Positions 1 through 64,000 of a stretch of DNA of 64,000 bases are shown here, piece by piece. Position 1 is the first letter of the stretch; each line of letters begins with the position of its first letter. The notes beneath the pieces are model-generated. The model was not told where the DNA came from. It made no database searches and saw only the letters and a program-made list of their open reading frames with translations. Location: the NCBI RefSeq assembly GCF_021390325.1, contig NZ_JAJUWU010000008.1, positions 124,001 to 188,000 of the forward strand, read 5' to 3'. A program made the translations under genes and the position numbers. Source of the stretch: Jiella avicenniae (GTDB lineage Bacteria; Pseudomonadota; Alphaproteobacteria; Rhizobiales; Rhizobiaceae).

Positions 1-2415
1 GCCGTCCCGGACGGTGATCTCGCCGCCCAGCGTCGGATGTTCGCCGAGCGTCGCGATCGCAGCGGGCTTCGCCCGGCCCCGCGCGCCCTTTTCCTTCTTT
101 TCGGCGATGACGGTGACGGCGCGGTTCAGGCCGACCTCGAAGACGTCCTCGATGGTCTCCAGATTGGCATACATGCCGTCATGCTGGAGAAACGGACCGT
201 AGCGACCGAGGCCGGCGAGGATCGGCTTGCCGCTCTCGGGGTGCAGGCCGACTTCGCGCGGCAGCGACAACAGCCGCAGCGCCTTTTCCAGATCGATTTC
301 GGAGGCCTGCCAGCCCTTCGGCAGCGAGGAGCGCTTGGCTTCCTTGCCCTCGCCGCGCTGGACGTAGGGGCCGAAGCGGCCGGAGCGGAGCGTCACCGGC
401 TCGCCGGTCTCCGGATCGGTGCCGAGATCCTTCGGCCCGTCGGCCGTCTCCCCGTCGGCACCGTCGGCCGTAAAGCTCGTGCCGAGCTGGCGGGTGTAGC
501 CGCATTCGGGATAATTCGAGCAGCCGACGAAGGCGCCGAACTTGCCGAGCTTCAAGGACAGCTTGCCGTCGCCGCAGCGCGGGCAGGCGCGGGGATCCGT
601 GCCGTCCTCCTTGGGCGGGAAGACCAGCGGCGCCAGCTCCTCGTTGAGCGCGTCGAGGACGTCGGAGACTCGCAGCTCCTTGGTGCCTTCGACATGGCCG
701 GAAAAATCCTGCCAGAAGTCGCGCAGAACCTCTTTCCAGGACAGTTCGCCCGCCGAGATCTTGTCGAGCTTTTCTTCCAGATCCGCGGTGAAGTCGTATT
801 CGACGTAGCGCTCGAAGAAATTGTGCAGGAAAGCGGTGACCAGCCGGCCCTTCGCCTCGGGCAGGAGCTTCTTCTTGTCGACGACGATGTATTCGCGGTC
901 CTGCAGCGTCTGCAGCGTCGCGGCGTAGGTCGAGGGACGGCCGATGCCGAGCTCTTCCATCCGCTTGATCAGCGAAGCTTCGGAAAAGCGCGGCGGCGGC
1001 TCGGTGAAATGCTGGTCGGCGTCGATGCTCCTGCGCTCGACGCTCTCCTTCGCCGCCATCTGCGGCAGACGGGCGTCGTCGCCGTCCTCGTCCGTGTCGG
1101 AGGCGGATTTCGAATCGTCGCGATGGTCGACATAGGCGGCGAGGAAGCCGTCGAACTTGACCACCTGGCCGGATGCCCTGAGCTTCGCCGTCTTGCCGCC
1201 GCCCCTGGCGTCGATGTCGACGGTGGTGCGCTCGATCTCGGCCGAGGCCATCTGGCTGGCGATGCCGCGCTTCCAGACGAGGTCGTACAGCCGGAACTGG
1301 TCCGGATCGAGGAAGCGCTTCACCTCCTGGGGCGAGCGGGTGAAATCGGTCGGGCGGATCGCCTCGTGGGCCTCCTGGGCGTTCTTCGCCTTGGTCGAAT
1401 AGTAGCGCGGTTTGTCCGGTACGTATCTGGCGCCGAAGCCCGAACCGATCGCTCCTCGGGCACCCTCGATCGCCTCGGGCGCCATCTGCACGCCGTCCGT
1501 TCGCATGTAGGTGATGAGGCCGACAGTCTCGCCGCCGAGGTCGACACCCTCGTACAGCCGCTGCGCCACCTGCATGGTGCGCGAGGCCGAAAAGCCGAGC
1601 TTGGCGGAAGCGGCCTGCTGCAGGGTCGAGGTGGTGAAGGGTGGGCCGGGGTTGCGCCGGGTCGGCTTCGCCTCGACGCTCTCCACCGTGAAGGTCGACG
1701 CGTCGAGCATCCGCTTGATCGTGCCGGCGACGTCGCCATTCTTGACGGTCAGGCGCTGGATCTTCTCGCCGTCGAAGGCGGTCAGCCGCGCATCGAAGGC
1801 CTCGCCGCGCAGCGTCGCCAGATGGGCGACGATCGACCAGTACTCCTCCGGGACGAAGCGCTCGATCTCGGCTTCGCGGTCGCAGACGAGGCGCAGCGCC
1901 ACCGACTGGACGCGGCCGGCCGAGCGGGCGCCGGGGAGTTTGCGCCACAGGACCGGCGAGAGCGTGAAGCCGACCAGATAGTCGAGCGCGCGCCGGGCGA
2001 GATAGGCGTCGACCAGCGGCTCGTCGATCTGCCGCGGATTGGCCATGGCGTCGAGCACGGCCTTCTTGGTGATCGCGTTGAAGACCACGCGGCTCACCGG
2101 CTTCTTGCCGAGCGCCTTCTTCTGCCGCAGCACCTCGAGGACGTGCCAGGAGATCGCCTCGCCCTCGCGGTCGGGGTCGGTTGCGAGAACGAGGCCGTCG
2201 GCCCCCTTCACCGCCTGGGCGATCTCGCTCAGCCGCTTCTGGGACGGCTTTCCGACCTCCCAGCTCATGGCGAAGTCCTCGTCCGGACGCACCGAACCGT
2301 CCTTCGGAGGCAGATCGCGAACATGGCCGTAGGAGGCAATGACCTTGTAGCCGTTGCCGAGATATTTGTTGATCGTCTTCGCTTTGGCCGGCGATTCGAC
2401 GATGACGACGTCCAT
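1..2415 (-). CDS. topA: DNA topoisomerase I, C-terminal end cut by window edge
   Basis: Type IA topoisomerase that relaxes negatively supercoiled DNA by cutting one strand through a 5'-phosphotyrosine link. The frame runs uninterrupted from ATG at 2415 to the left edge (805 codons). It opens with the TOPRIM domain (VIVESPAKAKTI near residue 4, and the acidic ATDPDREGEA motif near residue 80). The catalytic tyrosine lies in ITYMRTDG, Tyr at about residue 303. A four-cysteine zinc-ribbon repeat (CPRCG...CSNYPECGY) starts near residue 608, followed by further C-terminal repeats of the kind usual in alphaproteobacterial TopA. The true C-terminus is outside the window. dprA and plsY follow on the other side of a small plus-strand ORF and share its strand. 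Identification is secure. Confidence 0.97.
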   Translation of the reverse strand, partial: MDVVIVESPAKAKTINKYLGNGYKVIASYGHVRDLPPKDGSVRPDEDFAMSWEVGKPSQKRLSEIAQAVKGADGLVLATDPDREGEAISWHVLEVLRQKKALGKKPVSRVVFNAITKKAVLDAMANPRQIDEPLVDAYLARRALDYLVGFTLSPVLWRKLPGARSAGRVQSVALRLVCDREAEIERFVPEEYWSIVAHLATLRGEAFDARLTAFDGEKIQRLTVKNGDVAGTIKRMLDASTFTVESVEAKPTRRNPGPPFTTSTLQQAASAKLGFSASRTMQVAQRLYEGVDLGGETVGLITYMRTDGVQMAPEAIEGARGAIGSGFGARYVPDKPRYYSTKAKNAQEAHEAIRPTDFTRSPQEVKRFLDPDQFRLYDLVWKRGIASQMASAEIERTTVDIDARGGGKTAKLRASGQVVKFDGFLAAYVDHRDDSKSASDTDEDGDDARLPQMAAKESVERRSIDADQHFTEPPPRFSEASLIKRMEELGIGRPSTYAATLQTLQDREYIVVDKKKLLPEAKGRLVTAFLHNFFERYVEYDFTADLEEKLDKISAGELSWKEVLRDFWQDFSGHVEGTKELRVSDVLDALNEELAPLVFPPKEDGTDPRACPRCGDGKLSLKLGKFGAFVGCSNYPECGYTRQLGTSFTADGADGETADGPKDLGTDPETGEPVTLRSGRFGPYVQRGEGKEAKRSSLPKGWQASEIDLEKALRLLSLPREVGLHPESGKPILAGLGRYGPFLQHDGMYANLETIEDVFEVGLNRAVTVIAEKKEKGARGRAKPAAIATLGEHPTLGGEITVRDG

Positions 2416-2657
2416 AAGAGTCCTGTTCGCGTGAGGGCGTGGCAGTTCGACCTCGGACCGTGTCGGTTCGGCATGAACCGGGCGCGAGGCATGCGACAGA
2501 TGGACAGTCACGCCGGAGCGGTCAAGCCCGAAGCGTCCTCCGGCGCTCGTGGTTGCAACCATTAGACGAACGTGTTTATAACCATGCAACCGAACGAAAA
2601 GGCTGGCAGCGGGCAGTTTCCGCGCGGAAAGCCACAATCCATGTCGAGTTCAGAAGC

Positions 2658-2843
2658 ATGAAAGAAGACGGCAGCGATCCACGCGCGAATCTCGAATATG
2701 TTCGCGACATGATCGAACAACTGAAGGTCGTGTCCGGCGTCGAGAAGGGTGCGATTCTGCTCTACTTCCTCGACATGGCGAAGCTGGAGACGGAAGCGTG
2801 GATCGCCCGTCTCGATCAGGCGGCCGAGGGTCCGCCTGCCTGA
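2658..2843 (+). CDS. Small hypothetical protein, 61 aa
   Basis: A short acidic ORF beginning MKEDGSDPRANLEYVRDM and ending AEGPPA. The middle reads as one amphipathic helix pair (YVRDMIEQLKVV, then ILLYFLDMAKLETEAW). The frame is open upstream of the ATG, so the start is a judgement; the ATG at 2658 is chosen because the upstream residues look like non-coding translation. I see no strong Shine-Dalgarno sequence. It sits alone between the divergent topA and the convergent dprA. Codon use is like that of its neighbours, and the sequence resembles small helical proteins found near topA/dprA in Hyphomicrobiales, but I cannot name a family or function. Confidence 0.6.
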   Translation: MKEDGSDPRANLEYVRDMIEQLKVVSGVEKGAILLYFLDMAKLETEAWIARLDQAAEGPPA

Positions 2844-2876
2844 GCTTTTCCCGCGAGAGCCTGCCGGACGGCAGCC

Positions 2877-4010
2877 CTACAGGAGAAGCGACACCATACC
2901 GCCTGCATGGCGCTCGAGCCGGCCGGCAAGGTCGAGTTCGAGAATCACCAGCTGGACGGCGCCGGGCGAGATCCCGGTGTGCACGATGATCTCCTCGATC
3001 GACACCGGGGTCGGCCCGAGGGTTTCGACGATCCGGGCCCGCTCGGTTTCCGAGGCTTCTTCCATCGGCCCCTCCATCTCGGGCTCGCCCAGCGCAGCGT
3101 CGTCCGACTGGTCTGACCGCTTCGCCAGCGGGTCCAGCGCTTCGATCACGTCGGCGGGCTCGCAGGCGAGGATCGCGCCGTCGCGAATCAGCCGGTTGGT
3201 GCCGGCGGCCCGCGGGTCGAGCGGCGAGCCAGGGACGGCGAAGACCAGGCGGCCGAACTCGCCCGCCAGCCTGGCGCTGATCAGCGATCCCGAGCGCAGG
3301 GCCGCCTCGACCACGAGAAGTCCCAGCGACAGCCCGGCGACGAGCCGGTTGCGCCGTGGAAAATCGATCGCCCGCGGTGTCCAGCCGAAGGGCATTTCGG
3401 AGACGAGCGCGCCGCCCTCGTCGACGATCTTTCGCATCAGCGGGCGGTTTTCCAGCGGGTAGGGCCGATCGAGGCCGCCGGCGAAGACGCCCACCGTCCC
3501 GGTGGCGAGCGCCGCGTCGTGGGCGGCGGCGTCGATGCCGCGGGCAAGGCCGGACACGACGACATAGCCGGCCTTGCCGATCCCGGTGGAAAACATCCGC
3601 GTCAGCTTGATGCCGGACAGGGAGGCGTTGCGGGCGCCGACGATGGCGAGGGCCGGCCGTTGCAGGCAGGCGGCATCGCCCATCAGCGCCAGCACCGGCG
3701 GGGCGTCGGCGAGGCTGCGCAGATGCACCGGATAGTCCGGCTCGCCGCGGCAGACGAAGCGCGCGCCGAGCTTTTCAGCCCGGGCCATTTCCTCGCTCGC
3801 TGCCGCTTCGGAGCAGACGACGATCCGCCGGCCGCCGCGCGAGGCGAGATCGGGCAGGGCTTCCAGGGCAGCCGCCGCCGTGCCGAAGCGGTTGACGAGT
3901 TCGCGAAAGGTGACCGGCCCGACGTTCTCGCTGCGGATCAGCCGCAGCCAGGACAGTCGCATCGCCTCGGTCAGGACGACGCCGCGCCGCGGCGCGGCGG
4001 GAAGGCTCAT
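2877..4010 (-). CDS. dprA: DNA-processing protein DprA
   Basis: 377 aa. DprA binds incoming single-stranded DNA and loads RecA during natural transformation; many non-competent bacteria also keep it. Visible are the Rossmann-like core motifs IVGARNAS (about 123-130), SGLARGIDAAAH (153-164), GGLDRPYP (178-185), and DFPRRNR (216-222), followed by LVVEAALRSGSL. The C-terminal part (about 315-377) is the winged-helix DprA extension, containing PVSIEEIIVHTGIS. The ATG at 4010 is preceded by GGGAGAGG, a good ribosome site. plsY lies 64 bp upstream on the same strand; the plsY-dprA-topA order is common in Rhizobiales. Full length for the family. Confidence 0.95.
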   Translation of the reverse strand: MSLPAAPRRGVVLTEAMRLSWLRLIRSENVGPVTFRELVNRFGTAAAALEALPDLASRGGRRIVVCSEAAASEEMARAEKLGARFVCRGEPDYPVHLRSLADAPPVLALMGDAACLQRPALAIVGARNASLSGIKLTRMFSTGIGKAGYVVVSGLARGIDAAAHDAALATGTVGVFAGGLDRPYPLENRPLMRKIVDEGGALVSEMPFGWTPRAIDFPRRNRLVAGLSLGLLVVEAALRSGSLISARLAGEFGRLVFAVPGSPLDPRAAGTNRLIRDGAILACEPADVIEALDPLAKRSDQSDDAALGEPEMEGPMEEASETERARIVETLGPTPVSIEEIIVHTGISPGAVQLVILELDLAGRLERHAGGMVSLLL

Positions 4011-4074
4011 GCCGCCTCTCCCGAACTACGGTCGGGCGGTTTGCGGCCGCGTGTCGGGTCTGCGGATCGCATCC

Positions 4075-4689
4075 TCATGCCTTGCCAGCCCCGATCCTCG
4101 GCTCGGTCCCGGCGACGAGCCGGCGGATGTTGGCGTGATGGCGGATATACACCAGCACCGTGAGGATCGCCGTCAGGATCGCGGCGGCGGGATAGCCGAG
4201 GAAGAAGTAGGCGATCGGCACCAGCAGCGTCGCCGTCAGGGCGGCGAGGGACGAATAGCGTGTGAGATAGGCGACCGAGAGCCAGGCGATGGCGAAGACG
4301 ACGACGCCGAGCGGGGCGATGCCGAGCAGGATGCCGAGATAGGTGGCGACGCCCTTGCCGCCCTTGAAGCCGAGCCAGACCGGGAAGAGGTGGCCGAGGA
4401 AAGCGCCGACGCCGGCAGCAGCCGCATAGAACGGCCCGAGATAAGAGAGCGCGACGAAGACCGGCACCGTCCCTTTCAGAATGTCGCCGAGAAGCGTCAG
4501 CGCCGCCATCGCCTTGTTGCCGGTTCTCAGCGCATTGGTCGCGCCGATGTTGCCCGAGCCGATCTTGCGGATGTCGCCGAGGCCGAAGACGTAGCCGAGG
4601 ACGAGACCGAAGGGGATCGAGCCGCAGGCATAGCCACCGGCGAGGCAGACGACTGCCCAGCCGAGATTCAGGGACGCATCCTCCAGCAA
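4075..4689 (-). CDS. plsY: Glycerol-3-phosphate acyltransferase PlsY
   Basis: 204 aa integral membrane enzyme that transfers the acyl group of acyl-phosphate to glycerol-3-phosphate, the first step of phospholipid synthesis. The family signatures are present: GSIPFG (23-28), GSGNIGATN (44-52), and FKGGKGVAT in the cytoplasmic loop near residue 105. Five hydrophobic segments fit the known topology. The start is TTG at 4689: GGAGGAG lies about six bases before it and no ATG in the frame fits as well. The PyrC-like gene ends 97 bp upstream, so the two may be cotranscribed. Confidence 0.95.
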
Positions 4690-4786
4690 GATATCTCCTC
4701 CGTCTTCGATCCTGAGGCCGCCGCTTTGCCGGCCGATCGCCCTCTATGGCCCCGATCCGCTGGTCGGCTTACGCGCGCCCCCGCGC

Positions 4787-6085
4787 CTATCGTGCCGCTT
4801 CGAAGACTGTGCGGCCCGCGACGATCGTCCGCAAGACCTGGCCGGCGAAGCGGGCGTTCTCGAAGGCGGAATTCTTCGAGCGCGAACGGATCAGATCCTC
4901 GGTGAAGACGAAGGGCCGGTCGAGGTCGACGAGGACGAGATCGGCCGGCGCGCCGGGTTTCAGCGTGCCCTGATCGAGCCCCAGAAGCGCCGCCGGCGCG
5001 CTGGTCATCGCCTCGACGACCCGCATCAGCGGCACGGCGCCCGAATGATGGAGCCTGAGAGCCGCCGGAAGCAGCGTTTCGAGACCGATCGCGCCGGCCT
5101 CCGCCTCGGCGAAGGGGCGGCGCTTGTCGTCGGCGTCCTGCGGGTCGTGGGAGGAGACGATGACGTCGACGGTGCCGTCGGCGAGCGCCTCGACCATGGC
5201 GAGGCGGTCTTCCTCGCGCCGCAGCGGCGGCGACAGGTGGAAATAGGTCCGGTACTGGCCGACGTCGTTCTCGTTGAGCGACAGATGGTTGATCGACACG
5301 CCGGCGGTGACGGCGAGGCCGCGTCGCTTGGCGTTGGCGACGACGGCCGCCGATTCGCCGAGCGAGATCTTCGCCGCGTGATAGCGGCAGCCGGTCAGCG
5401 CGGCGAGGCGGAGGTCGCGCTCCAGCGGGATGATCTCGGCCTCGCCCGGAATGCCGGGGAGCCCCAGCCACGAGGCGTAGAGGCCCTCGTTTATGACGCC
5501 GCTGCCGGCGAGCGCCGCGTCCGTCGTCTCGTGCATGACGACGGCGCCGAAATCCCGGGCATAGGTCATGATGCGGCGCATCAGGGCCGGGTCGGCGAGG
5601 GTCTTGCGCCCTTCCGTGAAGGCCTTTACGCCGGCGTCGGCGAGAAGGCCGATCTCGGTCATCTCCCTGCCTTTCAGCCCTTTGGTGAGGGCCGCGGCGG
5701 GAAACACGTTGACGAGGGCGGTGTCCCTGGCCGTGCGCATGACGAATTCGGCGATCGCCACGTCGTCGATTACCGGATCGGTGTCCGGCATGGTCAGGAT
5801 CGAGGTGACGCCGCCGGCGGCCGCGGCGCGGGAAGCGGAGGCGATCGTCTCGCGGTGCTCACCGCCCGGCTCGCCGATGAAGACGCGGGCGTCGACGAGG
5901 CCGGGCAGGGCGGTGAGGCCGCTGCCGTCGATCAACATGGCGCCCTCCGGCCGTCCCTGATTGAGCGCGTCGGGGCCGGCGGCGGTGATCACCCCGTTCT
6001 CGACGACGATCGTGCCGACGGCATCGAGCTTGCGGGCGGGGTCGACGATGCGGATCGTCTCGACGACGAGGGGGCGCTCGCTCAT
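4787..6085 (-). CDS. pyrC': PyrC-like non-catalytic dihydroorotase homologue (PyrC')
   Basis: 432 aa, amidohydrolase fold. Its ATG overlaps the TGA of pyrB (ATGA at 6082-6085), so the two are translationally coupled. Class I dihydroorotases carry DxHxH at the first strand; here residues 65-74 read [10 protein letters not shown], so both histidines are gone. The second metal histidine region reads YHAAKIS where active enzymes have H-V-S, and the acidic DHAPH motif is VSSHDPQ. This matches the inactive PyrC' partners known in pseudomonads and alphaproteobacteria, which stabilise aspartate transcarbamoylase as a dodecamer-like complex. The active dihydroorotase is then expected elsewhere in the genome. 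Often annotated simply as pyrC. Confidence 0.9.
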
Positions 6086-7038
6086 GTGTTGCCCTCCGCC
6101 GAGAGGCCGATGAGATGTTCGATCACCGCCATGCGCACCGCGACACCCATCTCGACCTGCTCCTCGATCACGCTCGCCGGGCCGTCGGCGATCTCCGAGG
6201 CGATCTCGACGCCGCGGTTCATCGGCCCCGGATGCATGACCAGCGCATCTGGCTTGGCATGAGCGAGCTTCGCCGCATCGAGCCCGAAGTAGCGGAAATA
6301 TTCGCGCACCGAGGGGACGAAGGCACCCTCCATGCGCTCGCGCTGCAGCCGCAGCATCATCACCACGTCGGCGCCCTTCAGCCCCTCGTCCATGCGGCGG
6401 AAGACCCTGACGCCCATCTGGTCGATGCCGCTCGGCAGAAGCGTCGAAGGCGCGACGACGCGCACCTCGGCGCCGAGCGCGTTGAGGAGGAGAATGTTCG
6501 AGCGGGCGACCCGGCTGTGCAGGACGTCGCCGCAGATGGCGACGACCAGCCGGGCGATCCGGCCCTTGTGGCGGCGGATCGTCAGCGCGTCGAGCAGCGC
6601 CTGGGTCGGATGTTCGTGGGCGCCGTCGCCGGCATTGACGACGGAGCAGGCGACCTTCTGGGCGAGCAGCGCGACGGCCCCGGCCGAATGGTGCCGGACG
6701 ACGAGGAGATCCGGCCGCATGGCGTTCAGCGTCATCGCCGTGTCGATCAGCGTCTCGCCCTTCTTCACCGAGGAGCTCGCCACCGACATGTTCATGACGT
6801 CGGCGCCGAGCCGCTTGCCGGCGAGCTCGAACGAGGCCTGCGTCCGGGTCGAAGCCTCGAAGAACAGGTTGATCTGGGTGCGCCCCTTCAGCACCGACTT
6901 CTTCTTCTCGACCTGCCGCGAAACGGCGACTTCCGCCTCGGCGAGATCGAGGAGTTCGGTGATGTCCTGGGGCGAAAGGCCGGCGATGCCAATGAGATGG
7001 CGGCGGCCGGTCGGAAGGCTTTGGGCGGGTGCGATCAT
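6082..7038 (-). CDS. pyrB: Aspartate carbamoyltransferase catalytic chain
   Basis: 318 aa from the ATG at 7038; a TTG at 7047 would add three residues. Condenses carbamoyl phosphate with aspartate in pyrimidine synthesis. The carbamoyl phosphate loop [13 protein letters not shown] lies at about 60-72, KKGETL near 92, HPTQALLD near 143, and the aspartate-binding loop appears as LRLQRERM near 228. [12 protein letters not shown] near 263 is also typical. It is coupled to the PyrC-like gene by an ATGA overlap, which fits complex formation between the two products. Divergent from the AidB-like gene with about 76 bp between them, which must hold both promoters. Confidence 0.96.
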
Positions 7039-7114
7039 CAGGAACAAGGCCTATAAGGTTTTCCCGTATGTGCGGCAAGAACTCCGCAACCCGAGAAAAC
7101 GAGAAGGCAGCGTG

Positions 7115-8770
7115 ATGGCCGAGACGTTTCCCGCCACCCACGAGGTGTTCAACCAGTCTTCGGACTATGCCGGCTTCAACGCCTATCGCTCCGATCCGCT
7201 GCTGAAGCTTTTGACGGCGGCCTTTCCGCCGGACGTCGTCGTTTCCCTCGACCAGCATGGCCGCTTCTGCGGCTCGCACGAGGCGCACGATCTCGCCCGG
7301 CTCGCCAATCTGGAAAAGCCGTCGCTGCGCCGTTTCGACGAGAAAGGCCGGCGTCTCGAAATGGTGGATTTCCACCCCGCCTACCACGCGCTGATGCGCC
7401 GCTCGGTGGCCGAGGGTCTGAGTTCCTCGATCTGGTCGGGAGCCGATTCGGAGGCGGGCATCCGCCACCGCGCACGGGCCGCCCGCTTCTACATGAGCGC
7501 CGGCGTCGAATGCGGACATCTCTGCCCGATCACCATGACCAGCGCCTCGGTCGCGGCGCTCGCCGCGGAGCCGGGGCTGCGGGAGGCCTGGCTGCCGCTG
7601 ATCGCCTCGCGGCAGTACGATCCCGGCGTCAAGCCGCCGATGGAGAAGGCCGGCCTCACCCTCGGCATGGGGATGACCGAAAAGCAGGGCGGCACCGACG
7701 TTCGGGCCAACACCACACGGGCCGTCCAGCTCGGCGACGGGCGATATGCGATCACCGGCCACAAGTGGTTCCTGTCGGCGCCGATGTGCGACGCCTTCGT
7801 GGTTCTGGCCCAGACCGATGCGGGCCCGTCCTGTTTCCTGATGCCCCGGCGCCGCTCCGACGGCACGCTCAACGGCCTTTTCGTCCAGCGTCTGAAGGAC
7901 AAGCTCGGCAACCGCTCCAATGCGTCCTCCGAGGTCGAGTTCGTCGAGGCCGAAGCCCATCCGGTCGGCGAGGCGGGCAGGGGGATTGCCACCATCCTCG
8001 ACATGGTGACGCTGACGAGGGTCGATTGCGCGCTCGCCTCGGCCGGGCTGATGCGCGGCGCGCTGGCGGAGGCCGTCCACCACTGCCGCGAGCGCAAGGT
8101 TTTCGGCAAGCACCTGATCGATCAGCCGCAGATGGTCCGCGTCCTCGGCGAACTCGCCCTCGACTGGGTCGGGGCGACGGTGCTGGCCTTTCGCCTTGCC
8201 GAGACCCTCGATCGGCGGGATGCCGCGCCGGACGATGCCGAGGCGAAGGCCTGGGCCCGGGTGATGACGCCAGTGACGAAATACTGGGTCTGCAAGCTCG
8301 CGCCGGCCTTCACCTACGAGGCGATGGAATGCCTCGGCGGCAACGGCTACGTCGAGGACGGCCGTCTCGCCCGCGCCTATCGCGAGGCGCCGGTCAATGC
8401 CATATGGGAGGGCTCCGGCAACGTCGTCGCGCTCGACCTGCTGCGGGTTCTGAAGCGCGACCCCGGTGCCTTCGAGACGGTCATCGCCACGATCGAGCGG
8501 GATCTCGGCGACGGTGCCGGCGGAACGCCCGGCGTCCTCAGGGCGGCGGTCGACGTCGTCCTGTCCGACGAGGGCTCCTGCCGGCTCCTCGCCGAGCAGC
8601 TGGCGCTGGCCGCCGCGAGCGCCAGCCTGAAGCGGCTCGGCCTCGGGCCGATCGCCGCGGCTTTCGCCGAAACCCGCCTCGGCGGCGTCTTCAACCACAC
8701 CTACGGGATGATGGATCCGCGCCACGACTGCCGCGCCATTCTCGACGACCTCTGCCCGCCGCTGCGCTGA
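7115..8770 (+). CDS. AidB-type acyl-CoA dehydrogenase family flavoprotein
   Basis: 551 aa, close to the 541 aa of E. coli AidB. The N-terminal EVFNQSSDYAGFNAY and DFHPAYHALM match AidB's own N-terminal domain, which ordinary acyl-CoA dehydrogenases lack. LCPITMT, GMGMTEKQGGTDVRANTT, GHKWFLSAP, DKLGNRSNASSEVEF and APVNAIWEGSGN are all shared with AidB. AidB is an FAD protein of the adaptive response to DNA alkylation in E. coli; whether this homologue protects DNA or dehydrogenates a CoA ester is not shown by sequence. GAGAAGG lies eight bases before the ATG. No ada, alkA or alkB is in the window. Confidence 0.88.
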   Translation: MAETFPATHEVFNQSSDYAGFNAYRSDPLLKLLTAAFPPDVVVSLDQHGRFCGSHEAHDLARLANLEKPSLRRFDEKGRRLEMVDFHPAYHALMRRSVAEGLSSSIWSGADSEAGIRHRARAARFYMSAGVECGHLCPITMTSASVAALAAEPGLREAWLPLIASRQYDPGVKPPMEKAGLTLGMGMTEKQGGTDVRANTTRAVQLGDGRYAITGHKWFLSAPMCDAFVVLAQTDAGPSCFLMPRRRSDGTLNGLFVQRLKDKLGNRSNASSEVEFVEAEAHPVGEAGRGIATILDMVTLTRVDCALASAGLMRGALAEAVHHCRERKVFGKHLIDQPQMVRVLGELALDWVGATVLAFRLAETLDRRDAAPDDAEAKAWARVMTPVTKYWVCKLAPAFTYEAMECLGGNGYVEDGRLARAYREAPVNAIWEGSGNVVALDLLRVLKRDPGAFETVIATIERDLGDGAGGTPGVLRAAVDVVLSDEGSCRLLAEQLALAAASASLKRLGLGPIAAAFAETRLGGVFNHTYGMMDPRHDCRAILDDLCPPLR

Positions 8771-8908
8771 CGCTCCGTCGTGAACCGGCCCGAAACCCGG
8801 AAATGCCGGGCTCGTTAAGCATGTCTCGGCGAAGGCGTTGCCGGGCGAAACCGAAAAAGCGATGGTGCCGTTAACCGATCGGTAACCATTGATGACGGGA
8901 AAGATGCC

Positions 8909-9469
8909 GTGACGAACCGCATCGCATCCATTTTTGCGCTGTCCGGCTGGGCGGGTTTCTGCGGCGTGGCCGCCGTGCGTTGCACCTATGAGGCGGGGAT
9001 CTCCGAACTCGTCTTCGGCTCCTTCCTCACCGGGCTGATCGGCGAAGCGGCGTTCGCGCCGCTGGGCGCCCCGCGACAGGAGCTTCTCGGGCTCGCCGCG
9101 ATCCTCGTCGCCCTGACGGTCGCCTTCGCGGTCGCGACCGCCGGCATCATCCACCTCGCAAAGGCGCATGACCGGTTTTCGGAGCCGTTCGCCGCCGCCG
9201 CATTCTCCGCTCTTTTCGGCTTCTACGCTGCGCTGGCGCTGTCCGGCTCGCCCGCGATCGCGCTGTTCGGAAACGGGCCGCTCGTCACCGTGTTCATCGC
9301 GCTCGGCCTCGCCGCGCTTCTGTTCGACCATGTGATCGCCGATCAGGAGGACGACGAAGGGGACGCGGCCTTCGACGCCATCATGACGCAGCTCGAAGAG
9401 GCCAAGCGCGCGGCGATCGCCGATCGTCGCCGCAGTGAAGGACGCAACGCCGACGAAGATCGCCGCTAA
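8909..9469 (+). CDS. Hypothetical membrane protein, 186 aa
   Basis: I do not recognise a family. The start is GTG at 8909, with GGGAAAG a few bases upstream; nearby ATGs are out of frame. Three to four hydrophobic stretches are visible, for example LLGLAAILVALTVAFAVATA, AFSALFGFYAALALSG and VTVFIALGLAALLF, followed by an acidic then basic cytoplasmic-type tail (DQEDDEGD...RRRSEGRN). Its TAA overlaps the ATG of the next ORF (TAATG), so both are probably translated together and may form one membrane unit. Confidence 0.7.
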   Translation: MTNRIASIFALSGWAGFCGVAAVRCTYEAGISELVFGSFLTGLIGEAAFAPLGAPRQELLGLAAILVALTVAFAVATAGIIHLAKAHDRFSEPFAAAAFSALFGFYAALALSGSPAIALFGNGPLVTVFIALGLAALLFDHVIADQEDDEGDAAFDAIMTQLEEAKRAAIADRRRSEGRNADEDRR

Positions 9470-9804
9470 TGCGGGCGGTCCTGATCCTCTCGCTGGCGCC
9501 GGGGGCGATGCTGTTCGGCTGGTACTGGCTGTCTCTGGCCGACGTCGGCGAGATCGTCGGCGGCGTCTATCTCTCCCGCGAGGCGAACGAGGGGGTCTTC
9601 CTTTTGTTGGGAGGTCTCCTGCAGGTCAGTCCGGACCGCCTGCCCGGAATGCTCGCTTCCGGAATCGCCACCGACGCCGCGTTGCTCCTCGGATTCCTGG
9701 CTTTCAGGCGCCGCCGCGCGCTCGCCGCCCGGTACGCCGGGCTACATTCGCCCGCCCTCAGCCGCGCCAGCCCGCGATACGATCGAGCGCCCCCTGCAGA
9801 ATGA
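9469..9804 (+). CDS. Hypothetical small membrane protein, 111 aa
   Basis: Coupled to the preceding gene by a TAATG overlap. Two hydrophobic segments are visible: [20 protein letters not shown] at the N-terminus and [16 protein letters not shown] near residue 62, followed by a basic tail. The last 47 bases overlap the 3' end of ruvX on the opposite strand, so the C-terminal 15 residues are constrained by that gene. No family recognised. Together with its upstream partner it looks like a two-gene membrane unit of unknown role. Confidence 0.6.
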
Positions 9805-10222
9805 AGGCGGCCGCGGCCGAATCGATCCGCTCCGCCCGCTTGCCCCGCGAAACGTCGGCCGAAATCATCGCGCGCTCCGCCGCCACCGTCGACAGCCGCT
9901 CGTCCCAGAAGAGGGCCGGGCGGTCGTCCAGCGGCGCATAGTTGCGCATGAAGGCCCGGGTCGACTGGGCCCGCGGGCCCTCGCTGCCATCCATGTTGAG
10001 CGGCAGGCCGATGACGATGCCGGCGACCTGTTCGGCGTCCAGCGCCCTCTTCAGGGCTGCCGCGTCGAGGGTGAACTTCTTCCGACGGATCACCGCCCGC
10101 GGCGTCGAAAAGCGCCAGCCGCGATCCGACAGCGCGACGCCGATGGTCTTGGTTCCGAGGTCGAGACCGGCGATCGGCAGGCCGGGAGGAACGGCGGCGA
10201 GAAAGGCGTCGAGATCGAGCAT
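9758..10222 (-). CDS. ruvX: Holliday junction resolvase-like protein RuvX (YqgF)
   Basis: 154 aa from the ATG at 10222; a longer frame to 10261 would begin with GTG and is not needed. RNase H-like fold, thought to act in 16S rRNA 5' processing and possibly on junction DNA. Motifs: [15 protein letters not shown] near the N-terminus (first catalytic Asp), [13 protein letters not shown], and [10 protein letters not shown] followed by the final [10 protein letters not shown] with its Asp. In Rhizobiales ruvX commonly neighbours gatC/gatA and pyrBC, as here. Confidence 0.93.
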
Positions 10223-10346
10223 CGGCCCGTCACGCCTTGACCCGGCGGACCGGCCGAGCACTTACCGGCCACGACGCCTTTCCACCGCGAGCGACGACCG
10301 GTGCGAGGGCCGACGCCAGATTCTCACCCATCAAGAGGCCCGCTCC

Positions 10347-11048
10347 ATGAAAATCACCTATTTCGGCCATTCGGCGTTTCGCATCGAGACCGGCTCGTCG
10401 GTCATTCTCGTCGACCCGTTTCTCAACGGCAACCCGCATTTCGAGGGAGACGTCGCCGAGGCGACGAAGGGCGTCACCCACATCGCCATCAGCCATGGCC
10501 ATTCCGACCATGTCGGCGACGCGATCGCCATCGCCAAGGAAACCGGCTGCAAGGTGGTCGCGAACTTCGAGATCTACACCTGGCTCGGCCAGAAGGGCAT
10601 CGAGACGGCGGAGTTCGCCGGGACCGGCGGCACCGTCTCCTTCGACGATTTCTCGGTGACGCTGACCCAGGCGTTCCATTCGTCGAGCTTCACGGAAGAG
10701 GACGGCCGGATCGTCTATCTCGGCATGCCGAACGGGCTCGTCTTCCACTTCAAGGACGGGCCGACCGTCTATCACATGGGTGACACCGACATCTTCGGCG
10801 ACATGGCCCTGATCGAGGAACTTCACCAGCCGAAGGTGGCGATGGTCCCCGTCGGCGATCGCTTCACCATGGGCGGCGCCGTCGCGGCGGTGGCCTGCCG
10901 GCGTTATTTCAATTTCGACAAGATCATCCCGATCCACTGGGGAACGATGCCGATCCTCGACGCCAATCCGGACAAGTTCAAGGAAGCCATGGAGGGAGAC
11001 GCCGGCAAGGTGCTGACGCCGACGATCGGCGAGGCCTTCGAGGTCTGA
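10347..11048 (+). CDS. UPF0173-family metal-dependent hydrolase
   Basis: 233 aa metallo-beta-lactamase fold protein. The metal site is [10 protein letters not shown] near residue 50, with further ligands in FHSS and [10 protein letters not shown], and a final His in IPIHWGTMP. This is the pattern of the UPF0173/YtkL group, whose natural substrate is unknown. GAGG precedes the ATG at 10347. It is followed by a 334-base gap and gatC. Assignment to the family is firm; the reaction is not. Confidence 0.9.
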
Positions 11049-11382
11049 GAGCAGGGCTTCCTCGAAACGCATGACAGCGTCGGCCCGGGGGGCGGCTCGC
11101 CTCACGGCATCGCCCTCCAGGGTCTATCGAGAACGAGCCATCCTCGGTGGACGAACGCCTCGACTGAAACTGCGCTCCGCCGACAGCGGCTCGAATTTGA
11201 CCGTTCCCCAGGAAACGGCGCGTCGGGTTCCGCACGAGACACGAGGCGCCGGCTCCATCGTATCCGACCGAGCGTCCGGCCAGGTGGCGCGACGCCCACT
11301 CGAGCCTCGGTTCGCCGTTGCCACCCGGGGATGCCGCCGTTATAGCACGGCAAATCCCGATGAACCTGCCGCCGGAGACATC
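11049..11382. other. Intergenic gap upstream of gatC
   Basis: No credible gene seen. The frame that continues upstream of gatC translates to low-complexity Arg/Ser-rich residues typical of non-coding GC-rich DNA. The gatCA promoter should lie here, but I cannot point to clear -35/-10 boxes. Confidence 0.5.
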
Positions 11383-11670
11383 ATGTCCGTCGATTCCGCC
11401 ACCGTGCGCCGCGTCGCCAAGCTCGCCCGGATCGCCGTCAGCGACGAGGACGTGACGGCGATGGAGGGCGAGCTGAATGCCATTCTCGGCTTCGTCGAGC
11501 AGCTCTCGGAAGTCGACGTTTCGGGCGTCGAGCCGATGACGTCGGTGATTCCGATGGCGATGAAGAAGCGCGAGGATCGCGTCACCGACGGCGAGAAGGC
11601 CGACGACGTCGTCGCCAATGCCCCGGCGAGCGAGGACCACTTCTTCATGGTGCCGAAAGTGGTCGAATAG
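11383..11670 (+). CDS. gatC: Asp-tRNA(Asn)/Glu-tRNA(Gln) amidotransferase subunit C
   Basis: 95 aa. Small subunit that clamps GatA to GatB in the complex that converts Glu-tRNA(Gln) to Gln-tRNA(Gln) (and often Asp-tRNA(Asn)). The sequence shows the family pattern: [16 protein letters not shown], an amphipathic helix with [18 protein letters not shown], then REDRVTDG and ending [13 protein letters not shown] sits before the ATG at 11383. The next gene starts three bases after its stop, and gatA follows that, so this is an operon. Confidence 0.96.
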
Positions 11671-11673
11671 GCC

Positions 11674-12144
11674 ATGGCCCTGTCGATCGCCGCCGAGACA
11701 CCGCTCCAGGACGATATCCGCTCGATGGTCGAACGGCTCAACGCCTATCTTCAGCCCCTGTCGCCGCCGCAGTTCCAGTTCCAGCTGACGGTGGAGCAGA
11801 TGGCCGGCGCGGACGCCACCGTCTTCGTCGCCCGCGACGAAACGGGAACGGCCGTCGCCATGGGTTCCTTGAAGGTGCACGACGGCGAGACCGGCGAGGT
11901 CAAGCGGATGTTCTGCGAAGTCCACGTCAGGGGCAGGGGCCTCGGCCGGGCGATCCTCGGCGCGATCGAGGCACGGGCCCGAAACCTCGGGCTCGCCCGC
12001 CTCGTCCTCGAAACCGGCGCGACGCCGGGCTTCGAGCCGGCCTGGGCGCTCTACGAGGGCGCCGGCTTCACCGCCTGCCCCGCCGTCCTCGACTATCCCG
12101 ATTCCGAATACAGCCGATTTTACGAAAAGAGCCTGTCATCATGA
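11674..12144 (+). CDS. GNAT family N-acetyltransferase between gatC and gatA
   Basis: 156 aa. The acetyl-CoA pyrophosphate loop is [13 protein letters not shown], with the usual upstream strand EVKRMFCEV and a C-terminal ALYEGAGF motif. The gene starts three bases after gatC and its TGA overlaps the ATG of gatA (ATGA), so it is translated with the amidotransferase genes. The family alone does not give the substrate; the coupling hints at a link with the amidotransferase or tRNA metabolism, but that is inference. The final residues [11 protein letters not shown] suggest a full-length protein. Confidence 0.88.
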
Positions 12145-13622
12145 GCGATCTCACCGCCCTGACCATCGCCGAGGCGCGCGAGAAGCTGGCTGCCCGGCAG
12201 ACCAGCGCGAGCGAACTGACCGAGGCCTATCTGACGGCGATCGAGGCGGCCAATCCGCAGATCAACGCCTATGTAAAGGTGACGCCGGACAAGGCGCGCT
12301 CGATGGCCAAGGCCTCCGACGAGCGGATCGCCAGGGGCGAGGCCGGGCCGCTCGAAGGCATACCGCTCGGTATCAAGGATCTCTTCGCCACCGAGGGCGT
12401 CCATACCCAGGCCGCGAGCCACATTCTCGACGGTTTCGAGCCGCGCTACGAATCGACCGTGACGGCGAACCTCTTTGCCGACGGCGCGGTGATGCTCGGC
12501 AAGCTCAACATGGACGAGTTCGCCATGGGCTCGTCCAACGAGACCTCCTATTACGGCCCGGTGAAGAACCCCTGGCGCAAGCGCGGCTCCAACATGGATC
12601 TCGTGCCGGGCGGCTCGTCCGGCGGTTCGGCCGCATCGGTCGCGGCGCATCTTTGCGCCGGCGCGACGGCGACGGATACGGGCGGCTCGATCCGCCAGCC
12701 GGCGGCGCTGACCGGCACCGTCGGCATCAAGCCGACCTATGGCCGCTGCTCGCGCTGGGGCATCGTCGCCTTCGCCTCCTCGCTCGACCAGGCGGGGCCG
12801 ATCGCCCGCGACGTGCGCGACGCCGCGATCCTGCTGAAATCCATGGCCTCGGTCGACCCGAAGGACACCACCTCGGTCGACCGCGAGGTGCCGGACTACG
12901 AGGCCGCCATCGGCCGTTCGGTGAAGGGCCTGAGGATCGGCGTGCCGAAGGAATACCGCATGGACGGCATGCCGGGCGAGATCGAGACGCTCTGGCAACA
13001 GGGCATCGAATGGCTGAAGGAGGCCGGCGCCGAGATCGTCGACGTCTCGCTGCCGCACACGAAATACGCGCTGCCGGCCTATTACATCGTCGCCCCGGCC
13101 GAGGCTTCGTCCAATCTCGCCCGCTACGACGGCGTGCGCTACGGCCTCAGGGTGCCGGGCAGGGACATCGCCGACATGTATGAAAAGACCCGCGCCGCCG
13201 GCTTCGGCCGCGAGGTGAAGCGGCGCATCATGATCGGCACCTACGTGCTGTCCGCCGGCTATTACGACGCCTACTACCTGCAGGCCCAGAAGGTCCGCAC
13301 GCTGATCAAGCGCGACTTCGAGACCGTCTATGCCGACGGCATCGACGCGCTCCTGACGCCGGCGACGCCGTCGGCCGCCTTCGGCATCGGCGATCAGGAC
13401 ATGGCGGCCGATCCGGTGAAGATGTATCTGAACGACGTCTTCACCGTGACGGTGAACATGGCCGGCCTTCCCGGCATCGCCGTTCCGGCCGGCCTCGACG
13501 CAGGCGGCCTGCCGCTCGGCCTGCAGCTGATCGGACGGCCCTTCGACGAGGAAACGCTGTTTGCGCTCGGCTCGGTGATCGAGAAGGCGGCGGGGCGTTT
13601 CACGCCGCAGAAGTGGTGGTAG
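12141..13622 (+). CDS. gatA: Asp-tRNA(Asn)/Glu-tRNA(Gln) amidotransferase subunit A
   Basis: 493 aa amidase that releases ammonia from glutamine for the tRNA-dependent amidation done by GatB. The Ser-cisSer-Lys triad is visible: Lys in [14 protein letters not shown], the cis-Ser in [14 protein letters not shown], and the nucleophile Ser in [11 protein letters not shown]. Length and C-terminal FTPQKWW are normal for alphaproteobacterial GatA. Translationally coupled to the GNAT gene by ATGA. The gatB partner is far away in the window, at 39442-40941 on the other strand. Confidence 0.97.
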
Positions 13623-13674
13623 CACAAACCTCCGTCGGCGCTGCGCATGACGGAAGATCGGGGAGGGTGGTTCG

Positions 13675-14379
13675 ATGCGTCTCGTCCTTCTGGCAGGGCT
13701 CGTGATCGGCAGCGCCCTCGCCGCCGCTCCGGCCGCCGCGGCCAGCTTCGACTGCATCAAGGCGTCGAGCCCCGACGAGAAGGCGGTCTGCGCCGACCCG
13801 CTCCTCTCCGAGCTCGATGGCCGTTTGGGCAGGGCCTACAGGGTGGCGCGGGCCGGCAGCTTTGCCGACGAGGCGAAGACCGCCTCCCGCAACTTTCTCA
13901 CCGATCGCGCAGGCTGCAACACTGACAGGGCCTGTCTCGTCGCCTCCTATGTCGGCTTGCTGCAGTTCTTTCAGAACATCGGCGCCAAGGCGGCAGCCTC
14001 GGAAGAGGTCACGGCCGAGACGATCGCCAAGGGCAACGCGCCGCGCTCGAAGGAACTGCCGAAAACGATCGGGGCCTGCGTCACGACGGCGATCGCCTCC
14101 GTCCATCCGCGGCTCGGCGACGGTGGCCCGCCGAAGGATTCCGACTACGACTTCGGCACCGGCGTCGAATACGACAATGGCGGCCGGGGCGTGTCTTACG
14201 AGCGCGAGGCGGCGCTGCTCCGCTCCAGGCCGGGCGATCCGGTGGTCATGTGTCTGGTCTCGATCCCGCATGGCTGCCCGCCCGGCGACGATCGGGGACG
14301 CTTCTATCTGGTGACGAACCAGCGCACCGGCGAAAGCTGGACGCTGCCGGATTCGCAGCATATGTGCGGCGGCGCCTGA
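13675..14379 (+). CDS. Secreted protein with LprI-like (DUF1311-type) N-terminal part
   Basis: 234 aa with a signal peptide (RLVLLAGLVIGSALAAAPAAAA, cleavage near residue 22). The mature N-terminus DCIKASSPDEKAVCADPLLSELD followed by LGRAYRVA, and later CNTDRACLVASY, matches the spacing of cysteines in LprI/DUF1311 domains, some members of which inhibit lysozyme. The second half (GVEYDNGGRGVSY..., three more Cys) is not recognised. GGGGAGGG lies before the ATG. A periplasmic role is likely; a precise function is not shown. Confidence 0.7.
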   Translation: MRLVLLAGLVIGSALAAAPAAAASFDCIKASSPDEKAVCADPLLSELDGRLGRAYRVARAGSFADEAKTASRNFLTDRAGCNTDRACLVASYVGLLQFFQNIGAKAAASEEVTAETIAKGNAPRSKELPKTIGACVTTAIASVHPRLGDGGPPKDSDYDFGTGVEYDNGGRGVSYEREAALLRSRPGDPVVMCLVSIPHGCPPGDDRGRFYLVTNQRTGESWTLPDSQHMCGGA

Positions 14380-14545
14380 GGCGCCTCAAAAGTCGTCCGG
14401 CTGATGGTGTCGCGGCGGCTGGCATGGGGACGCGTCGTCCGGGAAACGAGCTGGGAAGGACGGATTAGCAGGGCTGGTCCTCCCGGCATTCCAGCTCTTT
14501 CGACGCCATGCATCGATGACAGAGAGGTCACCAACACCAACGCGT

Positions 14546-14883
14546 CGTCATTCTCGGGCGCCGTGCCGACGAAATTCACACTTGTGGGTCGGCTTGCTCG
14601 GCATGGAGGAATGGTCGCCAAGCTTGAAGCTTCGTCATCCCGGGCTTGACCCAGAATCCATTCCTAAGCGGTAACGCCGCCCGTTCAGTGCAGATAAAAC
14701 AATGTGTTGGGAACGGCCGCCGCAACGAGGGCAACGATTTGGAATGGATCCCGGGTCAAGCCCGGGATGACGAGGTTTTGACGCTCCCGCCCATTCTGCA
14801 AGGTCGTTGCGCCGCGCAATCCGCTGACCGCTGGACCAGGATGAGATGTGTGAATGTTATAGGGACGCGGCCCGAGAATGACG
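14546..14883. repeat. Nested inverted repeat, outer arms 14546-14582 and 14849-14883
   Basis: The left arm starts CGTCATTCTCGGGC and ends GAAATTCACA; the right arm, read in reverse complement, starts CGTCATTCTCGGGC and ends ACATTCACACA. They enclose a second inverted repeat (14633-14772). The whole gap 14380-14922 contains no credible gene; it lies between the convergent ends of the secreted LprI-like gene and mazG. Elements ending in CGTCAT(T/C)C with an inner hairpin are a common dispersed repeat type in Rhizobiales. Confidence 0.75.
14633..14772. repeat. Inner inverted repeat with CGTCATCCCGGG arms
   Basis: Left arm 14633-14663 reads CGTCATCCCGGGCTTGACCC followed by AGAATCCATTCC; right arm 14741-14772 is its reverse complement apart from a small difference in the middle (GGAATGGATCCCGGGTCAAG followed by CCCGGGATGACG). 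The roughly 78 bases between them are unique. A dispersed palindromic element, probably non-coding; could act as a bidirectional transcription stop between the convergent neighbours. Confidence 0.8.
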
Positions 14884-14922
14884 AAGCGGTCCCGTCCGCG
14901 GCCATCCCGACACACCGCAGCC

Positions 14923-15795
14923 TCAGCCCGCCCGTCCATTGCCCCGCGCCTTCGCCGCAACCCACAGCGCCTCCATCTCCTCGAGGCTGGCGCCGTCGAG
15001 CGTCCGGCCGCTTGCCGCCAGTCCGTCCTCGATGAAGCCGAAGCGGTCGCGGAATTTGCGGACGCAGCGCCGGAGCGCCTTTTCCGGATCGACGCGGTGA
15101 AAGCGCGCGAGGTTGACGACGGAGAACAACAGGTCGCCCATCTCCGCTTCGGTGGCATCGGCGTCGCGCGCCGACACGGCCTCGCCGAGTTCGGCGAGTT
15201 CCTCCTCGATCTTGGCGAGGATCGGCTCCGGCCGGTCCCAGTCGAAGCCGACATCCGCCGCCTTCGCCTGGATCTTCAGCGCCAGCGTCAGAGCGGGCAG
15301 GGAGCCCGGCACCCCCTCGAGGTGACGAGGCCCCGCTTCCGACCGATCCGACGGCGCATCCGTCGCGCCCGATAGCCGCGTCATCGCGGCGCTTTCCCGC
15401 AGTTGTCGGCGCTCGGCCTTTTCGTCAGCCTTGATCCGTTCCCACTGGCCCTTGGCGCTTCTGGCAGAGCGCGCCTCGGCGTCGCCGAAGACGTGCGGAT
15501 GGCGCCGGATCATCTTGCGGGTGATCGCCTCGACCACGTCCTCGAAGGAAAACAGCCCTTGCTCTTCGGCGAGCCGCGCATGATAGACGACCTGCAGCAG
15601 CAGATCGCCGAGCTCTTCCTTGAGGTCGAGCGCGTCGTCGCGCTCGATGGCGTCGGCGACCTCGTAGGCTTCCTCGATCGTATATGGCGCGATCGTCGAA
15701 AAATCCTGCTCGACGTCCCACGGGCATCCGGTCTCGGGATGGCGCAGCGCGGCCATGATGGCGATCAGGCGCGAGACGTCTCGGGCGGGTTCCAT
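14923..15795 (-). CDS. mazG: Nucleoside triphosphate pyrophosphohydrolase MazG
   Basis: 290 aa from the ATG at 15795 (GGAG eight bases before); a GTG at 15804 is in frame but lacks a site. Hydrolyses NTPs and dNTPs to monophosphate and pyrophosphate. Two MazG folds are visible: the first with CPWDVEQDF, EEAYEVADAI and KEELGDLLLQVVYH; the second with KIEEELAELGEAV and EAEMGDLLFSVVNLAR. The EExxE...ExxD metal motif occurs in both, as in E. coli MazG. Convergent to the upstream repeat region. Confidence 0.95.
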   Translation of the reverse strand: MEPARDVSRLIAIMAALRHPETGCPWDVEQDFSTIAPYTIEEAYEVADAIERDDALDLKEELGDLLLQVVYHARLAEEQGLFSFEDVVEAITRKMIRRHPHVFGDAEARSARSAKGQWERIKADEKAERRQLRESAAMTRLSGATDAPSDRSEAGPRHLEGVPGSLPALTLALKIQAKAADVGFDWDRPEPILAKIEEELAELGEAVSARDADATEAEMGDLLFSVVNLARFHRVDPEKALRRCVRKFRDRFGFIEDGLAASGRTLDGASLEEMEALWVAAKARGNGRAG

Positions 15796-16381
15796 GGGTA
15801 TCACTCCGGTCAGGCTGGCGAGGGTTGCGACCGGCTGCGGCCGCGCAAACCTGCTTCTAGCGCCGGACGGAGACGCTGACGAGCCGCGAAAACCCTCGAA
15901 ATCCCGGCTGCGGAAAACCGGCCGGATTGGATGTCGTGCGGAATACCCGTGCGAACACCACGTTCAGGCGTCGGGATGGTTCGATCGGGAGGGGAGCCAT
16001 CGGACGTCGCCCGAGATTTCAGGGCATCAGGTTGCGCGTAGACCGGCATGCGCAGGCACACCCATACAGCAAAGTGTCATAAGATAGATTATGGAACTAA
16101 AATGGACAGGAGTGAGGAAGCAGCACCGACGCCGTAGCATCTCGACGCCACCGGCGACTGGCGTGATGGCCTGTCGACGGACTGTTGCAGAAGCCGAAGG
16201 AGCCGGCCACGACGGATTGGAATCATGGTCAATGCGCCGTTGCGATGTTCGATGCCGCGGCGGACGAAACGGTCGTGGCGTCCAACGCGCGTTCGGGCCT
16301 GCGTCAGCCGACGGGACCGGACGGAATCTCGGATCCGTCCGCGCGGCCCAATCCGTGCATCAGGCCGTCGCATCCCGGCGG
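15796..16381. other. Gene-free gap between mazG and the FMN reductase
   Basis: No gene supported on either strand. A short A+T-richer patch lies near 16065-16110, and a small dyad (ACGCCA at 16145-16150, TGGCGT at 16159-16164) lies downstream of the reductase on its strand but lacks a T-run. The mazG promoter should lie at its left end. Confidence 0.5.
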
Positions 16382-16964
16382 TCAGGCCGTCGGCAGTCCC
16401 GGGCCCGCGGCAAAGTCGGCGAAGGCTGCGACATGGGCGCGGATGCGCGCTCGCTGGTCGGCGTCGTCGAGGATCGCTCTGGCGTCTTCCACCGGCTTGC
16501 CGATGAGATGCAGCTCGAAAGCCTCCCGATCGAACAGTCGGACCGACATCGTTTGCAGCACTTCGCGGAGATGGTCTCGAACATACGTGCCGCGGGTCGA
16601 GCCGTGGACGAGCATCACCGGCTTGCCCGGGATCTCCGAGCGCGACACCAGCCAGTCGAGCGCATTCTTCAGCGCTCCGGGAATGCCGTGGGCATATTCG
16701 GGCGTCGCGATGAGCAGACCGTCGGCGACGGCGACGGCTGATGCAAAAGCGGACACGGCGGCCGGGGTCGCAGCGCCTTCGAGATCGGGGTTGAACGGCG
16801 GGATCGTCGCGAGATCGGGTGCCATCGCGATCGTGGCGCTCGTCGAGCCATGCCGCGCGAACGCCTCGAGCAGGATGCGGTTGGTCCGACGCCCGGCGGA
16901 GGCTCCCGCAGATCGCCAGAAATCGCGGCGGCGCCATGCCGCCCGATGGCCCGGGATCGCTCAT
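16382..16964 (-). pseudogene. NADPH-dependent FMN reductase, frameshifted near its start
   Basis: Flavodoxin-like reductase of the SsuE/ChrR type. The natural start is ATG at 16964, overlapping the TGA of the upstream metallo-hydrolase gene (ATGA). From there the frame reads MAPPRFLAICGSLRRAS, the start of the FMN-binding loop, then shifts: an extra base near 16886 puts the rest (NRILLEAFARHG...) in another frame, which runs open to 16382. Removing one base gives GSLRRASTNRILL, the expected GSxRxxSxN motif. Later motifs ATPEYAHGIPGALKNALDWL are intact. Either a recent null mutation or a sequencing error; an internal ATG at 16825 would give only a 147 aa fragment without the FMN loop. Confidence 0.8.
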
Positions 16965-17770
16965 GCGAGCGGCAGCTCGACGACCAGCCCGTCATGGCCC
17001 GGCCGCACATGCGCCGGCAGTTCGCGGCAGAGCGTCTCGTAATCGAGCGGCGTATGCATGTGGGTCAGCGTCGCCTGCGGCACGCCCAGCCGGTCGATCC
17101 AGGACAGCGCCTGTTCGACGCTGAGATGGCTCGGATGCCGCTTGTATTGCAGGCAGTCGATGACGATGTGCTCGGCGCCGTCGATGGCTGCGATCGCCGC
17201 GTCCGGAAAGTCCGAGACGTCCGTGCAGTAGGCCACCGGGCCGATGCGGAATCCCAGCGAATGGATGGAGCCGTGAACCTGCCGGAACGGCCGGATCTCC
17301 AGCGCGCCGCCGGGTCCCGCGATCCGGAACGTCTCGCCGTCGTACATCGGAACGCGGCGGACGATCGGCGGATAGTTGCTGCCCTTCGGCGTCTCGAAAC
17401 AGTAGCGGAACGCCTCGTATACCCGCTCGTATGTCGCGTCGTCGGCATGGACGGCGATCTGGGTGCGCTGGGCCAGCATGAAGCCGCGCAGGTCGTCGAT
17501 GCCATGGATGTGGTCGGCATGGGGATGCGTCAGGAGGACGGCATCGAGATGCTTCACCTTGGCGGCCAGCATCTGCTCGCGAAAATCCGGGCCGCAGTCG
17601 ATCGCCACGGTCGTCACGCCTTCGGCCCCGATCCGCTCGACCAGCGCCGCCGCCCGCAGCCGCCGGTTCTTCGGGTTTGCCGGGTCGCAGGCGCCCCAGT
17701 CGCCATTGATGCGCGGCACGCCGGGCGAGGAGGAGCAGCCGAGAATGGTGAGGCGCAGCCGGTCTGTCAT
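16961..17770 (-). CDS. PhnP-like MBL-fold metallo-hydrolase
   Basis: 269 aa. Metal ligands appear as LLTHPHADHIHGIDDLR, a conserved Asp in YCTDVSDFP, and THMHTPLDY near the C-terminus; GCSSSPGVPRINGDWGACDP at the N-terminus is typical of the PhnP-like/YcbX... group often annotated as phosphoribosyl 1,2-cyclic phosphate phosphodiesterase-like. No phn genes are near, so a phosphonate role is unlikely; the gene regularly follows tatD in Rhizobiales. Ends in an ATGA overlap with the FMN reductase. Confidence 0.9.
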   Translation of the reverse strand: MTDRLRLTILGCSSSPGVPRINGDWGACDPANPKNRRLRAAALVERIGAEGVTTVAIDCGPDFREQMLAAKVKHLDAVLLTHPHADHIHGIDDLRGFMLAQRTQIAVHADDATYERVYEAFRYCFETPKGSNYPPIVRRVPMYDGETFRIAGPGGALEIRPFRQVHGSIHSLGFRIGPVAYCTDVSDFPDAAIAAIDGAEHIVIDCLQYKRHPSHLSVEQALSWIDRLGVPQATLTHMHTPLDYETLCRELPAHVRPGHDGLVVELPLA

Positions 17771-17808
17771 GTCTGGCGATTCTCGGAAAAGCTGGCGGCG
17801 AACGACGG

Positions 17809-18609
17809 TCAGCCGGCCGTCCGCGGATCCTCGATCCGCTCGAAGAGACGGAAGAAATTGTCGGAGGTCTGCCGCGCGATGGTGTCGAGGTCGACGCCCT
17901 TCACCCCGGCCAAAACCTCCGCGGTGAGCCGGGTATGGGCCGGTTCGTTGCGTTTGCCGCGATGAGGCGGCGGCGCGAGATAGGGCGCGTCGGTCTCGAC
18001 CAAGAGACGCTCCATCGGCACGTCGGCGGCGATCGCCCGGATGTCCTCGGAGTTCTTGAAGGTCAGGATTCCGGAAAAGGACACGTAGCCGCCGAGGGCG
18101 AGACCGGCTTCGGCAAGCGCCCGACCGGAGGAAAAGCAATGCAGAATGAACGGGAAGGCGCCCTTCCCGCTTTCCTCCTCCAGAATGCGGATCACGTCCT
18201 CGTCGGCCTGGCGCGCGTGGATCACCAGTGGCAGCTGCGTCTCGCGCGCCGCCGCGATGTGGGTGCGAAAGACCTCGGCCTGCACGTCGCGCGGGCTCTT
18301 GTCGTAGTGATAGTCGAGCCCCGCTTCGCCGATCGCGACGATCTTGTCGCGGCCCGACAGTTCCACGAGCTGCGCCACCGAGACGTCCGGCTCCGCGGCC
18401 GCATTGTGCGGATGGGTGCCGACCGAGGCGTAGACCTCGTCGAACTCCCGGGTGATCGCCAGCAGCCGGTCGAGCTTCGACACGAAGGTGGAGATCGTCA
18501 CGAAGCGCTGGACGCCGTTGTCCCTGGCTCTGGCGATGAGATCGGCCCGCTCGCCGTCGAAATCCGGAAAATCGAGGTGGCAGTGGCTGTCGACGAGGAA
18601 GAGGCTCAT
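17809..18609 (-). CDS. TatD family metal-dependent deoxyribonuclease
   Basis: 266 aa TIM-barrel hydrolase. Shows the TatD set: [12 protein letters not shown] at the N-terminus, [51 protein letters not shown], and [22 protein letters not shown]. Members have 3'-5' DNase activity. Its ATG overlaps the TGA of metG (ATGA at 18606-18609), and the metallo-hydrolase starts 38 bp after it, so metG-tatD-hydrolase are one transcription unit. Confidence 0.95.
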
Positions 18610-20174
18610 GCCGGCTCGCCTTTCGCGCCATCCTCCTCGGCGAGCTTGTCGACGAAACGCGGAAACACCGGCTGTGGAGCCGGCAACGGCGTCCCGGGCT
18701 TCAGCCTACGCTCCGGGGCGAGTTCGCTGAAGCTCCGCCGGTCCGCCGCGACGCCGAGGATGTCGAGGAGCTTGCCCGCGCTTCCCGGAACGAAGGGCTG
18801 CAGGAGGATCGCCGCCCGGCGCACGACTTCGGCCGTGACGTAGAGCACCGTCGCCATCCGGTCGGGATCGGTTTTTCTCAACGCCCAGGGCTCCTCGCCG
18901 GCGAAATAGCGGTTGGTCGCCGAGACGAGGGTCACGATGCCGGCGAGGACATGGTGGATTTCCTGCCGGTCGATGGCCTCGCGGGCACTGACGAGGAGCT
19001 GATGCGACTGCGCGAGGATCGCCTCGTCGGCTTCGCTGAACGCACCGGGCGTCGGCACCTCGCCATTGCAGTGCTTGCCAATCATCGACAGCGACCGCTG
19101 CGCGAGATTGCCGATGTCGTTGGCGAGTTCGGAGTTCGTCCGGTTGACGATGGCGTCGTGGGAATAGTTGCCGTCCTGGCCGAACGGCACTTCGCGCAAC
19201 AGGAAATAGCGCAGCCGGTCGAGCCCGTAGGTTTCCACCAGCGCGAAGGGATCGATGACGTTGCCGACCGACTTCGACATCTTCTCCCCGCGATTGAACA
19301 GGAAGCCGTGGCCATAGACGCGCTTCGGCAGCGGCAGCCCGGCCGACATCAGGAAGGCCGGCCAGTAGACCGTGTGAAACCGCACGATGTCCTTGCCGAT
19401 GACGTGGAGATCCGCCGGCCAGAAGTCCGAACGATCCCCCTCGCCCGGAAAGCCGGTCGCCGTCAGATAGTTGGTGAGCGCGTCGACCCACACATACATC
19501 ACGTGCTTCTCGTCGCCGGGGACAGGAATGCCCCAGTCGAAGGTCGTGCGTGACACCGAAAGATCTCTCAGCCCGGAGCGGACGAAAGACATCACCTCGT
19601 TGCGCCGCTCGGCCGGGCCGATGAAATCCGGGTTCGTCTCGTAGAGTTCGAGCAACGGCTCCTGGAACTTCGACAGCTTGAAGAAGTAGCTCTCTTCCTC
19701 GACCCACTCGACCGGCGATCCCTGCGGGCCGTAGCGCTGGCCGTCTTCCTTCAGGGTGATCTCGTCCTCGCCGTAATAGGCTTCGTCGCGCACGGAATAC
19801 CAGCCGGAATAGCTGTCCTTGTAGATGTCGCCGGCGTCCGCCATCCGCTTCCAGATCGCCTGGCTGGCGGCGTAGTGGCGTTCCTCGGAGGTCCGGATGA
19901 AATCGTCGTTGGAGCCACCCAGCGCCACCGTCATGTCGCGGAATTCGGCCGAATTCTTTTCGGCGAAGTCGCGCGGCTCGATGCCGGCCTTGCGGGCGGT
20001 TTGCAGCATCTTGATGCCGTGCTCGTCGGTGCCCGTCAGGAAGAAGACGTCGTAACCGTCCAGCCGCTTGAACCGCGCCAGCGCGTCGGTCGCGATGAAC
20101 TCGTAGGCGTGGCCGATATGCGGGCGACCGTTCGGATAGGAGATCGCGGTGGTCAGATAATAGCGTTCGGCCAT
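18606..20174 (-). CDS. metG: Methionyl-tRNA synthetase
   Basis: 522 aa class I synthetase that charges tRNA(Met). The HIGH motif is HIGH at 19-22 in [20 protein letters not shown] occurs exactly, at about 298-302. GTDEHGIKM near residue 50 and FYVWVDAL-type [14 protein letters not shown] fit. It lacks a C-terminal tRNA-binding domain, as is usual for the short MetG of alphaproteobacteria. The start at 20174 (MAERYYLTT) is chosen by alignment; the frame is open further upstream but the extra residues are basic and unlike the family. Confidence 0.97.
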
Positions 20175-20284
20175 GGCGCTTTCGCTGAATTTGCTGTCGA
20201 AGAGATCGCGGCTCGCGTTTCGCCGCGCCGTGCGGATCGCTCTCCGCCTTCGAGGCAGATAGTGCATTCGGGCCGGCGGCTCAA

Positions 20285-21379
20285 TCAATCCCCGAAGGCG
20301 TCGGCTGCCTCGCCCCCCTCACGCCCGCGAACCGCCGATTTGAGCGCGAAGAGCCGGCTGACGGTGGTCATCGCCATCTGCTTGCGGTCGAGGTTGAAGG
20401 CGGCCGCCTCGCCGAGCCGCCGCGATTCGTCCTGCCAGAGTTCGGCATGGGCCGCGGCGGCGGCGAGATCGCCCGCCCTGAGGAGCCGTTCGCTCTCTCT
20501 GGCGATGGAGGCGAGGAGCCCCGCGAGGAAGAGATCGTAGGAAGCCTCCCTGCCCTTCAGAGTCAGTTGGTCGATCAGCGCCATGATGGCGTTGACGTCG
20601 GCGTCGGGGGAGGCGAGCAGGCGCTCCAGCGTCTGGCCGATCTCGACGCCGCCGTGGGTCGCGAGCATCAAGGCGTGGCGCACGCTGCCTTCGGCAGCCG
20701 ACACGATCGTGGCGGCCTCGTCGGCATCCGGGCCGTGGCCGAAGGCCGTCAACGCCCGCCGCATGTCGCCCGCGTCGAGCGGCTGAAACCGCGCCAGCCG
20801 GCAGCGCGAGCGGATCGTCGGAAGCAGCCTGCCGGGCGTGTGGTTGACGAGGAGGAACAGCGAGCGCGCCGGCGGCTCCTCGAGCAGCTTCAACAGCGCG
20901 TTGGCGGCGCTGCGGTTGAGGTCGTCGGCCGGGTCGACGATGGCGATGCGCCAGCCTTCGCGGGAGGCCGTGGCATGGAAGAAGCGGCCGAGCCGGCGTA
21001 CCTCCTCGACGGTGATCTGCGTCCTGAAGCCGGTGCCGCGCTCAACCGCGGGCCGGGTGATGTGGATGAGCCCCGGCAGCGAACCGACGGCGATCTGGCG
21101 GAAGACGGGATCGTCGGTGCGAAAGGCGATGGTGGCGTCGCCATCCTCGCGCGTCGCCGCCCCCCCGAGCAGCCGGGACATCGCGAAGGCAGCCGTGGCC
21201 TTGCCGATGCCGGCCGGCCCCTGCAAGAGCCAGGCATGGTGCATCCGGCCCGACCGCGCCGCCTCGACCATCTCGGCGAAGACCTCGCGATGGCCGAAGA
21301 GTTCCGGCGTGACGAAGGGCTGCGGGACACCCTCGAGTGCGTCATGGGTCGCATATGCGTCGATCGCCGAAACACTCAT
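20285..21379 (-). CDS. holB: DNA polymerase III subunit delta'
   Basis: 364 aa clamp-loader subunit. P-loop GPAGIGKAT at about 54-62, the DEAD-box-like [24 protein letters not shown], and the SRC arginine-finger motif in [11 protein letters not shown]. The zinc cysteines of many delta' proteins are absent, as in related Rhizobiales. Starts 11 bases after tmk; the tmk-holB-metG-tatD order is the usual one. The gap of about 110 bp to metG contains no other gene. Confidence 0.93.
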
Positions 21380-21389
21380 ACCGGCCGGT

Positions 21390-22070
21390 TCACCGGCTCT
21401 GGCCGATCTTCAGCGAGCGGTCGATCGCCTCGAAGCGCTTGGCCTCCAGCCGGTCGTCGACGATGGTCGCGATCTCGGCGGCCACGGCTTCGACCGGCCG
21501 ATTGCCGTCGACGACGACGCAACGGTCGGGCTCCTCGGCGGCGATCTTCAGGAACGCCCGGCGCCGCTCCTCCTGGATGGTCGCGTCGTCCTTTTCGAAG
21601 CGATCGGCATTCGCCGTGCCGCGGCGCTTTCTGGCCCTGTCGCCGCCGATCTCGGCCGGAACGTCGAGGACGATCGTGAGGTCCGGATAGGTGCCGGCGA
21701 GTGCCGCCCGCTCCAGCCGTTCCATCAGCCGCGTGTCCCGGTCGCGCCCGGCGAACTGGTAGACGCGGGTGGAATCGTGGAACCGGTCGCACAAAACGAC
21801 GTCGCCGCGATCGAGCGCCGGCCGGATCAGTTCGCCGACGTGATCGGCCCTCGCCGCGGCGAACAGCACCGCTTCCCAGTCGGGGCCGAGTTCTTCCGCC
21901 ATGCCGGACAGGATGATGTGACGGACGGCTTCGGCGCCGGGCGAGCCGCCGGGCTCACGGGTGATCACCACCTCGTGGCCGAGGGCTCTCAGATGCGCCG
22001 CGAGGCGAGCGATCTGCGTGGACTTGCCGCTGCCCTCGCCGCCCTCGAATGTCACCAGATATCCGCCCAC
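21390..22070 (-). CDS. tmk: Thymidylate kinase
   Basis: 226 aa. Phosphorylates dTMP to dTDP. P-loop GGEGSGKS at about 10-17; the DR motif appears as LCDRFHDSTRVYQ; EPGGSPGAEA follows TR at the substrate site; the LID region is RARKRRGTANADRFEKDD. The start is not certain: GTG at 22070 gives a protein of family length and follows GAGGAAAGG by about 13 bases; an earlier GTG at 22109 would overlap dacA. Directly downstream of dacA. Confidence 0.94.
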   Translation of the reverse strand: MGGYLVTFEGGEGSGKSTQIARLAAHLRALGHEVVITREPGGSPGAEAVRHIILSGMAEELGPDWEAVLFAAARADHVGELIRPALDRGDVVLCDRFHDSTRVYQFAGRDRDTRLMERLERAALAGTYPDLTIVLDVPAEIGGDRARKRRGTANADRFEKDDATIQEERRRAFLKIAAEEPDRCVVVDGNRPVEAVAAEIATIVDDRLEAKRFEAIDRSLKIGQSR

Positions 22071-22090
22071 GCCCGTCCAATGCCCTTTCC

Positions 22091-23329
22091 TCAAAACCGC
22101 CGCAGCCACCCGAGGGCGAGCTCGCCGGCCGCCCCCATCGCCCGGTCCGAAAAGCTGCCGCTCTCGACGGCCCGCCCGGCGACCAGCGGCGTGCTCAACA
22201 CTGCCTCGCCATCGACCAGGATGTCGAGACGGGCGACCTCGGCCCCCTTCTCGACAGGAGCGGCGAGCGGACCATCATACCGGATCCGCGCCGAGAGGCG
22301 TTCGCCCTCCTGCCGCGGCAAAAGCGCCGCGATGTCGCCGGGAGCGGCGAGCGGAACGGCCCCCGCCGTGCCTCCGAAGACATTCGCAGAACCCACCACC
22401 GCGCCCTTACGATAAAGCCGGCGGATTGCAAAGGACTGGTCGGCCCAATCGAGCAGGCGCCGCGCCTCTTCCGTGCGCTCCTTCGACGAGGAAAGGCCGC
22501 TCATGGCGAGATAGCTGACCCGGTCGTCGCGGTTCGTCACGCCGACGAGCGCGTAGCCGGAGGCCTCGGTATAGCCGGTCTCCATGCCGTCGGCGCCGAC
22601 ATCCATCGTCAGGAGCGGATTGCGGTTTCTCTGAAAGATCTTGTTCCAGGTGAAGTCCGGCTGGGCATAGATCCGGTAAAGTTCCGGATGGGCGGTGCGA
22701 ATGTGCCTCGCCAGCGCGACGAGATCGCTCGCCGTGACGTGCTGGCCTTCGGCCGGAAGGCCGGTCGGATTGACGAAATGCGAGCCCGTCAGCCCGAGTT
22801 CGGCCGCCCGCCGGTTCATCAGCTCCGCAAATGCCTCCTCCGAGCCCGCCATCCCCTCGGCAAGAGCGATGCAGGCATCGTTGGCCGACTGGATGATGGC
22901 GCCGTGGACGAGGTTTTCGACCGACACGCTCGACTTCACGTCGGCGAACATGGTCGAGGTTCCGGAGGGCGCGCCGCCGGTGCGCCAGGCATGGACGCTG
23001 ATCGGATATTCCGTGTCGAGGGAGAGTTCGCCGGAGGCGATCGCCTCGAACACCACCTCCATGGTCATCATCTTGGCGAGCGAGGCCGGCGGAAACGGCG
23101 CATCCGGCTGCTTGCGGAGAAGGATCGTGCCGGTCTCGCCGTCGACCAGCAGCGCCTCCTTCGCCTTCGTCTCGATCGCCGGCTTGGCGGCATCCTGTGC
23201 CAGCGCGGCAGAAGACGCGAGCGCCAGAAGGCCCGCCGCAGCCAGGGCCGCGGCGAATTCGTGGAAGCTGTGGCCCCGACGTCGCCGGACGGGCGCGCCG
23301 GGGCGGCGGAAGGCAGTTGCGTTCGTCAT
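22091..23329 (-). CDS. dacA: D-alanyl-D-alanine carboxypeptidase family protein with altered KTG motif
   Basis: 412 aa, periplasmic low-molecular-weight penicillin-binding protein. A signal sequence follows a basic N-terminus (cleavage near ALAQ, residue 45). The active-site SxxK is PASLAKMM (about 83-86) and SxN is QSANDA (about 149). The third motif, KTG in nearly all members, reads ETG in DGMETGYTEASGY (Glu codon GAG at 22580-22582). The Lys helps bind the substrate carboxylate, so activity may be reduced or altered. The C-terminal beta-rich domain is present. Lies between rlpA and tmk in the usual order. Confidence 0.93.
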   Translation of the reverse strand: MTNATAFRRPGAPVRRRRGHSFHEFAAALAAAGLLALASSAALAQDAAKPAIETKAKEALLVDGETGTILLRKQPDAPFPPASLAKMMTMEVVFEAIASGELSLDTEYPISVHAWRTGGAPSGTSTMFADVKSSVSVENLVHGAIIQSANDACIALAEGMAGSEEAFAELMNRRAAELGLTGSHFVNPTGLPAEGQHVTASDLVALARHIRTAHPELYRIYAQPDFTWNKIFQRNRNPLLTMDVGADGMETGYTEASGYALVGVTNRDDRVSYLAMSGLSSSKERTEEARRLLDWADQSFAIRRLYRKGAVVGSANVFGGTAGAVPLAAPGDIAALLPRQEGERLSARIRYDGPLAAPVEKGAEVARLDILVDGEAVLSTPLVAGRAVESGSFSDRAMGAAGELALGWLRRF

Positions 23330-23439
23330 CGCCCCAGTTATCGCCGGGCGAGCGCGACGCGCAAGCGCCGGCCGGCGTCCTTCACGCGATCGAGAAGAAT
23401 TGTCGCAACCGTGCCATCCTCGGCGCTCGGCGAACGACG

Positions 23440-24582
23440 TCAGTCGTGAACGACGAAGGCGTCCCTCGCCCCGACCTGCCAGAGCCGCTGCAACAGCGCG
23501 TCGGTGTCGACGCCCGCCGCGACCACGATCTTCGCCGTCCGGGTATCGGCATCGCCCTCGACGGCCAGCCTCCCCTCGCCCGTCGCGACGGCTCCGACCC
23601 GCGCCAGCAGCGCATCGTCGATCAGGCCGAGCGCGATCGTCTCGGCTTGCCGGCCTTCGTCCGCCATGGAGGTCGCCGGCTTCGGGAACGCGGCGAACTT
23701 CTGCAGCGCACCGGCGGCACCGTTGCGCCGGCGCTCTTCGGCAAAGGAATTGCGGAACAGCGAGGCGGCGAAGCTCTCGCCGGCCTTCGTCGGCCGGCCC
23801 TGCGGAACCGGCGCGCCCGGCACTTGTACGCCCGGCAGTTCCTCGCCATAGGCGTTCGCGACGGCCAGTCGTTCGGTCGCGCCGCGCGTCTGCGCCGCGG
23901 CCATCATCAGGCTGTCCGGCGTCCGGGGCGTGGACCTGCCGGCGTCGCCCGGCTGGAAGCTCGCCATCAGCATCTTGGTGTCGTCGCCGTCGACCGGCGC
24001 CCGGCCGACATATTCGACCTTCACGTCGGCGGTGCCCATCGACTTGAAGCCGAGGAGTTCGGCCGTCTCGGCCGACACGTCGATCTCGCGGCCGTGGGCG
24101 AAGGGCCCGCGGTCGTTGATCCGCACCATCACCTTGTTGCCGTTCTGAAGATTGGTGACCATCGCATAGGACGGCAGCGGAAAGGTCTTATGCGCCGCCG
24201 AAAGGTGGTGCATGTCGTAGATCTCGCCGTTGGCGGTGAGCCGGCCGTGGAAGTTCGGCCCGTACCAGGAGGCCTTGCCGGTCTTGACGTAGCCGGGCTG
24301 GTCCTTCGGATAATACCACTTGCCGCGGACCTTGTAGGGCTTGCCCACCTGGGCGCGGCCGCCGCCCTTGGGCACCCGCTTCATCGCGGTGACGCGCGGG
24401 CTCGCCGGCACGCCGTAGGTCTTGCTGGCGAACTTCACCGAGGTCGACAGTTCGGCCAGTTGTTCCAGCGGCGAACCGGCCTCCGACCCTGCGCCCTGAC
24501 ATCCCGACAGCGCCAGCGACCCCGCCAGGCCGATGATCGTCAGGCCGGCCGCTCGCCGGCCGACGCCCCCACTCTCCTGCAT
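23440..24582 (-). CDS. rlpA: Septal ring lytic transglycosylase-type lipoprotein RlpA
   Basis: 380 aa. Lipobox LALSGC puts the lipidated Cys at residue 28. The double-psi beta-barrel is clear: GKASWYGPNFHGRLTANGE, MHHLSAAHKTFPLPS, VRINDRGPFAHGREIDVS. The C-terminal 80 residues end in a SPOR-like fold (TRTAKIVVAAGVDTDALLQRL) that would bind glycan strands lacking stem peptides. RlpA cuts or binds denuded peptidoglycan at the septum. First gene of the minus-strand rlpA-dacA-tmk-holB-metG-tatD run; the promoter must lie in the 24583-25085 gap. Confidence 0.94.
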   Translation of the reverse strand: MQESGGVGRRAAGLTIIGLAGSLALSGCQGAGSEAGSPLEQLAELSTSVKFASKTYGVPASPRVTAMKRVPKGGGRAQVGKPYKVRGKWYYPKDQPGYVKTGKASWYGPNFHGRLTANGEIYDMHHLSAAHKTFPLPSYAMVTNLQNGNKVMVRINDRGPFAHGREIDVSAETAELLGFKSMGTADVKVEYVGRAPVDGDDTKMLMASFQPGDAGRSTPRTPDSLMMAAAQTRGATERLAVANAYGEELPGVQVPGAPVPQGRPTKAGESFAASLFRNSFAEERRRNGAAGALQKFAAFPKPATSMADEGRQAETIALGLIDDALLARVGAVATGEGRLAVEGDADTRTAKIVVAAGVDTDALLQRLWQVGARDAFVVHD

Positions 24583-25085
24583 GACACCCCCGCCATTTTT
24601 CGTTCTTGGTTTTGCCGTTCCCGTGACCGAAAGGTGGCGTCCCCACGCCCGCTTGCGGCCCGATCACGGCTTTGAAACGAGGATGTAACAAAAGCCTTCG
24701 GTCAGGCAATCCTATGATCGTCAACGTTTCGAGCGCGTTGAGCGCGCCGCGAGGCTTGACTGTTGCGTCCCGGTGACGATGCGATTTCGGCCGCCATGAT
24801 CCGCCACTTTCCCACGGAATTCGGCGCTGGGACGGCAAAAGCCTGATTTTCGGTGATGATTTTTTCGGTTGAACGGACGACGCGCGGTGCCGGAACCGCG
24901 AGATCCGCGGGAAAAGGTGGCGCAAATGCGGCAAAATCCGCATTTCTGCCACAATTCGGCGGTTGCCAAACCTTGTCCGGGGCGTGCATCACGATTTGTT
25001 ACAAACGCCCTTCCCCGAAAACCGGCCGGTTCCGAGCCCGACCGTCTTGCCTATCCGCCACTGACGCGGTTACGACAGGCTCACC
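24583..25085. other. Intergenic gap between rlpA and tRNA-Ser, with a strong dyad
   Basis: No credible gene. Holds a near-perfect inverted repeat, TGGCGCAAATGCGG at 24918-24931 and CCGCATTTCTGCCA at 24938-24951 (12 of 14 bases pair, six-base loop), without a following T-run. It lies about 340 bases upstream of rlpA and 130 bases before the tRNA. Could be a regulatory or transcript-ending hairpin; the rlpA and tRNA promoters should also be here. Confidence 0.55.
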
Positions 25086-25175
25086 GGATGGGTGTCCGAG
25101 CGGTTTAAGGAACCGGTCTTGAAAACCGGCGTGCGGGAGACCGTACCGTGGGTTCGAATCCCACCCCATCCGCCA
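25086..25175 (+). tRNA. tRNA-Ser (anticodon TGA)
   Basis: Acceptor stem GGATGGG (25086-25092) pairs with CCCATCC (25165-25171), then G and an encoded CCA. Anticodon stem CCGGT/ACCGG at 25113-25117 and 25125-25129 surrounds loop CTTGAAA, anticodon TGA at 25120-25122, reading UCA and related Ser codons. A long variable arm (class II) and a TTCGAAT T-loop with GTGGG/CCCAC stem are present. Complete and intact. Confidence 0.97.
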
Positions 25176-25185
25176 CAAGGATCCT

Positions 25186-25247
25186 ATGTCTCAGGTCGCT
25201 CACCTATCCTGCCCGGAGACATCGGAAGCATATCGTTCCTGAGACAT
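25186..25247. repeat. 10-base inverted repeat just after tRNA-Ser
   Basis: ATGTCTCAGG at 25186-25195 and its exact reverse complement CCTGAGACAT at 25238-25247, 42 bases apart. The bases between include GATGTCTCCGG-like sequence in the other strand. It begins ten bases after the tRNA CCA. May be the scar of an insertion element that used the tRNA end, but no transposase fragment is visible, so this is only a possibility. Confidence 0.4.
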
Positions 25248-25381
25248 GGGTGACGATCTCGTATCGGACGGGGTGGGGCTGATCTGAAGAGGTCTCCGTT
25301 CGGAGTCGCAGCGCAAAGGGCGGACGCCCGGATGCGCTCGTCGACTTGCCTGATGCCGAGCCTCTGGCCGCCGCGTTCCCC

Positions 25382-25633
25382 TCAGCTCTGTCCCGCATCC
25401 GCGGAAAGGCGCGGGCCGCCCGCGGCGGCTGCCTTTTCGAGACCCCAGCGCACCCCGGCCCAGACGCGCTCGTGCAGGATGTAGGCGACGAAACCGAAGG
25501 CGCAGGAGGTCAGCGCCAGTTCGCCGCCGGCAAAGAACGATCCGGTGAACACGTCTCCCAGGATCGCCATCGAGACCAGACCGACGAGCTGCCAGGAGAC
25601 CGCCTTGGCGAGGCTTCGCTTCTTGGATTCCAT
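25382..25633 (-). CDS. DUF2061 family small membrane protein
   Basis: 83 aa. KRSLAKAVSWQLVGLVSMAILGDVFTG and the second hydrophobic segment ALTSCAFGFVAYILHERVW with the conserved HERVW match DUF2061, a family of two-helix inner-membrane proteins of unknown function; some copies sit beside sulfate assimilation genes, which are not in this window. AAGGAC lies immediately before the ATG at 25633. It stands alone; nothing in the neighbouring gaps suggests an operon. Confidence 0.88.
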   Translation of the reverse strand: MESKKRSLAKAVSWQLVGLVSMAILGDVFTGSFFAGGELALTSCAFGFVAYILHERVWAGVRWGLEKAAAAGGPRLSADAGQS

Positions 25634-26132
25634 GTCCTTCGTCCCTTCTCCGGGTTGATTGACGCAAGGACCTGAGACAATCGCGAGCGCACGGTGGAAA
25701 CTTTGGCCATCCGAACACGGCAGAGCCCAAAATAGACTTAATGGCGGAAGACGTTTTCGAAGATCTCCCCTCGCCTTGTTCCGAAGGGCGGGCCGCGGCG
25801 AGGAACTCACTGGCGCGAAGACCTGCGCTGTCATGTCCCTTGCCGTCCCCTCCATGCGAGACGCTCGACCGCATCTGCGGCATGGACGCCTCGCCCGTCC
25901 GAAGGGCCTCGTCCGGCCCCTCCTCCCCTTGGCGTCGGCACCGAATGGCCGGCGGCAACGCGGGGACCGCTCCAGGGCCGACGACCGTCGCGCCCGCCAT
26001 GCTGCCTGGTCGCCGCTGCGGCCGAAGGACGCCATCCCGCGGTTGCGCTGGCTCGGCATATCGCCGGGCTTGCTGAGTGACGTCACGATCGGCGATATTC
26101 GACGAATCGGTTGACCATTATCACGTCATGCC
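25634..26132. other. Gene-free gap upstream of XRE regulator
   Basis: I see no supported gene. Several open frames cross the region but their translations are Arg/Pro/Ser-rich, with no ribosome site and no family likeness. An A+T-richer stretch at 25700-25745 is the likely promoter region of the DUF2061 gene. Confidence 0.45.
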
Positions 26133-26978
26133 ATGGACAAGCGCGAACGCTCCCGCCTCTTTCGAGACCGTCTCGCCGGCGCGATGCAGGCGGCCGGCGT
26201 TACCAAGAGCGCGCTCGCCCGCCAGACCGGCGCCGACCGCTCGACGGTGTCGCTGGCGCTGTCGGCCGAGGACGGGCGTCTTCCCAACGCGCAATTCGCC
26301 GCCGAATGCGCCAGTGCCCTCGCCGTCTCCAGCGACTGGCTGCTCGGCCTGACGGACCGGCGCGAACGCGGCGCCGACGTTCTGCAGGCCGCGATCCGCA
26401 TGGAGGAGGCCGCGCGGGCCCCCTCCGACGAGCGGATCTTCCGCTGGCACGAGGAGGCTCGCGGCTACAAGATCCGCCACGTGCCGGCGACCCTGCCCGA
26501 CATGCTGAAGTCCGAGGCGGTGCTGCGGTTCGAATACGGCGATTTCGCCGGCCGCACCTCCGACCAGGCGATCGCCGACATGCGCGACCGCCTGGCCTAT
26601 CTGCGGGCGCCCGACACCGACTACGAGATCGCCATGCCGCTCGACACGCTGGAGGGCTTCGCCGCCGGCGAGGGTTACTGGCGCGGCCTCGCCGCGGCGG
26701 AACGGCGGGCCCAGCTCGAGCGCCTCGCCGCCCTCACCGACGAGCTCTATCCCTCGCTTCGCCTGTATCTCTTCGACCGCAAGAAGGTGTTCTCCGCCCC
26801 GGTGACGATCTTCGGTCCCTTGCAGGCGAGCGTCTATGTGGGGCGCTTCTATCTGGTGTTTTCCGAGCGTCGGCAGGTGCTGGAGCTGACCCGGCATTTC
26901 GACGGGCTGGTGCGCGAGGCCGATTTCGAGGCCAAGCAGACGCCGCGCTTCATCGAGGCGATGACCGTGCCGGGCTGA
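26133..26978 (+). CDS. XRE-type helix-turn-helix regulator with unknown C-terminal domain
   Basis: 281 aa. Residues 8-70 form a Cro/CI-type helix-turn-helix: RLAGAMQAAGVTKSALARQTG, DRSTVSLALS, then ECASALAVSSDWLLGLTD. The remaining 200 residues contain no DNA-binding motif; they hold a WHEEARGYKIRHVPATLPD segment like the sensor regions of transcription factors with a metabolite or zinc-peptidase-like partner, which I cannot identify. The gene stands alone, so the target is not evident. Confidence 0.8.
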   Translation: MDKRERSRLFRDRLAGAMQAAGVTKSALARQTGADRSTVSLALSAEDGRLPNAQFAAECASALAVSSDWLLGLTDRRERGADVLQAAIRMEEAARAPSDERIFRWHEEARGYKIRHVPATLPDMLKSEAVLRFEYGDFAGRTSDQAIADMRDRLAYLRAPDTDYEIAMPLDTLEGFAAGEGYWRGLAAAERRAQLERLAALTDELYPSLRLYLFDRKKVFSAPVTIFGPLQASVYVGRFYLVFSERRQVLELTRHFDGLVREADFEAKQTPRFIEAMTVPG

Positions 26979-27008
26979 TCGGCATCCCGGACACCCGCCG
27001 CCGGAGCG

Positions 27009-27467
27009 TCAGAGCGTCAGCTTGAAGCCGAGATGGCTCTGGATGAAGCCGAGCCTTTCGTAGAAGCGGTGGGTGTCGAGCCGGGTGGCGTCCGAGGTGA
27101 GCTGTACCATTTGGCAGCCGCGCGCGCGGCAGGCGTCGACGGCCCAGGCGATCATCTCGGCGCCGAGCCCCTTTCCCCTGAGATGCGAGGCGATGCGTAC
27201 GGCCTCGATCTGGCCGCGCCAGGCGCCCTTGTGACTGAGACCCGGCAGGAACGACAGTTGCAGCGTCCCAACGGTCTCATCACCGAGAAGGGCGACGGCC
27301 AGGAACTGGCCCTCGTCGGAGGCGATCGCCGCGAAGGCTTCGCGATAGGCCGGATCGAGCGGCAGTCTCGGATCCTCCCGTTCGCGGCCGCGATAGTCGT
27401 CGGCGAGGAGCCCCACGATCGCCGGCAGGTCGGCCTCGGTTGCCCTGCGAATGTCGAGACTGCTCAC
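27009..27467 (-). CDS. GNAT family N-acetyltransferase
   Basis: 152 aa. DIRRATEADLPAIVGLLADD at the N-terminus, acetyl-CoA loop ASHLRGKGLGAEMI, and HRFYERLGFIQSHLGFKL at the C-terminus are standard GNAT features. The start is GTG at 27467, seven bases after AGGAAA; longer in-frame options to 27551 would run into the uxuB 3' end. The QLTSDATRLDTHRFYERLGF pattern resembles acetyltransferases of small amines, but the substrate cannot be inferred. Lies 73 bases downstream of uxuB. Confidence 0.9.
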   Translation of the reverse strand: MSSLDIRRATEADLPAIVGLLADDYRGREREDPRLPLDPAYREAFAAIASDEGQFLAVALLGDETVGTLQLSFLPGLSHKGAWRGQIEAVRIASHLRGKGLGAEMIAWAVDACRARGCQMVQLTSDATRLDTHRFYERLGFIQSHLGFKLTL

Positions 27468-27540
27468 GGGTGGATTTCCTGGAAACGAAGGTGGCGAGGC
27501 CATAGCGGATTTCATCGCCGCCGGCGAGCCTCGGCGCCAT

Positions 27541-29019
27541 TCAGTGGGCATGGGTGAGGACGGTCGCCGCGGCGCCGTTTTCGAACAGTCCGGCGAGCGC
27601 CCGGGTCACGGGCCGGACGAAGGCGGGATCTTCCCGCAGATCGCGGCCGAACACGTCTTCGACACCGAGATAGGCGGTCGCGAGCCGCTCCGGGTCGCCG
27701 CCGGCCTCATCGCCGAGCGCCTTCAGCCGGGCCGCCAGCGGGTCCCGGACGTCGATCGCCGCGCCGCTCTCGTCGGTGCCGGTGACGTAGCGCATCCATC
27801 CGGCGACCCCGAGCGCCAGCCGGTCGATCGGCTGGCCCGCCGCCAGACGATCGCGCACGGTTCCGAGAAAGCGCTGCGGCAGCTTCTGCGAGCCGTCCAT
27901 GGCGATCTGCCAGGTCCTGTGCTTCAGCGCCGGATTGTGGAACCTTGCGATCAGCGCGTCGCGATAGGCGGCAAGGTCGGTGCCGGGCATTTCGAGAGTC
28001 GGCATCACCTCCTCGGTCATCAGCTGGCGCACCAGCCGCTCGAAGGCCGGGTCCGCCATGGTTTCGGATACCGTCGGGTAGCCGGCGAGATAGCCGAGAT
28101 AGGCAAGCGTCGAATGGGAGCCGTTCAGCATTCTGAGCTTCATCCGCTCATAGGGCTCGACGTCCGACACCATCTCGGCGCCGGCCGCCGAAAAATCCGG
28201 TCGCCCGGTCGGAAACCGGTCCTCGACGACCCATTGGATGAACGGCTCGGTGACCACGGGCCAGGCATCGGAAAGGCCGAGGGCGGCGTCGATCTCGGCG
28301 ATGTCCGCTTCTGTGGTGGCCGGCACGATCCGGTCGACCATCGTGCCGGCGACGGCGACGTCGTTTTCGACGAAGCGGGCGAGATCCGGATCGATCAGCG
28401 CCGCATATTGCGCCATGATCCGGTGGACCGTCGGGCCGTTGGCGGGAAGGTTGTCGCAGGGCATCACGGTGAACGGCACGACGTTCGCCGCCTTGCGCCG
28501 GCGCAATGCCTCGACCAGCAGCCCCGGCGCCGAGGTCGGCGCATGGGGGTTTTCGAGGTCGGAGACGACGTCGGGGTGGCGCGGATTGAGGTCGCCGGTC
28601 GCCGGATCGTGGCAATAGCCCTTTTCGGTCACCGTCAGCGAGACGATCCTGACCTTCGGATCGACCATCGCGGCGAGCAGCGCCTCCGGGTCTTCCGGAG
28701 CGACGAGAATGGACTTGATCGAGCCGACGACCCGCAGCCGCGTCCCCTCGCCCGAGCGTTCCGCTACGGTGTAGAGATTGTCCTGAGCCGCCAGCGCGTC
28801 GCGCATGTCCGGGCGGCGCAGCGAGGCGCCGACGATCGCCCATTGCGGATCGGCCGCGAGGATGTCGTCGAGCACGACCGCCTGATGCGCCCGGTGAAAC
28901 GCGCCGACGCCGAGATGAACGATGCCCGCCGTGGTGCCGGCCGGATCGTAGGCCGGTCGCTGCACGGCCGCCGGCAGGGTCTTGAGAGCCTCGAGGGACA
29001 GGCGTCTTTGGGAAGTCAT
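27541..29019 (-). CDS. uxuB: Fructuronate reductase / mannitol dehydrogenase family
   Basis: 492 aa polyol-type long-chain dehydrogenase. GIVHLGVGAFHRAHQAVVLDD is the N-terminal NAD-binding signature; VSLTVTEKGYCHDPATGDL and MPCDNLPANGPTVHRIM are shared by mannitol 2-dehydrogenase and fructuronate reductase; KLRMLNGSHSTLAYLGYLAGY holds the catalytic Lys and Asn-Gly-x-His motif. Pairing with uxaC 43 bases upstream favours reduction of D-fructuronate to D-mannonate, giving the uxu route from glucuronate. No kdgK, uxuA or transporter is in the window. Mannitol dehydrogenase remains an alternative. Confidence 0.85.
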   Translation of the reverse strand: MTSQRRLSLEALKTLPAAVQRPAYDPAGTTAGIVHLGVGAFHRAHQAVVLDDILAADPQWAIVGASLRRPDMRDALAAQDNLYTVAERSGEGTRLRVVGSIKSILVAPEDPEALLAAMVDPKVRIVSLTVTEKGYCHDPATGDLNPRHPDVVSDLENPHAPTSAPGLLVEALRRRKAANVVPFTVMPCDNLPANGPTVHRIMAQYAALIDPDLARFVENDVAVAGTMVDRIVPATTEADIAEIDAALGLSDAWPVVTEPFIQWVVEDRFPTGRPDFSAAGAEMVSDVEPYERMKLRMLNGSHSTLAYLGYLAGYPTVSETMADPAFERLVRQLMTEEVMPTLEMPGTDLAAYRDALIARFHNPALKHRTWQIAMDGSQKLPQRFLGTVRDRLAAGQPIDRLALGVAGWMRYVTGTDESGAAIDVRDPLAARLKALGDEAGGDPERLATAYLGVEDVFGRDLREDPAFVRPVTRALAGLFENGAAATVLTHAH

Positions 29020-29062
29020 GCCGGAGCGCTCCTCGATCGTTGCGGGATGGACGACCCGCCGG

Positions 29063-30469
29063 TCAGAGCCGGTAGGCGTCTTTGGCGAGGCGGTAGGTCA
29101 GGTCGTGGGCGACCTCGAAGGCTTCGTCTTCGTCGAGCCGGCCGCTGGTGACGAGGCCGGCGAGATAGGCGCAGTCCACCCGCCGCGCGACGTCGTGGCG
29201 GGCCGGGATCGAGCAGAAGGCGCGGGTGTCGTCGTTGAAGCCGGCGGTGTTGTAGAACCCCGCCGTCTCGGTGACCGCCTGGCGGAACCGCATCATCCCC
29301 TCGGGCGCATCGAAGAACCACCAGGGCGGCCCGAGCCGCAGGCACGGATAGACGCCGGCGAGCGGCGCGAGTTCGCGGGAATAGACCGTCTCGTCGAGGG
29401 TGAAGACGATGAGCGTGAAGTCCTTGTCCAGCCCGCAGACGTCGAGCAGCGGCTTCAGCCCGGCGACGTAGTTCGTCGGCTGCGGAATGTCGAAGCCCCG
29501 GTCGCGGCCGAAGCTCCGGAAGATCCGGTCGGAATGGCTGCGCCAGGAGCCGACGTGGATCTGCATCACCATGCCGTCCTCGACCGAAAGCTTCGCCATC
29601 TCGGTGAGCATCTGGGCGCGGAAGAGTTCGCGCTCTTCCGCCGTGCCGCTTCCGTCCTTGACCCGCTCGTAGAGCGCAGCGGCCGCATCGCCGGAAAGGT
29701 TTGCCGTGCGCGCGGTCGGATGGCCGTGATCGGTGGCCGTCGCCCCGTGATCGCGGAAGAAGGCGCGGCGCCGGCGATGGGCGTCCAGGTAACCGGCGAA
29801 GCTGCCTGTATCGCACTCGGTGACGGCGCCGAAGGTCTTCAGGTTTTCGGCAAAGCCGGCGACGTCGGGATCGGTCACCGCGTCGGGTCGATAGGTGGTG
29901 ATCACCTTGCCCTGCCAGCCGCTCTCGCGGATCGCCCGGTGATGGGCGAGATCGTCGAGGGCGCTCTCGGTGGTCGCGAGAACTTCGACGTCGAACCGCT
30001 CGTAGAGCGCCCGCGGGCGAAAATCGTCCCGGGTGAGCCTCTCGGCAATGTGGTCATAATAGTGGTCCGCGGTCTTCGCCGAAAGCCGCACGTCGAGGCC
30101 GAAGAGGTTCTGGAACGTGTCGTCCAGCCAGAGCCGTGTCGGCGTTCCCCGAAAGAGGTGATAATGCTCGGCAAAGCGCCGCCAGATCGTCCGCCCGTCG
30201 GTCTCGACCGGCGTTTCGTCGGCCGAGGGAACGCCGAGTTCGGCCAGGCCGACGCCCTGGGAGACCAGCATGCGGAAGATGTAGTGGTCCGGCACGACGA
30301 TGAGCTGCGCCGGGTCCGCAAACGGCAGGTTTTCGGCAAACCAGCGCGGCTCCGTATGGCCGTGCGGCGAGACGATGGGCAGCGCCTTGACGGCGTCGTA
30401 AAGGGCGCGGGCGATCCTGCGCCCGGCCGCGTCGGCGGGAAACAGCCTGTCGTCGTCCAGAAGTGCCAC
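29063..30469 (-). CDS. uxaC: Glucuronate/galacturonate isomerase
   Basis: 468 aa, matching the 470 aa of E. coli UxaC. Isomerises D-glucuronate to D-fructuronate (or galacturonate to tagaturonate). The amidohydrolase-type metal motif is IVSPHGHTEPRWF; MVMQIHVGSWRSHSD and GFNDDTRAFCSIPARHD are typical. The start is GTG at 30469, preceded by GGAGGAC; the frame extends upstream but only with low-complexity residues. First gene of a two-gene unit with uxuB. Confidence 0.95.
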   Translation of the reverse strand: MALLDDDRLFPADAAGRRIARALYDAVKALPIVSPHGHTEPRWFAENLPFADPAQLIVVPDHYIFRMLVSQGVGLAELGVPSADETPVETDGRTIWRRFAEHYHLFRGTPTRLWLDDTFQNLFGLDVRLSAKTADHYYDHIAERLTRDDFRPRALYERFDVEVLATTESALDDLAHHRAIRESGWQGKVITTYRPDAVTDPDVAGFAENLKTFGAVTECDTGSFAGYLDAHRRRRAFFRDHGATATDHGHPTARTANLSGDAAAALYERVKDGSGTAEERELFRAQMLTEMAKLSVEDGMVMQIHVGSWRSHSDRIFRSFGRDRGFDIPQPTNYVAGLKPLLDVCGLDKDFTLIVFTLDETVYSRELAPLAGVYPCLRLGPPWWFFDAPEGMMRFRQAVTETAGFYNTAGFNDDTRAFCSIPARHDVARRVDCAYLAGLVTSGRLDEDEAFEVAHDLTYRLAKDAYRL

Positions 30470-30598
30470 GATCGTCCTCCCGTCATGCGGCGTCGTTGGC
30501 GAAGGGCTGGTATGGTAGTGCCCGGACCCTGTCAAGCAACGGGTCTGCGGTCGCCCTCGGACGGCGGCACTTTCCCGGGGCGGCTCCGGCTCGATCCC

Positions 30599-31762
30599 TC
30601 ATCGCGAAGGAAGCGCCACCTTCAACCGCCCGACCGCCTCCTCCAGCGCGGCATGGCCGCAGGCGTATGAGATCCGCACGAAGCGTTCGCCGCGGGTGAG
30701 GTCGAAGTCGATGCCGGGCGTCATCGCGACGTGGGAATCGGCCAGAAGCCTGCGGCAGAAGTCCGAGGCGTTCGCCTCGCCTTCGGGGATGCCGGCATAG
30801 GCGTAGAACGCCCCGTCGATCGGCGCGATGTCGCGAAAACCCAGCGCCGGCAGTTCGCGCATCAGCAGGTCGCGGTTTTGGACATAGACCTCGCGGACCC
30901 GGTCGAGTTCTTCGGTCGCATCGAACACCGCCGTCGCCGCCACCTGGGAGAGTTCCGGCGCCGAAATGTAGAGGCTCTGGGCGATCCGCTCGGCGACGCG
31001 CACCATCTCCGGCGGCAGGACGATCCAGCCGATCCGCCAGCCGGTCATGCAGTAGTATTTCGAGAACGAGTTCACCACGAACGGTGTCTGCGAGAAGGCG
31101 AGCGCCGTCGCCTCGCCGCCCGAATAGGCGAGCCGGTGGTAGATCTCGTCGGAGATGAAGCGGATGCCGGCCTCGTCGGCGAAGTCGATCAGGCGCTTCA
31201 GTTCCTGCGGCGGCGTCACCGTGCCGGTCGGGTTCGCCGGGCTGGCGACGAGGACGCCGTCGATCGGCGCCTCGCGATGGGCTTCGGCGAGGTGATCGGC
31301 CGTCAAGAGGTAGCCGGTCGACACGTCGACGGGAATCTCGACCGGTTCGAGGCCGAGAACGCGCAGAATGTTGCGATAGGCGGGATAGCCGGGCGAAGCC
31401 AGCGCGATCCGGGCGCCGGGATCGAAGGCGGCGAGGAAGGCGAGATTGAAGCCCGCGGACGAGCCCGTGGTGACGACCACCCGCGACGGCTCCACCGCGA
31501 CGTCGTGGGCCTCGCGGTAATGGCGGGCGATCCGCTCGCGCAGGGCCGGCAGGCCCGGCGCATCGGTATAGGCGATCCGTCCGCGCGCCAGATGGTCCCT
31601 GGCCGCTTCGATCGCCGCCTTCGGCGTCGGCGCCTCGGGCTGGCCGACGGCGAGCGAGATCACCGGCTCGCCGCGGGCCAGAAGGACGTTCGCCTCGGCA
31701 AGCACGTCCATCGCGCGGAACGGCAGGACGTCGGAACGGCGGGAGGCTTTTCGGTCATGCAT
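30599..31762 (-). CDS. PLP-dependent aminotransferase, class I/II
   Basis: 387 aa. PLP Lys lies in NSFSKYYCMTGWRIGW; ASPANPTGTV and SDEIYHRLAY are the other cofactor motifs; FVRISYACG holds the Arg that binds the substrate carboxylate. The aspC/patA-like subgroup is likely, but the substrate cannot be told from sequence. The ATG at 31762 is chosen because the frame upstream is non-conserved. Divergent from the M48 protease with about 150 bp between them. Confidence 0.9.
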   Translation of the reverse strand: MHDRKASRRSDVLPFRAMDVLAEANVLLARGEPVISLAVGQPEAPTPKAAIEAARDHLARGRIAYTDAPGLPALRERIARHYREAHDVAVEPSRVVVTTGSSAGFNLAFLAAFDPGARIALASPGYPAYRNILRVLGLEPVEIPVDVSTGYLLTADHLAEAHREAPIDGVLVASPANPTGTVTPPQELKRLIDFADEAGIRFISDEIYHRLAYSGGEATALAFSQTPFVVNSFSKYYCMTGWRIGWIVLPPEMVRVAERIAQSLYISAPELSQVAATAVFDATEELDRVREVYVQNRDLLMRELPALGFRDIAPIDGAFYAYAGIPEGEANASDFCRRLLADSHVAMTPGIDFDLTRGERFVRISYACGHAALEEAVGRLKVALPSR

Positions 31763-31914
31763 GGTGGGATCAACTTTTGGTATCGTTCGACGGTATTGTG
31801 TCGGCAAGTCCACTGTGCCGCGCCGATGGGGCGAAGCTGACGAAAGATTGAAGTCGCGCGCTTGATACGCGATGCCGATCGGGTCCACTAGCGGAAGTGG
31901 ACAAAGGACGGAAC

Positions 31915-33309
31915 ATGCGACGTTTTCTCAGCTCCATCACCCGGTGCGTCGGCGCCTTCGCCCTGACGACGAGCCTCGTCCTGACGGGCGCCGGCGCTCC
32001 CTTCCCCTCCGTCGCCGAGGCACGCGAGCGAAGCAATCTGCCGGTGGTGCGCGACGCCGAGATCGAGACTCTGATCGCCGATTATGCCCGCCCCCTGCTC
32101 AAGGCCGCCGGCCTGTCGCGCTCCGGCATCGAGACGGTGCTGGTCAATTCGAACGACTTCAACGCCTTCGTCCTCGGGCGCCGCATTTTCGTCAACACCG
32201 GCGCCGTCGCCTTCACCGAGACGCCGAACCAGCTGATCGGCATCATCGCCCACGAGATCGGCCATCTGAAGGGCGGCCATCAGCAGCGCCTGCGCGATCG
32301 GCTGGAAGGCGCCAAGGTGATGGCGATCGCCGCGACGCTGCTCGGCGCGGGAGTGGCCATCGGCGGATCGGTGGCCGGGGCCAGCGGCGCGGCCGGCGCC
32401 GGCGCCGGCATCATCTCCGGCGGCGGGGCCGCGGCCCAGCGCTCCATCCTCAACTACATGCAAGGGGAGGAATCCATCGCCGACCGCTCGGCGATCTCGT
32501 TTCTCGCCAAGACCGGCCAGTCGGGCCGCGGCCTCGTCGAGACCTTTCAGACGCTGGAGCGCGGCAGCATCTTCAGCGGTTCGCGGGGGCGGAACTACCT
32601 GTCCTCGCACCCTGCCCCGCGCGACCGCGTTACCGCCGTCGAGGAAGCGGCGAGACGCCTCACCCCTTACGACCGGACCGATCCGCCCGCCCTCGCCGAG
32701 CGCCACGCTCTCGCCCGGGCGAAGATCGCGGCCTATGCCGGCGGGATGAGCGACGTGCGCCGCCTCTTCGTCAAGGATCCGCGCGGGATCGGGGCGCTCT
32801 ACGGCGACGCCATCGCGACGTTCCTCGCCGGCGAGACGGCGAGCGCCCTTCGCAAGATGGACGGGCTGATCGCGGCGCGGCCGAACAATCCGTGGTTCCA
32901 CGAGATGCGCGGCGAAATCCTCCTGGAGGCCGGCCGCGGCAAGGAAGCCGCCGCGTCGTTCGCCAAGGCGGCGAAGCTCGACCGCTCCAATTCAGGCCTC
33001 CTCAAGGCCGAGATCGGCCAGGCGCTCGTCGTCGCGGGCAACGGGGCGGACATGAAGCAGGCCATCGAGCTGATCCAGGCCGGGCTGCAGAGCGATCCGA
33101 TCAACACCGCCGCCTACCGCTATCTGGCGATGGCCTATGCCCGCCTCGGCGACGTCGGGCGGGCCGAACTCGCGACGGCGGAGGGACATTGGAACGCGGG
33201 CTCGCTCACCGACGCGAAGGTCTTCGCCGCACGGGCGCAAGGCAAGCTCCAGCCCGGCTCTCCCGCCTGGCGCCGCGCCCAGGACATCCTGAAGGTCAAG
33301 TCGCGATGA
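31915..33309 (+). CDS. Periplasmic M48 family metalloprotease with TPR-like tail
   Basis: 464 aa. Signal peptide RRFLSSITRCVGAFALTTS... (cleavage near SVAEA). HEIGH is in GIIAHEIGHLKGGHQ; the third zinc ligand Glu is in ESIADRSA. A glycine/alanine-rich helix follows the active site. The C-terminal third has repeated helical pairs (NPWFHEMRGEILLEAG, AAYRYLAMAYARLGD) like the TPR part of BepA, which assists outer membrane beta-barrel assembly. AAGGACGG lies before the ATG at 31915; a GTG at 31897 is a weaker option. The DsbA gene follows by about 100 bases, a pairing usual in this order. Confidence 0.92.
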   Translation: MRRFLSSITRCVGAFALTTSLVLTGAGAPFPSVAEARERSNLPVVRDAEIETLIADYARPLLKAAGLSRSGIETVLVNSNDFNAFVLGRRIFVNTGAVAFTETPNQLIGIIAHEIGHLKGGHQQRLRDRLEGAKVMAIAATLLGAGVAIGGSVAGASGAAGAGAGIISGGGAAAQRSILNYMQGEESIADRSAISFLAKTGQSGRGLVETFQTLERGSIFSGSRGRNYLSSHPAPRDRVTAVEEAARRLTPYDRTDPPALAERHALARAKIAAYAGGMSDVRRLFVKDPRGIGALYGDAIATFLAGETASALRKMDGLIAARPNNPWFHEMRGEILLEAGRGKEAAASFAKAAKLDRSNSGLLKAEIGQALVVAGNGADMKQAIELIQAGLQSDPINTAAYRYLAMAYARLGDVGRAELATAEGHWNAGSLTDAKVFAARAQGKLQPGSPAWRRAQDILKVKSR

Positions 33310-33413
33310 GATCGCGAGCGCCTCGCTCCGAACCCGCCAAAACGCCACAATTCCGGAAATTGGTGTCCGCCACTTCCACTTGCCGAACGAACAGACGCGA
33401 AGGAATCGCCCCG

Positions 33414-34193
33414 ATGGTCTTCAAACGCTCCGCCGCGGTGGCATTCGCCACGATCCTGACAGCCGGCGCCTTCGGCGCTCAGGCCCGTGCCGAGGAGCCG
33501 GCGAAGTCCTTCGACGCCAAACAGATGGGCGAGATCGAGGCGATCGTCCGCAACTATCTCGTCACCCATCCGGAAGTGCTGGTCGAAGCGATCAACGCGC
33601 TCGAGGCCAAGCGCACGGCCGAGGCGGCGGCCTCGCAGAAGGACGCGATCGCAGAGAATGCCGCGACGATCTTCTCGAGCCCCGACGGCACCGCGCTCGG
33701 CAATCCACAGGGCGACGTCACGGTGGTCGAGTTCTTCGACTACAATTGCGGCTACTGCAAGCACGCTCTCTCCGACATGGACGCCCTCCTGAAAGCCGAT
33801 CCGAACGTTCGTTTCATCCTCAAGGAGATCCCCGTACTCGGGCCGCAGTCGATCGAGGCCTCGCGGGTCAGCCTGGCCTTCCGCAGCCTGAAGCCGGAGG
33901 CCTATGGCGACTTCCACCGCAAGCTGCTGGCTTCGCGCGGGACCGCCGACGAAGCGCGGGCGATCGCGGTCGCGGCGGAGTTCGGCGTCGATGCCGAGGC
34001 GCTGAAGACGGCGATGGCATCGCCCGAGATCGCCGCCGACATCGCCAAGGACAAGGAGGTGGCGGAAGCCCTCGGCGTCAACGGCACGCCGAGCTACGTC
34101 ATCGAGGATGCGGTCCTGCCCGGTGCGGTCGGGATCGACAACCTCCAGGCGGCGATCACCAACGTCAGATCCTGCGGCAGCACGGCCTGCTGA
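33414..34193 (+). CDS. DsbA-family thioredoxin-fold periplasmic protein
   Basis: 259 aa with signal peptide (AVAFATILTAGAFGAQARA). An N-terminal helical region precedes the thioredoxin fold. Active-site CGYC is in FFDYNCGYCKHAL, and the cis-Pro is in GVNGTPSYVI. The layout (helical stalk then DsbA fold) resembles ScsC/BcfH-like oligomeric oxidoreductases, which can act as disulfide isomerases; a simple oxidase role is equally possible. Follows the M48 protease at about 100 bases and precedes accB. Confidence 0.9.
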   Translation: MVFKRSAAVAFATILTAGAFGAQARAEEPAKSFDAKQMGEIEAIVRNYLVTHPEVLVEAINALEAKRTAEAAASQKDAIAENAATIFSSPDGTALGNPQGDVTVVEFFDYNCGYCKHALSDMDALLKADPNVRFILKEIPVLGPQSIEASRVSLAFRSLKPEAYGDFHRKLLASRGTADEARAIAVAAEFGVDAEALKTAMASPEIAADIAKDKEVAEALGVNGTPSYVIEDAVLPGAVGIDNLQAAITNVRSCGSTAC

Positions 34194-34532
34194 AATGCGG
34201 CGGGCGAGCCGGGCCGCTCGCAATTAGCGCTTTGCGAAAGAGGCGCTTGGCCTTATACGGCGTCCTGAACATCGACGGCCAACGTCGAAACGTCCCGTCC
34301 GTGAGCGTAGAGCCAGGATGCCGATCGCCGCCGTCGAGATACCGTCCGGACATATCCGTTCCTTGCGGCACGGTCGTCCGGGAACTCGGGCGGGCCTGCC
34401 TGCGCATTGCTTTCGGGCCGCCCGGACGTCGAGCATCGTCGGGGAAGCGAAGGCGTCCGGCGCCGGGGCCAGACGGCGACAGGTTTCGCCCGGTCCACGC
34501 TTTCCCTCAGTCCTAATCGGCCAAGGAAGAAT
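34194..34532. promoter_or_regulatory. accBC upstream region with a candidate promoter
   Basis: No gene seen in this 339-base gap. One possible sigma-70-like promoter: TTGCGA at 34232-34237, 16 bases, then TATACG at 34254-34259, about 270 bases before accB. Many alphaproteobacteria carry aroQ here; it is absent. The match is modest and other positions cannot be excluded. Confidence 0.3.
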
Positions 34533-35012
34533 ATGCCCAAAGAAGACATGACGGTCGACCCGCGATTCGTTCGTGAAATCGCGTCGATCCTGAAAGAGAC
34601 GGACCTCACCGAGATCGAGGTCGAGAACGGCGCGATGAAGGTCCGCGTGACCCGCAAGATCGAGCAGATGCAGATGCAGATGCAGCCTGCCTATTATCCG
34701 CCGCAGCATCATGCGCCGGCGCCGCAGCCCGCCGCCGCATCGGCCCCGGCACCGAGTGCTCCGGCGAGCGGCCCCGAGGCCGGCAGCGTCCCCTCGCCGA
34801 TGGTGGGCACCGTCTATCTCGCCGCTGCGCCCGGCGCCAAGCATTTCGTCGAGGTCGGCCAGAGGGTCGCCGAAGGCGAGACGCTGCTGATCATCGAGGC
34901 GATGAAGACGATGAACCAGATTCCGGCCCCGCGCGCCGGCACGGTGACGAAGATCCTGGTCGAGAACGGCCAACCGGTCGAGTACGGCGAAGCCCTCGTC
35001 GTCATCGCGTAA
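34533..35012 (+). CDS. accB: Biotin carboxyl carrier protein of acetyl-CoA carboxylase
   Basis: 159 aa. The biotin Lys is in [12 protein letters not shown]. The N-terminal helix [20 protein letters not shown] is followed by a Pro/Ala-rich flexible linker (about 55-85) that lets the biotin domain move between the two active sites. AAGGAAGAAT precedes the ATG. accC begins eleven bases after the stop, so AccB and AccC are made together. The second half of the enzyme (accA, accD) is not in the window. Confidence 0.97.
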
Positions 35013-35023
35013 GGGGGAACTTC

Positions 35024-36373
35024 ATGGTCAAGAAGGTCCTCATCGCCAATCGCGGCGAGATCGCCCTGCGGGTTCTCAGGGCCTGCAAGGAACTCGGCAT
35101 TTCGACGGTCGCCGTCCACTCCACCGCCGACAACGCGGCGATGCACGTGCGGCTCGCCGACGAAAGCGTCTGCATCGGCCCGCCGCCCTCGCGCGACAGC
35201 TATCTCAACATTCCCTCGATCGTCGCCGCCTGCGAGATCTCCGGCGCCGACGCCGTTCATCCGGGCTACGGCTTTTTGTCCGAAAACGCCCGCTTCGCCG
35301 ACATCCTCGACGCCCACGGGATCACCTTCATCGGGCCTACCGCCGATCACATCCGCATCATGGGCGACAAGATCGAGGCCAAGCGCACGGCGAAGCAGCT
35401 CGGCATTCCCGTCGTTCCCGGCTCGGCCGGCGCCGTGACCGAAGACGGCGAGGCCCTGAAGATCGCCGACGAGATCGGCTATCCGGTCATCGTCAAGGCA
35501 TCGGCCGGCGGCGGCGGGCGCGGCATGAAGGTCGCCAGGACCCGCGACGACATGGTGCTGGCGCTGCAGACCGCCCGGCAGGAAGCCGGTGCCGCCTTCG
35601 GCGACGACGCCGTCTACATCGAGAAATATCTGGAAAAGCCGCGCCACATCGAAGTCCAGGTCTTTGGCGACGGCGCCGGAAACGCCATCCATCTCGGCGA
35701 ACGCGACTGCTCGCTGCAGCGGCGCCATCAGAAGGTCTGGGAGGAGGCGAATTCGCCTGCCCTCACCGCGGAGCAGCGCGAGCGGATCGGCACGATCTGC
35801 GCCAATGCCATGCGCGATCTGAAATATCGCGGCGCCGGCACGATCGAGTTCCTCTACGAGAACGGCGAGTTCTATTTCATCGAGATGAACACCCGCCTGC
35901 AGGTGGAGCATCCGGTGACCGAGGCGATCACCGGCATGGATCTCGTGCACGAGCAGATCCGCGTCGCCAGCGGCCAGGGACTGTCGGCGACCCAGGAGGA
36001 GATCGTCTTTTCCGGCCACGCCATCGAATGCCGGATCAATGCCGAGGACGCGCGGACCTTCGCGCCCTCGCCCGGCAAGATCGACTATTACCACGCGCCC
36101 GGCGGCCTCGGCGTGCGGGTCGATTCGGCGGTCTATCAGGGCTATTCGATCCCGCCCTTCTACGACAGCCTGATCGGCAAGCTGATCGTCCACGGCCGCA
36201 ACCGCACCGAATGCATGATGCGCCTCAGGCGGGCGCTCGACGAGATCGTCGTCGACGGCGTGAAGACGACGCTTCCCTTGTTTCGCGATCTCGTCGACAA
36301 TGCCGACGTCGGCAAGGGCGCCTACGACATCCACTGGCTGGAGAAATATCTGGCCGGCGACGCCAGGGCCTGA
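35024..36373 (+). CDS. accC: Biotin carboxylase subunit of acetyl-CoA carboxylase
   Basis: 449 aa ATP-grasp enzyme that carboxylates biotin on AccB, first committed step of fatty acid synthesis. Visible: [17 protein letters not shown] at the N-terminus, [14 protein letters not shown], the glycine-rich loop [23 protein letters not shown], and [16 protein letters not shown] with the catalytic Arg. AGGGGGAAC lies before the ATG. Ends with the usual [10 protein letters not shown]. Operon with accB. Confidence 0.98.
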
Positions 36374-36584
36374 CGCCCGGTCTGCAACCGCCCGACGGCA
36401 AGGCGGTTGCCGTCTCTCGGCGATGGGGCGTCTCGCGGCGCGGACGGCCGAGCGTGGACGTGTTGTCCCATGCGCGTCCGCTCGATCGGGACGTTTCGTC
36501 GTCGGCGGATGGCGCCGTGTCGGCGTTCGTGACGGCGGCGCAGGTCTTTCCTTCAACGGGCTGAGGCAACGGGCTGAGGCGGGC

Positions 36585-37250
36585 ATGGCGGGACGCGGCA
36601 AGACACCGGCGATCACTCCGGAACTCCTCCTCAAGGCCTATGCGTCCGGCATCTTTCCGATGGCCGAGGCGAGCGACGATCCGCAGATCTTCTGGGTCGA
36701 CCCGACCGAGCGGGGCATCCTGCCTCTGGACGGGCTGCACCTGCCCCGCAGCCTGAAGAAGGTGATCCGCAAGGCGCCTTTCACGGTCCGCGTCGACACG
36801 GCCTTTGCGGCGGTGGTCGACGGCTGCGCCGAGCCGGCGCCCGGTCGCGAGAAGACCTGGATCAACCGGCAGATCCGCGATCTCTACCTGGCACTATACA
36901 AAGAGGGATTCGCCCATTCGGTCGAATGCTGGGAGGGCGAGGCGCTGGTCGGCGGGCTCTATGGCGTCTCGATCAACGGCGCCTTTTTCGGCGAGAGCAT
37001 GTTTTCCCGAAAGACCGACGCCTCGAAGATCGCCCTCGCCTTTCTCAGCGAAAGGCTGATCCGCGGCGGCTACCTGCTGCTCGACACCCAGTTCATCACC
37101 TCGCATCTGGCGCGGTTCGGCGCCGTCGAGATCGAGCGGGACGAGTATCACGCGCTGCTCGGGCAGGCGCTGTCGGTGGCGGCGACCTTCTATCCGGCCG
37201 GGGCGGGCACGGCCGAGTCGGTTTTGCAACTCTTCAGCCAGACGTCGTAG
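36585..37250 (+). CDS. aat: Leucyl/phenylalanyl-tRNA--protein transferase
   Basis: 221 aa. Transfers Leu or Phe from tRNA to N-terminal Arg or Lys of proteins, marking them for ClpAP (N-end rule). [53 protein letters not shown] and [16 protein letters not shown] are the family's conserved blocks. The ATG at 36585 follows GAGGCGGGC. It lies 211 bases after accC; its last 61 bases overlap the 3' end of the DUF2155 gene on the other strand. Confidence 0.97.
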
Positions 37251-37642
37251 ACCGGGTGCTCGACGGCGTTGAGGCCAGGGGAATCGGCAAACATCCAGCC
37301 GGAGAAGATCCGCTGGATCTTCCGGTCAAGGGTGATCTCGTCGACCTGCACGAAAGCGTCGGTGCGCTCCGCCTCGCCCTCGGCACTGGTCAGGCACACC
37401 CGCGGCGTCACCTGCAGCGCGCCGAACTGCACCGTCTCGTCGATATAGACGTCGAAGCTGGTGATCCGTCCGGTGATCTTGTCGATGCCGGAAAAGACCG
37501 CGACCGGATTTTTGGCCCGCGGCTTCGGCGTCGCCATCTGGGGATCGGGCTGGCCGTCCTGCGCAATGGCGCCCGAAACGCCCGGCATGACCAAGGCGGC
37601 CAAGGCGATTGCCAGGATCATTCGGGAATTCGTCCGCGTCAT
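37190..37642 (-). CDS. DUF2155 family exported protein
   Basis: 150 aa with a signal peptide ([20 protein letters not shown]). [32 protein letters not shown] and the ending [26 protein letters not shown]...C are the conserved parts of DUF2155, an alphaproteobacterial family of unknown function whose two Cys could form a disulfide. It follows the NDUFA12 gene on the same strand, a pairing regularly seen in this order. Convergent with aat, with 61 bases shared at the 3' ends. Confidence 0.92.
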
Positions 37643-37798
37643 ACGATGGATAGATGGTCCGAGGATTCTGGCTCTGGCCGAAAGCCGACCGCAGCCAAGT
37701 CGTTCGACGACGCCTTTCGAGGCTTCGCCCGTCTGCCGGAAGGGTTAGGCCCGGAATGCGGCGCCAGATTGATCACCGCATCGCGCCCTGCCCGCTCC

Positions 37799-38182
37799 TC
37801 ACGGGGTCCAGGCGTCGTACTCGCCGGTCACGCGCGGGCGTTCCTTGCCGGGGCGTAGCAACGAGCCCGACGGACGATAGGCCTTCGCGGTCCCGGTGTG
37901 GTTCGGCTCGAAGCCCTTCTGCCATTCGCGCGGAGCGTAGCTTTCTTCGCTTGGCGGCTGGTCGACCCGGTAATGCATCCAGCCGTGCCAGCCGGTCGGG
38001 ATCGCCGAAGCTTCCGCCGGGCCGTTGTAGATCACCCAGCGGCGCGTGCCGTCGGCATTGGTGTAATAGAGGTTGCCGAACTCGTCCTCGCCGACCTTCT
38101 TGCCGAAGCGCCAGGTGTGGAAACGCGTGCCGATCGTCTGGTTCTGCCACCAGGTGAAGATCTCGAGAAGCCATGCTTTCAT
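37799..38182 (-). CDS. NADH:ubiquinone oxidoreductase accessory subunit, NDUFA12 family
   Basis: 127 aa. EIFTWWQNQTIGTRFHTWRFGKKVGEDEFGNLYY and RRWVIYNG...PTGWHGWMHYRVDQPP are the conserved core of the B17.2/NDUFA12 subunit of complex I, present in alphaproteobacteria and mitochondria. The C-terminal HTGTAKAYRPSGSLLRPGKERPRVTGEYDAWTP is typical. ATG at 38182 follows GGAAAT; the frame upstream is not conserved. The rest of the nuo genes are elsewhere. Confidence 0.96.
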   Translation of the reverse strand: MKAWLLEIFTWWQNQTIGTRFHTWRFGKKVGEDEFGNLYYTNADGTRRWVIYNGPAEASAIPTGWHGWMHYRVDQPPSEESYAPREWQKGFEPNHTGTAKAYRPSGSLLRPGKERPRVTGEYDAWTP

Positions 38183-38293
38183 GGGGATTTCCGATCCGTC
38201 GCAAGTCGGCTCCTTATGCGTCCCGCGGCCGGAAATGTCCACCCGCCCTGCAGTGCGGCATTCGAGATCGAAACCCCGACAGCGCGCGGCGTT

Positions 38294-38767
38294 TCAATCC
38301 GAGGCCGAACGTTCCTCTCCTCCGCCCGTGACGCTCGTCCTGGCGTCCTTCTGCTCGCGGGAATCGACGAAGTGGACCATCACCAGCAATCCACCGAGAG
38401 CGATGAAGGTCGCGGCCAATCCGGCCAGGAAAGCGCCGCTCGTGTGGTCGACCTCGAGCAGGATCAGCTTCCGCACCACCGCCAGCACGCCGATGACGAT
38501 GACCGTGCGGACCTGCGCCAGCCGGTGGTCGCCGAGCGCCATCTGATGGATCGAATGGGCGAGTTCCAGCGCGATGATCGCCGCCAGAACCCGGTCGAAC
38601 AGCGTCTGAAACGCGGAGTATTCCAGGGGCTGGCCGAGATCGAAAAGTGCGAGGCCCGTCGCGCGCAAGAAGCTCCATAACGTCAGGAGCACGACGCCGA
38701 CCATACCGAAGAGAAGGATGTGCGCGACCAGCCGCTCGAAGCGGAAATAGAGTTTCACCAAATGCAT
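38294..38767 (-). CDS. PsiE-like (phosphate-starvation-inducible) membrane protein
   Basis: 157 aa from the ATG at 38767, which follows GGGAG; the frame is open to 38869. Four hydrophobic segments are visible: AHILLFGMVGVVLLTLWSFL, VLAAIIALELAHSIHQMAL, VRTVIVIGVLAVVRKLILLEV, and LAATFIALGGLLVMVHFV. This matches the four-helix PsiE fold, including the LELAHSI and VRKLI motifs. Function is unknown in E. coli; no pho box is evident here. Confidence 0.82.
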   Translation of the reverse strand: MHLVKLYFRFERLVAHILLFGMVGVVLLTLWSFLRATGLALFDLGQPLEYSAFQTLFDRVLAAIIALELAHSIHQMALGDHRLAQVRTVIVIGVLAVVRKLILLEVDHTSGAFLAGLAATFIALGGLLVMVHFVDSREQKDARTSVTGGGEERSASD

Positions 38768-38947
38768 GCCGCCGCTCCCGCCGCGGCGAAACGAGGATCG
38801 CTCCGCTGGTTGAGGAATGTGGATCGGCGGGGAGCGACTGTCCATCATGCGGCGCACAACCCGCGGCAATCACCTGAAGGCAAGTGCCAGCCGGCGCCGG
38901 CTTCGAGTGATCGCCCTGGCACAACCGTTTGCGGGTCGCTCGGCTTG

Positions 38948-39445
38948 CTATAGCGTCTTCTCGTAGACGAGCGCCGGAATGCCGCTGTCCTCGGCGCCGC
39001 AATTGGCGGTCCTGCCGACCTCCGCGAAGCCATGGGTCTCGTAGAAGCGGATGGCCTTTTCGTTCGCCGCCTCGACTTCGATTCGAATTCGCGCGGCATC
39101 GGGAAAGGCGTCGACGATCTCGTCCAGAAGGTCGCGGCCGATGCCCTGACGCTGGCATTGCGGCCGGACATAGAGCTGGTGCAGGACGACCAGCTTCTTC
39201 TCCGGATCGGACGACGCCGCGAAGGCGACGCCGCCGAGCCGCGTGCCGTCGTCGGCGACGACGAATTCCGACTCCGGCCGCGTCAGGCGCGGCTCGAGCG
39301 CCGTCACCGAATGCCAGGAGGCGGTGATCTCCGCGACCTTCGCCGGCCCGTAGATGCCGTCATAGGTGTCGTGCCAGGTCTCGCCGAGCAGGTCCGAGAT
39401 CGCCTGGAGATCGCTGCGGCTGGCGGTGCGGACGAAAAAGGTCAT
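38948..39445 (-). CDS. GNAT family N-acetyltransferase coupled to gatB
   Basis: 165 aa. [24 protein letters not shown] at the start, the acetyl-CoA loop [17 protein letters not shown], and [14 protein letters not shown] near the end. Its ATG overlaps the TGA of gatB (ATGA), so it is translated directly after GatB. The substrate is unknown. The upstream gatC-gatA operon has a different GNAT gene in the same kind of overlap. Confidence 0.9.
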
Positions 39446-40941
39446 TCCACCCCCAGCTTTTCCTTCACCAGCGCGTTGACCGCCTGCGGGTTGGCCTTGC
39501 CGCCGGTCGCCTTCATCACCTGGCCGACGAACCAGCCGGCCATGGAGGGCTTCGCCTTCGCCTGCTCGACCTTGTCGGGGTTTGCCGCGATCACCTCGTC
39601 GACGGCCTTTTCGATGGCGCCGGTGTCGGTCACCTGTTTCATGCCGCGCTTCTCGACGATCGCCTTCGGGTCGCCGCCCTCGGTCCAGACGATCTCGAAC
39701 AGGTCCTTGGCGATCTTGCCGGAGATCGTGCCTTCGCGGATGAGATCGAGGATCGCGCCGAGTTGGTCGGCCGAAACCGGGGTGTCGTCGATCTCCTTGC
39801 CCGACTTGTTCAGCGCACCGAGGAGATCGTTGATCACCCAGTTCGCCGCCTGCTTGGCATCGCGGCCCGCGGCGACTTTTTCGAAGTAGTCGGCGATCGC
39901 CTTTTCCGAAACGAGGATCGAGGCGTCGTAGGCCGACAGGCCGGCATCCTTGATCAGCCGCGCCCGCTTGTCGTCGGGCAGTTCGGGAAGCTCCTCCAGG
40001 AGCGCGTCGACATAGGCCTGGTCGAATTCGAGCGGCAGAAGATCCGGATCGGGGAAATAGCGATAATCGTGCGCATCCTCTTTCGTGCGCATCGCCCGCG
40101 TCTCGCCCTTCACCGGGTCGAACAGCCGGGTCTCCTGGTCGATGACGCCGCCGTCCTCGATGATGGCGATCTGGCGCCGCGCCTCGGAGTCGATCGCCTG
40201 ACCGACGAAGCGGATGGAGTTGACGTTCTTGATCTCGCAGCGCGTGCCGAAGGGGCCGCCCGGGCGGCGCACCGAGACGTTGACGTCGGCGCGCATGGAG
40301 CCCTCGTCCATGTTGCCGTCGCAGGTGCCGAGATAGCGCAGGATGGTCCGCAGTTTGGTGAGATAGGCCTTGGCCTCGTCGGCCGAGCGCATGTCCGGTT
40401 TTGAGACGATCTCCATCAGCGCGACGCCGGACCGGTTCAGGTCGACGAAGGACATGGTCGGATGCTGGTCGTGCATCGACTTGCCGGCATCCTGCTCGAG
40501 ATGCAGCCGCTCGACGCCGACCTTAATGTCCTGGAACTCGCCCTTGGAGTCCGGCCCGACGGACACGATCACGGTGCCCTCGCCGACGATCGGATCCTTG
40601 TACTGGGAGATCTGATAGCCCTGCGGGAGATCGGGATAGAAATAGTTCTTCCGGTCGAAGACCGAGCGGTGGTTGATCTCAGCCTTCAAGCCGAGGCCGG
40701 TGCGGATCGCCTGTTTCACGCACTCCTCGTTGATCACCGGCAGCATGCCCGGCATCGCAGCGTCGACGAGGCTGACATGAGAGTTGGGTTCGGCGCCGAA
40801 GCCGGTCGAGGCGCCGGAGAAGAGCTTGGCCTCGGACGTCACCTGGGCGTGGACCTCGAGGCCGACGATGATCTCCCAGTCTCCGGTGGCGCCGGAGATG
40901 AAGGTCTTCGGATCGGGCGTGCGGGTGTCGACGATGGTCAT
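39442..40941 (-). CDS. gatB: Asp-tRNA(Asn)/Glu-tRNA(Gln) amidotransferase subunit B
   Basis: 499 aa. Binds the mischarged tRNA, phosphorylates its Glu/Asp and amidates it with ammonia from Gat[25 protein letters not shown] at the N-terminus, [17 protein letters not shown], and [18 protein letters not shown] are family signatures; the C-terminal YqeY-like tail ([21 protein letters not shown]) is present. This is the partner of gatC/gatA at 11-13 kb. The overlap with the following GNAT gene suggests cotranslation. Confidence 0.97.
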
Positions 40942-41105
40942 GGGCGTGTCCGGATCGGTGCGAAATGGCGTCGGATTTGGCTAGAGGAAAGCGACAGCGG
41001 GTTCAAGCTCGCCGCCCCGAGCAGCACGTCCGTGCGGCCGGTTTGATGCTGCGAAGCCCGCGATACTCTGCTATCGTGGCGAACGCGACGACGACGGAGC
41101 CGACC

Positions 41106-41708
41106 ATGAGCTCGCTTGTGGACCCGCATCGGCGGGACGATCTGCCGACGAACATGACGATCGACGAGTTCTTCGATTGGCTGGACACCCACGAAGACCA
41201 CTACGAACTCGTCGACGGGACGCCCATCATGATGCCCTTCGTCAAGCGCGCCCATGCCCGCATCGTCAGCAATTTCGACTTTTGTCTGCAGTCTCGGATC
41301 GATCGCTTACAATATATGGTGACGCAGGGCGATTTCGCCATCCGGACCGGTCCCCGCTCGATCCGATTCGCCGATGTCCTGGTGGAGCCCTCGAACGACG
41401 ATCTCGCCGGGCGGATCTCCGAGCGCACGGTGTTGATCGTCGAGGTGCTGTCGGAGTCCACCGCCAGGATCGACTTCAATCGCAAACGGCTCGAATATCT
41501 CGGCCTCGCCGACCTCGACACCTATGTCATCGCCGCCCAGGACGAGCCCCGCCTCTGGGTCTGGCAACGCACCCCGGCAGGCTGGCCGGAGGCCGCCGAG
41601 GTCCTGACGGAAGGCAGCGTCGCCGTCCCGTCTCTCGGCGTCTCGCTGCCGCTGGCGGAGATCTATCGGGGCGTCCACACGATCGAAGGCAAAACCGGCG
41701 CGACCTGA
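41106..41708 (+). CDS. Uma2 family (DUF820) PD-(D/E)xK nuclease-like protein
   Basis: 200 aa. The restriction-endonuclease-like core is visible: HYELVDGTPIMMPFVKRAHARIVSNF, the metal motif RFADVLVEPSND, then LIVEVLSESTARIDFNRKRLEYL. Uma2 proteins are widespread and often in many copies, with no settled function. ATG at 41106 lies about 165 bases from the gatB start, divergent. C+G content does not stand out. It ends 12 bases before the convergent unknown gene. Confidence 0.85.
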   Translation: MSSLVDPHRRDDLPTNMTIDEFFDWLDTHEDHYELVDGTPIMMPFVKRAHARIVSNFDFCLQSRIDRLQYMVTQGDFAIRTGPRSIRFADVLVEPSNDDLAGRISERTVLIVEVLSESTARIDFNRKRLEYLGLADLDTYVIAAQDEPRLWVWQRTPAGWPEAAEVLTEGSVAVPSLGVSLPLAEIYRGVHTIEGKTGAT

Positions 41709-41719
41709 CGCGGCCGTTC

Positions 41720-42823
41720 CTACCGGAACCCGTAGGCCTCGGCGCCCTCGTAGAGATCGATCAGCAGATGGTCCCCGGCGCCGACGAGGAAGTCCGCCGC
41801 CGTCGGCAGGACGTTGCGGGCGGTGACCCGGCCCGTCGCCGCGTCGAGTTCGTAGAGATAGTCCTTCTCGCAGCTGCCGCCGCTCGCCGCATAAATCCTC
41901 CCGCCCCTGATGGCGACGTTGGTGTCGGAAACGTTGAAGGGTGAGACCCAGTCGACCGCGGAGAACTCGGCGTCGGTCTTGACCAGCAGTCCGGCCCGCC
42001 GCGCCCTGTCGCCGCAGCGGCTCGGTGTGTCGATGGTCAGATAGATCGCCCCGTCCTCGCCCTCGCTCGCCGAAAGCACCGCGACGGTGGCTGCCGCCTC
42101 GCCTGCCTCGAAGCCTTGGACGTCCCGCGACACCGGGATCGTGAAGAGTTTCTGTATCGTTCCGTCGCGGTCGGCGACGGCGTTGACGAGGGAGAGACTG
42201 CCATCGCCGAAGCGGGCGGTCCGCGAGATGATCATGCGATCCGCCGGGCCGAAGCGCGAGACGTAGAAATAGGGCTCTTCGTGCCGCGAAGGCTCGACGC
42301 CCGCCTCGCGCAGCGAATCGTAGAGCCCGTCGGCGAGCGTCTCCGGCATCCATGCGCAGCGATCGATCCAGTCGATGCGACAAGGCTCGCCGAGGGTGCG
42401 ATCATAAGGCCCGATGGCCGGGACCGTCGCGATGACGGATTCCAGATCAGGCCCCGAAGCCAGCTTCCTCACGTCGATGTCGCGCTGCGGGCCGGGATTG
42501 GGCGCGGGCCGGGGCAGTTCGAGCACCACGACACCGGCGGATGTCCCATCGGGTCCGCCTTCGGCCCCGATCCGGGCGAGCAGCCTGTAGCCGTCTGCGC
42601 CGAGAGCACCGGCAGGTTTGCGGGTCTGCCGCGGCGGGCCGGCGGGGGAAGAGGAGGCCGGCCCTGCCGCCAGGATCAAATCCCGCTCCGGCGCCTCGCC
42701 GGCTCCGGTCGCCGATGCGTCCGACGGCGGGTTTTTTTCCATCTCGGGGCCGGCCGCGGGCCTCGCTTGCGTGTGACAGACGAGGGCGGCGCTCAACAGC
42801 ATGGCGAAGATCGTGCGAGACAC
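41720..42823 (-). CDS. Hypothetical exported protein, 367 aa
   Basis: I do not recognise a family. The N-terminus TIFAMLLSAALVCHTQA looks like a signal peptide. A Pro/Gly/Ala-rich stretch (about 25-75) is followed by a folded region with repeated strand-like blocks: RMIISRTARFGDGSLSLV, GAIYLTIDTPSRC, VAIRGGRIYAASGGSC, KDYLYELDAATGRV, HLLIDLYEGAEAYG. The pattern of short beta repeats suggests a propeller-type fold, which I infer only from the spacing. Stands alone between Uma2 and the MocR gene. Confidence 0.7.
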   Translation of the reverse strand: MSRTIFAMLLSAALVCHTQARPAAGPEMEKNPPSDASATGAGEAPERDLILAAGPASSSPAGPPRQTRKPAGALGADGYRLLARIGAEGGPDGTSAGVVVLELPRPAPNPGPQRDIDVRKLASGPDLESVIATVPAIGPYDRTLGEPCRIDWIDRCAWMPETLADGLYDSLREAGVEPSRHEEPYFYVSRFGPADRMIISRTARFGDGSLSLVNAVADRDGTIQKLFTIPVSRDVQGFEAGEAAATVAVLSASEGEDGAIYLTIDTPSRCGDRARRAGLLVKTDAEFSAVDWVSPFNVSDTNVAIRGGRIYAASGGSCEKDYLYELDAATGRVTARNVLPTAADFLVGAGDHLLIDLYEGAEAYGFR

Positions 42824-42964
42824 GCGATGTTCTCCTTCCCGGCAGCCCCGTCACGTTTCTAACGCGGCGGCCGGACGCTGCAAAGCGCCGCGGCGTTCGG
42901 CCGAAGCATGCCCGCGGACCGCGGAGCCCGCCGATTTTCCCCGGAGACACCGGAGGCGGGCCGC

Positions 42965-44386
42965 TCAGGCGACGCTCATGTAGGAGATGCTGCCGCTGTC
43001 GATGAGGCCCTTGAGGATCGTCAGCGCATTCGCCAGCCTTTCGCGCTCGGCGACGGCGGAGAGGCCGATCCGGACCGAATGATGGGCATGATCGCCTCTG
43101 ACGCTGCGGAATTCGTCCTCGCCGTCGATCCGGATGCCGTGGTTGCGCGCCGCGAGCTGGAAGGCCGGCGAGGTCCAGGGCGCCGGCAGCGGGACCCAGC
43201 GATAAGGCACCGCCGCTGCGGCCCGCCCTGCCGTGCGGGTCTGGAAGATGTCGTCGAACAAGGCACCGCGCGCCGCGATCTCGCCCATGACCGCCTGGCG
43301 GATCGTCTCGGCCTTGCCCGAGAGCACCAGCCGCGCGGCGACCTCCATGTTGAGGAACGGCCGGCCTCCGGTGAGCTGATTGTGGGCCACGGTCACACGC
43401 ACCGACTGGCCCCGCGGGCAGCTCGCCCAGCCGGCCCGCAGCCCCGCCGAAACGCTTTTCGACAGTCCGCCGACGAAGAAGGTCCGCTCGGGGGCCAGAG
43501 AGACGATCGGCGGAATGTCCACCGGCGTGATCTTGCCGTAAATATTGTCCTCAACGATCAGCAGATTGTGCCGCCGTGCAACTGATACGATTTGTTCGCG
43601 GCGTCGCAGGGACATCGTCGTGCCGCGCGGATTGTTCACCGCCGGCATGAGGAAGATCATCCTTGGGTGCTGCCGCGCCGCGCAGCGATCCAGCTCTTCC
43701 GGAATTATGCCTTCGTCGTCCATGCCCACGGTAACGGGCATGCGGCCGATCATCGTCGCGGCGCGTGCGACGGATGCATAGGACAGGTCCTCGAAGACGA
43801 TCCGGTCGCCGGGATGGGTGGCGGCCGCAATGATCCCCTGAATCGCGGCATTGACCCCCAGCGTCGGCACGACATTGCCGACCTCGGGCGTCCAGCCGCC
43901 CGTCTCCAGCCACGCGGCACCGGCCTCCAGCCAGCCCTGCGGGACGCCGCGGACATAATCGAGCGCCTTGGCCGTCGAATCCTGCAGAACGGCCGCGAAG
44001 GTCGACGCCACGTCCTCCGCCTGTCCGACCATGGGCGCCGAGGTGGAGTCGAGCTTGACGTCGTCGCTCTCTTGGCCGGGCAGCGAATCCGCGGTGGCAT
44101 TCGTCAGGAACTGTCGGGCCTCGGGCTTCTCCGACTCGGCATCGATCTGCCGGACATAGGTCCCGCGGCCGACCTCCCCGGTGGTCAGGCCCCGCTCCCG
44201 GGCGATCTGGTAGGCCCGGCCGATCGTCCCGACGGTGACCTTGAGGTCGAAGGCGATATCGCGCTGGGGGGGCAATTTGTCACCCGGCTTCAGCACGCCC
44301 TCGACGATCGCCCGCTCGATCGCGTCGGCCAGACGGAGATAGAAGGGCGAAGTCTCGTCGGGCGAGATGTCGAATTGTATTGTCAC
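42965..44386 (-). CDS. MocR-type GntR/aminotransferase-fold transcription regulator
   Basis: 473 aa. An N-terminal winged helix (FYLRLADAIERAIVEG, KLPPQRDIAFDLKVTVGTIGRAYQ, GEVGRGTYV) joins a fold type I PLP domain with Lys in GGLSKSVSAGLRAGW and AVNNPRGTTMS. Such regulators sense PLP or amino metabolites. The GTG at 44386 follows GAGAGG by seven bases; an ATG at 44410 has no ribosome site. Divergent from the DUF1127 gene, sharing a control region of about 100 bases. Confidence 0.9.
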   Translation of the reverse strand: MTIQFDISPDETSPFYLRLADAIERAIVEGVLKPGDKLPPQRDIAFDLKVTVGTIGRAYQIARERGLTTGEVGRGTYVRQIDAESEKPEARQFLTNATADSLPGQESDDVKLDSTSAPMVGQAEDVASTFAAVLQDSTAKALDYVRGVPQGWLEAGAAWLETGGWTPEVGNVVPTLGVNAAIQGIIAAATHPGDRIVFEDLSYASVARAATMIGRMPVTVGMDDEGIIPEELDRCAARQHPRMIFLMPAVNNPRGTTMSLRRREQIVSVARRHNLLIVEDNIYGKITPVDIPPIVSLAPERTFFVGGLSKSVSAGLRAGWASCPRGQSVRVTVAHNQLTGGRPFLNMEVAARLVLSGKAETIRQAVMGEIAARGALFDDIFQTRTAGRAAAAVPYRWVPLPAPWTSPAFQLAARNHGIRIDGEDEFRSVRGDHAHHSVRIGLSAVAERERLANALTILKGLIDSGSISYMSVA

Positions 44387-44408
44387 CCTAACGCCTCTCT
44401 TTGTCACC
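44380..44408. promoter_or_regulatory. Direct repeat TTGTCACC x2 at the MocR start
   Basis: TTGTCACC occurs at 44380-44387 and 44401-44408, 21 bases apart start to start, two helical turns. MocR regulators generally bind direct repeats near their own promoter, so this is a candidate operator, although it overlaps the start of the MocR gene. A shorter TGTCACC copy at 44486-44492 is next to the DUF1127 start. No experimental support. Confidence 0.4.
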
Positions 44409-44492
44409 ATGCTGAAAATCGCATTGTAAGCATATTCGATCGGCGTACAAGAGCGACATTACATCATGGGTGCAATCGAAGGAGATGTCACC

Positions 44493-44771
44493 ATGACAAT
44501 GCACCATGCCCGTATCGCCCAGATCGAGGCTCGTCCGCTGCGGCGGGTCGCGCGGACGCAGGATCGGGTGAACGCCCTGCCCGGACTGTCGAGCAGCTTG
44601 CGCTCGATGGTCGCCGGCGCGCTATTCGTCGTCCGGGCTGCCGGACGGCGCAGGAAGATGCGGCGGGACCTGCTGGCGTTGAGCGCGGATCAGCTCAGGG
44701 ACGTCGGTCTGTCGCGGGACGAGGCCCTGCGGGCGGCCGAGAGGATCGAATGGCGCGGCGACTGGACGTGA
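44493..44771 (+). CDS. DUF1127 family small basic protein
   Basis: 92 aa. The C-terminal DUF1127 motif RRDLLALSADQLRDVGLSRDEALRAAERIEW is exact. DUF1127 proteins are short, Arg-rich, and in Rhizobiales affect metabolism and RNA or phosphate homeostasis. GGAG lies eight bases before the ATG at 44493. Divergent from the MocR gene and ended by a perfect terminator hairpin, so it forms its own transcription unit. Confidence 0.92.
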   Translation: MTMHHARIAQIEARPLRRVARTQDRVNALPGLSSSLRSMVAGALFVVRAAGRRRKMRRDLLALSADQLRDVGLSRDEALRAAERIEWRGDWT

Positions 44772-44805
44772 CGGGCCGATGCACTGGCAATGCCTGAAGA
44801 CTTGA

Positions 44806-44836
44806 GGGTGGATCGAAGGCCGATCCACCCTTTTTT
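44806..44836 (+). terminator. Rho-independent terminator after DUF1127 gene
   Basis: Perfect ten-base stem: GGGTGGATCG at 44806-44815, loop AAGGC, CGATCCACCC at 44821-44830, followed by TTTTTT at 44831-44836. It lies 35 bases after the DUF1127 stop. Confidence 0.93.
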
Positions 44837-44975
44837 CGTCGTCCGGGGAGGAAGTTTCGTCGAACCCGCCATGGCACGCGATGCCGGCAGCTGAGGACGC
44901 AAGACGCGTCGGCCCGTCGACGGCGGTCCCTCCGGCCACGCTGCGAACGCCCGCCGGTGTTCTGAAATGCGGCGG

Positions 44976-45347
44976 TCAGCGGCCGGTCGACCTGTGTCGG
45001 GTCTTTCGGCCGGGCTTTCCTTCCGCCTGGGTGGCGACGCGCCGGGAGGCGGCATCGGCCACCGCGATCCATCGCTCCGCTTCGTCGGGATCGTCATAGG
45101 CGTCTTCGGGAAATCGCCAATACGGCATGTTCACCGCTGCCCTGCCCGGCCGCGCATAGGTCCAGCGATCGAGACCGGCTTCGGCATAGACCACCTCGCT
45201 CTCGGGATCGCCCTTGAGGTGAAGCGTGCCGCCGATGACGAGGGCGACGATGCGGCCCTCGCTGTAAATCGCCTGACCGCCGAACAGCCGGCGAATCGCG
45301 ATCTGATTCAGCGAACGGAAGAGATCGCGCAGGAACTCTTCGTCCAT
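44976..45347 (-). CDS. TfoX N-terminal domain protein
   Basis: 123 aa. RDLFRSLNQIAIRRLFGGQAIYSEGRIVALVIGGTLHLKGDPES and YARPGRAAVNMPYWRFPEDAYDDPDE match the TfoX N-terminal domain. In gamma-proteobacteria TfoX governs competence; stand-alone copies of this domain in alphaproteobacteria have no known role. The tail is basic and low-complexity. It is the last gene of the minus-strand suf run, 40 bases after sufA. Confidence 0.9.
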   Translation of the reverse strand: MDEEFLRDLFRSLNQIAIRRLFGGQAIYSEGRIVALVIGGTLHLKGDPESEVVYAEAGLDRWTYARPGRAAVNMPYWRFPEDAYDDPDEAERWIAVADAASRRVATQAEGKPGRKTRHRSTGR

Positions 45348-45387
45348 CGCCTTCCCGTCTCCTCCGGCTCCTTCCGCAGCAGAGTCT

Positions 45388-45771
45388 TCAGCCGGCCTGC
45401 TGTGCGGCGGCCATGGCCGCGAGGTCGGCCTGCTTCAACTCGACGGATTCGCCGCAGCCGCAGGCGGAGGTCTGGTTCGGGTTCTTGAACACGAAGCCGG
45501 ACCGCAACACCGTTTCCTCGTAGTCCATCTCGGTGCCGAGCAGGAACAGCACGGCTTCCGGCGCGACGAACACCTTGGCGCCGTCCCGCTCGATGACGTC
45601 TTCGTTCGCCCGGCCTTCTCCTGCGAGGTCGATCGTGTACTCCATGCCGGCGCAGCCACCCTTCTTGATGCCGACGCGGACGCCTTGCGCGGCCATGTCG
45701 CTGGCGGCCAAAATGCCCTTGATCCGCTCGGCGGCGGCGCTGGTCATGCTCATGACGGTGAAACGGCCCAT
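45388..45771 (-). CDS. sufA: Iron-sulfur assembly scaffold/carrier SufA (HesB/IscA family)
   Basis: 127 aa A-type carrier that passes Fe-S clusters to apoproteins. The three conserved Cys appear in KKGGCAGMEY and in SACGCGES. MTSAAAERIKGILAAS precedes them. AAAGGAG lies before the ATG at 45771. Last core gene of the suf operon. VOC and sufT genes lie upstream. Confidence 0.95.
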   Translation of the reverse strand: MGRFTVMSMTSAAAERIKGILAASDMAAQGVRVGIKKGGCAGMEYTIDLAGEGRANEDVIERDGAKVFVAPEAVLFLLGTEMDYEETVLRSGFVFKNPNQTSACGCGESVELKQADLAAMAAAQQAG

Positions 45772-46051
45772 GGGATCGCTCCTTTCAGTCTTCGAGAATT
45801 ACGTGGTCACCTAGCGAACCCGCTCCGAGCCGCAAGATGCCGAAGCGGAAGGTGCCGGACAAAGCTGGATGCGAGCTTGATCACGGTTAAAGAAATGGCA
45901 ATTTGGACGGGAGACTGCAACCTTTTCCGCTGCACCGGGCCGTTGCCGAGCGAGCCGGCGGAGGGGCGGATCGCCACGAACTGCACGATTCGACCGGTCG
46001 GACGACCTTCGAGCCACGAACGGGTCCGAGCGCCGTGCCGCGATGGCGAGG

Positions 46052-46474
46052 TCAAATGCGCTCCCACAAGCGCCGCGTGGCGAGTTCGCCGCAATGGCCG
46101 TCCGGATCGCGAAAATAGAGGCTGAGGCCCCTCCCCTTCGGCCAGTCCACCTCGCTTTCGACGGCAGCGCCGATTTCGGCGAGATGCCGGCGCCAGCGAT
46201 CTTCGGACCCTTCGGGGATCGCCAGCGCGAAATGCAGCGGTCCGCTGCCGTCATGGGGCGGAATCGCGCCCGAGCCCGGTATCTCGACCGGCTCCAGCGT
46301 CGCGCCGCGTTGGAACAGGATCAGGACGGTCCCATCCGCCAGCCGGAAGACGGTGATCCGCGGCTCCGCCAACAGGGGCTCCTGCCCGAGGAGCCGCCGG
46401 TAGAAGCCGCTCGCCCGCGCCATGTCGTCGACATAGAGGCAGGTTTCGAGAAGCCCGGCGAGCGGCGGTGCCAT
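46052..46474 (-). CDS. VOC-fold protein (glyoxalase/bleomycin-resistance family)
   Basis: 140 aa with two beta-alpha-beta-beta-beta modules. LLETCLYVDDMARASGFYRRLLG opens the first; GPLHFALAIPEG the second; GRGLSLYFRDPDGHCGELA ends with a likely Glu ligand. The usual first metal His is replaced by Thr/Glu in ETCLYV, so metal binding is uncertain. GGGAGG precedes the ATG at 46474. Sits 15 bases after sufT, inside the suf run; the reason is unknown. Confidence 0.88.
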   Translation of the reverse strand: MAPPLAGLLETCLYVDDMARASGFYRRLLGQEPLLAEPRITVFRLADGTVLILFQRGATLEPVEIPGSGAIPPHDGSGPLHFALAIPEGSEDRWRRHLAEIGAAVESEVDWPKGRGLSLYFRDPDGHCGELATRRLWERI

Positions 46475-46488
46475 ATCCGCCTCCCCCC

Positions 46489-46935
46489 TCAGAACCAGCC
46501 GACGGCGACCTGGGCTTCCTCGCTCATGCGCTCCGGCGTCCAGGGCGGATCGAACACGATCTCGACCTTCACCTGCCCGACGCCGTCCACCGAGCCGACG
46601 GCATTCTCGACCCAGATCGGCATCTCGCCGGCGACCGGGCAGCCCGGCGCAGTCAACGTCATCTCGACGTCGACGTTGCGCTCGTCGTCGATGTCGATCT
46701 TGTAGATCAGGCCGAGCTCGTAGATGTCGGCCGGAATCTCCGGATCGTAGACGGTTTTCAGCGCCCCGACGATGTCGTCGGTGAGGCGCGAGAGCTCTTC
46801 GGCCGGGATCGCCGTAGCAGCCTCGCTGCCCGAAGCCATCGCCATGTTGGCCGCCGCGGTGTCGTCCGTCGGCGCGGCGGGGGCGAGTTCGTTCGGTGCC
46901 GGCGCGCTGGTCGTGGTTTCGGCTCGGTCTGTCAT
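46489..46935 (-). CDS. sufT: SufT / DUF59 iron-sulfur maturation factor
   Basis: 148 aa. A low-complexity Ala/Thr/Pro N-terminal part (about 1-50) precedes the DUF59 fold: DDIVGALKTVYDPEIPADIYELGLIYKIDIDDERNVDVEMTLTAPGCPVAGEM. The conserved Cys and TAPGCP motif are present. SufT helps Fe-S cluster maturation of lipoate synthase and aconitase in bacteria. 26 bases after sufS. In older Rhizobiales literature called sufX. Confidence 0.95.
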   Translation of the reverse strand: MTDRAETTTSAPAPNELAPAAPTDDTAAANMAMASGSEAATAIPAEELSRLTDDIVGALKTVYDPEIPADIYELGLIYKIDIDDERNVDVEMTLTAPGCPVAGEMPIWVENAVGSVDGVGQVKVEIVFDPPWTPERMSEEAQVAVGWF

Positions 46936-46960
46936 CGGTGTCGTCTTCTCGCTTTGGGCG

Positions 46961-48211
46961 TCAGGCGAAAAAGCGCCGCGCCTTTTCGAGGGCTTCAGCC
47001 AGTCGGTCGACCTCGGCCAGGGTGTTGTACATACCAAACGAAGCCCGGCATGTGGAGGTGGTTCCGAAACGCTTCAAGAGCGGCTGCGCGCAATGGGTGC
47101 CGGCGCGCACCGCGACGCCTTCGCGGTCGATCACCATCGAGACGTCGTGGGCGTGGATGCCTTCGAGGTCGAAGGAGACGATCGCTCCCTTGCCCGGCGC
47201 CTCGCCGTAGATCCGCAGCGAATTGATGTCCTTGAGGCGCTCATGGGCGAAGGCGCGCAACGTCTCTTCATGGGCGGCAATCTTCTCGCGGCCGACCCTC
47301 GCCATGTAGTCGAGGGCCGCGCCGAGGCCGATCGCCTGGACGATCGGCGGGGTGCCCGCCTCGAAGCGATGCGGCGGGGCGTTGTAGGTGACGCCCTCCT
47401 CGGTGACCTCGGCGATCATCTCGCCGCCGCCGTTGAACGGCCGCGTCGCCTCCAGCATCGCCTGACGTCCGTAGAGAACGCCGATCCCGGTCGGCCCGTA
47501 GACCTTGTGGCCGGTGAAGACGTAGAAGTCGCAGCCGATGTCCTGCACGTCGACCGGCAGGTGAACCGCGCCCTGGCTGCCGTCGACGAGGGTCGGAATG
47601 CCCTTCGCGCGAGCCAGTGCGCAGACCGCCTTGACGTCGACGACGGTGCCGAGGACGTTCGACATATGCGTCGTCGCGATCAGCTTCGTCTTCGGCGTGA
47701 TCGCCTTCTCGAAAGCCTCGACGCTGATCGAGCCGTCGTCCTCGACCGGCACGAAGACGAGCTTGGCGCCGTTCCTCTCCCGGATGAAGTGCCACGGCAC
47801 GATGTTGGAATGATGCTCCATCTGGGTGACGACGATCTCGTCGCCCTCGCCGATCGTCTCCATGCCGAAGCCATAGGCGACGAGATTGATCGATTCCGTC
47901 GCCGAGCGGGTGAAGACGATTTCCTCGGCCGACGCTGCGTTCAGGAACGCCGCGACTTTGGCGCGTGCGTCCTCGAAGGCCTCGGTTGAACGGTTCGAGA
48001 GATAGTGCAGGCCGCGATGGACGTTCGCGTAGTCCTCGCTGTAGGCGCGCATGATGGCGTCGAGCACGGCCTTCGGCTTCTGGGCCGACGCGCCGTTGTC
48101 GAGATAGGTCAGCGGCTTGCCGTAGACTTCCTTCGACAGGATCGGAAAGTCGGCACGGATCTCTTCGACGTCGTAGCCGAGCGGATCCCGCAGTCTGGCT
48201 TCAGCCGTCAT
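46961..48211 (-). CDS. sufS: Cysteine desulfurase SufS
   Basis: 416 aa group II desulfurase that supplies sulfur for Fe-S assembly as a Cys persulfide. PLP Lys in FTGHKVYGPTGIGVLYG; catalytic Cys in RAGTHCAQPLL; NVHRGLHYLSNRSTEAFE and MEHHSNIVPWH are family motifs. The ATG at 48211 overlaps the VOC gene by 11 bases. A second desulfurase (NifS/IscS type) heads the operon. Confidence 0.96.
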   Translation of the reverse strand: MTAEARLRDPLGYDVEEIRADFPILSKEVYGKPLTYLDNGASAQKPKAVLDAIMRAYSEDYANVHRGLHYLSNRSTEAFEDARAKVAAFLNAASAEEIVFTRSATESINLVAYGFGMETIGEGDEIVVTQMEHHSNIVPWHFIRERNGAKLVFVPVEDDGSISVEAFEKAITPKTKLIATTHMSNVLGTVVDVKAVCALARAKGIPTLVDGSQGAVHLPVDVQDIGCDFYVFTGHKVYGPTGIGVLYGRQAMLEATRPFNGGGEMIAEVTEEGVTYNAPPHRFEAGTPPIVQAIGLGAALDYMARVGREKIAAHEETLRAFAHERLKDINSLRIYGEAPGKGAIVSFDLEGIHAHDVSMVIDREGVAVRAGTHCAQPLLKRFGTTSTCRASFGMYNTLAEVDRLAEALEKARRFFA

Positions 48212-48587
48212 AGGATATGAACTCCATGAGCGATCCGTCGGGATCGCGGAAATAAACGCTTCGTCCGCTTCCCAGAGCACCGCGGCGCTCGACCGGACCG
48301 AGTTCGACGGCAACGCCCTTCGCCGCCAAATGCTCGGCCGCGCCGGCGATCGGACCATGCCAGCGGAAGCACAGGTCGCTGTTGCCCGGCATCACCGGCC
48401 GGCGCGCCAGCGGGACCGCATCCTTGCCGGGGCCGTGGCAGTTCAGCTGCTGCTCGCCGAAACGGATGGCGAAGCCGACGTCTTCGTGGATGATCTCCGC
48501 GCCCATGACCTCGCGGTAGAACTCCTCCGACCGATCCCAGTCGGAGACGTGGATCACGCAGTGATCGAGGGTTACGGAGGCAGTCAC
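48201..48587 (-). CDS. VOC-fold protein between sufD and sufS
   Basis: 128 aa. LDHCVIHVSDWDRSEEFYREVMG opens the first module, with a His ligand at the usual place; SDLCFRWHGPIAGAAEHL the second; GRSVYFRDPDGSLMEFISY ends in the conserved Glu. Start GTG at 48587, 12 bases after sufD, with GAGG upstream. Overlaps the sufS start by 11 bases, so translation of the two is linked. Function unknown; related VOC proteins act on small ketones or fosfomycin-like compounds. Confidence 0.86.
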   Translation of the reverse strand: MTASVTLDHCVIHVSDWDRSEEFYREVMGAEIIHEDVGFAIRFGEQQLNCHGPGKDAVPLARRPVMPGNSDLCFRWHGPIAGAAEHLAAKGVAVELGPVERRGALGSGRSVYFRDPDGSLMEFISYDG

Positions 48588-48598
48588 GGGGCCGCGCC

Positions 48599-49864
48599 TC
48601 AGTGGCTCTTTTCGAGCCAGGCGTCGATCTTGGCCGTGAGCGCCTCGCCCAGGGCCTCGTCGATCTCCAGCTCTTCGACCATCTCGTCGACGAAAGCCTT
48701 GACCAGAAGGGCCTTCGCCTGAGCCGCGGGAATACCGCGGGACATCAGATAGAACAGATGGTCCTGGTTGATCTCGCCCGCCGTGGCGCCGTGGCCGCAC
48801 TGCACGTCGTCGGCGAAGATTTCGAGTTCCGGCTTGGCCGAGAAATCGCCATCCTCCGACAGAAGCAGCGTGTTGCAGGCCATCTTCGCGTCGGTCTTCT
48901 GTGCCTCCCGCGCGACCTTGATCATCCCCTGGAAGACCCCGTGGCCGCCCATCAGCACGTTGCGGAAGGTCTCGGTCGCCGTGGTGTTCGGATGGGTGTG
49001 GCGCAGCGTCGTCGTCACGTCGACATGCTGGTCCTTTTCGAGAAGGTTCACCCCGCGCATGACGATCTCGGACCCCTCGCCCCGGGTGACCGCATGGACC
49101 TCCTGGCGAACCAGCTGCCCGCCGGCGTTGAGCAGGAACAGCTTGAAGGTGGCGTCGGCGCCGACGGAGACGTTGAGCTGGCCGAGATGGGCTGCCGCCT
49201 CGCCCTTCGTCTGATCGATGACCCACAGCACCTCGGCGCCGTCGCCGATCGACAGATGCGACACCGCGCTGGAGGGAGCCGGCGAGCCACCGCCCTCGAC
49301 GCGCTCGACGAACGTCGCCTTCGACCCGTCGCCGACGCTGACTCTGACGGCGGAATGGGATTGCGCGCCGATGCCGCTGCGCAGCTCGATCGGCGCCGCA
49401 AGCTCGGTTTTGGCTGCGACCGCGAGCGTCGCCGCGCGGGCCCCGAAGGCCGCGTTGACGAGCCGCACCGTGTCGACCGGCCGGTCCAGATGGTTCGGGC
49501 TCTCGTGCCAGTCGGCGAGTTCGTCGCCGGCCACGATCGTCGCACCCTCTGGCGCGCTCGCCCGCTCCGGCGCGTCGAGATCGACCACCGTCGAACCGGC
49601 GACCAGCGGCGAGAGCACCGTTTCTGCCTCGCCGGCTTCCTTCGCGGCGAGCGCCTCGATCGCCTGATCCTTGCCGAGCCGGCGTCCCATCAGGTTCCGC
49701 AGGTCGGTATAGTGCCAGGCCTCGATGCGCCGATGCGGCAGACCCTCGCGACGCAGCGCCTCGATCGCGGCGCGGCGCGCGTCCTCGCCGCTGCCGGTGG
49801 CTTCCGCCAGCGAGACCAGCGCCGTCTCGGCCGGGGTTCTCGGTCTCAGTTCGGTGACGCTCAT
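48599..49864 (-). CDS. sufD: Fe-S cluster assembly protein SufD
   Basis: 421 aa subunit of the SufBC2D scaffold. HRRIEAWHYTDLRNLMGRR near residue 45, a long beta-helix core, then VQCGHGATAGEINQDHLFYLMSRGIPAAQAKALLVKAFVDEMVE, which holds the conserved Cys-His-type site. Starts two bases after sufC. Its product pairs with SufB. Confidence 0.96.
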   Translation of the reverse strand: MSVTELRPRTPAETALVSLAEATGSGEDARRAAIEALRREGLPHRRIEAWHYTDLRNLMGRRLGKDQAIEALAAKEAGEAETVLSPLVAGSTVVDLDAPERASAPEGATIVAGDELADWHESPNHLDRPVDTVRLVNAAFGARAATLAVAAKTELAAPIELRSGIGAQSHSAVRVSVGDGSKATFVERVEGGGSPAPSSAVSHLSIGDGAEVLWVIDQTKGEAAAHLGQLNVSVGADATFKLFLLNAGGQLVRQEVHAVTRGEGSEIVMRGVNLLEKDQHVDVTTTLRHTHPNTTATETFRNVLMGGHGVFQGMIKVAREAQKTDAKMACNTLLLSEDGDFSAKPELEIFADDVQCGHGATAGEINQDHLFYLMSRGIPAAQAKALLVKAFVDEMVEELEIDEALGEALTAKIDAWLEKSH

Positions 49865-49866
49865 GA

Positions 49867-50622
49867 TTACGCAGCCTCGCCGATGATCTGGCCGTAGCCT
49901 TCGTTCTCGAGCTGCAGCGCGAGGTCCTTGTCCCCGGACTTGATGATCCGGCCCTTGTAGAGGACGTGGACCGTGTCCGGCACGATGTAGTCGAGCAGGC
50001 GCTGGTAGTGGGTGATGACGAGGAAGGAGCGCTCCGGCCCGCGCAGCGCGTTGACGCCGTCCGCGACGATCTTCAGCGCGTCGATGTCGAGGCCGGAATC
50101 GGTCTCGTCCATGACGCAGAGCTTCGGCTCGAGCAGCGCCATCTGCAGGATCTCGGCGCGCTTCTTCTCGCCGCCGGAAAAGCCGACGTTGAGCGGCCGC
50201 TTCAGCATCTCGGCGTCGATCTTCAGCTCCGCCGCGGAGGCCTTGACCCGGCGCATGAACTCCGGCGTCATCAGCTCGGCCTCGCCGCGCGCCTTCCTCT
50301 GGGCGTTCATCGCCGTCTTGAGGAACGTCATCGTCGCGACGCCGGGGATCTCCAGCGGATACTGGAAAGCGAGGAACACGCCCGAGGCGGCCCGCTCGGC
50401 CGGGTCCATCTCGAGGATCGACTCGCCGTTGTAGAGGATGTCGCCCTCGGTCACCTCGTAGTCGTCGCGGCCCGCGAGGATGTAGGACAGGGTCGACTTG
50501 CCGGAGCCGTTCGGCCCCATGATCGCCGCGACCTCGCCGTCCTTCACCGTCAGGTCGACGCCCTTGAGGATCTCGGTGCCCTCATCGGCGACGCGGGCGT
50601 GGAGGTTCTTGATTTCGAGCAT
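49867..50622 (-). CDS. sufC: Fe-S cluster assembly ATPase SufC
   Basis: 251 aa ABC-type ATPase without membrane domain. Walker A GPNGSGKST, Q-loop LAFQYPLEIPG, signature FSGGEKKRAEILQMA, Walker B LCVMDETDSGLD with a DETDSGLDIDALK motif typical of SufC. Powers the SufB-SufD scaffold. The small coiled-coil ORF lies 15 bases upstream. Confidence 0.98.
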   Translation of the reverse strand: MLEIKNLHARVADEGTEILKGVDLTVKDGEVAAIMGPNGSGKSTLSYILAGRDDYEVTEGDILYNGESILEMDPAERAASGVFLAFQYPLEIPGVATMTFLKTAMNAQRKARGEAELMTPEFMRRVKASAAELKIDAEMLKRPLNVGFSGGEKKRAEILQMALLEPKLCVMDETDSGLDIDALKIVADGVNALRGPERSFLVITHYQRLLDYIVPDTVHVLYKGRIIKSGDKDLALQLENEGYGQIIGEAA

Positions 50623-50637
50623 GGTTTCTTTTCGTCT

Positions 50638-50862
50638 CTAGCGTTCGTTCGTGTGGTCGTCGGGACGCGCCGGATCGGCAGCATCCGCGGTTTCAATCTC
50701 TGCGAGGAGCCCCTGGCGTTCGGCCTGCAGCGCCTCGATCTCGTCGGCGACGACCGGGTCGGTCATCGAACCCTCGGCCATCGCCACCGCCTCGCGGGCC
50801 TGTTCGATCCGGTCCTCGATCTCGCGAAGGCGGGCGTAGCGTGGTGATAAATCAATGCTCAT
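50638..50862 (-). CDS. Small coiled-coil protein between sufB and sufC
   Basis: 74 aa. SPRYARLREIEDRIEQAREAVAMAEG and VVADEIEALQAERQGLLAEIETA form two heptad-type helices; the end is acidic. No family known to me. It sits in the same direction as sufC, 15 bases before it, and about 550 bases after sufB. Its helical pattern suggests self-association or binding to a Suf partner, but nothing in the sequence proves a role. Confidence 0.6.
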   Translation of the reverse strand: MSIDLSPRYARLREIEDRIEQAREAVAMAEGSMTDPVVADEIEALQAERQGLLAEIETADAADPARPDDHTNER

Positions 50863-50937
50863 TGCCCCGGCCTCTCATGTTTACGCAACCGATCGCCCGC
50901 CCGTTCCCCGGCAAGTGCTTTTGATCCGGCACGGACG

Positions 50938-51040
50938 GTAGATCCTCGCCACAGGGGCGAGGATGACGAACCGGAGCGGCTGATGCGCGCCCTTCAACCC
51001 CACCGCGGCGTCATCCTCGGGCTTGTCCCGAGGATCCACC
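50938..51040. repeat. Pair of palindromic repeats, GATCCTCGCC/GAGGATGACG type
   Basis: Two self-complementary units in opposite orientation: ATCCTCGCC-loop-GGCGAGGAT within 50938-50969, and ATCCTCGGGC-loop-CCCGAGGAT within 51009-51040, each with a GATGACG or CGTCATC end. They lie between the small coiled-coil ORF and the GIY-YIG gene. Same family as the repeat at 51479-51607 and related to that at 14546-14883. Confidence 0.8.
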
Positions 51041-51067
51041 GCCATCTCAACTCAAAACCGTCGGCCC

Positions 51068-51409
51068 CTAATTGTAATCCAACCACTCCCGCGAATTCGG
51101 ATGCGGCATGTAGACATTTTCGATCTCGCCCACCCGCTCGTAAAGATCCAGCCATGTCGGGTTGAGCCCCTCGATGAGATTGATCTTCCACGCCCTCGAA
51201 TAACGCTTCAGCGATTTTTCCCGCCGGATCGCCAGGACGATGTTCGGGTGCAGCTCGAACCAGACGAGAAGCTTCGCTTCGTATCGCGACGTGAAGCCCT
51301 TATGAACCTCGCTTTTATGCTCCCAGACGCGACCCGTAAGGTCGCTCGTCACTCCTATGTAGACGACACCTCGCGGCTTGTCCGACATCATGTAGACGAA
51401 GCCGGTCAC
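51068..51409 (-). CDS. GIY-YIG domain protein inside the suf operon
   Basis: 113 aa. The GIY-YIG motif appears as GFVYMMSDKPRGVVYIGVTSDLTGRVWEHK, followed by SRYEAKLLVWFE, RREKSLKRYSRAWK and a conserved Asn near NVYMPHPNSREW. Such stand-alone proteins (YhbQ type) are nuclease-fold proteins of unclear role. Start GTG at 51409; an upstream TTG at 51430 is possible. A+T content is higher than in the suf genes (about 58% G+C in one line counted). It is flanked by palindromic repeats on both sides. Confidence 0.88.
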   Translation of the reverse strand: MTGFVYMMSDKPRGVVYIGVTSDLTGRVWEHKSEVHKGFTSRYEAKLLVWFELHPNIVLAIRREKSLKRYSRAWKINLIEGLNPTWLDLYERVGEIENVYMPHPNSREWLDYN

Positions 51410-51478
51410 GACATCACGTCGTCGCCACAAGCATGACGGTTAGCCTATGTCGAGGCGCCTCCGCCTCCCTTCCGGCGC

Positions 51479-51607
51479 CGTCATCCTCGCCCTCGTGGCG
51501 AGGATCTACTGCCGATGAGGCGATGAACCGTCTTACTGGCGTCTCATTCGGTGACGCTTCTGGCTGTGAAACCCCAGTAGATCCTCGCCACGAGGGGGAG
51601 GATGACG
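51479..51607. repeat. Inverted repeat with 33-base arms after sufB
   Basis: Left arm 51479-51511 and right arm 51575-51607 (reverse complement) differ at a single position. The arms begin CGTCATCCTC and end GATCTACTG; the 63 bases between them are unique. It starts just past the sufB stop, so it could end or attenuate transcription into sufC. Not a tandem array or CRISPR. Confidence 0.85.
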
Positions 51608-51619
51608 ATCGTTTGACAC

Positions 51620-53140
<1,521 letters not shown>

Positions 53141-53242
53141 ACGTCTCGCTCCATACTCGCCGGAGTCAAGGTCCGGTGGTCGGGTGATACGATTGGGAAA
53201 ACTTGCTCCCGCTCGTCAAGATAAGTCTCGAATGGCCGCGTT

Positions 53243-53259
53243 TTTAGTGCCATTCCAAA
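53243..53259. promoter_or_regulatory. Candidate Irr/ICE-like box upstream of sufB
   Basis: TTTAGTG-CCA-TTCCAAA on the plus strand; it matches the Irr-type consensus TTTAGAA-N3-TTCTAAA at 11 of 14 fixed positions, 103 bases before the sufB start. Irr and RirA are known to control suf in Rhizobiales, so the place fits, but the match is imperfect and could be chance. Confidence 0.3.
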
Positions 53260-53272
53260 TAATCGCAAGCGC

Positions 53273-54490
53273 TCAGGCGGCGGCTGCGGATCCCGTTCTC
53301 GCGACCGCCCGAAGGGCCAGCTTCTCATACTCGCAAACGAACCGTTCGAGAGCCCCTTCGCTGGTTTCGGGACCGAAACTGACGCGAATCGCGCCGAGCG
53401 CCGGATCGACGTCGAGTCCCGCTTTCGCCATGGCTGCGACGACATGGCTCGGCCCGACCTTGCCGGACGAACAGGCCGAGCCGGCCGATACGGCGATGCC
53501 GGAAAGATCGAGGGCGATCTGCGCCGTCTCCGCCTTGACGCCGGGATGCACCATCGCGGCCGTGTTGGGAAGCCGCTCGGCGTCCTTTCCGAGGATGATG
53601 AGCTCCGGCAGGCGCCGCAGCAGGTCCCGTTCCAGGCGATCGCGCAGGGCGCCGAGCCGCTCCCCGGCCCCGGTGCCTCGCGCAAACGCGGCTCCGGCCG
53701 CCGCGCCGAAACTGGCGATGGCCGGCAGCGCCTCGGTCCCGGCGCGCATGCCGCGCTCCTGTCCACCGCCGCGCAGGAGCGCGAAGGGGCGCGTGGCGAG
53801 GCTCCGGAGCGCGATCGCGCCGACGCCCTTCGCAGCCCCCATCTTGTGGCCGGACAGGACGATCGCATCGGCGCCCGTGGCGGCGAGATCGACGGCGATG
53901 CGCCCGACCGTCTGGGCGGCGTCGAGCACCACGAGCACCGGATGGTCCCCGCGCCGCGCCTCCAGCACCGCCCGAATCGCCTCGATCGGCTGGATGACGC
54001 CGGTTTCGGAATTGGCCCAGGAGACCGCCAGCATCGCTGGGCCGACCGACCCGGCCGCTTCGACGAACGCCGCCAGCGCGCCGGGATCGACGATGCCGTT
54101 CCGGTCGACCGGCAGCCGCGTGACCGCCTCGGCTGCGAAGGCGCCGCCCTCCCGCGTCGCCGGATGATCGGTCTCGACGACGGCGAGCCGCGCGATCTCG
54201 ACCGGCTGGCCGGCGACGAGCCAGTGCGGCGAGAGAAGCTGCGCCGCCGCCTCGGTCGCGCCGCTGGTGAAGACGACGTTCTCGGCCGGTATCGAACCCT
54301 TTGCCCCGCCGATCAGCCGTGCCACCGACGCGCGGGCCTCTTCGCAGGCGGCACGGGCCGCGCGGCCTTCGCGGTGGGCCGAGGAGGGATTGCCGAGGTC
54401 GAGCGCAGCCACCGCCGCGTCCCGGGCTTCGGGCAGCAGCGGTGCCGAGGCGTTGTGGTCCAGATAGATCCGCTCGCGGCGCCCGGTCAT
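53273..54490 (-). CDS. sufS2: NifS/IscS-type cysteine desulfurase heading the suf operon
   Basis: 405 aa group I desulfurase. PLP Lys in LSGHKMGAAKGVGA; active Cys in AVSAGSACSSGKVGPS; DHNASAPLLPEA and GNPSSAHREGRAAR at the start. In Rhizobiales a second desulfurase gene commonly precedes sufB, as here. A 132-base gap separates it from sufB. Length and motifs are complete. Confidence 0.95.
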   Translation of the reverse strand: MTGRRERIYLDHNASAPLLPEARDAAVAALDLGNPSSAHREGRAARAACEEARASVARLIGGAKGSIPAENVVFTSGATEAAAQLLSPHWLVAGQPVEIARLAVVETDHPATREGGAFAAEAVTRLPVDRNGIVDPGALAAFVEAAGSVGPAMLAVSWANSETGVIQPIEAIRAVLEARRGDHPVLVVLDAAQTVGRIAVDLAATGADAIVLSGHKMGAAKGVGAIALRSLATRPFALLRGGGQERGMRAGTEALPAIASFGAAAGAAFARGTGAGERLGALRDRLERDLLRRLPELIILGKDAERLPNTAAMVHPGVKAETAQIALDLSGIAVSAGSACSSGKVGPSHVVAAMAKAGLDVDPALGAIRVSFGPETSEGALERFVCEYEKLALRAVARTGSAAAA

Positions 54491-54525
54491 CTCAACTCGC
54501 AGAGGTCGTCTCGTATCGCCGACGC

Positions 54526-54541
54526 AAATTTCTTGAAATTT
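54526..54541. promoter_or_regulatory. Palindrome AAATTTC-TT-GAAATTT upstream of sufS2
   Basis: A perfect 16-base inverted repeat (7-base arms, TT spacer) lies 36 bases before the sufS2 start. The flanks extend the symmetry (GACG before, CGTC after) with one unpaired base. It is close to where a repressor would act; which regulator (RirA, IscR, Fur-type) cannot be told from sequence. The divergent alpha/beta hydrolase lies on the other side. Confidence 0.45.
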
Positions 54542-54680
54542 CGTCCCCGAAAGGACTAGAAAGCGCCCTTACACGGCAGCGCCAGTTTTGAATTCTTCCA
54601 AACTGGAACCTACGGAGCCGGCCTGGCTTCGTCAACCGTCGCCAATGCTGCGGTTCCGCCCGCGATCAGAGAGTATCTAT

Positions 54681-55355
54681 ATGCCCGAAGTGATCTTCAA
54701 TGGCCCGGCGGGTCGCCTGGAAGGCCGATACCAGGCCGCCAAGGAAAAGAACGCCCCGATCGCGATCGTGCTGCACCCGCATCCGCGCTTCGGCGGGACG
54801 ATGAACAACCAGATCGTCTATCAGCTGTTCTACATGTTCGTGGAGCGCGGCTTCACGACGCTGCGCTTCAATTTCCGCGGCATCGGCCGCAGCCAGGGCG
54901 AGTTCGACCACGGAACCGGCGAGCTCTCCGACGCCGCCTCGGCGCTGGACTGGGTGCAGAGCCTGCATCCCGATTCCAAGCAGACCTGGGTCGCCGGCTA
55001 TTCCTTCGGCGCCTGGATCGGCATGCAGCTCCTGATGCGCCGGCCGGAGATCGAGGGGTTCCTGTCGGTCTCGCCGCAGCCGAACTCCTACGACTTCTCC
55101 TTCCTCGCCCCCTGCCCCTCGTCCGGCCTGATCATCCATGGCGGCAAGGACCGCGTGGCTCCGCCGCGCGACGTCCAGACCCTGGTCGACAAGCTGAAGA
55201 CCCAGAAGGGCATCGTCATCACCCAGAAGACGATGGAAGAGGCGAACCACTTCTATACCGAGCACACCGACGAGTTGATCGCCGAATGCGCCGACTATCT
55301 CGACCGGCGGCTCGCCGGCGAACTCTCCGATCCGCGACCGAAGCGCCTGCGCTGA
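54681..55355 (+). CDS. Alpha/beta hydrolase, dienelactone-type (UPF0227-like)
   Basis: 224 aa. The alpha/beta hydrolase core: IVLHPHPRFGGTMNNQIVYQL, FNFRGIGRSQGEFDHGTGE, WVAGYSFGAWIGMQLLM (nucleophile Ser in GYSFG), GLIIHGGKDRVAPPRDV (Asp) and EEANHFYTEH (His). This matches a widely held family of small hydrolases of unknown substrate, common in alphaproteobacteria. The ATG at 54681 is preceded by GAGAG. A hairpin follows its stop. Confidence 0.92.
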   Translation: MPEVIFNGPAGRLEGRYQAAKEKNAPIAIVLHPHPRFGGTMNNQIVYQLFYMFVERGFTTLRFNFRGIGRSQGEFDHGTGELSDAASALDWVQSLHPDSKQTWVAGYSFGAWIGMQLLMRRPEIEGFLSVSPQPNSYDFSFLAPCPSSGLIIHGGKDRVAPPRDVQTLVDKLKTQKGIVITQKTMEEANHFYTEHTDELIAECADYLDRRLAGELSDPRPKRLR

Positions 55356-55387
55356 ACCATCAAATTCGCGCAATCGGACGAGACTGA

Positions 55388-55415
55388 AAAGCCGCAGGGA
55401 GGTCCCCGCGGCTTT
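55388..55415. terminator. Hairpin after alpha/beta hydrolase gene
   Basis: AAAGCCGC at 55388-55395 and GCGGCTTT at 55408-55415 pair exactly around a 12-base loop whose GGGA and TCCC also pair. It lies 33 bases after the hydrolase stop. A T-run is short, so it is probably a weak bidirectional stop. Confidence 0.6.
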
Positions 55416-55537
55416 GAGTCGCTTAGTACATTTAGATGCCGAGAATAAGCTAGCAGACGTTGAGAGCGTTGCGGATCGTTGCCAATCAAAGACCCGGGGC
55501 AATGTCGATCTTTGAACGGGCTTGGCAGTTGCGAAGT

Positions 55538-56587
55538 TCATCCCCACAGGGTGGCAGAGTTGACGCCACGTCGGGCGCGTCGGGCGTGCGCCGTGTATGT
55601 CAACAACATGGGCCACGCCGCCGGCGCAGGTACATGACGCTGCGTATGAATGATTTCCCTGCGGTTAGGGTCGTCGACCCGGTCGCCTGATACGGCAACG
55701 AAGGTATGGCTTTCGGGAGCTGTCTCCTGCAGCATTTCCACGCTGAACCATGTCGACCTGCGACGCGACTTAGCGTTCTGATAAGTTGACGCAACCATCT
55801 GCCGGTCACTCCAGTCCCGGAAATATAGATTGGCATGACCACGGACCGCCTGCAGATCGTTGAAGGCGGCCACGTCTGTGGCACGCTCCATGACACCAAG
55901 TTCACCCAGCTTTTTCTCTAGACGGTAGATGGCCGGGTCGAATGACAGCAGCAGAAGCTGTGGCGTTAGCGGCATGAGTATCATGGCGCCCGGACTGCCA
56001 AGGCCTGCCCCTCCCAACACGTCCTTTTGCAGGTGGAAGCGGTTAGTGTAGATTACCGGATCGTCGGATGTGAAGAATGGCACCGCCGTGCAATTAAGGA
56101 TAACCCGCGTGCGTAGGTGGGCCGTATCTCTCACGCTGTCCTTGAAAGCATTGAGCGCGAGATGAAGGGCCATCTCGTGCGTCATAACTAGGCTTTCCAG
56201 CAACTCTGGTGTAGCCTCGTCGGCTACCATCATCCGTTCCGCCTCCGCCAACCGCATTGCGCCGTCTATCCATGCTGCGCTCCTGTAGGACTGCAGCAGC
56301 ATGAACGCGTGAAGGCGTCGGACGTCCTCTGTTGTCGCGGCAGCAGGATCTTCGGAGACATGCTGGATAATCTCGCCGTATTCACCTTCGGGCCCTTGCA
56401 ACGCTTGCTCGAGAGCGCCGTCGCGCCCGTAGAAATAAGGTTTTGCGCACTGTCCCTTCGCCGGCGCCGCTTCAATCGGTCGCTCGCGAGCCATGTTGAA
56501 TAGATTGATGGCGGCGCCTTCAACGTCCGTGCAGAAGGCGCGCAGATAACACCGAGGTACAAAGTGCTGAGACTTGTTGGCGGGCAT
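55538..56587 (-). CDS. DUF4238 family protein, lower G+C than neighbours
   Basis: 349 aa. [19 protein letters not shown] near residue 3 and [10 protein letters not shown] later are the DUF4238 hallmarks; a poorly conserved helical region joins them. DUF4238 proteins are scattered among bacteria, often in accessory DNA, some near restriction or defence genes, with no proven function. Three 60-base lines counted in this gene hold 53-58% G+C, against 67% in tyrS nearby, so it was probably acquired. The start at 56587 has no clear ribosome site. Its C-terminus is less certain than its N-terminus. Confidence 0.82.
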
Positions 56588-56810
56588 GGCAAACGGACGA
56601 TGTGTCGCTTCAGCCGAAAACACAACATGTTGCGAGCCTCCGGCGCGCTTCCAGTGGAAAATCGAGGCCGTTGGATCATGCATCCACCACCCAACCCAGC
56701 CACGCTCGCGAATCTACCCATCGCATCTGGAAATCGTGCCGCAGGCTGTTAAACACCCCGCAGGTATGGCCACAGCCAACCGCGACCCTATCGACAGGAC
56801 CTGCACCCCC

Positions 56811-58061
56811 ATGACCGGCTTCAAGTCCGACTTTCTCCGCACGCTCGCAGAGCGCGGCCTCATCCACCAAGTCTCCGACGAGACCGGGCTGGACGAACTC
56901 TTCGCCACGGAGACGGTGACGGCCTATGTCGGCTACGACGCCACGGCGACGAGCCTGCACATCGGCAACCTGATCTCGGCGACCATGCTCTACTGGCTGC
57001 AGGAGACCGGCCACCGGCCGATCGCTCTGATGGGCGGCGGCACCTCGATGGTCGGCGACCCGTCCTTCCGCGACGAGCAGCGCAAGCTTTTGACGGTCGA
57101 AGCGATCGAAGAGAACATCAGCGGGATCAAGAAGATCTTTGCCCGCATCCTGAAGTTCGGCGAGGGGCCGGCCGACGCGGTCATGGTGAACAATGCCGAC
57201 TGGCTGCTGAAGCTCAACTACGTCGAGTTCCTGCGCGACGTCGGCCGGCATTTCTCCGTCAACCGGATGCTTTCCTTCGATTCCGTCAAGATCCGGCTCG
57301 ACCGCGAGCAGTCGCTGTCCTTTCTCGAATTCAACTACATGATCATGCAGGGCTACGACTTCGTCGAGCTCTCCCGCCGCTACGGCTGCCGGCTGCAGAT
57401 GGGCGGCTCGGACCAGTGGGGCAACATCATCAACGGCGTCGATCTCGGCCACCGCATGGGCACGCCGCAGCTCTACGCCCTGACGACGCCGCTGCTCACC
57501 ACCGCCTCCGGCGCCAAGATGGGCAAGACCGCGTCGGGTGCCGTCTGGCTCAACGGCGACCTCTTCAGCCCCTATGACTTCTGGCAGTATTTCCGCAACA
57601 CCGAGGATGCCGACGTCGGCCGCTTCCTGAAGATCTTCACGCGCCTGCCGCTCGACGAGATCGCCAGGCTCGAGGCGCTCGGCGGGGCGGAGATCAACGA
57701 GGCCAAGAAGGTGCTCGCCACCGAGGCGACCGCGATCGTCCATGGCCGCGAAGCCGCCGAGGAAGCCGCCGAGACGGCGCGCGTGACCTTCGAGGAAGGT
57801 GCGATTGCCGAAACGCTGCCGACCGTCATGGTGGCGCGGTCCGAACTTGCCGGCGGCGCCGGGCTCCTGTCGCTCGTCGTCGCGGCCGGTCTCGCCGGCT
57901 CGAACGGCGAGGCGCGCCGCCACGTCCAGAGCGGTGCCGTGCGCGTCAACGACCAGACGGTGTCCGATCCCCGCGCGAGCCTCGGCGAGGCCGATCTCAA
58001 GGACGGCGTCATCAAGCTCTCGGTCGGGCGCAAGAAACACGTCCTGGTGCGGCCGGAATAG
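56811..58061 (+). CDS. tyrS: Tyrosyl-tRNA synthetase
   Basis: 416 aa class I synthetase. HIGN at 50-53 in [24 protein letters not shown] binds tyrosine; the KMSKS loop reads KMGKT in [14 protein letters not shown], usual in Rhizobiales. A C-terminal S4 RNA-binding domain ([23 protein letters not shown]) is complete. Start ATG at 56811; an ATG at 56766 in frame adds 15 non-conserved residues. Upstream is divergent DUF4238. Confidence 0.97.
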
Positions 58062-58160
58062 CCGGGCCGCGGCTCCGGCGCTTTCCCATCGGCTGCGCCG
58101 GAAAACCTTCCGATGCGCGCCGGAAAACGAGAGAGGGAAAGGTCGCCGCGCGGCCCTTCC

Positions 58161-59360
58161 TCACCCGCCGACGAGGCTCGGGATCTTCTCCGCCGGCGGC
58201 GTGTTGCGGCTGCGATGCGAGCGCACGACGCCATCGATCACCGTCATGCCGACTCCCGGCAGGTCGCCGAGCGCGATCGAGTGGAGGAAGTCCCGTCCGG
58301 CGGAATGCTGGGCCTTGTCCATGAAGACGAAGTCGGCCGACTTGCCGACCTCGATCAGCCCGCAGTCGAGGGCGCGCATCCGCGCGGTGTTGCCGGTCGC
58401 GAAGCAGAAGGCGATTTCGGCCGGAACCTCGCCGAGCGAGGAAAGCATCGACACCATCCGGACGATGCCGAGCGGCTGGACGCCCGAGCCGGCCGGGCCG
58501 TCGGTGCCGAGGATCACCCGCTCGAGCTGGCCCATTTCTTGGGCAATTCTCAGCGTATAGAGCGCGGCGCGTTCATTGCCGTTGTGGACGAGCTCGAGGC
58601 CGCGCCGGCAGCCCTCGCAGATGCAGCGGATCTCGCCGTCCGGCAGCGCCGTGTGGCCGCCGTTGACGTGGCCGACGACGTCCGGATCGACCTCCAGCAC
58701 CACGTCGGCGTCAATCAGGCCGGAGCCGGGGATCGACGGGCCGCCGGTGTGGATCGTCGAGTTGAAGCCGTGCTTGCGCGCCCAGGCGACCATCTCGCGG
58801 CCCGTCGCACCGTCCTTCACCCCGCCGAGCCCGACCTCGCCGAGGAACTTCACCCCCTGGCTCGCCATCTCGGCGAAATCGTCCTCGACCATGCCGGGCT
58901 CGATGACCGGCGCACCGGCGAGAACCTTCACGCCGCTCGGGCGGAAGTTCGAGAAGATCCGCTGGGCGTAGATCGCCATCGCCTTGACGCCGGCGACGTC
59001 GCGCGGCCGGCCCGGCGTGTGCACCTCGCCCGCCGAAATCATCGTGGTGACCCCGCCATGGAGCGTCGAGTCGATCCAGTTCAGCTGGCTCTGGCGCGGC
59101 GTCCAGTCGCCGGCCACGGGATGGACGTGGCTGTCGATCAGCCCCGGTGCCACGACGGTGCCGTTGGCGTCGATGATCGTGTCGGCCCCGTCGAGATCGA
59201 GATCGGCCGCCTTGCCGATCGCGGCGATGCGCCCGCCGACCGAGACGATGGTGTCCGCATCGAGGATCGGCGTTTCGATGTCGCCCGACAGCATCAGCCC
59301 GACATTGCGGATCACCAGCTTCTCGTCCGGCTTGCCCGCCTGCTGCACCTCATGCGCCAT
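58161..59360 (-). CDS. ena: Enamidase-type amidohydrolase (6-oxo-tetrahydronicotinate hydrolase homologue)
   Basis: 399 aa; the Eubacterium barkeri enamidase is 385 aa. It matches along its length: NVGLMLSGDIETPIL, APGLIDSHVHPVAGDWTPRQ (metal His 78 and 80), LHGGVTTMISAGEVHTPGRP, GEVGLGGVKDG, IHTGGPSIPGSG, GHVNGGHTALP, LGTDGPAGSGVQPLG and a final RNTPPA. Enamidase opens the ring of 1,4,5,6-tetrahydro-6-oxonicotinate in nicotinate breakdown. Azorhizobium degrades nicotinate aerobically through this intermediate, so the role is plausible here, although other cyclic amides are possible. A MarR regulator and an importer follow; the reductase and dehydrogenase steps are not in view. Confidence 0.82.
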   Translation of the reverse strand: MAHEVQQAGKPDEKLVIRNVGLMLSGDIETPILDADTIVSVGGRIAAIGKAADLDLDGADTIIDANGTVVAPGLIDSHVHPVAGDWTPRQSQLNWIDSTLHGGVTTMISAGEVHTPGRPRDVAGVKAMAIYAQRIFSNFRPSGVKVLAGAPVIEPGMVEDDFAEMASQGVKFLGEVGLGGVKDGATGREMVAWARKHGFNSTIHTGGPSIPGSGLIDADVVLEVDPDVVGHVNGGHTALPDGEIRCICEGCRRGLELVHNGNERAALYTLRIAQEMGQLERVILGTDGPAGSGVQPLGIVRMVSMLSSLGEVPAEIAFCFATGNTARMRALDCGLIEVGKSADFVFMDKAQHSAGRDFLHSIALGDLPGVGMTVIDGVVRSHRSRNTPPAEKIPSLVGG

Positions 59361-59397
59361 GCACGGCCCCTCTTCTTTCCGGTGAGTGTCTCGACAT

Positions 59398-59418
59398 ATC
59401 ATTCGCATACGAACGATC
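59398..59418. promoter_or_regulatory. Candidate MarR operator before the enamidase
   Basis: The minus strand reads CGTTCGTATGCGAATG (59400-59415), flanked by GAT before it in that direction; this is nearly the same as the site at 60108-60128. It lies 38 bases upstream of the enamidase start. Approximate palindrome around CGTATNCG. Its repeat upstream of the importer points to shared control by the MarR protein encoded between them. Confidence 0.6.
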
Positions 59419-59555
59419 TTCGGACTATGATGCGCGAAGCAGGCTTTGGCAACCGGGCGGCTCCCCGGGACGGCGGGACGCCAGTGCGCCGCGGGGCGAA
59501 TACATCGTATGATTGCCGGCGGCTGCCCGGCCGGGCAACGAAGGGGAACGACGGT

Positions 59556-60008
59556 TTGGACACAGCACGACATCTCGCCGACGCGCCGAACGAAGCCGGG
59601 GACTACATTCTCGACGAGCAGGTCGGCTTCCTGCTCCGCCAGGCCCAGCAGCGCCACGCCGGCCTGTTTTCCGAGTGTTTCGGCGGCGACGTGACGCCGA
59701 CCCAGTGGGCGGTCCTCGCCAAACTCGCCGAGATCGGCGAATGCTCCCAGAACCTGCTCGGTCGCTACACGGCGATGGACGTCGCCACGATCAAGGGCGT
59801 CGTGCAACGCCTTCTGGCCCGCCGTCTCGTGCTGCGCCGGCGGGACCCGGACGATGGCCGGCAGCTGCTGATATCGCTTTCGGACGAGGGGCGCGCCGCC
59901 TTCGAGGGTCATCTCGCCAATGCCCGCAAGGCCAGCGACCGAACCCTCTCCGTCCTGGACGAGCGGGATCGCGCGGTGTTCCTGCGCTGCCTCAGGGCGT
60001 TGCGGTGA
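59556..60008 (+). CDS. MarR family transcriptional regulator, NicR-like
   Basis: 150 aa winged-helix repressor. ILDEQVGFLLRQAQQRHAGLFSECF is the start-helix block also seen in regulators of nicotinate genes such as NicR; TPTQWAVLAKLAEIGECSQNLLGRYTAMDVATIKGVVQRLLAR is the recognition part; RRRDPDDGRQLLISLSDEG is the wing. Start TTG at 59556 follows AAGGGGAA by about 8 bases; an ATG at 59427 would add 43 residues of low-complexity sequence. It lies between enamidase and importer; a ligand such as a hydroxynicotinate would be expected to release it. Confidence 0.88.
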   Translation: MDTARHLADAPNEAGDYILDEQVGFLLRQAQQRHAGLFSECFGGDVTPTQWAVLAKLAEIGECSQNLLGRYTAMDVATIKGVVQRLLARRLVLRRRDPDDGRQLLISLSDEGRAAFEGHLANARKASDRTLSVLDERDRAVFLRCLRALR

Positions 60009-60090
60009 ACGGGCGAAGCGGCCACAGTCGAGGCTCGGCGCCGCGCCCGGCCGACGCCTGAACAAATTCTGGGCGCAGCCGCGAAGTGAC

Positions 60091-60128
60091 TTGACGGCGG
60101 GCAGAAAGATCGTTCGTATACTAACGGC
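60091..60128 (+). promoter_or_regulatory. Promoter with overlapping MarR-type operator before importer
   Basis: TTGACG (60091-60096) is a good -35; TCGTAT at 60114-60119, 17 bases on, can serve as -10. The palindrome CGTTCGTATACTAACG (60111-60126) covers the -10, so a bound repressor would block initiation. The same motif lies upstream of the enamidase. The importer gene starts at 60198. Confidence 0.55.
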
Positions 60129-60197
60129 ATGGACCGAGGGCCGGACGTTCGCGAGGGCGCGGCGGCGGCCTACGAGCAACAGGACGAGAGGCTGGAA

Positions 60198-61409
60198 ATG
60201 CTGAAGACATTGTCTCGATTGGGCTGCATCTCGATGCTGGTCGGCGCAGGCCTCATGGCCACCGGCGCCACCGGCTGGGCCGACGACATCAAGATCGGCG
60301 AGATCAACAGCTACTCCGCCCTACCCGCCTTCACCGAGCCCTACCGCAAGGGCTGGCAGCTGGCCGTCGAGGAGATCAACGCGAATGGTGGGATCAACGG
60401 CGACACGCTGACCGTCATTTCCAAGGACGACGGCGGCAAGCCGGCGGCGGCCGTCACCGCCGCCAACGAACTCGTCTCGCGCGACGGCGTCGTGCTTCTG
60501 ACCGGCGGGTTCTTTTCCAATGTCGGTCTCGCCATCGCCGACTTCGCCAGCCACAAGGACGTGCTCTATCTCGCCGGCGAACCGCTGACCGACGCGATCA
60601 CCTGGTCCGAGGGCAACGAATACACCTTCCGGCTCCGCCCATCGAACTACATGCAGGCGGCGATGCTCGCCGAGCAGGCGGCGAAGCTGCCGGCCAAGCG
60701 CTGGGCGACCGTCGCTCCGAACTACGAATACGGCCAGTCCGCGGTGAAGGTCTTCAAGGAACTCCTGAAGAAGGCCAAGCCCGACGTCGAATTCGTCGCC
60801 GAACAGTGGCCGCCGCTCGGCAAGATCGACGGCGGTGCCGTCGCTCAGGCGCTCGCCGCCGCAGATCCCGAGGCGATCCTCAACGTCGAGTTCGGCGCCG
60901 ATCTTGTTCAGTTCGTGCGCGAGGGCACGACCCGCGGCCTGTTCGAGGATCGCTCCGTCGTCAGCTTCCTCACCGGCGAACCGGAATATCTCGAGCCCCT
61001 GGGCGCCGAGGCGCCGGAGGGCTGGATCGTCACCGGCTATCCCTGGTACGCCATCGAGACGCCCGAGCACACCGCCTTCATGAAGGCCTACGAAGCGAAA
61101 TACGGCGAGCACCCCTATCTCGGCTCGCTCGTCGGCTATGTCGAGTTCAAGGCCATCGCCGCAATCCTGAAGAAGGCCGGGTCGACGGAGACGGAAGACC
61201 TGATCGCCGCCGCCAAGGGCCTGAAGCTCGGCACCCCGTTCGGCGAGATCACCCTGCGGGAGATCGATCACCAGTCGACCCTCGGCGCCTATGTCGGCAA
61301 GACCGCCGTCAAGGACGGCAAGGGCGTGATGGTCGACTTCACCTACAAGGACGGGGCGGACTACCTGCCGTCCGACGACGAGGTGAAGGAGCTGCGGCCG
61401 CAGAACTGA
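60198..61409 (+). CDS. Branched-chain-type ABC importer, periplasmic substrate-binding protein
   Basis: 403 aa. Signal peptide LSRLGCISMLVGAGLMATGATGWA, cleavage near residue 28. The type I fold begins IKIGEINSYSALPAFTEPYRKGWQLAVEEINANGGING; LTGGFFSNVGLAIADFA, RWATVAPNYEYGQSAVKVFKELL and VGYVEFKAIAAILKKAG follow the LivJ pattern. Such proteins bind amino acids, amides or aromatic acids; linkage to enamidase suggests a nicotinate-like acid. GAGAGG lies before the ATG. The permease begins 47 bases after. Confidence 0.9.
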   Translation: MLKTLSRLGCISMLVGAGLMATGATGWADDIKIGEINSYSALPAFTEPYRKGWQLAVEEINANGGINGDTLTVISKDDGGKPAAAVTAANELVSRDGVVLLTGGFFSNVGLAIADFASHKDVLYLAGEPLTDAITWSEGNEYTFRLRPSNYMQAAMLAEQAAKLPAKRWATVAPNYEYGQSAVKVFKELLKKAKPDVEFVAEQWPPLGKIDGGAVAQALAAADPEAILNVEFGADLVQFVREGTTRGLFEDRSVVSFLTGEPEYLEPLGAEAPEGWIVTGYPWYAIETPEHTAFMKAYEAKYGEHPYLGSLVGYVEFKAIAAILKKAGSTETEDLIAAAKGLKLGTPFGEITLREIDHQSTLGAYVGKTAVKDGKGVMVDFTYKDGADYLPSDDEVKELRPQN

Positions 61410-61455
61410 GAACGGCGCGAGGCAGCAACGCAATCTGGGCAGGGACTGCGGACCG

Positions 61456-63354
61456 ATGGCACTTTATATCGCGCAGTTCCTGACCGGGCTCGCCAACGCC
61501 TCGTCGCTCTTTCTGGCGGCATGCGGCCTGTCGGTGATCTTCGGGGTGACCCGGATCGTCAACTTCGCCCATGGCGCCTTCTACATGCTCGGCGCCTATG
61601 TCGCGTACTCGTTGACCCTGAGGTTGGAGGGCGTCTTCGGCTTCTGGGCCGGCATCCTCCTCGCCGCTGCCATCGTCGCGGTTCTCGGCGCCATCCTCGA
61701 GATGCTGCTCCTGCGCCGTATCTACCAAGCGCCGGAGCTGTTCCAGCTACTCGCCACCTTCGGCGTCACGCTGATGGTGGAGGATCTCGTCCACATCATC
61801 TGGGGTCCGCAGGACCTCGTCGGCCCCCGCGCACCGGGCCTCGAGGGCGCCGTACCGGTCTTCGGCCTGCCGGTGCCGACCTACGATCTCCTGCTGATCG
61901 TCCTCGGCCCCCTCGTCCTCGGCGCGCTCTGGCTCCTGATGCATCGCACCCGCTGGGGCGTCCTGGTGCGCGCCGCGACCCAGGATCGCGACATGGTGGC
62001 GGCGCTCGGCGTCAATCAGAAATGGCTGTTCACCGGCGTCTTCACCCTCGGCATCTTCCTCGCGGCCTTCGGCGGCGCGCTGCAGATCCCCCGCACGGCC
62101 GTCACCCACCAGATGGATCTGACGATCATCGCCGAGGTCTTCGTCGTCGTCGTCATCGGCGGCCTCGGCTCGATCACCGGCGCCTTCCTCGCCGCCGTGC
62201 TGATTTCCGAACTCAACGCCTTCGGCATTCTCGTCCTGCCCGGCATCTCGCTCGTCCTGATGTTCCTGGTCATGGCCGTCGTCCTCGTCATCCGGCCCTG
62301 GGGCTTCCTCGGCAAGCCGATCCAGACCGGCGTGACGACCATCGGCGAGGCGACGCGGCCCTGGCGGCCCTGGTCGAACGCCACCGCCGCCGCGGTCGCC
62401 GCCGCCGTCCTCGTCGCGGCGCTGCTGCCGCTCGTCCTCGGCTCCTACGGCCTCAGCGTCGGTGCGCAGATCCTCATCGCCGTCGTCTTCGCCATGAGCC
62501 TGCAGTTCCAGATGTCGACCGGCGGCCTCGATTCCTTCGGCCATGCCGCCTATTTCGGCCTCGGCGCCTATGGCGCGGCGCTCACCGTCGAATGGTTCGA
62601 CCTGCCGATGGAACTGGCGCTCCTCGTCGGCCCGCTGACCGGCCTCGTCGGCGCCCTGGTCTTCGGCTGGTTCTGCGTCCGGCTCTCCGGCGTCTATTTC
62701 GCCATGCTCACCCTAGCCTTCGCCCAGATCACCTGGTCGATCGCCTTCCAGTGGGTCGAGGTGACCGGCGGCGACAACGGCATTCTCGGGGTCTGGCCGG
62801 CCGACTGGGCGTCGAGCCCCGCCACCTTCTACTGGCTGACGCTTGCCGTGGCCGTCGTCGCGGTCCTCGCCCTGCGCCATCTCGTCTTCTCGTCCTTCGG
62901 CTACCGGCTGCGGGCAGTGCGGGATTCGGCGGTCCGGGCCGAGGCGGTCGGCATCTCCCGCCAGCGCACGCAATACGTCGCCTTCGCCATCTCAGGCACG
63001 GCGGCAGGCCTCGCCGGCGCGCTCTTCGCGTTCCTGAAGGGCAGCATCTTTCCCGACGTCCTCGCCATCCCGACCTCGATCGACGCGCTCGTCATGGTGC
63101 TGCTCGGCGGCGTCGCCACGGTCTCGGGCTCGGTGGTCGGCGCGATCGTCTACACCATGGCCTCGATCTGGCTGATGAGCGCCACCGATCTGTCGCGGCT
63201 CGTCCTCGGCGGCTTCATCGTCTTCCTCGTCGTGGCCTTCCCGCAGGGCATCGTCGGCTCGCTCTCGGCCTTCGTGGCCGGCCCGGTCGAGCGCTGGCGC
63301 AGCGGCGGCCGGACCGAGCGAACCATCGCCCTGCCGGCGGAGGGCTCCCGATGA
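61456..63354 (+). CDS. Fused LivH-LivM branched-chain-type ABC permease
   Basis: 632 aa membrane protein. The first half matches LivH: NASSLFLAACGLSVIFGVTRIVNFAHGAFYMLGAY, with the EAA-like GGLGSITGAFLAAVLI; the second, from about 310, matches LivM: GGLDSFGHAAYFGLGAYGAAL, LRAVRDSAVRAEAVGIS and GGVATVSGSVVGAIVYT. Fusing the two permeases is less common than separate genes. Its TGA overlaps the ATG of the next ATPase gene (ATGA), so they are translated together. Confidence 0.93.
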   Translation: MALYIAQFLTGLANASSLFLAACGLSVIFGVTRIVNFAHGAFYMLGAYVAYSLTLRLEGVFGFWAGILLAAAIVAVLGAILEMLLLRRIYQAPELFQLLATFGVTLMVEDLVHIIWGPQDLVGPRAPGLEGAVPVFGLPVPTYDLLLIVLGPLVLGALWLLMHRTRWGVLVRAATQDRDMVAALGVNQKWLFTGVFTLGIFLAAFGGALQIPRTAVTHQMDLTIIAEVFVVVVIGGLGSITGAFLAAVLISELNAFGILVLPGISLVLMFLVMAVVLVIRPWGFLGKPIQTGVTTIGEATRPWRPWSNATAAAVAAAVLVAALLPLVLGSYGLSVGAQILIAVVFAMSLQFQMSTGGLDSFGHAAYFGLGAYGAALTVEWFDLPMELALLVGPLTGLVGALVFGWFCVRLSGVYFAMLTLAFAQITWSIAFQWVEVTGGDNGILGVWPADWASSPATFYWLTLAVAVVAVLALRHLVFSSFGYRLRAVRDSAVRAEAVGISRQRTQYVAFAISGTAAGLAGALFAFLKGSIFPDVLAIPTSIDALVMVLLGGVATVSGSVVGAIVYTMASIWLMSATDLSRLVLGGFIVFLVVAFPQGIVGSLSAFVAGPVERWRSGGRTERTIALPAEGSR

Positions 63355-64000
63355 GCGCCGCGCCGCTGCTCCAGGTCGAGCATCTGTCGAAGTCCTATGG
63401 CGGCGTCCATGCCGTTCAGGACGTCTCCTTCGAACTCCACCCCGGCGAGATGCTGGCGCTGATCGGGCCGAACGGCGCCGGCAAGAGCACCTGCTTCAAC
63501 ATGGTCGGCGGCCAGATCCCCGCCGGCTCCGGCCGCGTCAGGATCGACGGCCGCGACGTCTCGGGCCTGTCGCCCCGCCAGATCTGGCATCTCGGCGTCG
63601 GTCGGACGTTTCAGGTGGCACAGGTGTTCAAGTCCATGACCGTGCGCGAGAACGTCCAGACCGTGTTCGCCTCGCGCGAAAGCGGCTGGGGTTTTCTCGC
63701 CCGGGCCGGCCAGGCCCATCGCGCCGAAGCCGAGGCTGTCCTCGACCTCATCGGCATGGCCGATTTCGCCGATCGTCCCTGTGCCGACATGGCCTATGGC
63801 GACGTCAAGCGGCTGGAACTCGCCATGGCCCTCGCCAACGATCCGAAGCTGCTCCTGATGGACGAGCCGGCCGCCGGCATGGCGCCGCTGGAGCGGGTCG
63901 AACTGATGGGGCTGACGGCGCGGATCGCCAAGGAGAGGCAGATCGGCGTCCTCTTCACCGAGCACGACATGGACGTCGTCTTCGCCCATGCCGACCGGAT
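63351..64000 (+). CDS. LivG-type ABC importer ATPase, cut by right edge
   Basis: Begins [27 protein letters not shown]. Walker [10 protein letters not shown], LivG-type [20 protein letters not shown], a degenerate signature [16 protein letters not shown], Walker [14 protein letters not shown] and the H-loop [10 protein letters not shown] are all present within 216 codons. Only the tail is missing. A LivF partner is expected next. ATGA overlap with the permease gene. Confidence 0.95.

Follow-up and report, generated by a model that had tools for sequence, protein, structure and literature searches.

A probable aerobic nicotinate locus in Jiella avicenniae and UPF0280 as a candidate flavin helper of its 6-hydroxynicotinate reductase

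The right end of the window (the whole stretch of 64,000 nucleotides of Jiella avicenniae DNA analysed here) carries an enamidase-like gene, a regulator and an importer. Which pathway do these genes serve, and where are its other steps encoded? An earlier note proposed a locus for N-heterocycle uptake and degradation, with the rest of the pathway past the right edge. The comparisons below make it very probable that the locus belongs to an aerobic nicotinate pathway and covers its uptake, hydroxylation, ring-opening and regulatory functions. The gene coordinates given in that note hold, and the features are as follows.

58161..59360, minus strand: ena, enamidase, 399 aa, ATG at 59360; match to 2VUN_A
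59401..59414, plus strand: operator-like palindrome ATTCGCATACGAAC between the divergent ena and marR genes, 40 bp upstream of ena; two mismatches to GTTCGTATACGAAC
59556..60008, plus strand: marR, MarR-type regulator, BpsR-like, 150 aa, TTG start; Pfam PF12802/PF01047
60112..60125, plus strand: operator-like palindrome GTTCGTATACTAAC, before livJ; one mismatch to GTTCGTATACGAAC
60198..61409, plus strand: livJ-type periplasmic binding protein, reading frame open from 60129; PF13458, E 1.2e-69
61456..63354, plus strand: livHM, fused permease, 632 aa; PF02653, E 8.5e-67, two stretches
63351..64000, plus strand: livG ATPase, truncated at the window edge and ending at contig position C47:188139; then livF, nicA and nicB on the same strand

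Enamidase, importer and hydroxylase

Ena aligns to the solved enamidase of Eubacterium barkeri (2VUN_A) over residues 14-394 of 399 with an E-value of 5.6e-113, while the next-best solved chain, the best allantoinase, reaches 2.3e-6. The likeness to the E. barkeri enzyme claimed earlier, including the RNTPPA end, is borne out, an SRNTPPA end being common to both proteins. Residues H78, H80, E175, H204, H231 and D287, which we take to be the amidohydrolase metal ligands, are invariant in 43/43 aligned proteins (Ena and 43 fetched sequences, one of the latter dropped as cut short at 284 aa). Pfam assigns Amidohydro_1/3 only, and no NCBIfam cut-off is reached among the matches listed (25 of 58).

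The MarR gene and the branched-chain-type importer are indeed found beside ena (Pfam MarR_2/MarR; livJ-livHM-livG); the ATG at 60198 is the likely livJ start, picked by eye from the ribosome-binding site and a signal-like N-terminus. Past the right edge, two of the genes that the note proposed to look for, livF and a molybdopterin hydroxylase, here of NicA/NicB type, lie directly where expected: livG is followed on the same strand by livF, a 2Fe-2S subunit (nicA) and a molybdopterin subunit carrying fused cytochrome c domains (nicB). This large subunit shares about 60% identity with nicB-annotated plasmid genes (three among the 15 matches listed). The third, 6-hydroxynicotinate reductase (Hnr), is encoded in the genome together with the molybdenum hydroxylase and ena, but on another contig (C18).

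In the proposed pathway, LivJ-HM-G-F would import nicotinate, NicA/NicB would hydroxylate it to 6-hydroxynicotinate and Hnr would reduce this to 1,4,5,6-tetrahydro-6-oxonicotinate, whose ring Ena, from its homology, is expected to hydrolyse to 2-formylglutarate and ammonia. MarR may repress ena/marR, livJHMGF-nicAB and hnr through a GTTCGTATACGAAC-like operator, the probable signal being 6-hydroxynicotinate. UPF0280, encoded on contig C27 and beside hnr in relatives, would probably load or covalently attach the flavin of Hnr.

Scattered genes and a shared palindrome

The hnr gene lies at C18:45321-46745, and its product is 67% identical to a Sulfitobacter protein annotated as 6-hydroxynicotinate reductase. 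The genes usually found next to it, those for UPF0280 and AA_synth, lie on the third contig, C27, and the nicotinate genes of J. avicenniae are thus spread over three contigs (C47, C18 and C27) and not gathered in one cluster. Two congeners (G254 and G252) carry hnr-upf0280-aas1-aas2-ena-marR-livJHMGF-nicAB in one piece, which indicates that the cluster is rearranged in J. avicenniae; the reductase gene is absent past the right edge because the cluster is broken up in this genome. The contig breaks partly reflect assembly.

The association extends to other relatives. Three annotated plasmids have a gene annotated 6-hydroxynicotinate reductase less than 5 kb from ena, and tblastn places hnr near ena on an unannotated Rhizobium plasmid. 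Among 249 genomes of the order, ena (at least 64% identity) is present in 39/66 genomes with hnr against 4/183 without. Since it is absent at this identity from 27/66 hnr genomes, the two genes are not strictly paired. Of 80 hnr loci from GTDB, 43 also have an ena homologue within the flanking DNA retrieved (at most 10 kb), those of L088 and L096 at 53 and 48% identity only. The hydroxylase, hnr, the one-piece congener loci and these 43 loci support a role in N-heterocycle uptake and degradation, with nicotinate as the presumptive substrate.

One palindrome precedes ena/marR, livJ and hnr in J. avicenniae, which suggests that these three units form one regulon; the argument for co-regulation is carried by the palindrome, since hnr, the upf0280 trio and ena sit on three contigs. 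The two window sites alone are at chance level (2 found versus 1.20 expected, up to 3 mismatches). Across the hnr loci, 76/80 palindrome sites lie upstream of a nic gene at a distance of no more than 400 bp, and sites so placed occur in 47/80 loci. In the 20 of 80 loci covered by a shuffled-palindrome control, 19 sites are found versus a mean of 0.42 and a maximum of 5 for shuffled palindromes. At up to 2 mismatches, the palindrome is absent from contig C27 and from the region before hnr in congener G252 (L130). Judged by title and opening abstract lines, the papers on a nicotinate-MarR regulon found in the open-access literature do not deal with this operator.

UPF0280, an ApbE-fold partner of Hnr

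UPF0280 (NCBIfam NF003322, still named 'hypothetical protein') and hnr show near one-to-one occurrence and adjacency, and the coupling holds in 27/27 hnr genomes without a close ena. Bearers of hnr without UPF0280 are G109 in the order sample and, as far as their flanks reach, loci L044 and L104; four of the 80 loci, with less than 900 bp after hnr, are set aside, and two of these still show upf0280. The ApbE fold extends over 200-222 aligned residues, most of the protein. As in ApbE, Ftp and FmnB (PMC12052999, available text), the fold is accompanied by GGD, TSG and ADxxxT motifs. The last is present in 77/77 UPF0280 proteins and is aligned to ApbE by hhalign (93 columns, probability 87, E 3.9e-6); for the ApbE comparison set, 10 of 15 loci were taken, 6 recovered and 5 aligned. 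In the alignment of 42 of 76 UPF0280 proteins, 27/42 members match PF02424 at E<=0.1 (best 2.1e-5). The UPF0280 frame of J. avicenniae is open, with its stop at C27:12130-12132, and one TGA falls in the profile match because the match runs past this stop. On these sequence and structure comparisons, UPF0280 is an ApbE-fold protein that probably loads or covalently attaches the flavin of Hnr.

A more specific proposal, to which we give slightly less than an even chance, is that UPF0280 is a cytosolic flavin transferase dedicated to Hnr, from a branch of the ApbE fold that lacks the histidine, and that the flavin is attached at an Hnr site differing from the ApbE motif; the nearly constant TGG[S/T] stretch is a possible one. 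No obvious signal peptide is seen by eye on UPF0280. If true, this would explain how the covalent flavin is installed on 6-hydroxynicotinate reductase, would account for 39 genomes of the order sample, J. avicenniae among them, in which hnr and UPF0280 occur without a canonical ApbE, and would extend flavin transferases beyond His/DxxSGAT chemistry.

It is also conceivable, at somewhat under evens, that UPF0280 is not the flavin transferase of Hnr and plays another part in the pathway, for example as a flavin chaperone or a protein whose transferase chemistry is lost. The catalytic His257 of ApbE presumably sits in the SH..DP loop. This loop is deleted in the UPF0280 alignment, H..DP being found in 1/77 members, and His257 is the base of ApbE according to the available text of PMC12052999. 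The presumed client likewise departs from the ApbE, Ftp and FmnB systems, the motif DxxS/TGAS/T occurring in 0/81 Hnr. The two UPF0280 members with listed scores reach 19.1 and 20.1 bits, under the curated PF02424 gathering cut-off of 25.6, and the three hnr bearers without UPF0280 point the same way. Against this other role stand the near one-to-one occurrence with hnr, also without a close ena, the adjacency and the extent of the ApbE fold. The Hnr alignment comprises 39/80 Hnr; 4/80 are left out of the protein set for stops in the extracted stretches, ascribed to an N-terminal extension (L031, L047, L053) or to run-on into the next gene (L101).

Canonical ApbE as the general flavin loader of Hnr is rejected. 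J. avicenniae is without a PF02424 match, none exceeds the cut-off in 40/66 hnr genomes of the order sample, and presence does not follow hnr (26/66 with versus 85/183 without; Fisher p 0.39; the two matches below the cut-off are taken to be those of G114 and G130, with best E-values near 1e-3). G109 does have a canonical ApbE, so its lack of UPF0280 does not have to mean a lack of flavinylation.

In the open-access literature, no paper naming UPF0280 was found, nor one linking DUF1185 or amino acid synthesis protein with nicotinate. Hydroxynicotinate is mentioned in none of the ApbE or flavin transferase papers among the matches listed, and no title on Hnr appears among the matches listed for barkeri and covalent flavin.

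Rival readings and known systems

It is unlikely that the pathway of J. avicenniae is decaying, rearrangement having split the cluster and perhaps left it poorly expressed or non-functional. The spread over three contigs would fit such decay, as would the position of ena on C47 beside a gene that we take to be tyrS-like, instead of aas2 as in the congeners, and the 95-bp inverted repeat bounding C27. However, every pathway gene identified is an open frame of the usual length, the palindrome still precedes all three units, and contig breaks are in part an assembly effect.

Slightly less likely again is another natural substrate for the same enzymes, a substituted nicotinate or pyridine carboxylate entering at or before 6-hydroxynicotinate. 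Molybdenum hydroxylases of the NicA/NicB family can have broad ranges, and the hydroxylase type varies among the 80 hnr loci (50 NicAB, 26 Ndh, 4 neither by scripted call; L104, counted as NicAB-type, at 26-39% identity only). Moreover, strain SG-6C channels 6-chloronicotinate into such a cluster via 6-hydroxynicotinate (PMC3511419, available text). NicA/NicB and Hnr together nevertheless point to nicotinate, and so does the regulator. The solved chains nearest to MarR are 2nnn (E 2.2e-39) and Bordetella BpsR, 6pcp (E 7e-22). In the accessible part of its description, BpsR contacts 6-hydroxynicotinate through Tyr15, His23, Arg26 and His32 (PMC6837509); MarR keeps the Tyr, Arg and His in 58/58 proteins, whereas His23 is Phe in 56/58. 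With three of the four residues retained, MarR probably senses 6-hydroxynicotinate.

An ordinary hydantoinase or dihydropyrimidinase-like enzyme of pyrimidine or hydantoin breakdown, adjoined by an unrelated amino-acid importer, is very improbable: the general Pfam assignment and the unreached NCBIfam cut-offs among the matches listed would allow it, but the enamidase match far exceeds that to the best allantoinase (5.6e-113 versus 2.3e-6), ena is associated with hnr, and the same palindrome stands at the importer-hydroxylase operon and in the ena/marR gap.

The nicotinate fermentation of E. barkeri was reportedly described by Alhapel in 2006. J. avicenniae has the enamidase and 6-hydroxynicotinate reductase steps in common with it, but its hydroxylase is of the cytochrome c-bearing NicAB type and that of E. 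barkeri is a four-subunit enzyme. The nic cluster of Pseudomonas putida, like J. avicenniae, has a NicA/NicB-type hydroxylase and a MarR-type regulator. There, ring opening is oxidative and takes place on the aromatic ring (PMC9304392, available text), whereas in J. avicenniae the ring would be reduced first and then hydrolysed.

The idea of an aerobic copy of the fermentative pathway fits in its upper steps; such a cluster has previously been described in Azorhizobium and Bradyrhizobiaceae. According to the available text of PMC3511419, nicotinate clusters with reductive ring opening occur in Azorhizobium caulinodans, Bradyrhizobium, Rhodopseudomonas and strain SG-6C, and the locus is one more carrier of this aerobic pathway, differing in its split over three contigs. 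No paper naming both 6-hydroxynicotinate reductase and enamidase was found in the open-access literature. That 2012 description, in the same available text, left two conserved proteins unexplained and assigned them no role; UPF0280 is probably one of them. The comparison now supplies UPF0280 with a gene that accompanies it almost one to one, a fold and a function that can be tested; if the reading is correct, this explains how a dearomatising reductase acquires its covalent flavin. The shared palindrome, for its part, provides a simple handle for finding scattered nicotinate genes in draft genomes.

The enamidase region and its continuation

The enamidase gene (ena), the divergent MarR gene and the branched-chain-type importer genes livJ, livHM and livG named in the earlier note are real, and the purpose assigned to them, uptake and degradation of an N-heterocycle, appears right as judged from sequence. 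The features considered here are:

58161-59360, minus strand: ena, 399 aa, matching E. barkeri enamidase 2VUN
59556-60008, divergent from ena: MarR gene
59401, before ena/marR: near-palindrome of GTTCGTATACGAAC
60112, before livJ: near-palindrome of GTTCGTATACGAAC
L018:15242 (contig C18 of the same genome), before hnr: near-palindrome of GTTCGTATACGAAC

The 2VUN match is almost full length (E 5.6e-113), the next solved chain being more than 100 orders of magnitude weaker (E 2.3e-6). After the MarR gene come livJ, a livHM fusion and livG, the last of these running over the window edge. Beyond this edge, the contig continues on the same strand with the end of livG, livF and genes for a [2Fe-2S] subunit and a molybdopterin protein, ~1,200 residues long, that bears cytochrome c domains. 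This is the NicA/NicB arrangement; among the matches listed for the large subunit, 3 of 15 are plasmid relatives (~60% identical) annotated nicB. The livF start overlaps the livG stop, the [2Fe-2S] subunit gene begins 9 bases after livF and a 0.3-kb gap separates it from the molybdopterin gene. Given this same-strand layout, the importer genes and those for the first enzyme are probably transcribed together. The remaining pathway had been expected past the right edge: livF and a NicA/NicB-type hydroxylase do lie there, while the 6-hydroxynicotinate reductase gene (hnr) is located on C18. Downstream of nicB are other genes, of mla type as judged by reading translations. REP-like short repeats occur in the window (14607-14824) and in other fetched stretches (L009:9550-9690 and 13446-13645; L018:16966-17043; L024:813-906), the nicA-nicB gap included.

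A rearranged probable nicotinate cluster

Five plasmid relatives of ena were inspected and their neighbouring genes used as queries on the window's genome. In three of the five (two Sulfitobacter, one Comamonadaceae), genes near ena are annotated as 6-hydroxynicotinate reductase, as UPF0280 and, in two cases, as "amino acid synthesis" (AA_synth) proteins, and tblastn located the same genes on an unannotated Rhizobium plasmid. The Shinella plasmid, whose ena relative is more distant (45%), has no annotated reductase nearby; its gene, of a second enamidase-like branch, adjoins one AA_synth gene.

In the window's genome, hnr lies close to the end of C18, which stops ~440 bp beyond it; in reverse translation, this stretch (L018:17040-17206) reads like the end of an IS110-type transposase. 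UPF0280 and two AA_synth genes lie on contig C27 (L024; 13.4 kb), whose ends (1-95 and 13249-13343) form an exact 95-bp inverted repeat flanking upf0280-aas1-aas2. Two same-genus genomes have a single row, hnr-upf0280-aas1-aas2-ena-marR-livJHMGF-nicA-nicB. Since ena here instead neighbours a presumably tyrS-like gene, well within a contig of 271 kb, and repeats mark both ends of C27, the cluster is rearranged, with contig breaks blurring the exact arrangement. Within the genus, hnr is present in 4 of 10 genomes; in one congener (G249, locus L126, 84% completeness) hnr and upf0280 are each in two pieces, through sequencing error or decay.

Coupling of UPF0280 to Hnr

GTDB genomes were scanned with an hnr alignment and the best 80 of at least 590 confirmed loci analysed. 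Where 900 bp or more of sequence after hnr was available (76 loci), UPF0280 is immediately 3' of hnr in 73; of the remainder, L031 carries the gene at a distance of 8 kb and none was seen within L044 or L104. Raw counts, kinship ignored and concerning one UPF0280 subfamily because queries were taken from hnr neighbours, agree closely: among 249 genomes of the host's order, 66 have hnr, 65 UPF0280, 64 both and 182 neither. The exceptions are G109 and G165 (short hnr fragment only), with hnr alone, and G167, with UPF0280 alone. In a phylum-wide sample (397 genomes), both occur in an identical set of 38, of which 21 are absent from the order sample's hnr list; they are adjacent in 37, all but the window's genome. 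The UPF0280-Hnr link is the part of the locus worth testing. That this ApbE-fold protein is a true flavin transferase is possible, and we hold it tentatively.

A close ena is absent from 27 of the 66 order-sample hnr genomes (e.g. family f18), so a different ring-opening enzyme may serve there; all 27 have UPF0280. The second enamidase-like branch (41-46% identity) is found in nine genomes (G004, G018, G035, G052, G084, G167, G204, G212, G221; locus L015), five of them with hnr.

By script, the 80 loci comprise 50 NicAB-type (L104 resting on 26-39% identity only), 26 Ndh-type and 4 with neither hydroxylase. The fetched flanks, frequently shortened by contig ends, contain an ena homologue in 43 (two at 48-53% identity), a MarR gene in 57 and livHM in 55. 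Alongside upf0280 there are AA_synth (PF06684) genes (L024:10951-12116; L026-L105); 70/80 loci have the aas2 type and 34/80 the aas1 type. Structures are available for two relatives, 3byq and 2qtp, both uncharacterised; that the AA_synth proteins act on 2-formylglutarate is a guess.

Regulation

Among relatives of the MarR protein is BpsR (E 7e-22), which contacts 6-hydroxynicotinate through Tyr15, His23, Arg26 and His32 (PMC6837509). The pocket Tyr, Arg and His32 are conserved in all 58 MarR proteins (our own and 57 from hnr loci), whereas the His23 position is Phe in 56. In the window taken alone, GTTCGTATACGAAC-like sites are at chance level; the palindrome was not found on C27, nor upstream of hnr in congener G252. 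Over the 80 hnr loci, many of which are related Bradyrhizobium so that sites are not independent, 76 of the 80 sites are upstream of a nic gene at a distance of no more than 400 bp, 47 loci have such a site, and a 20-locus subset contains 19 sites against a mean of 0.42 for shuffled palindromes.
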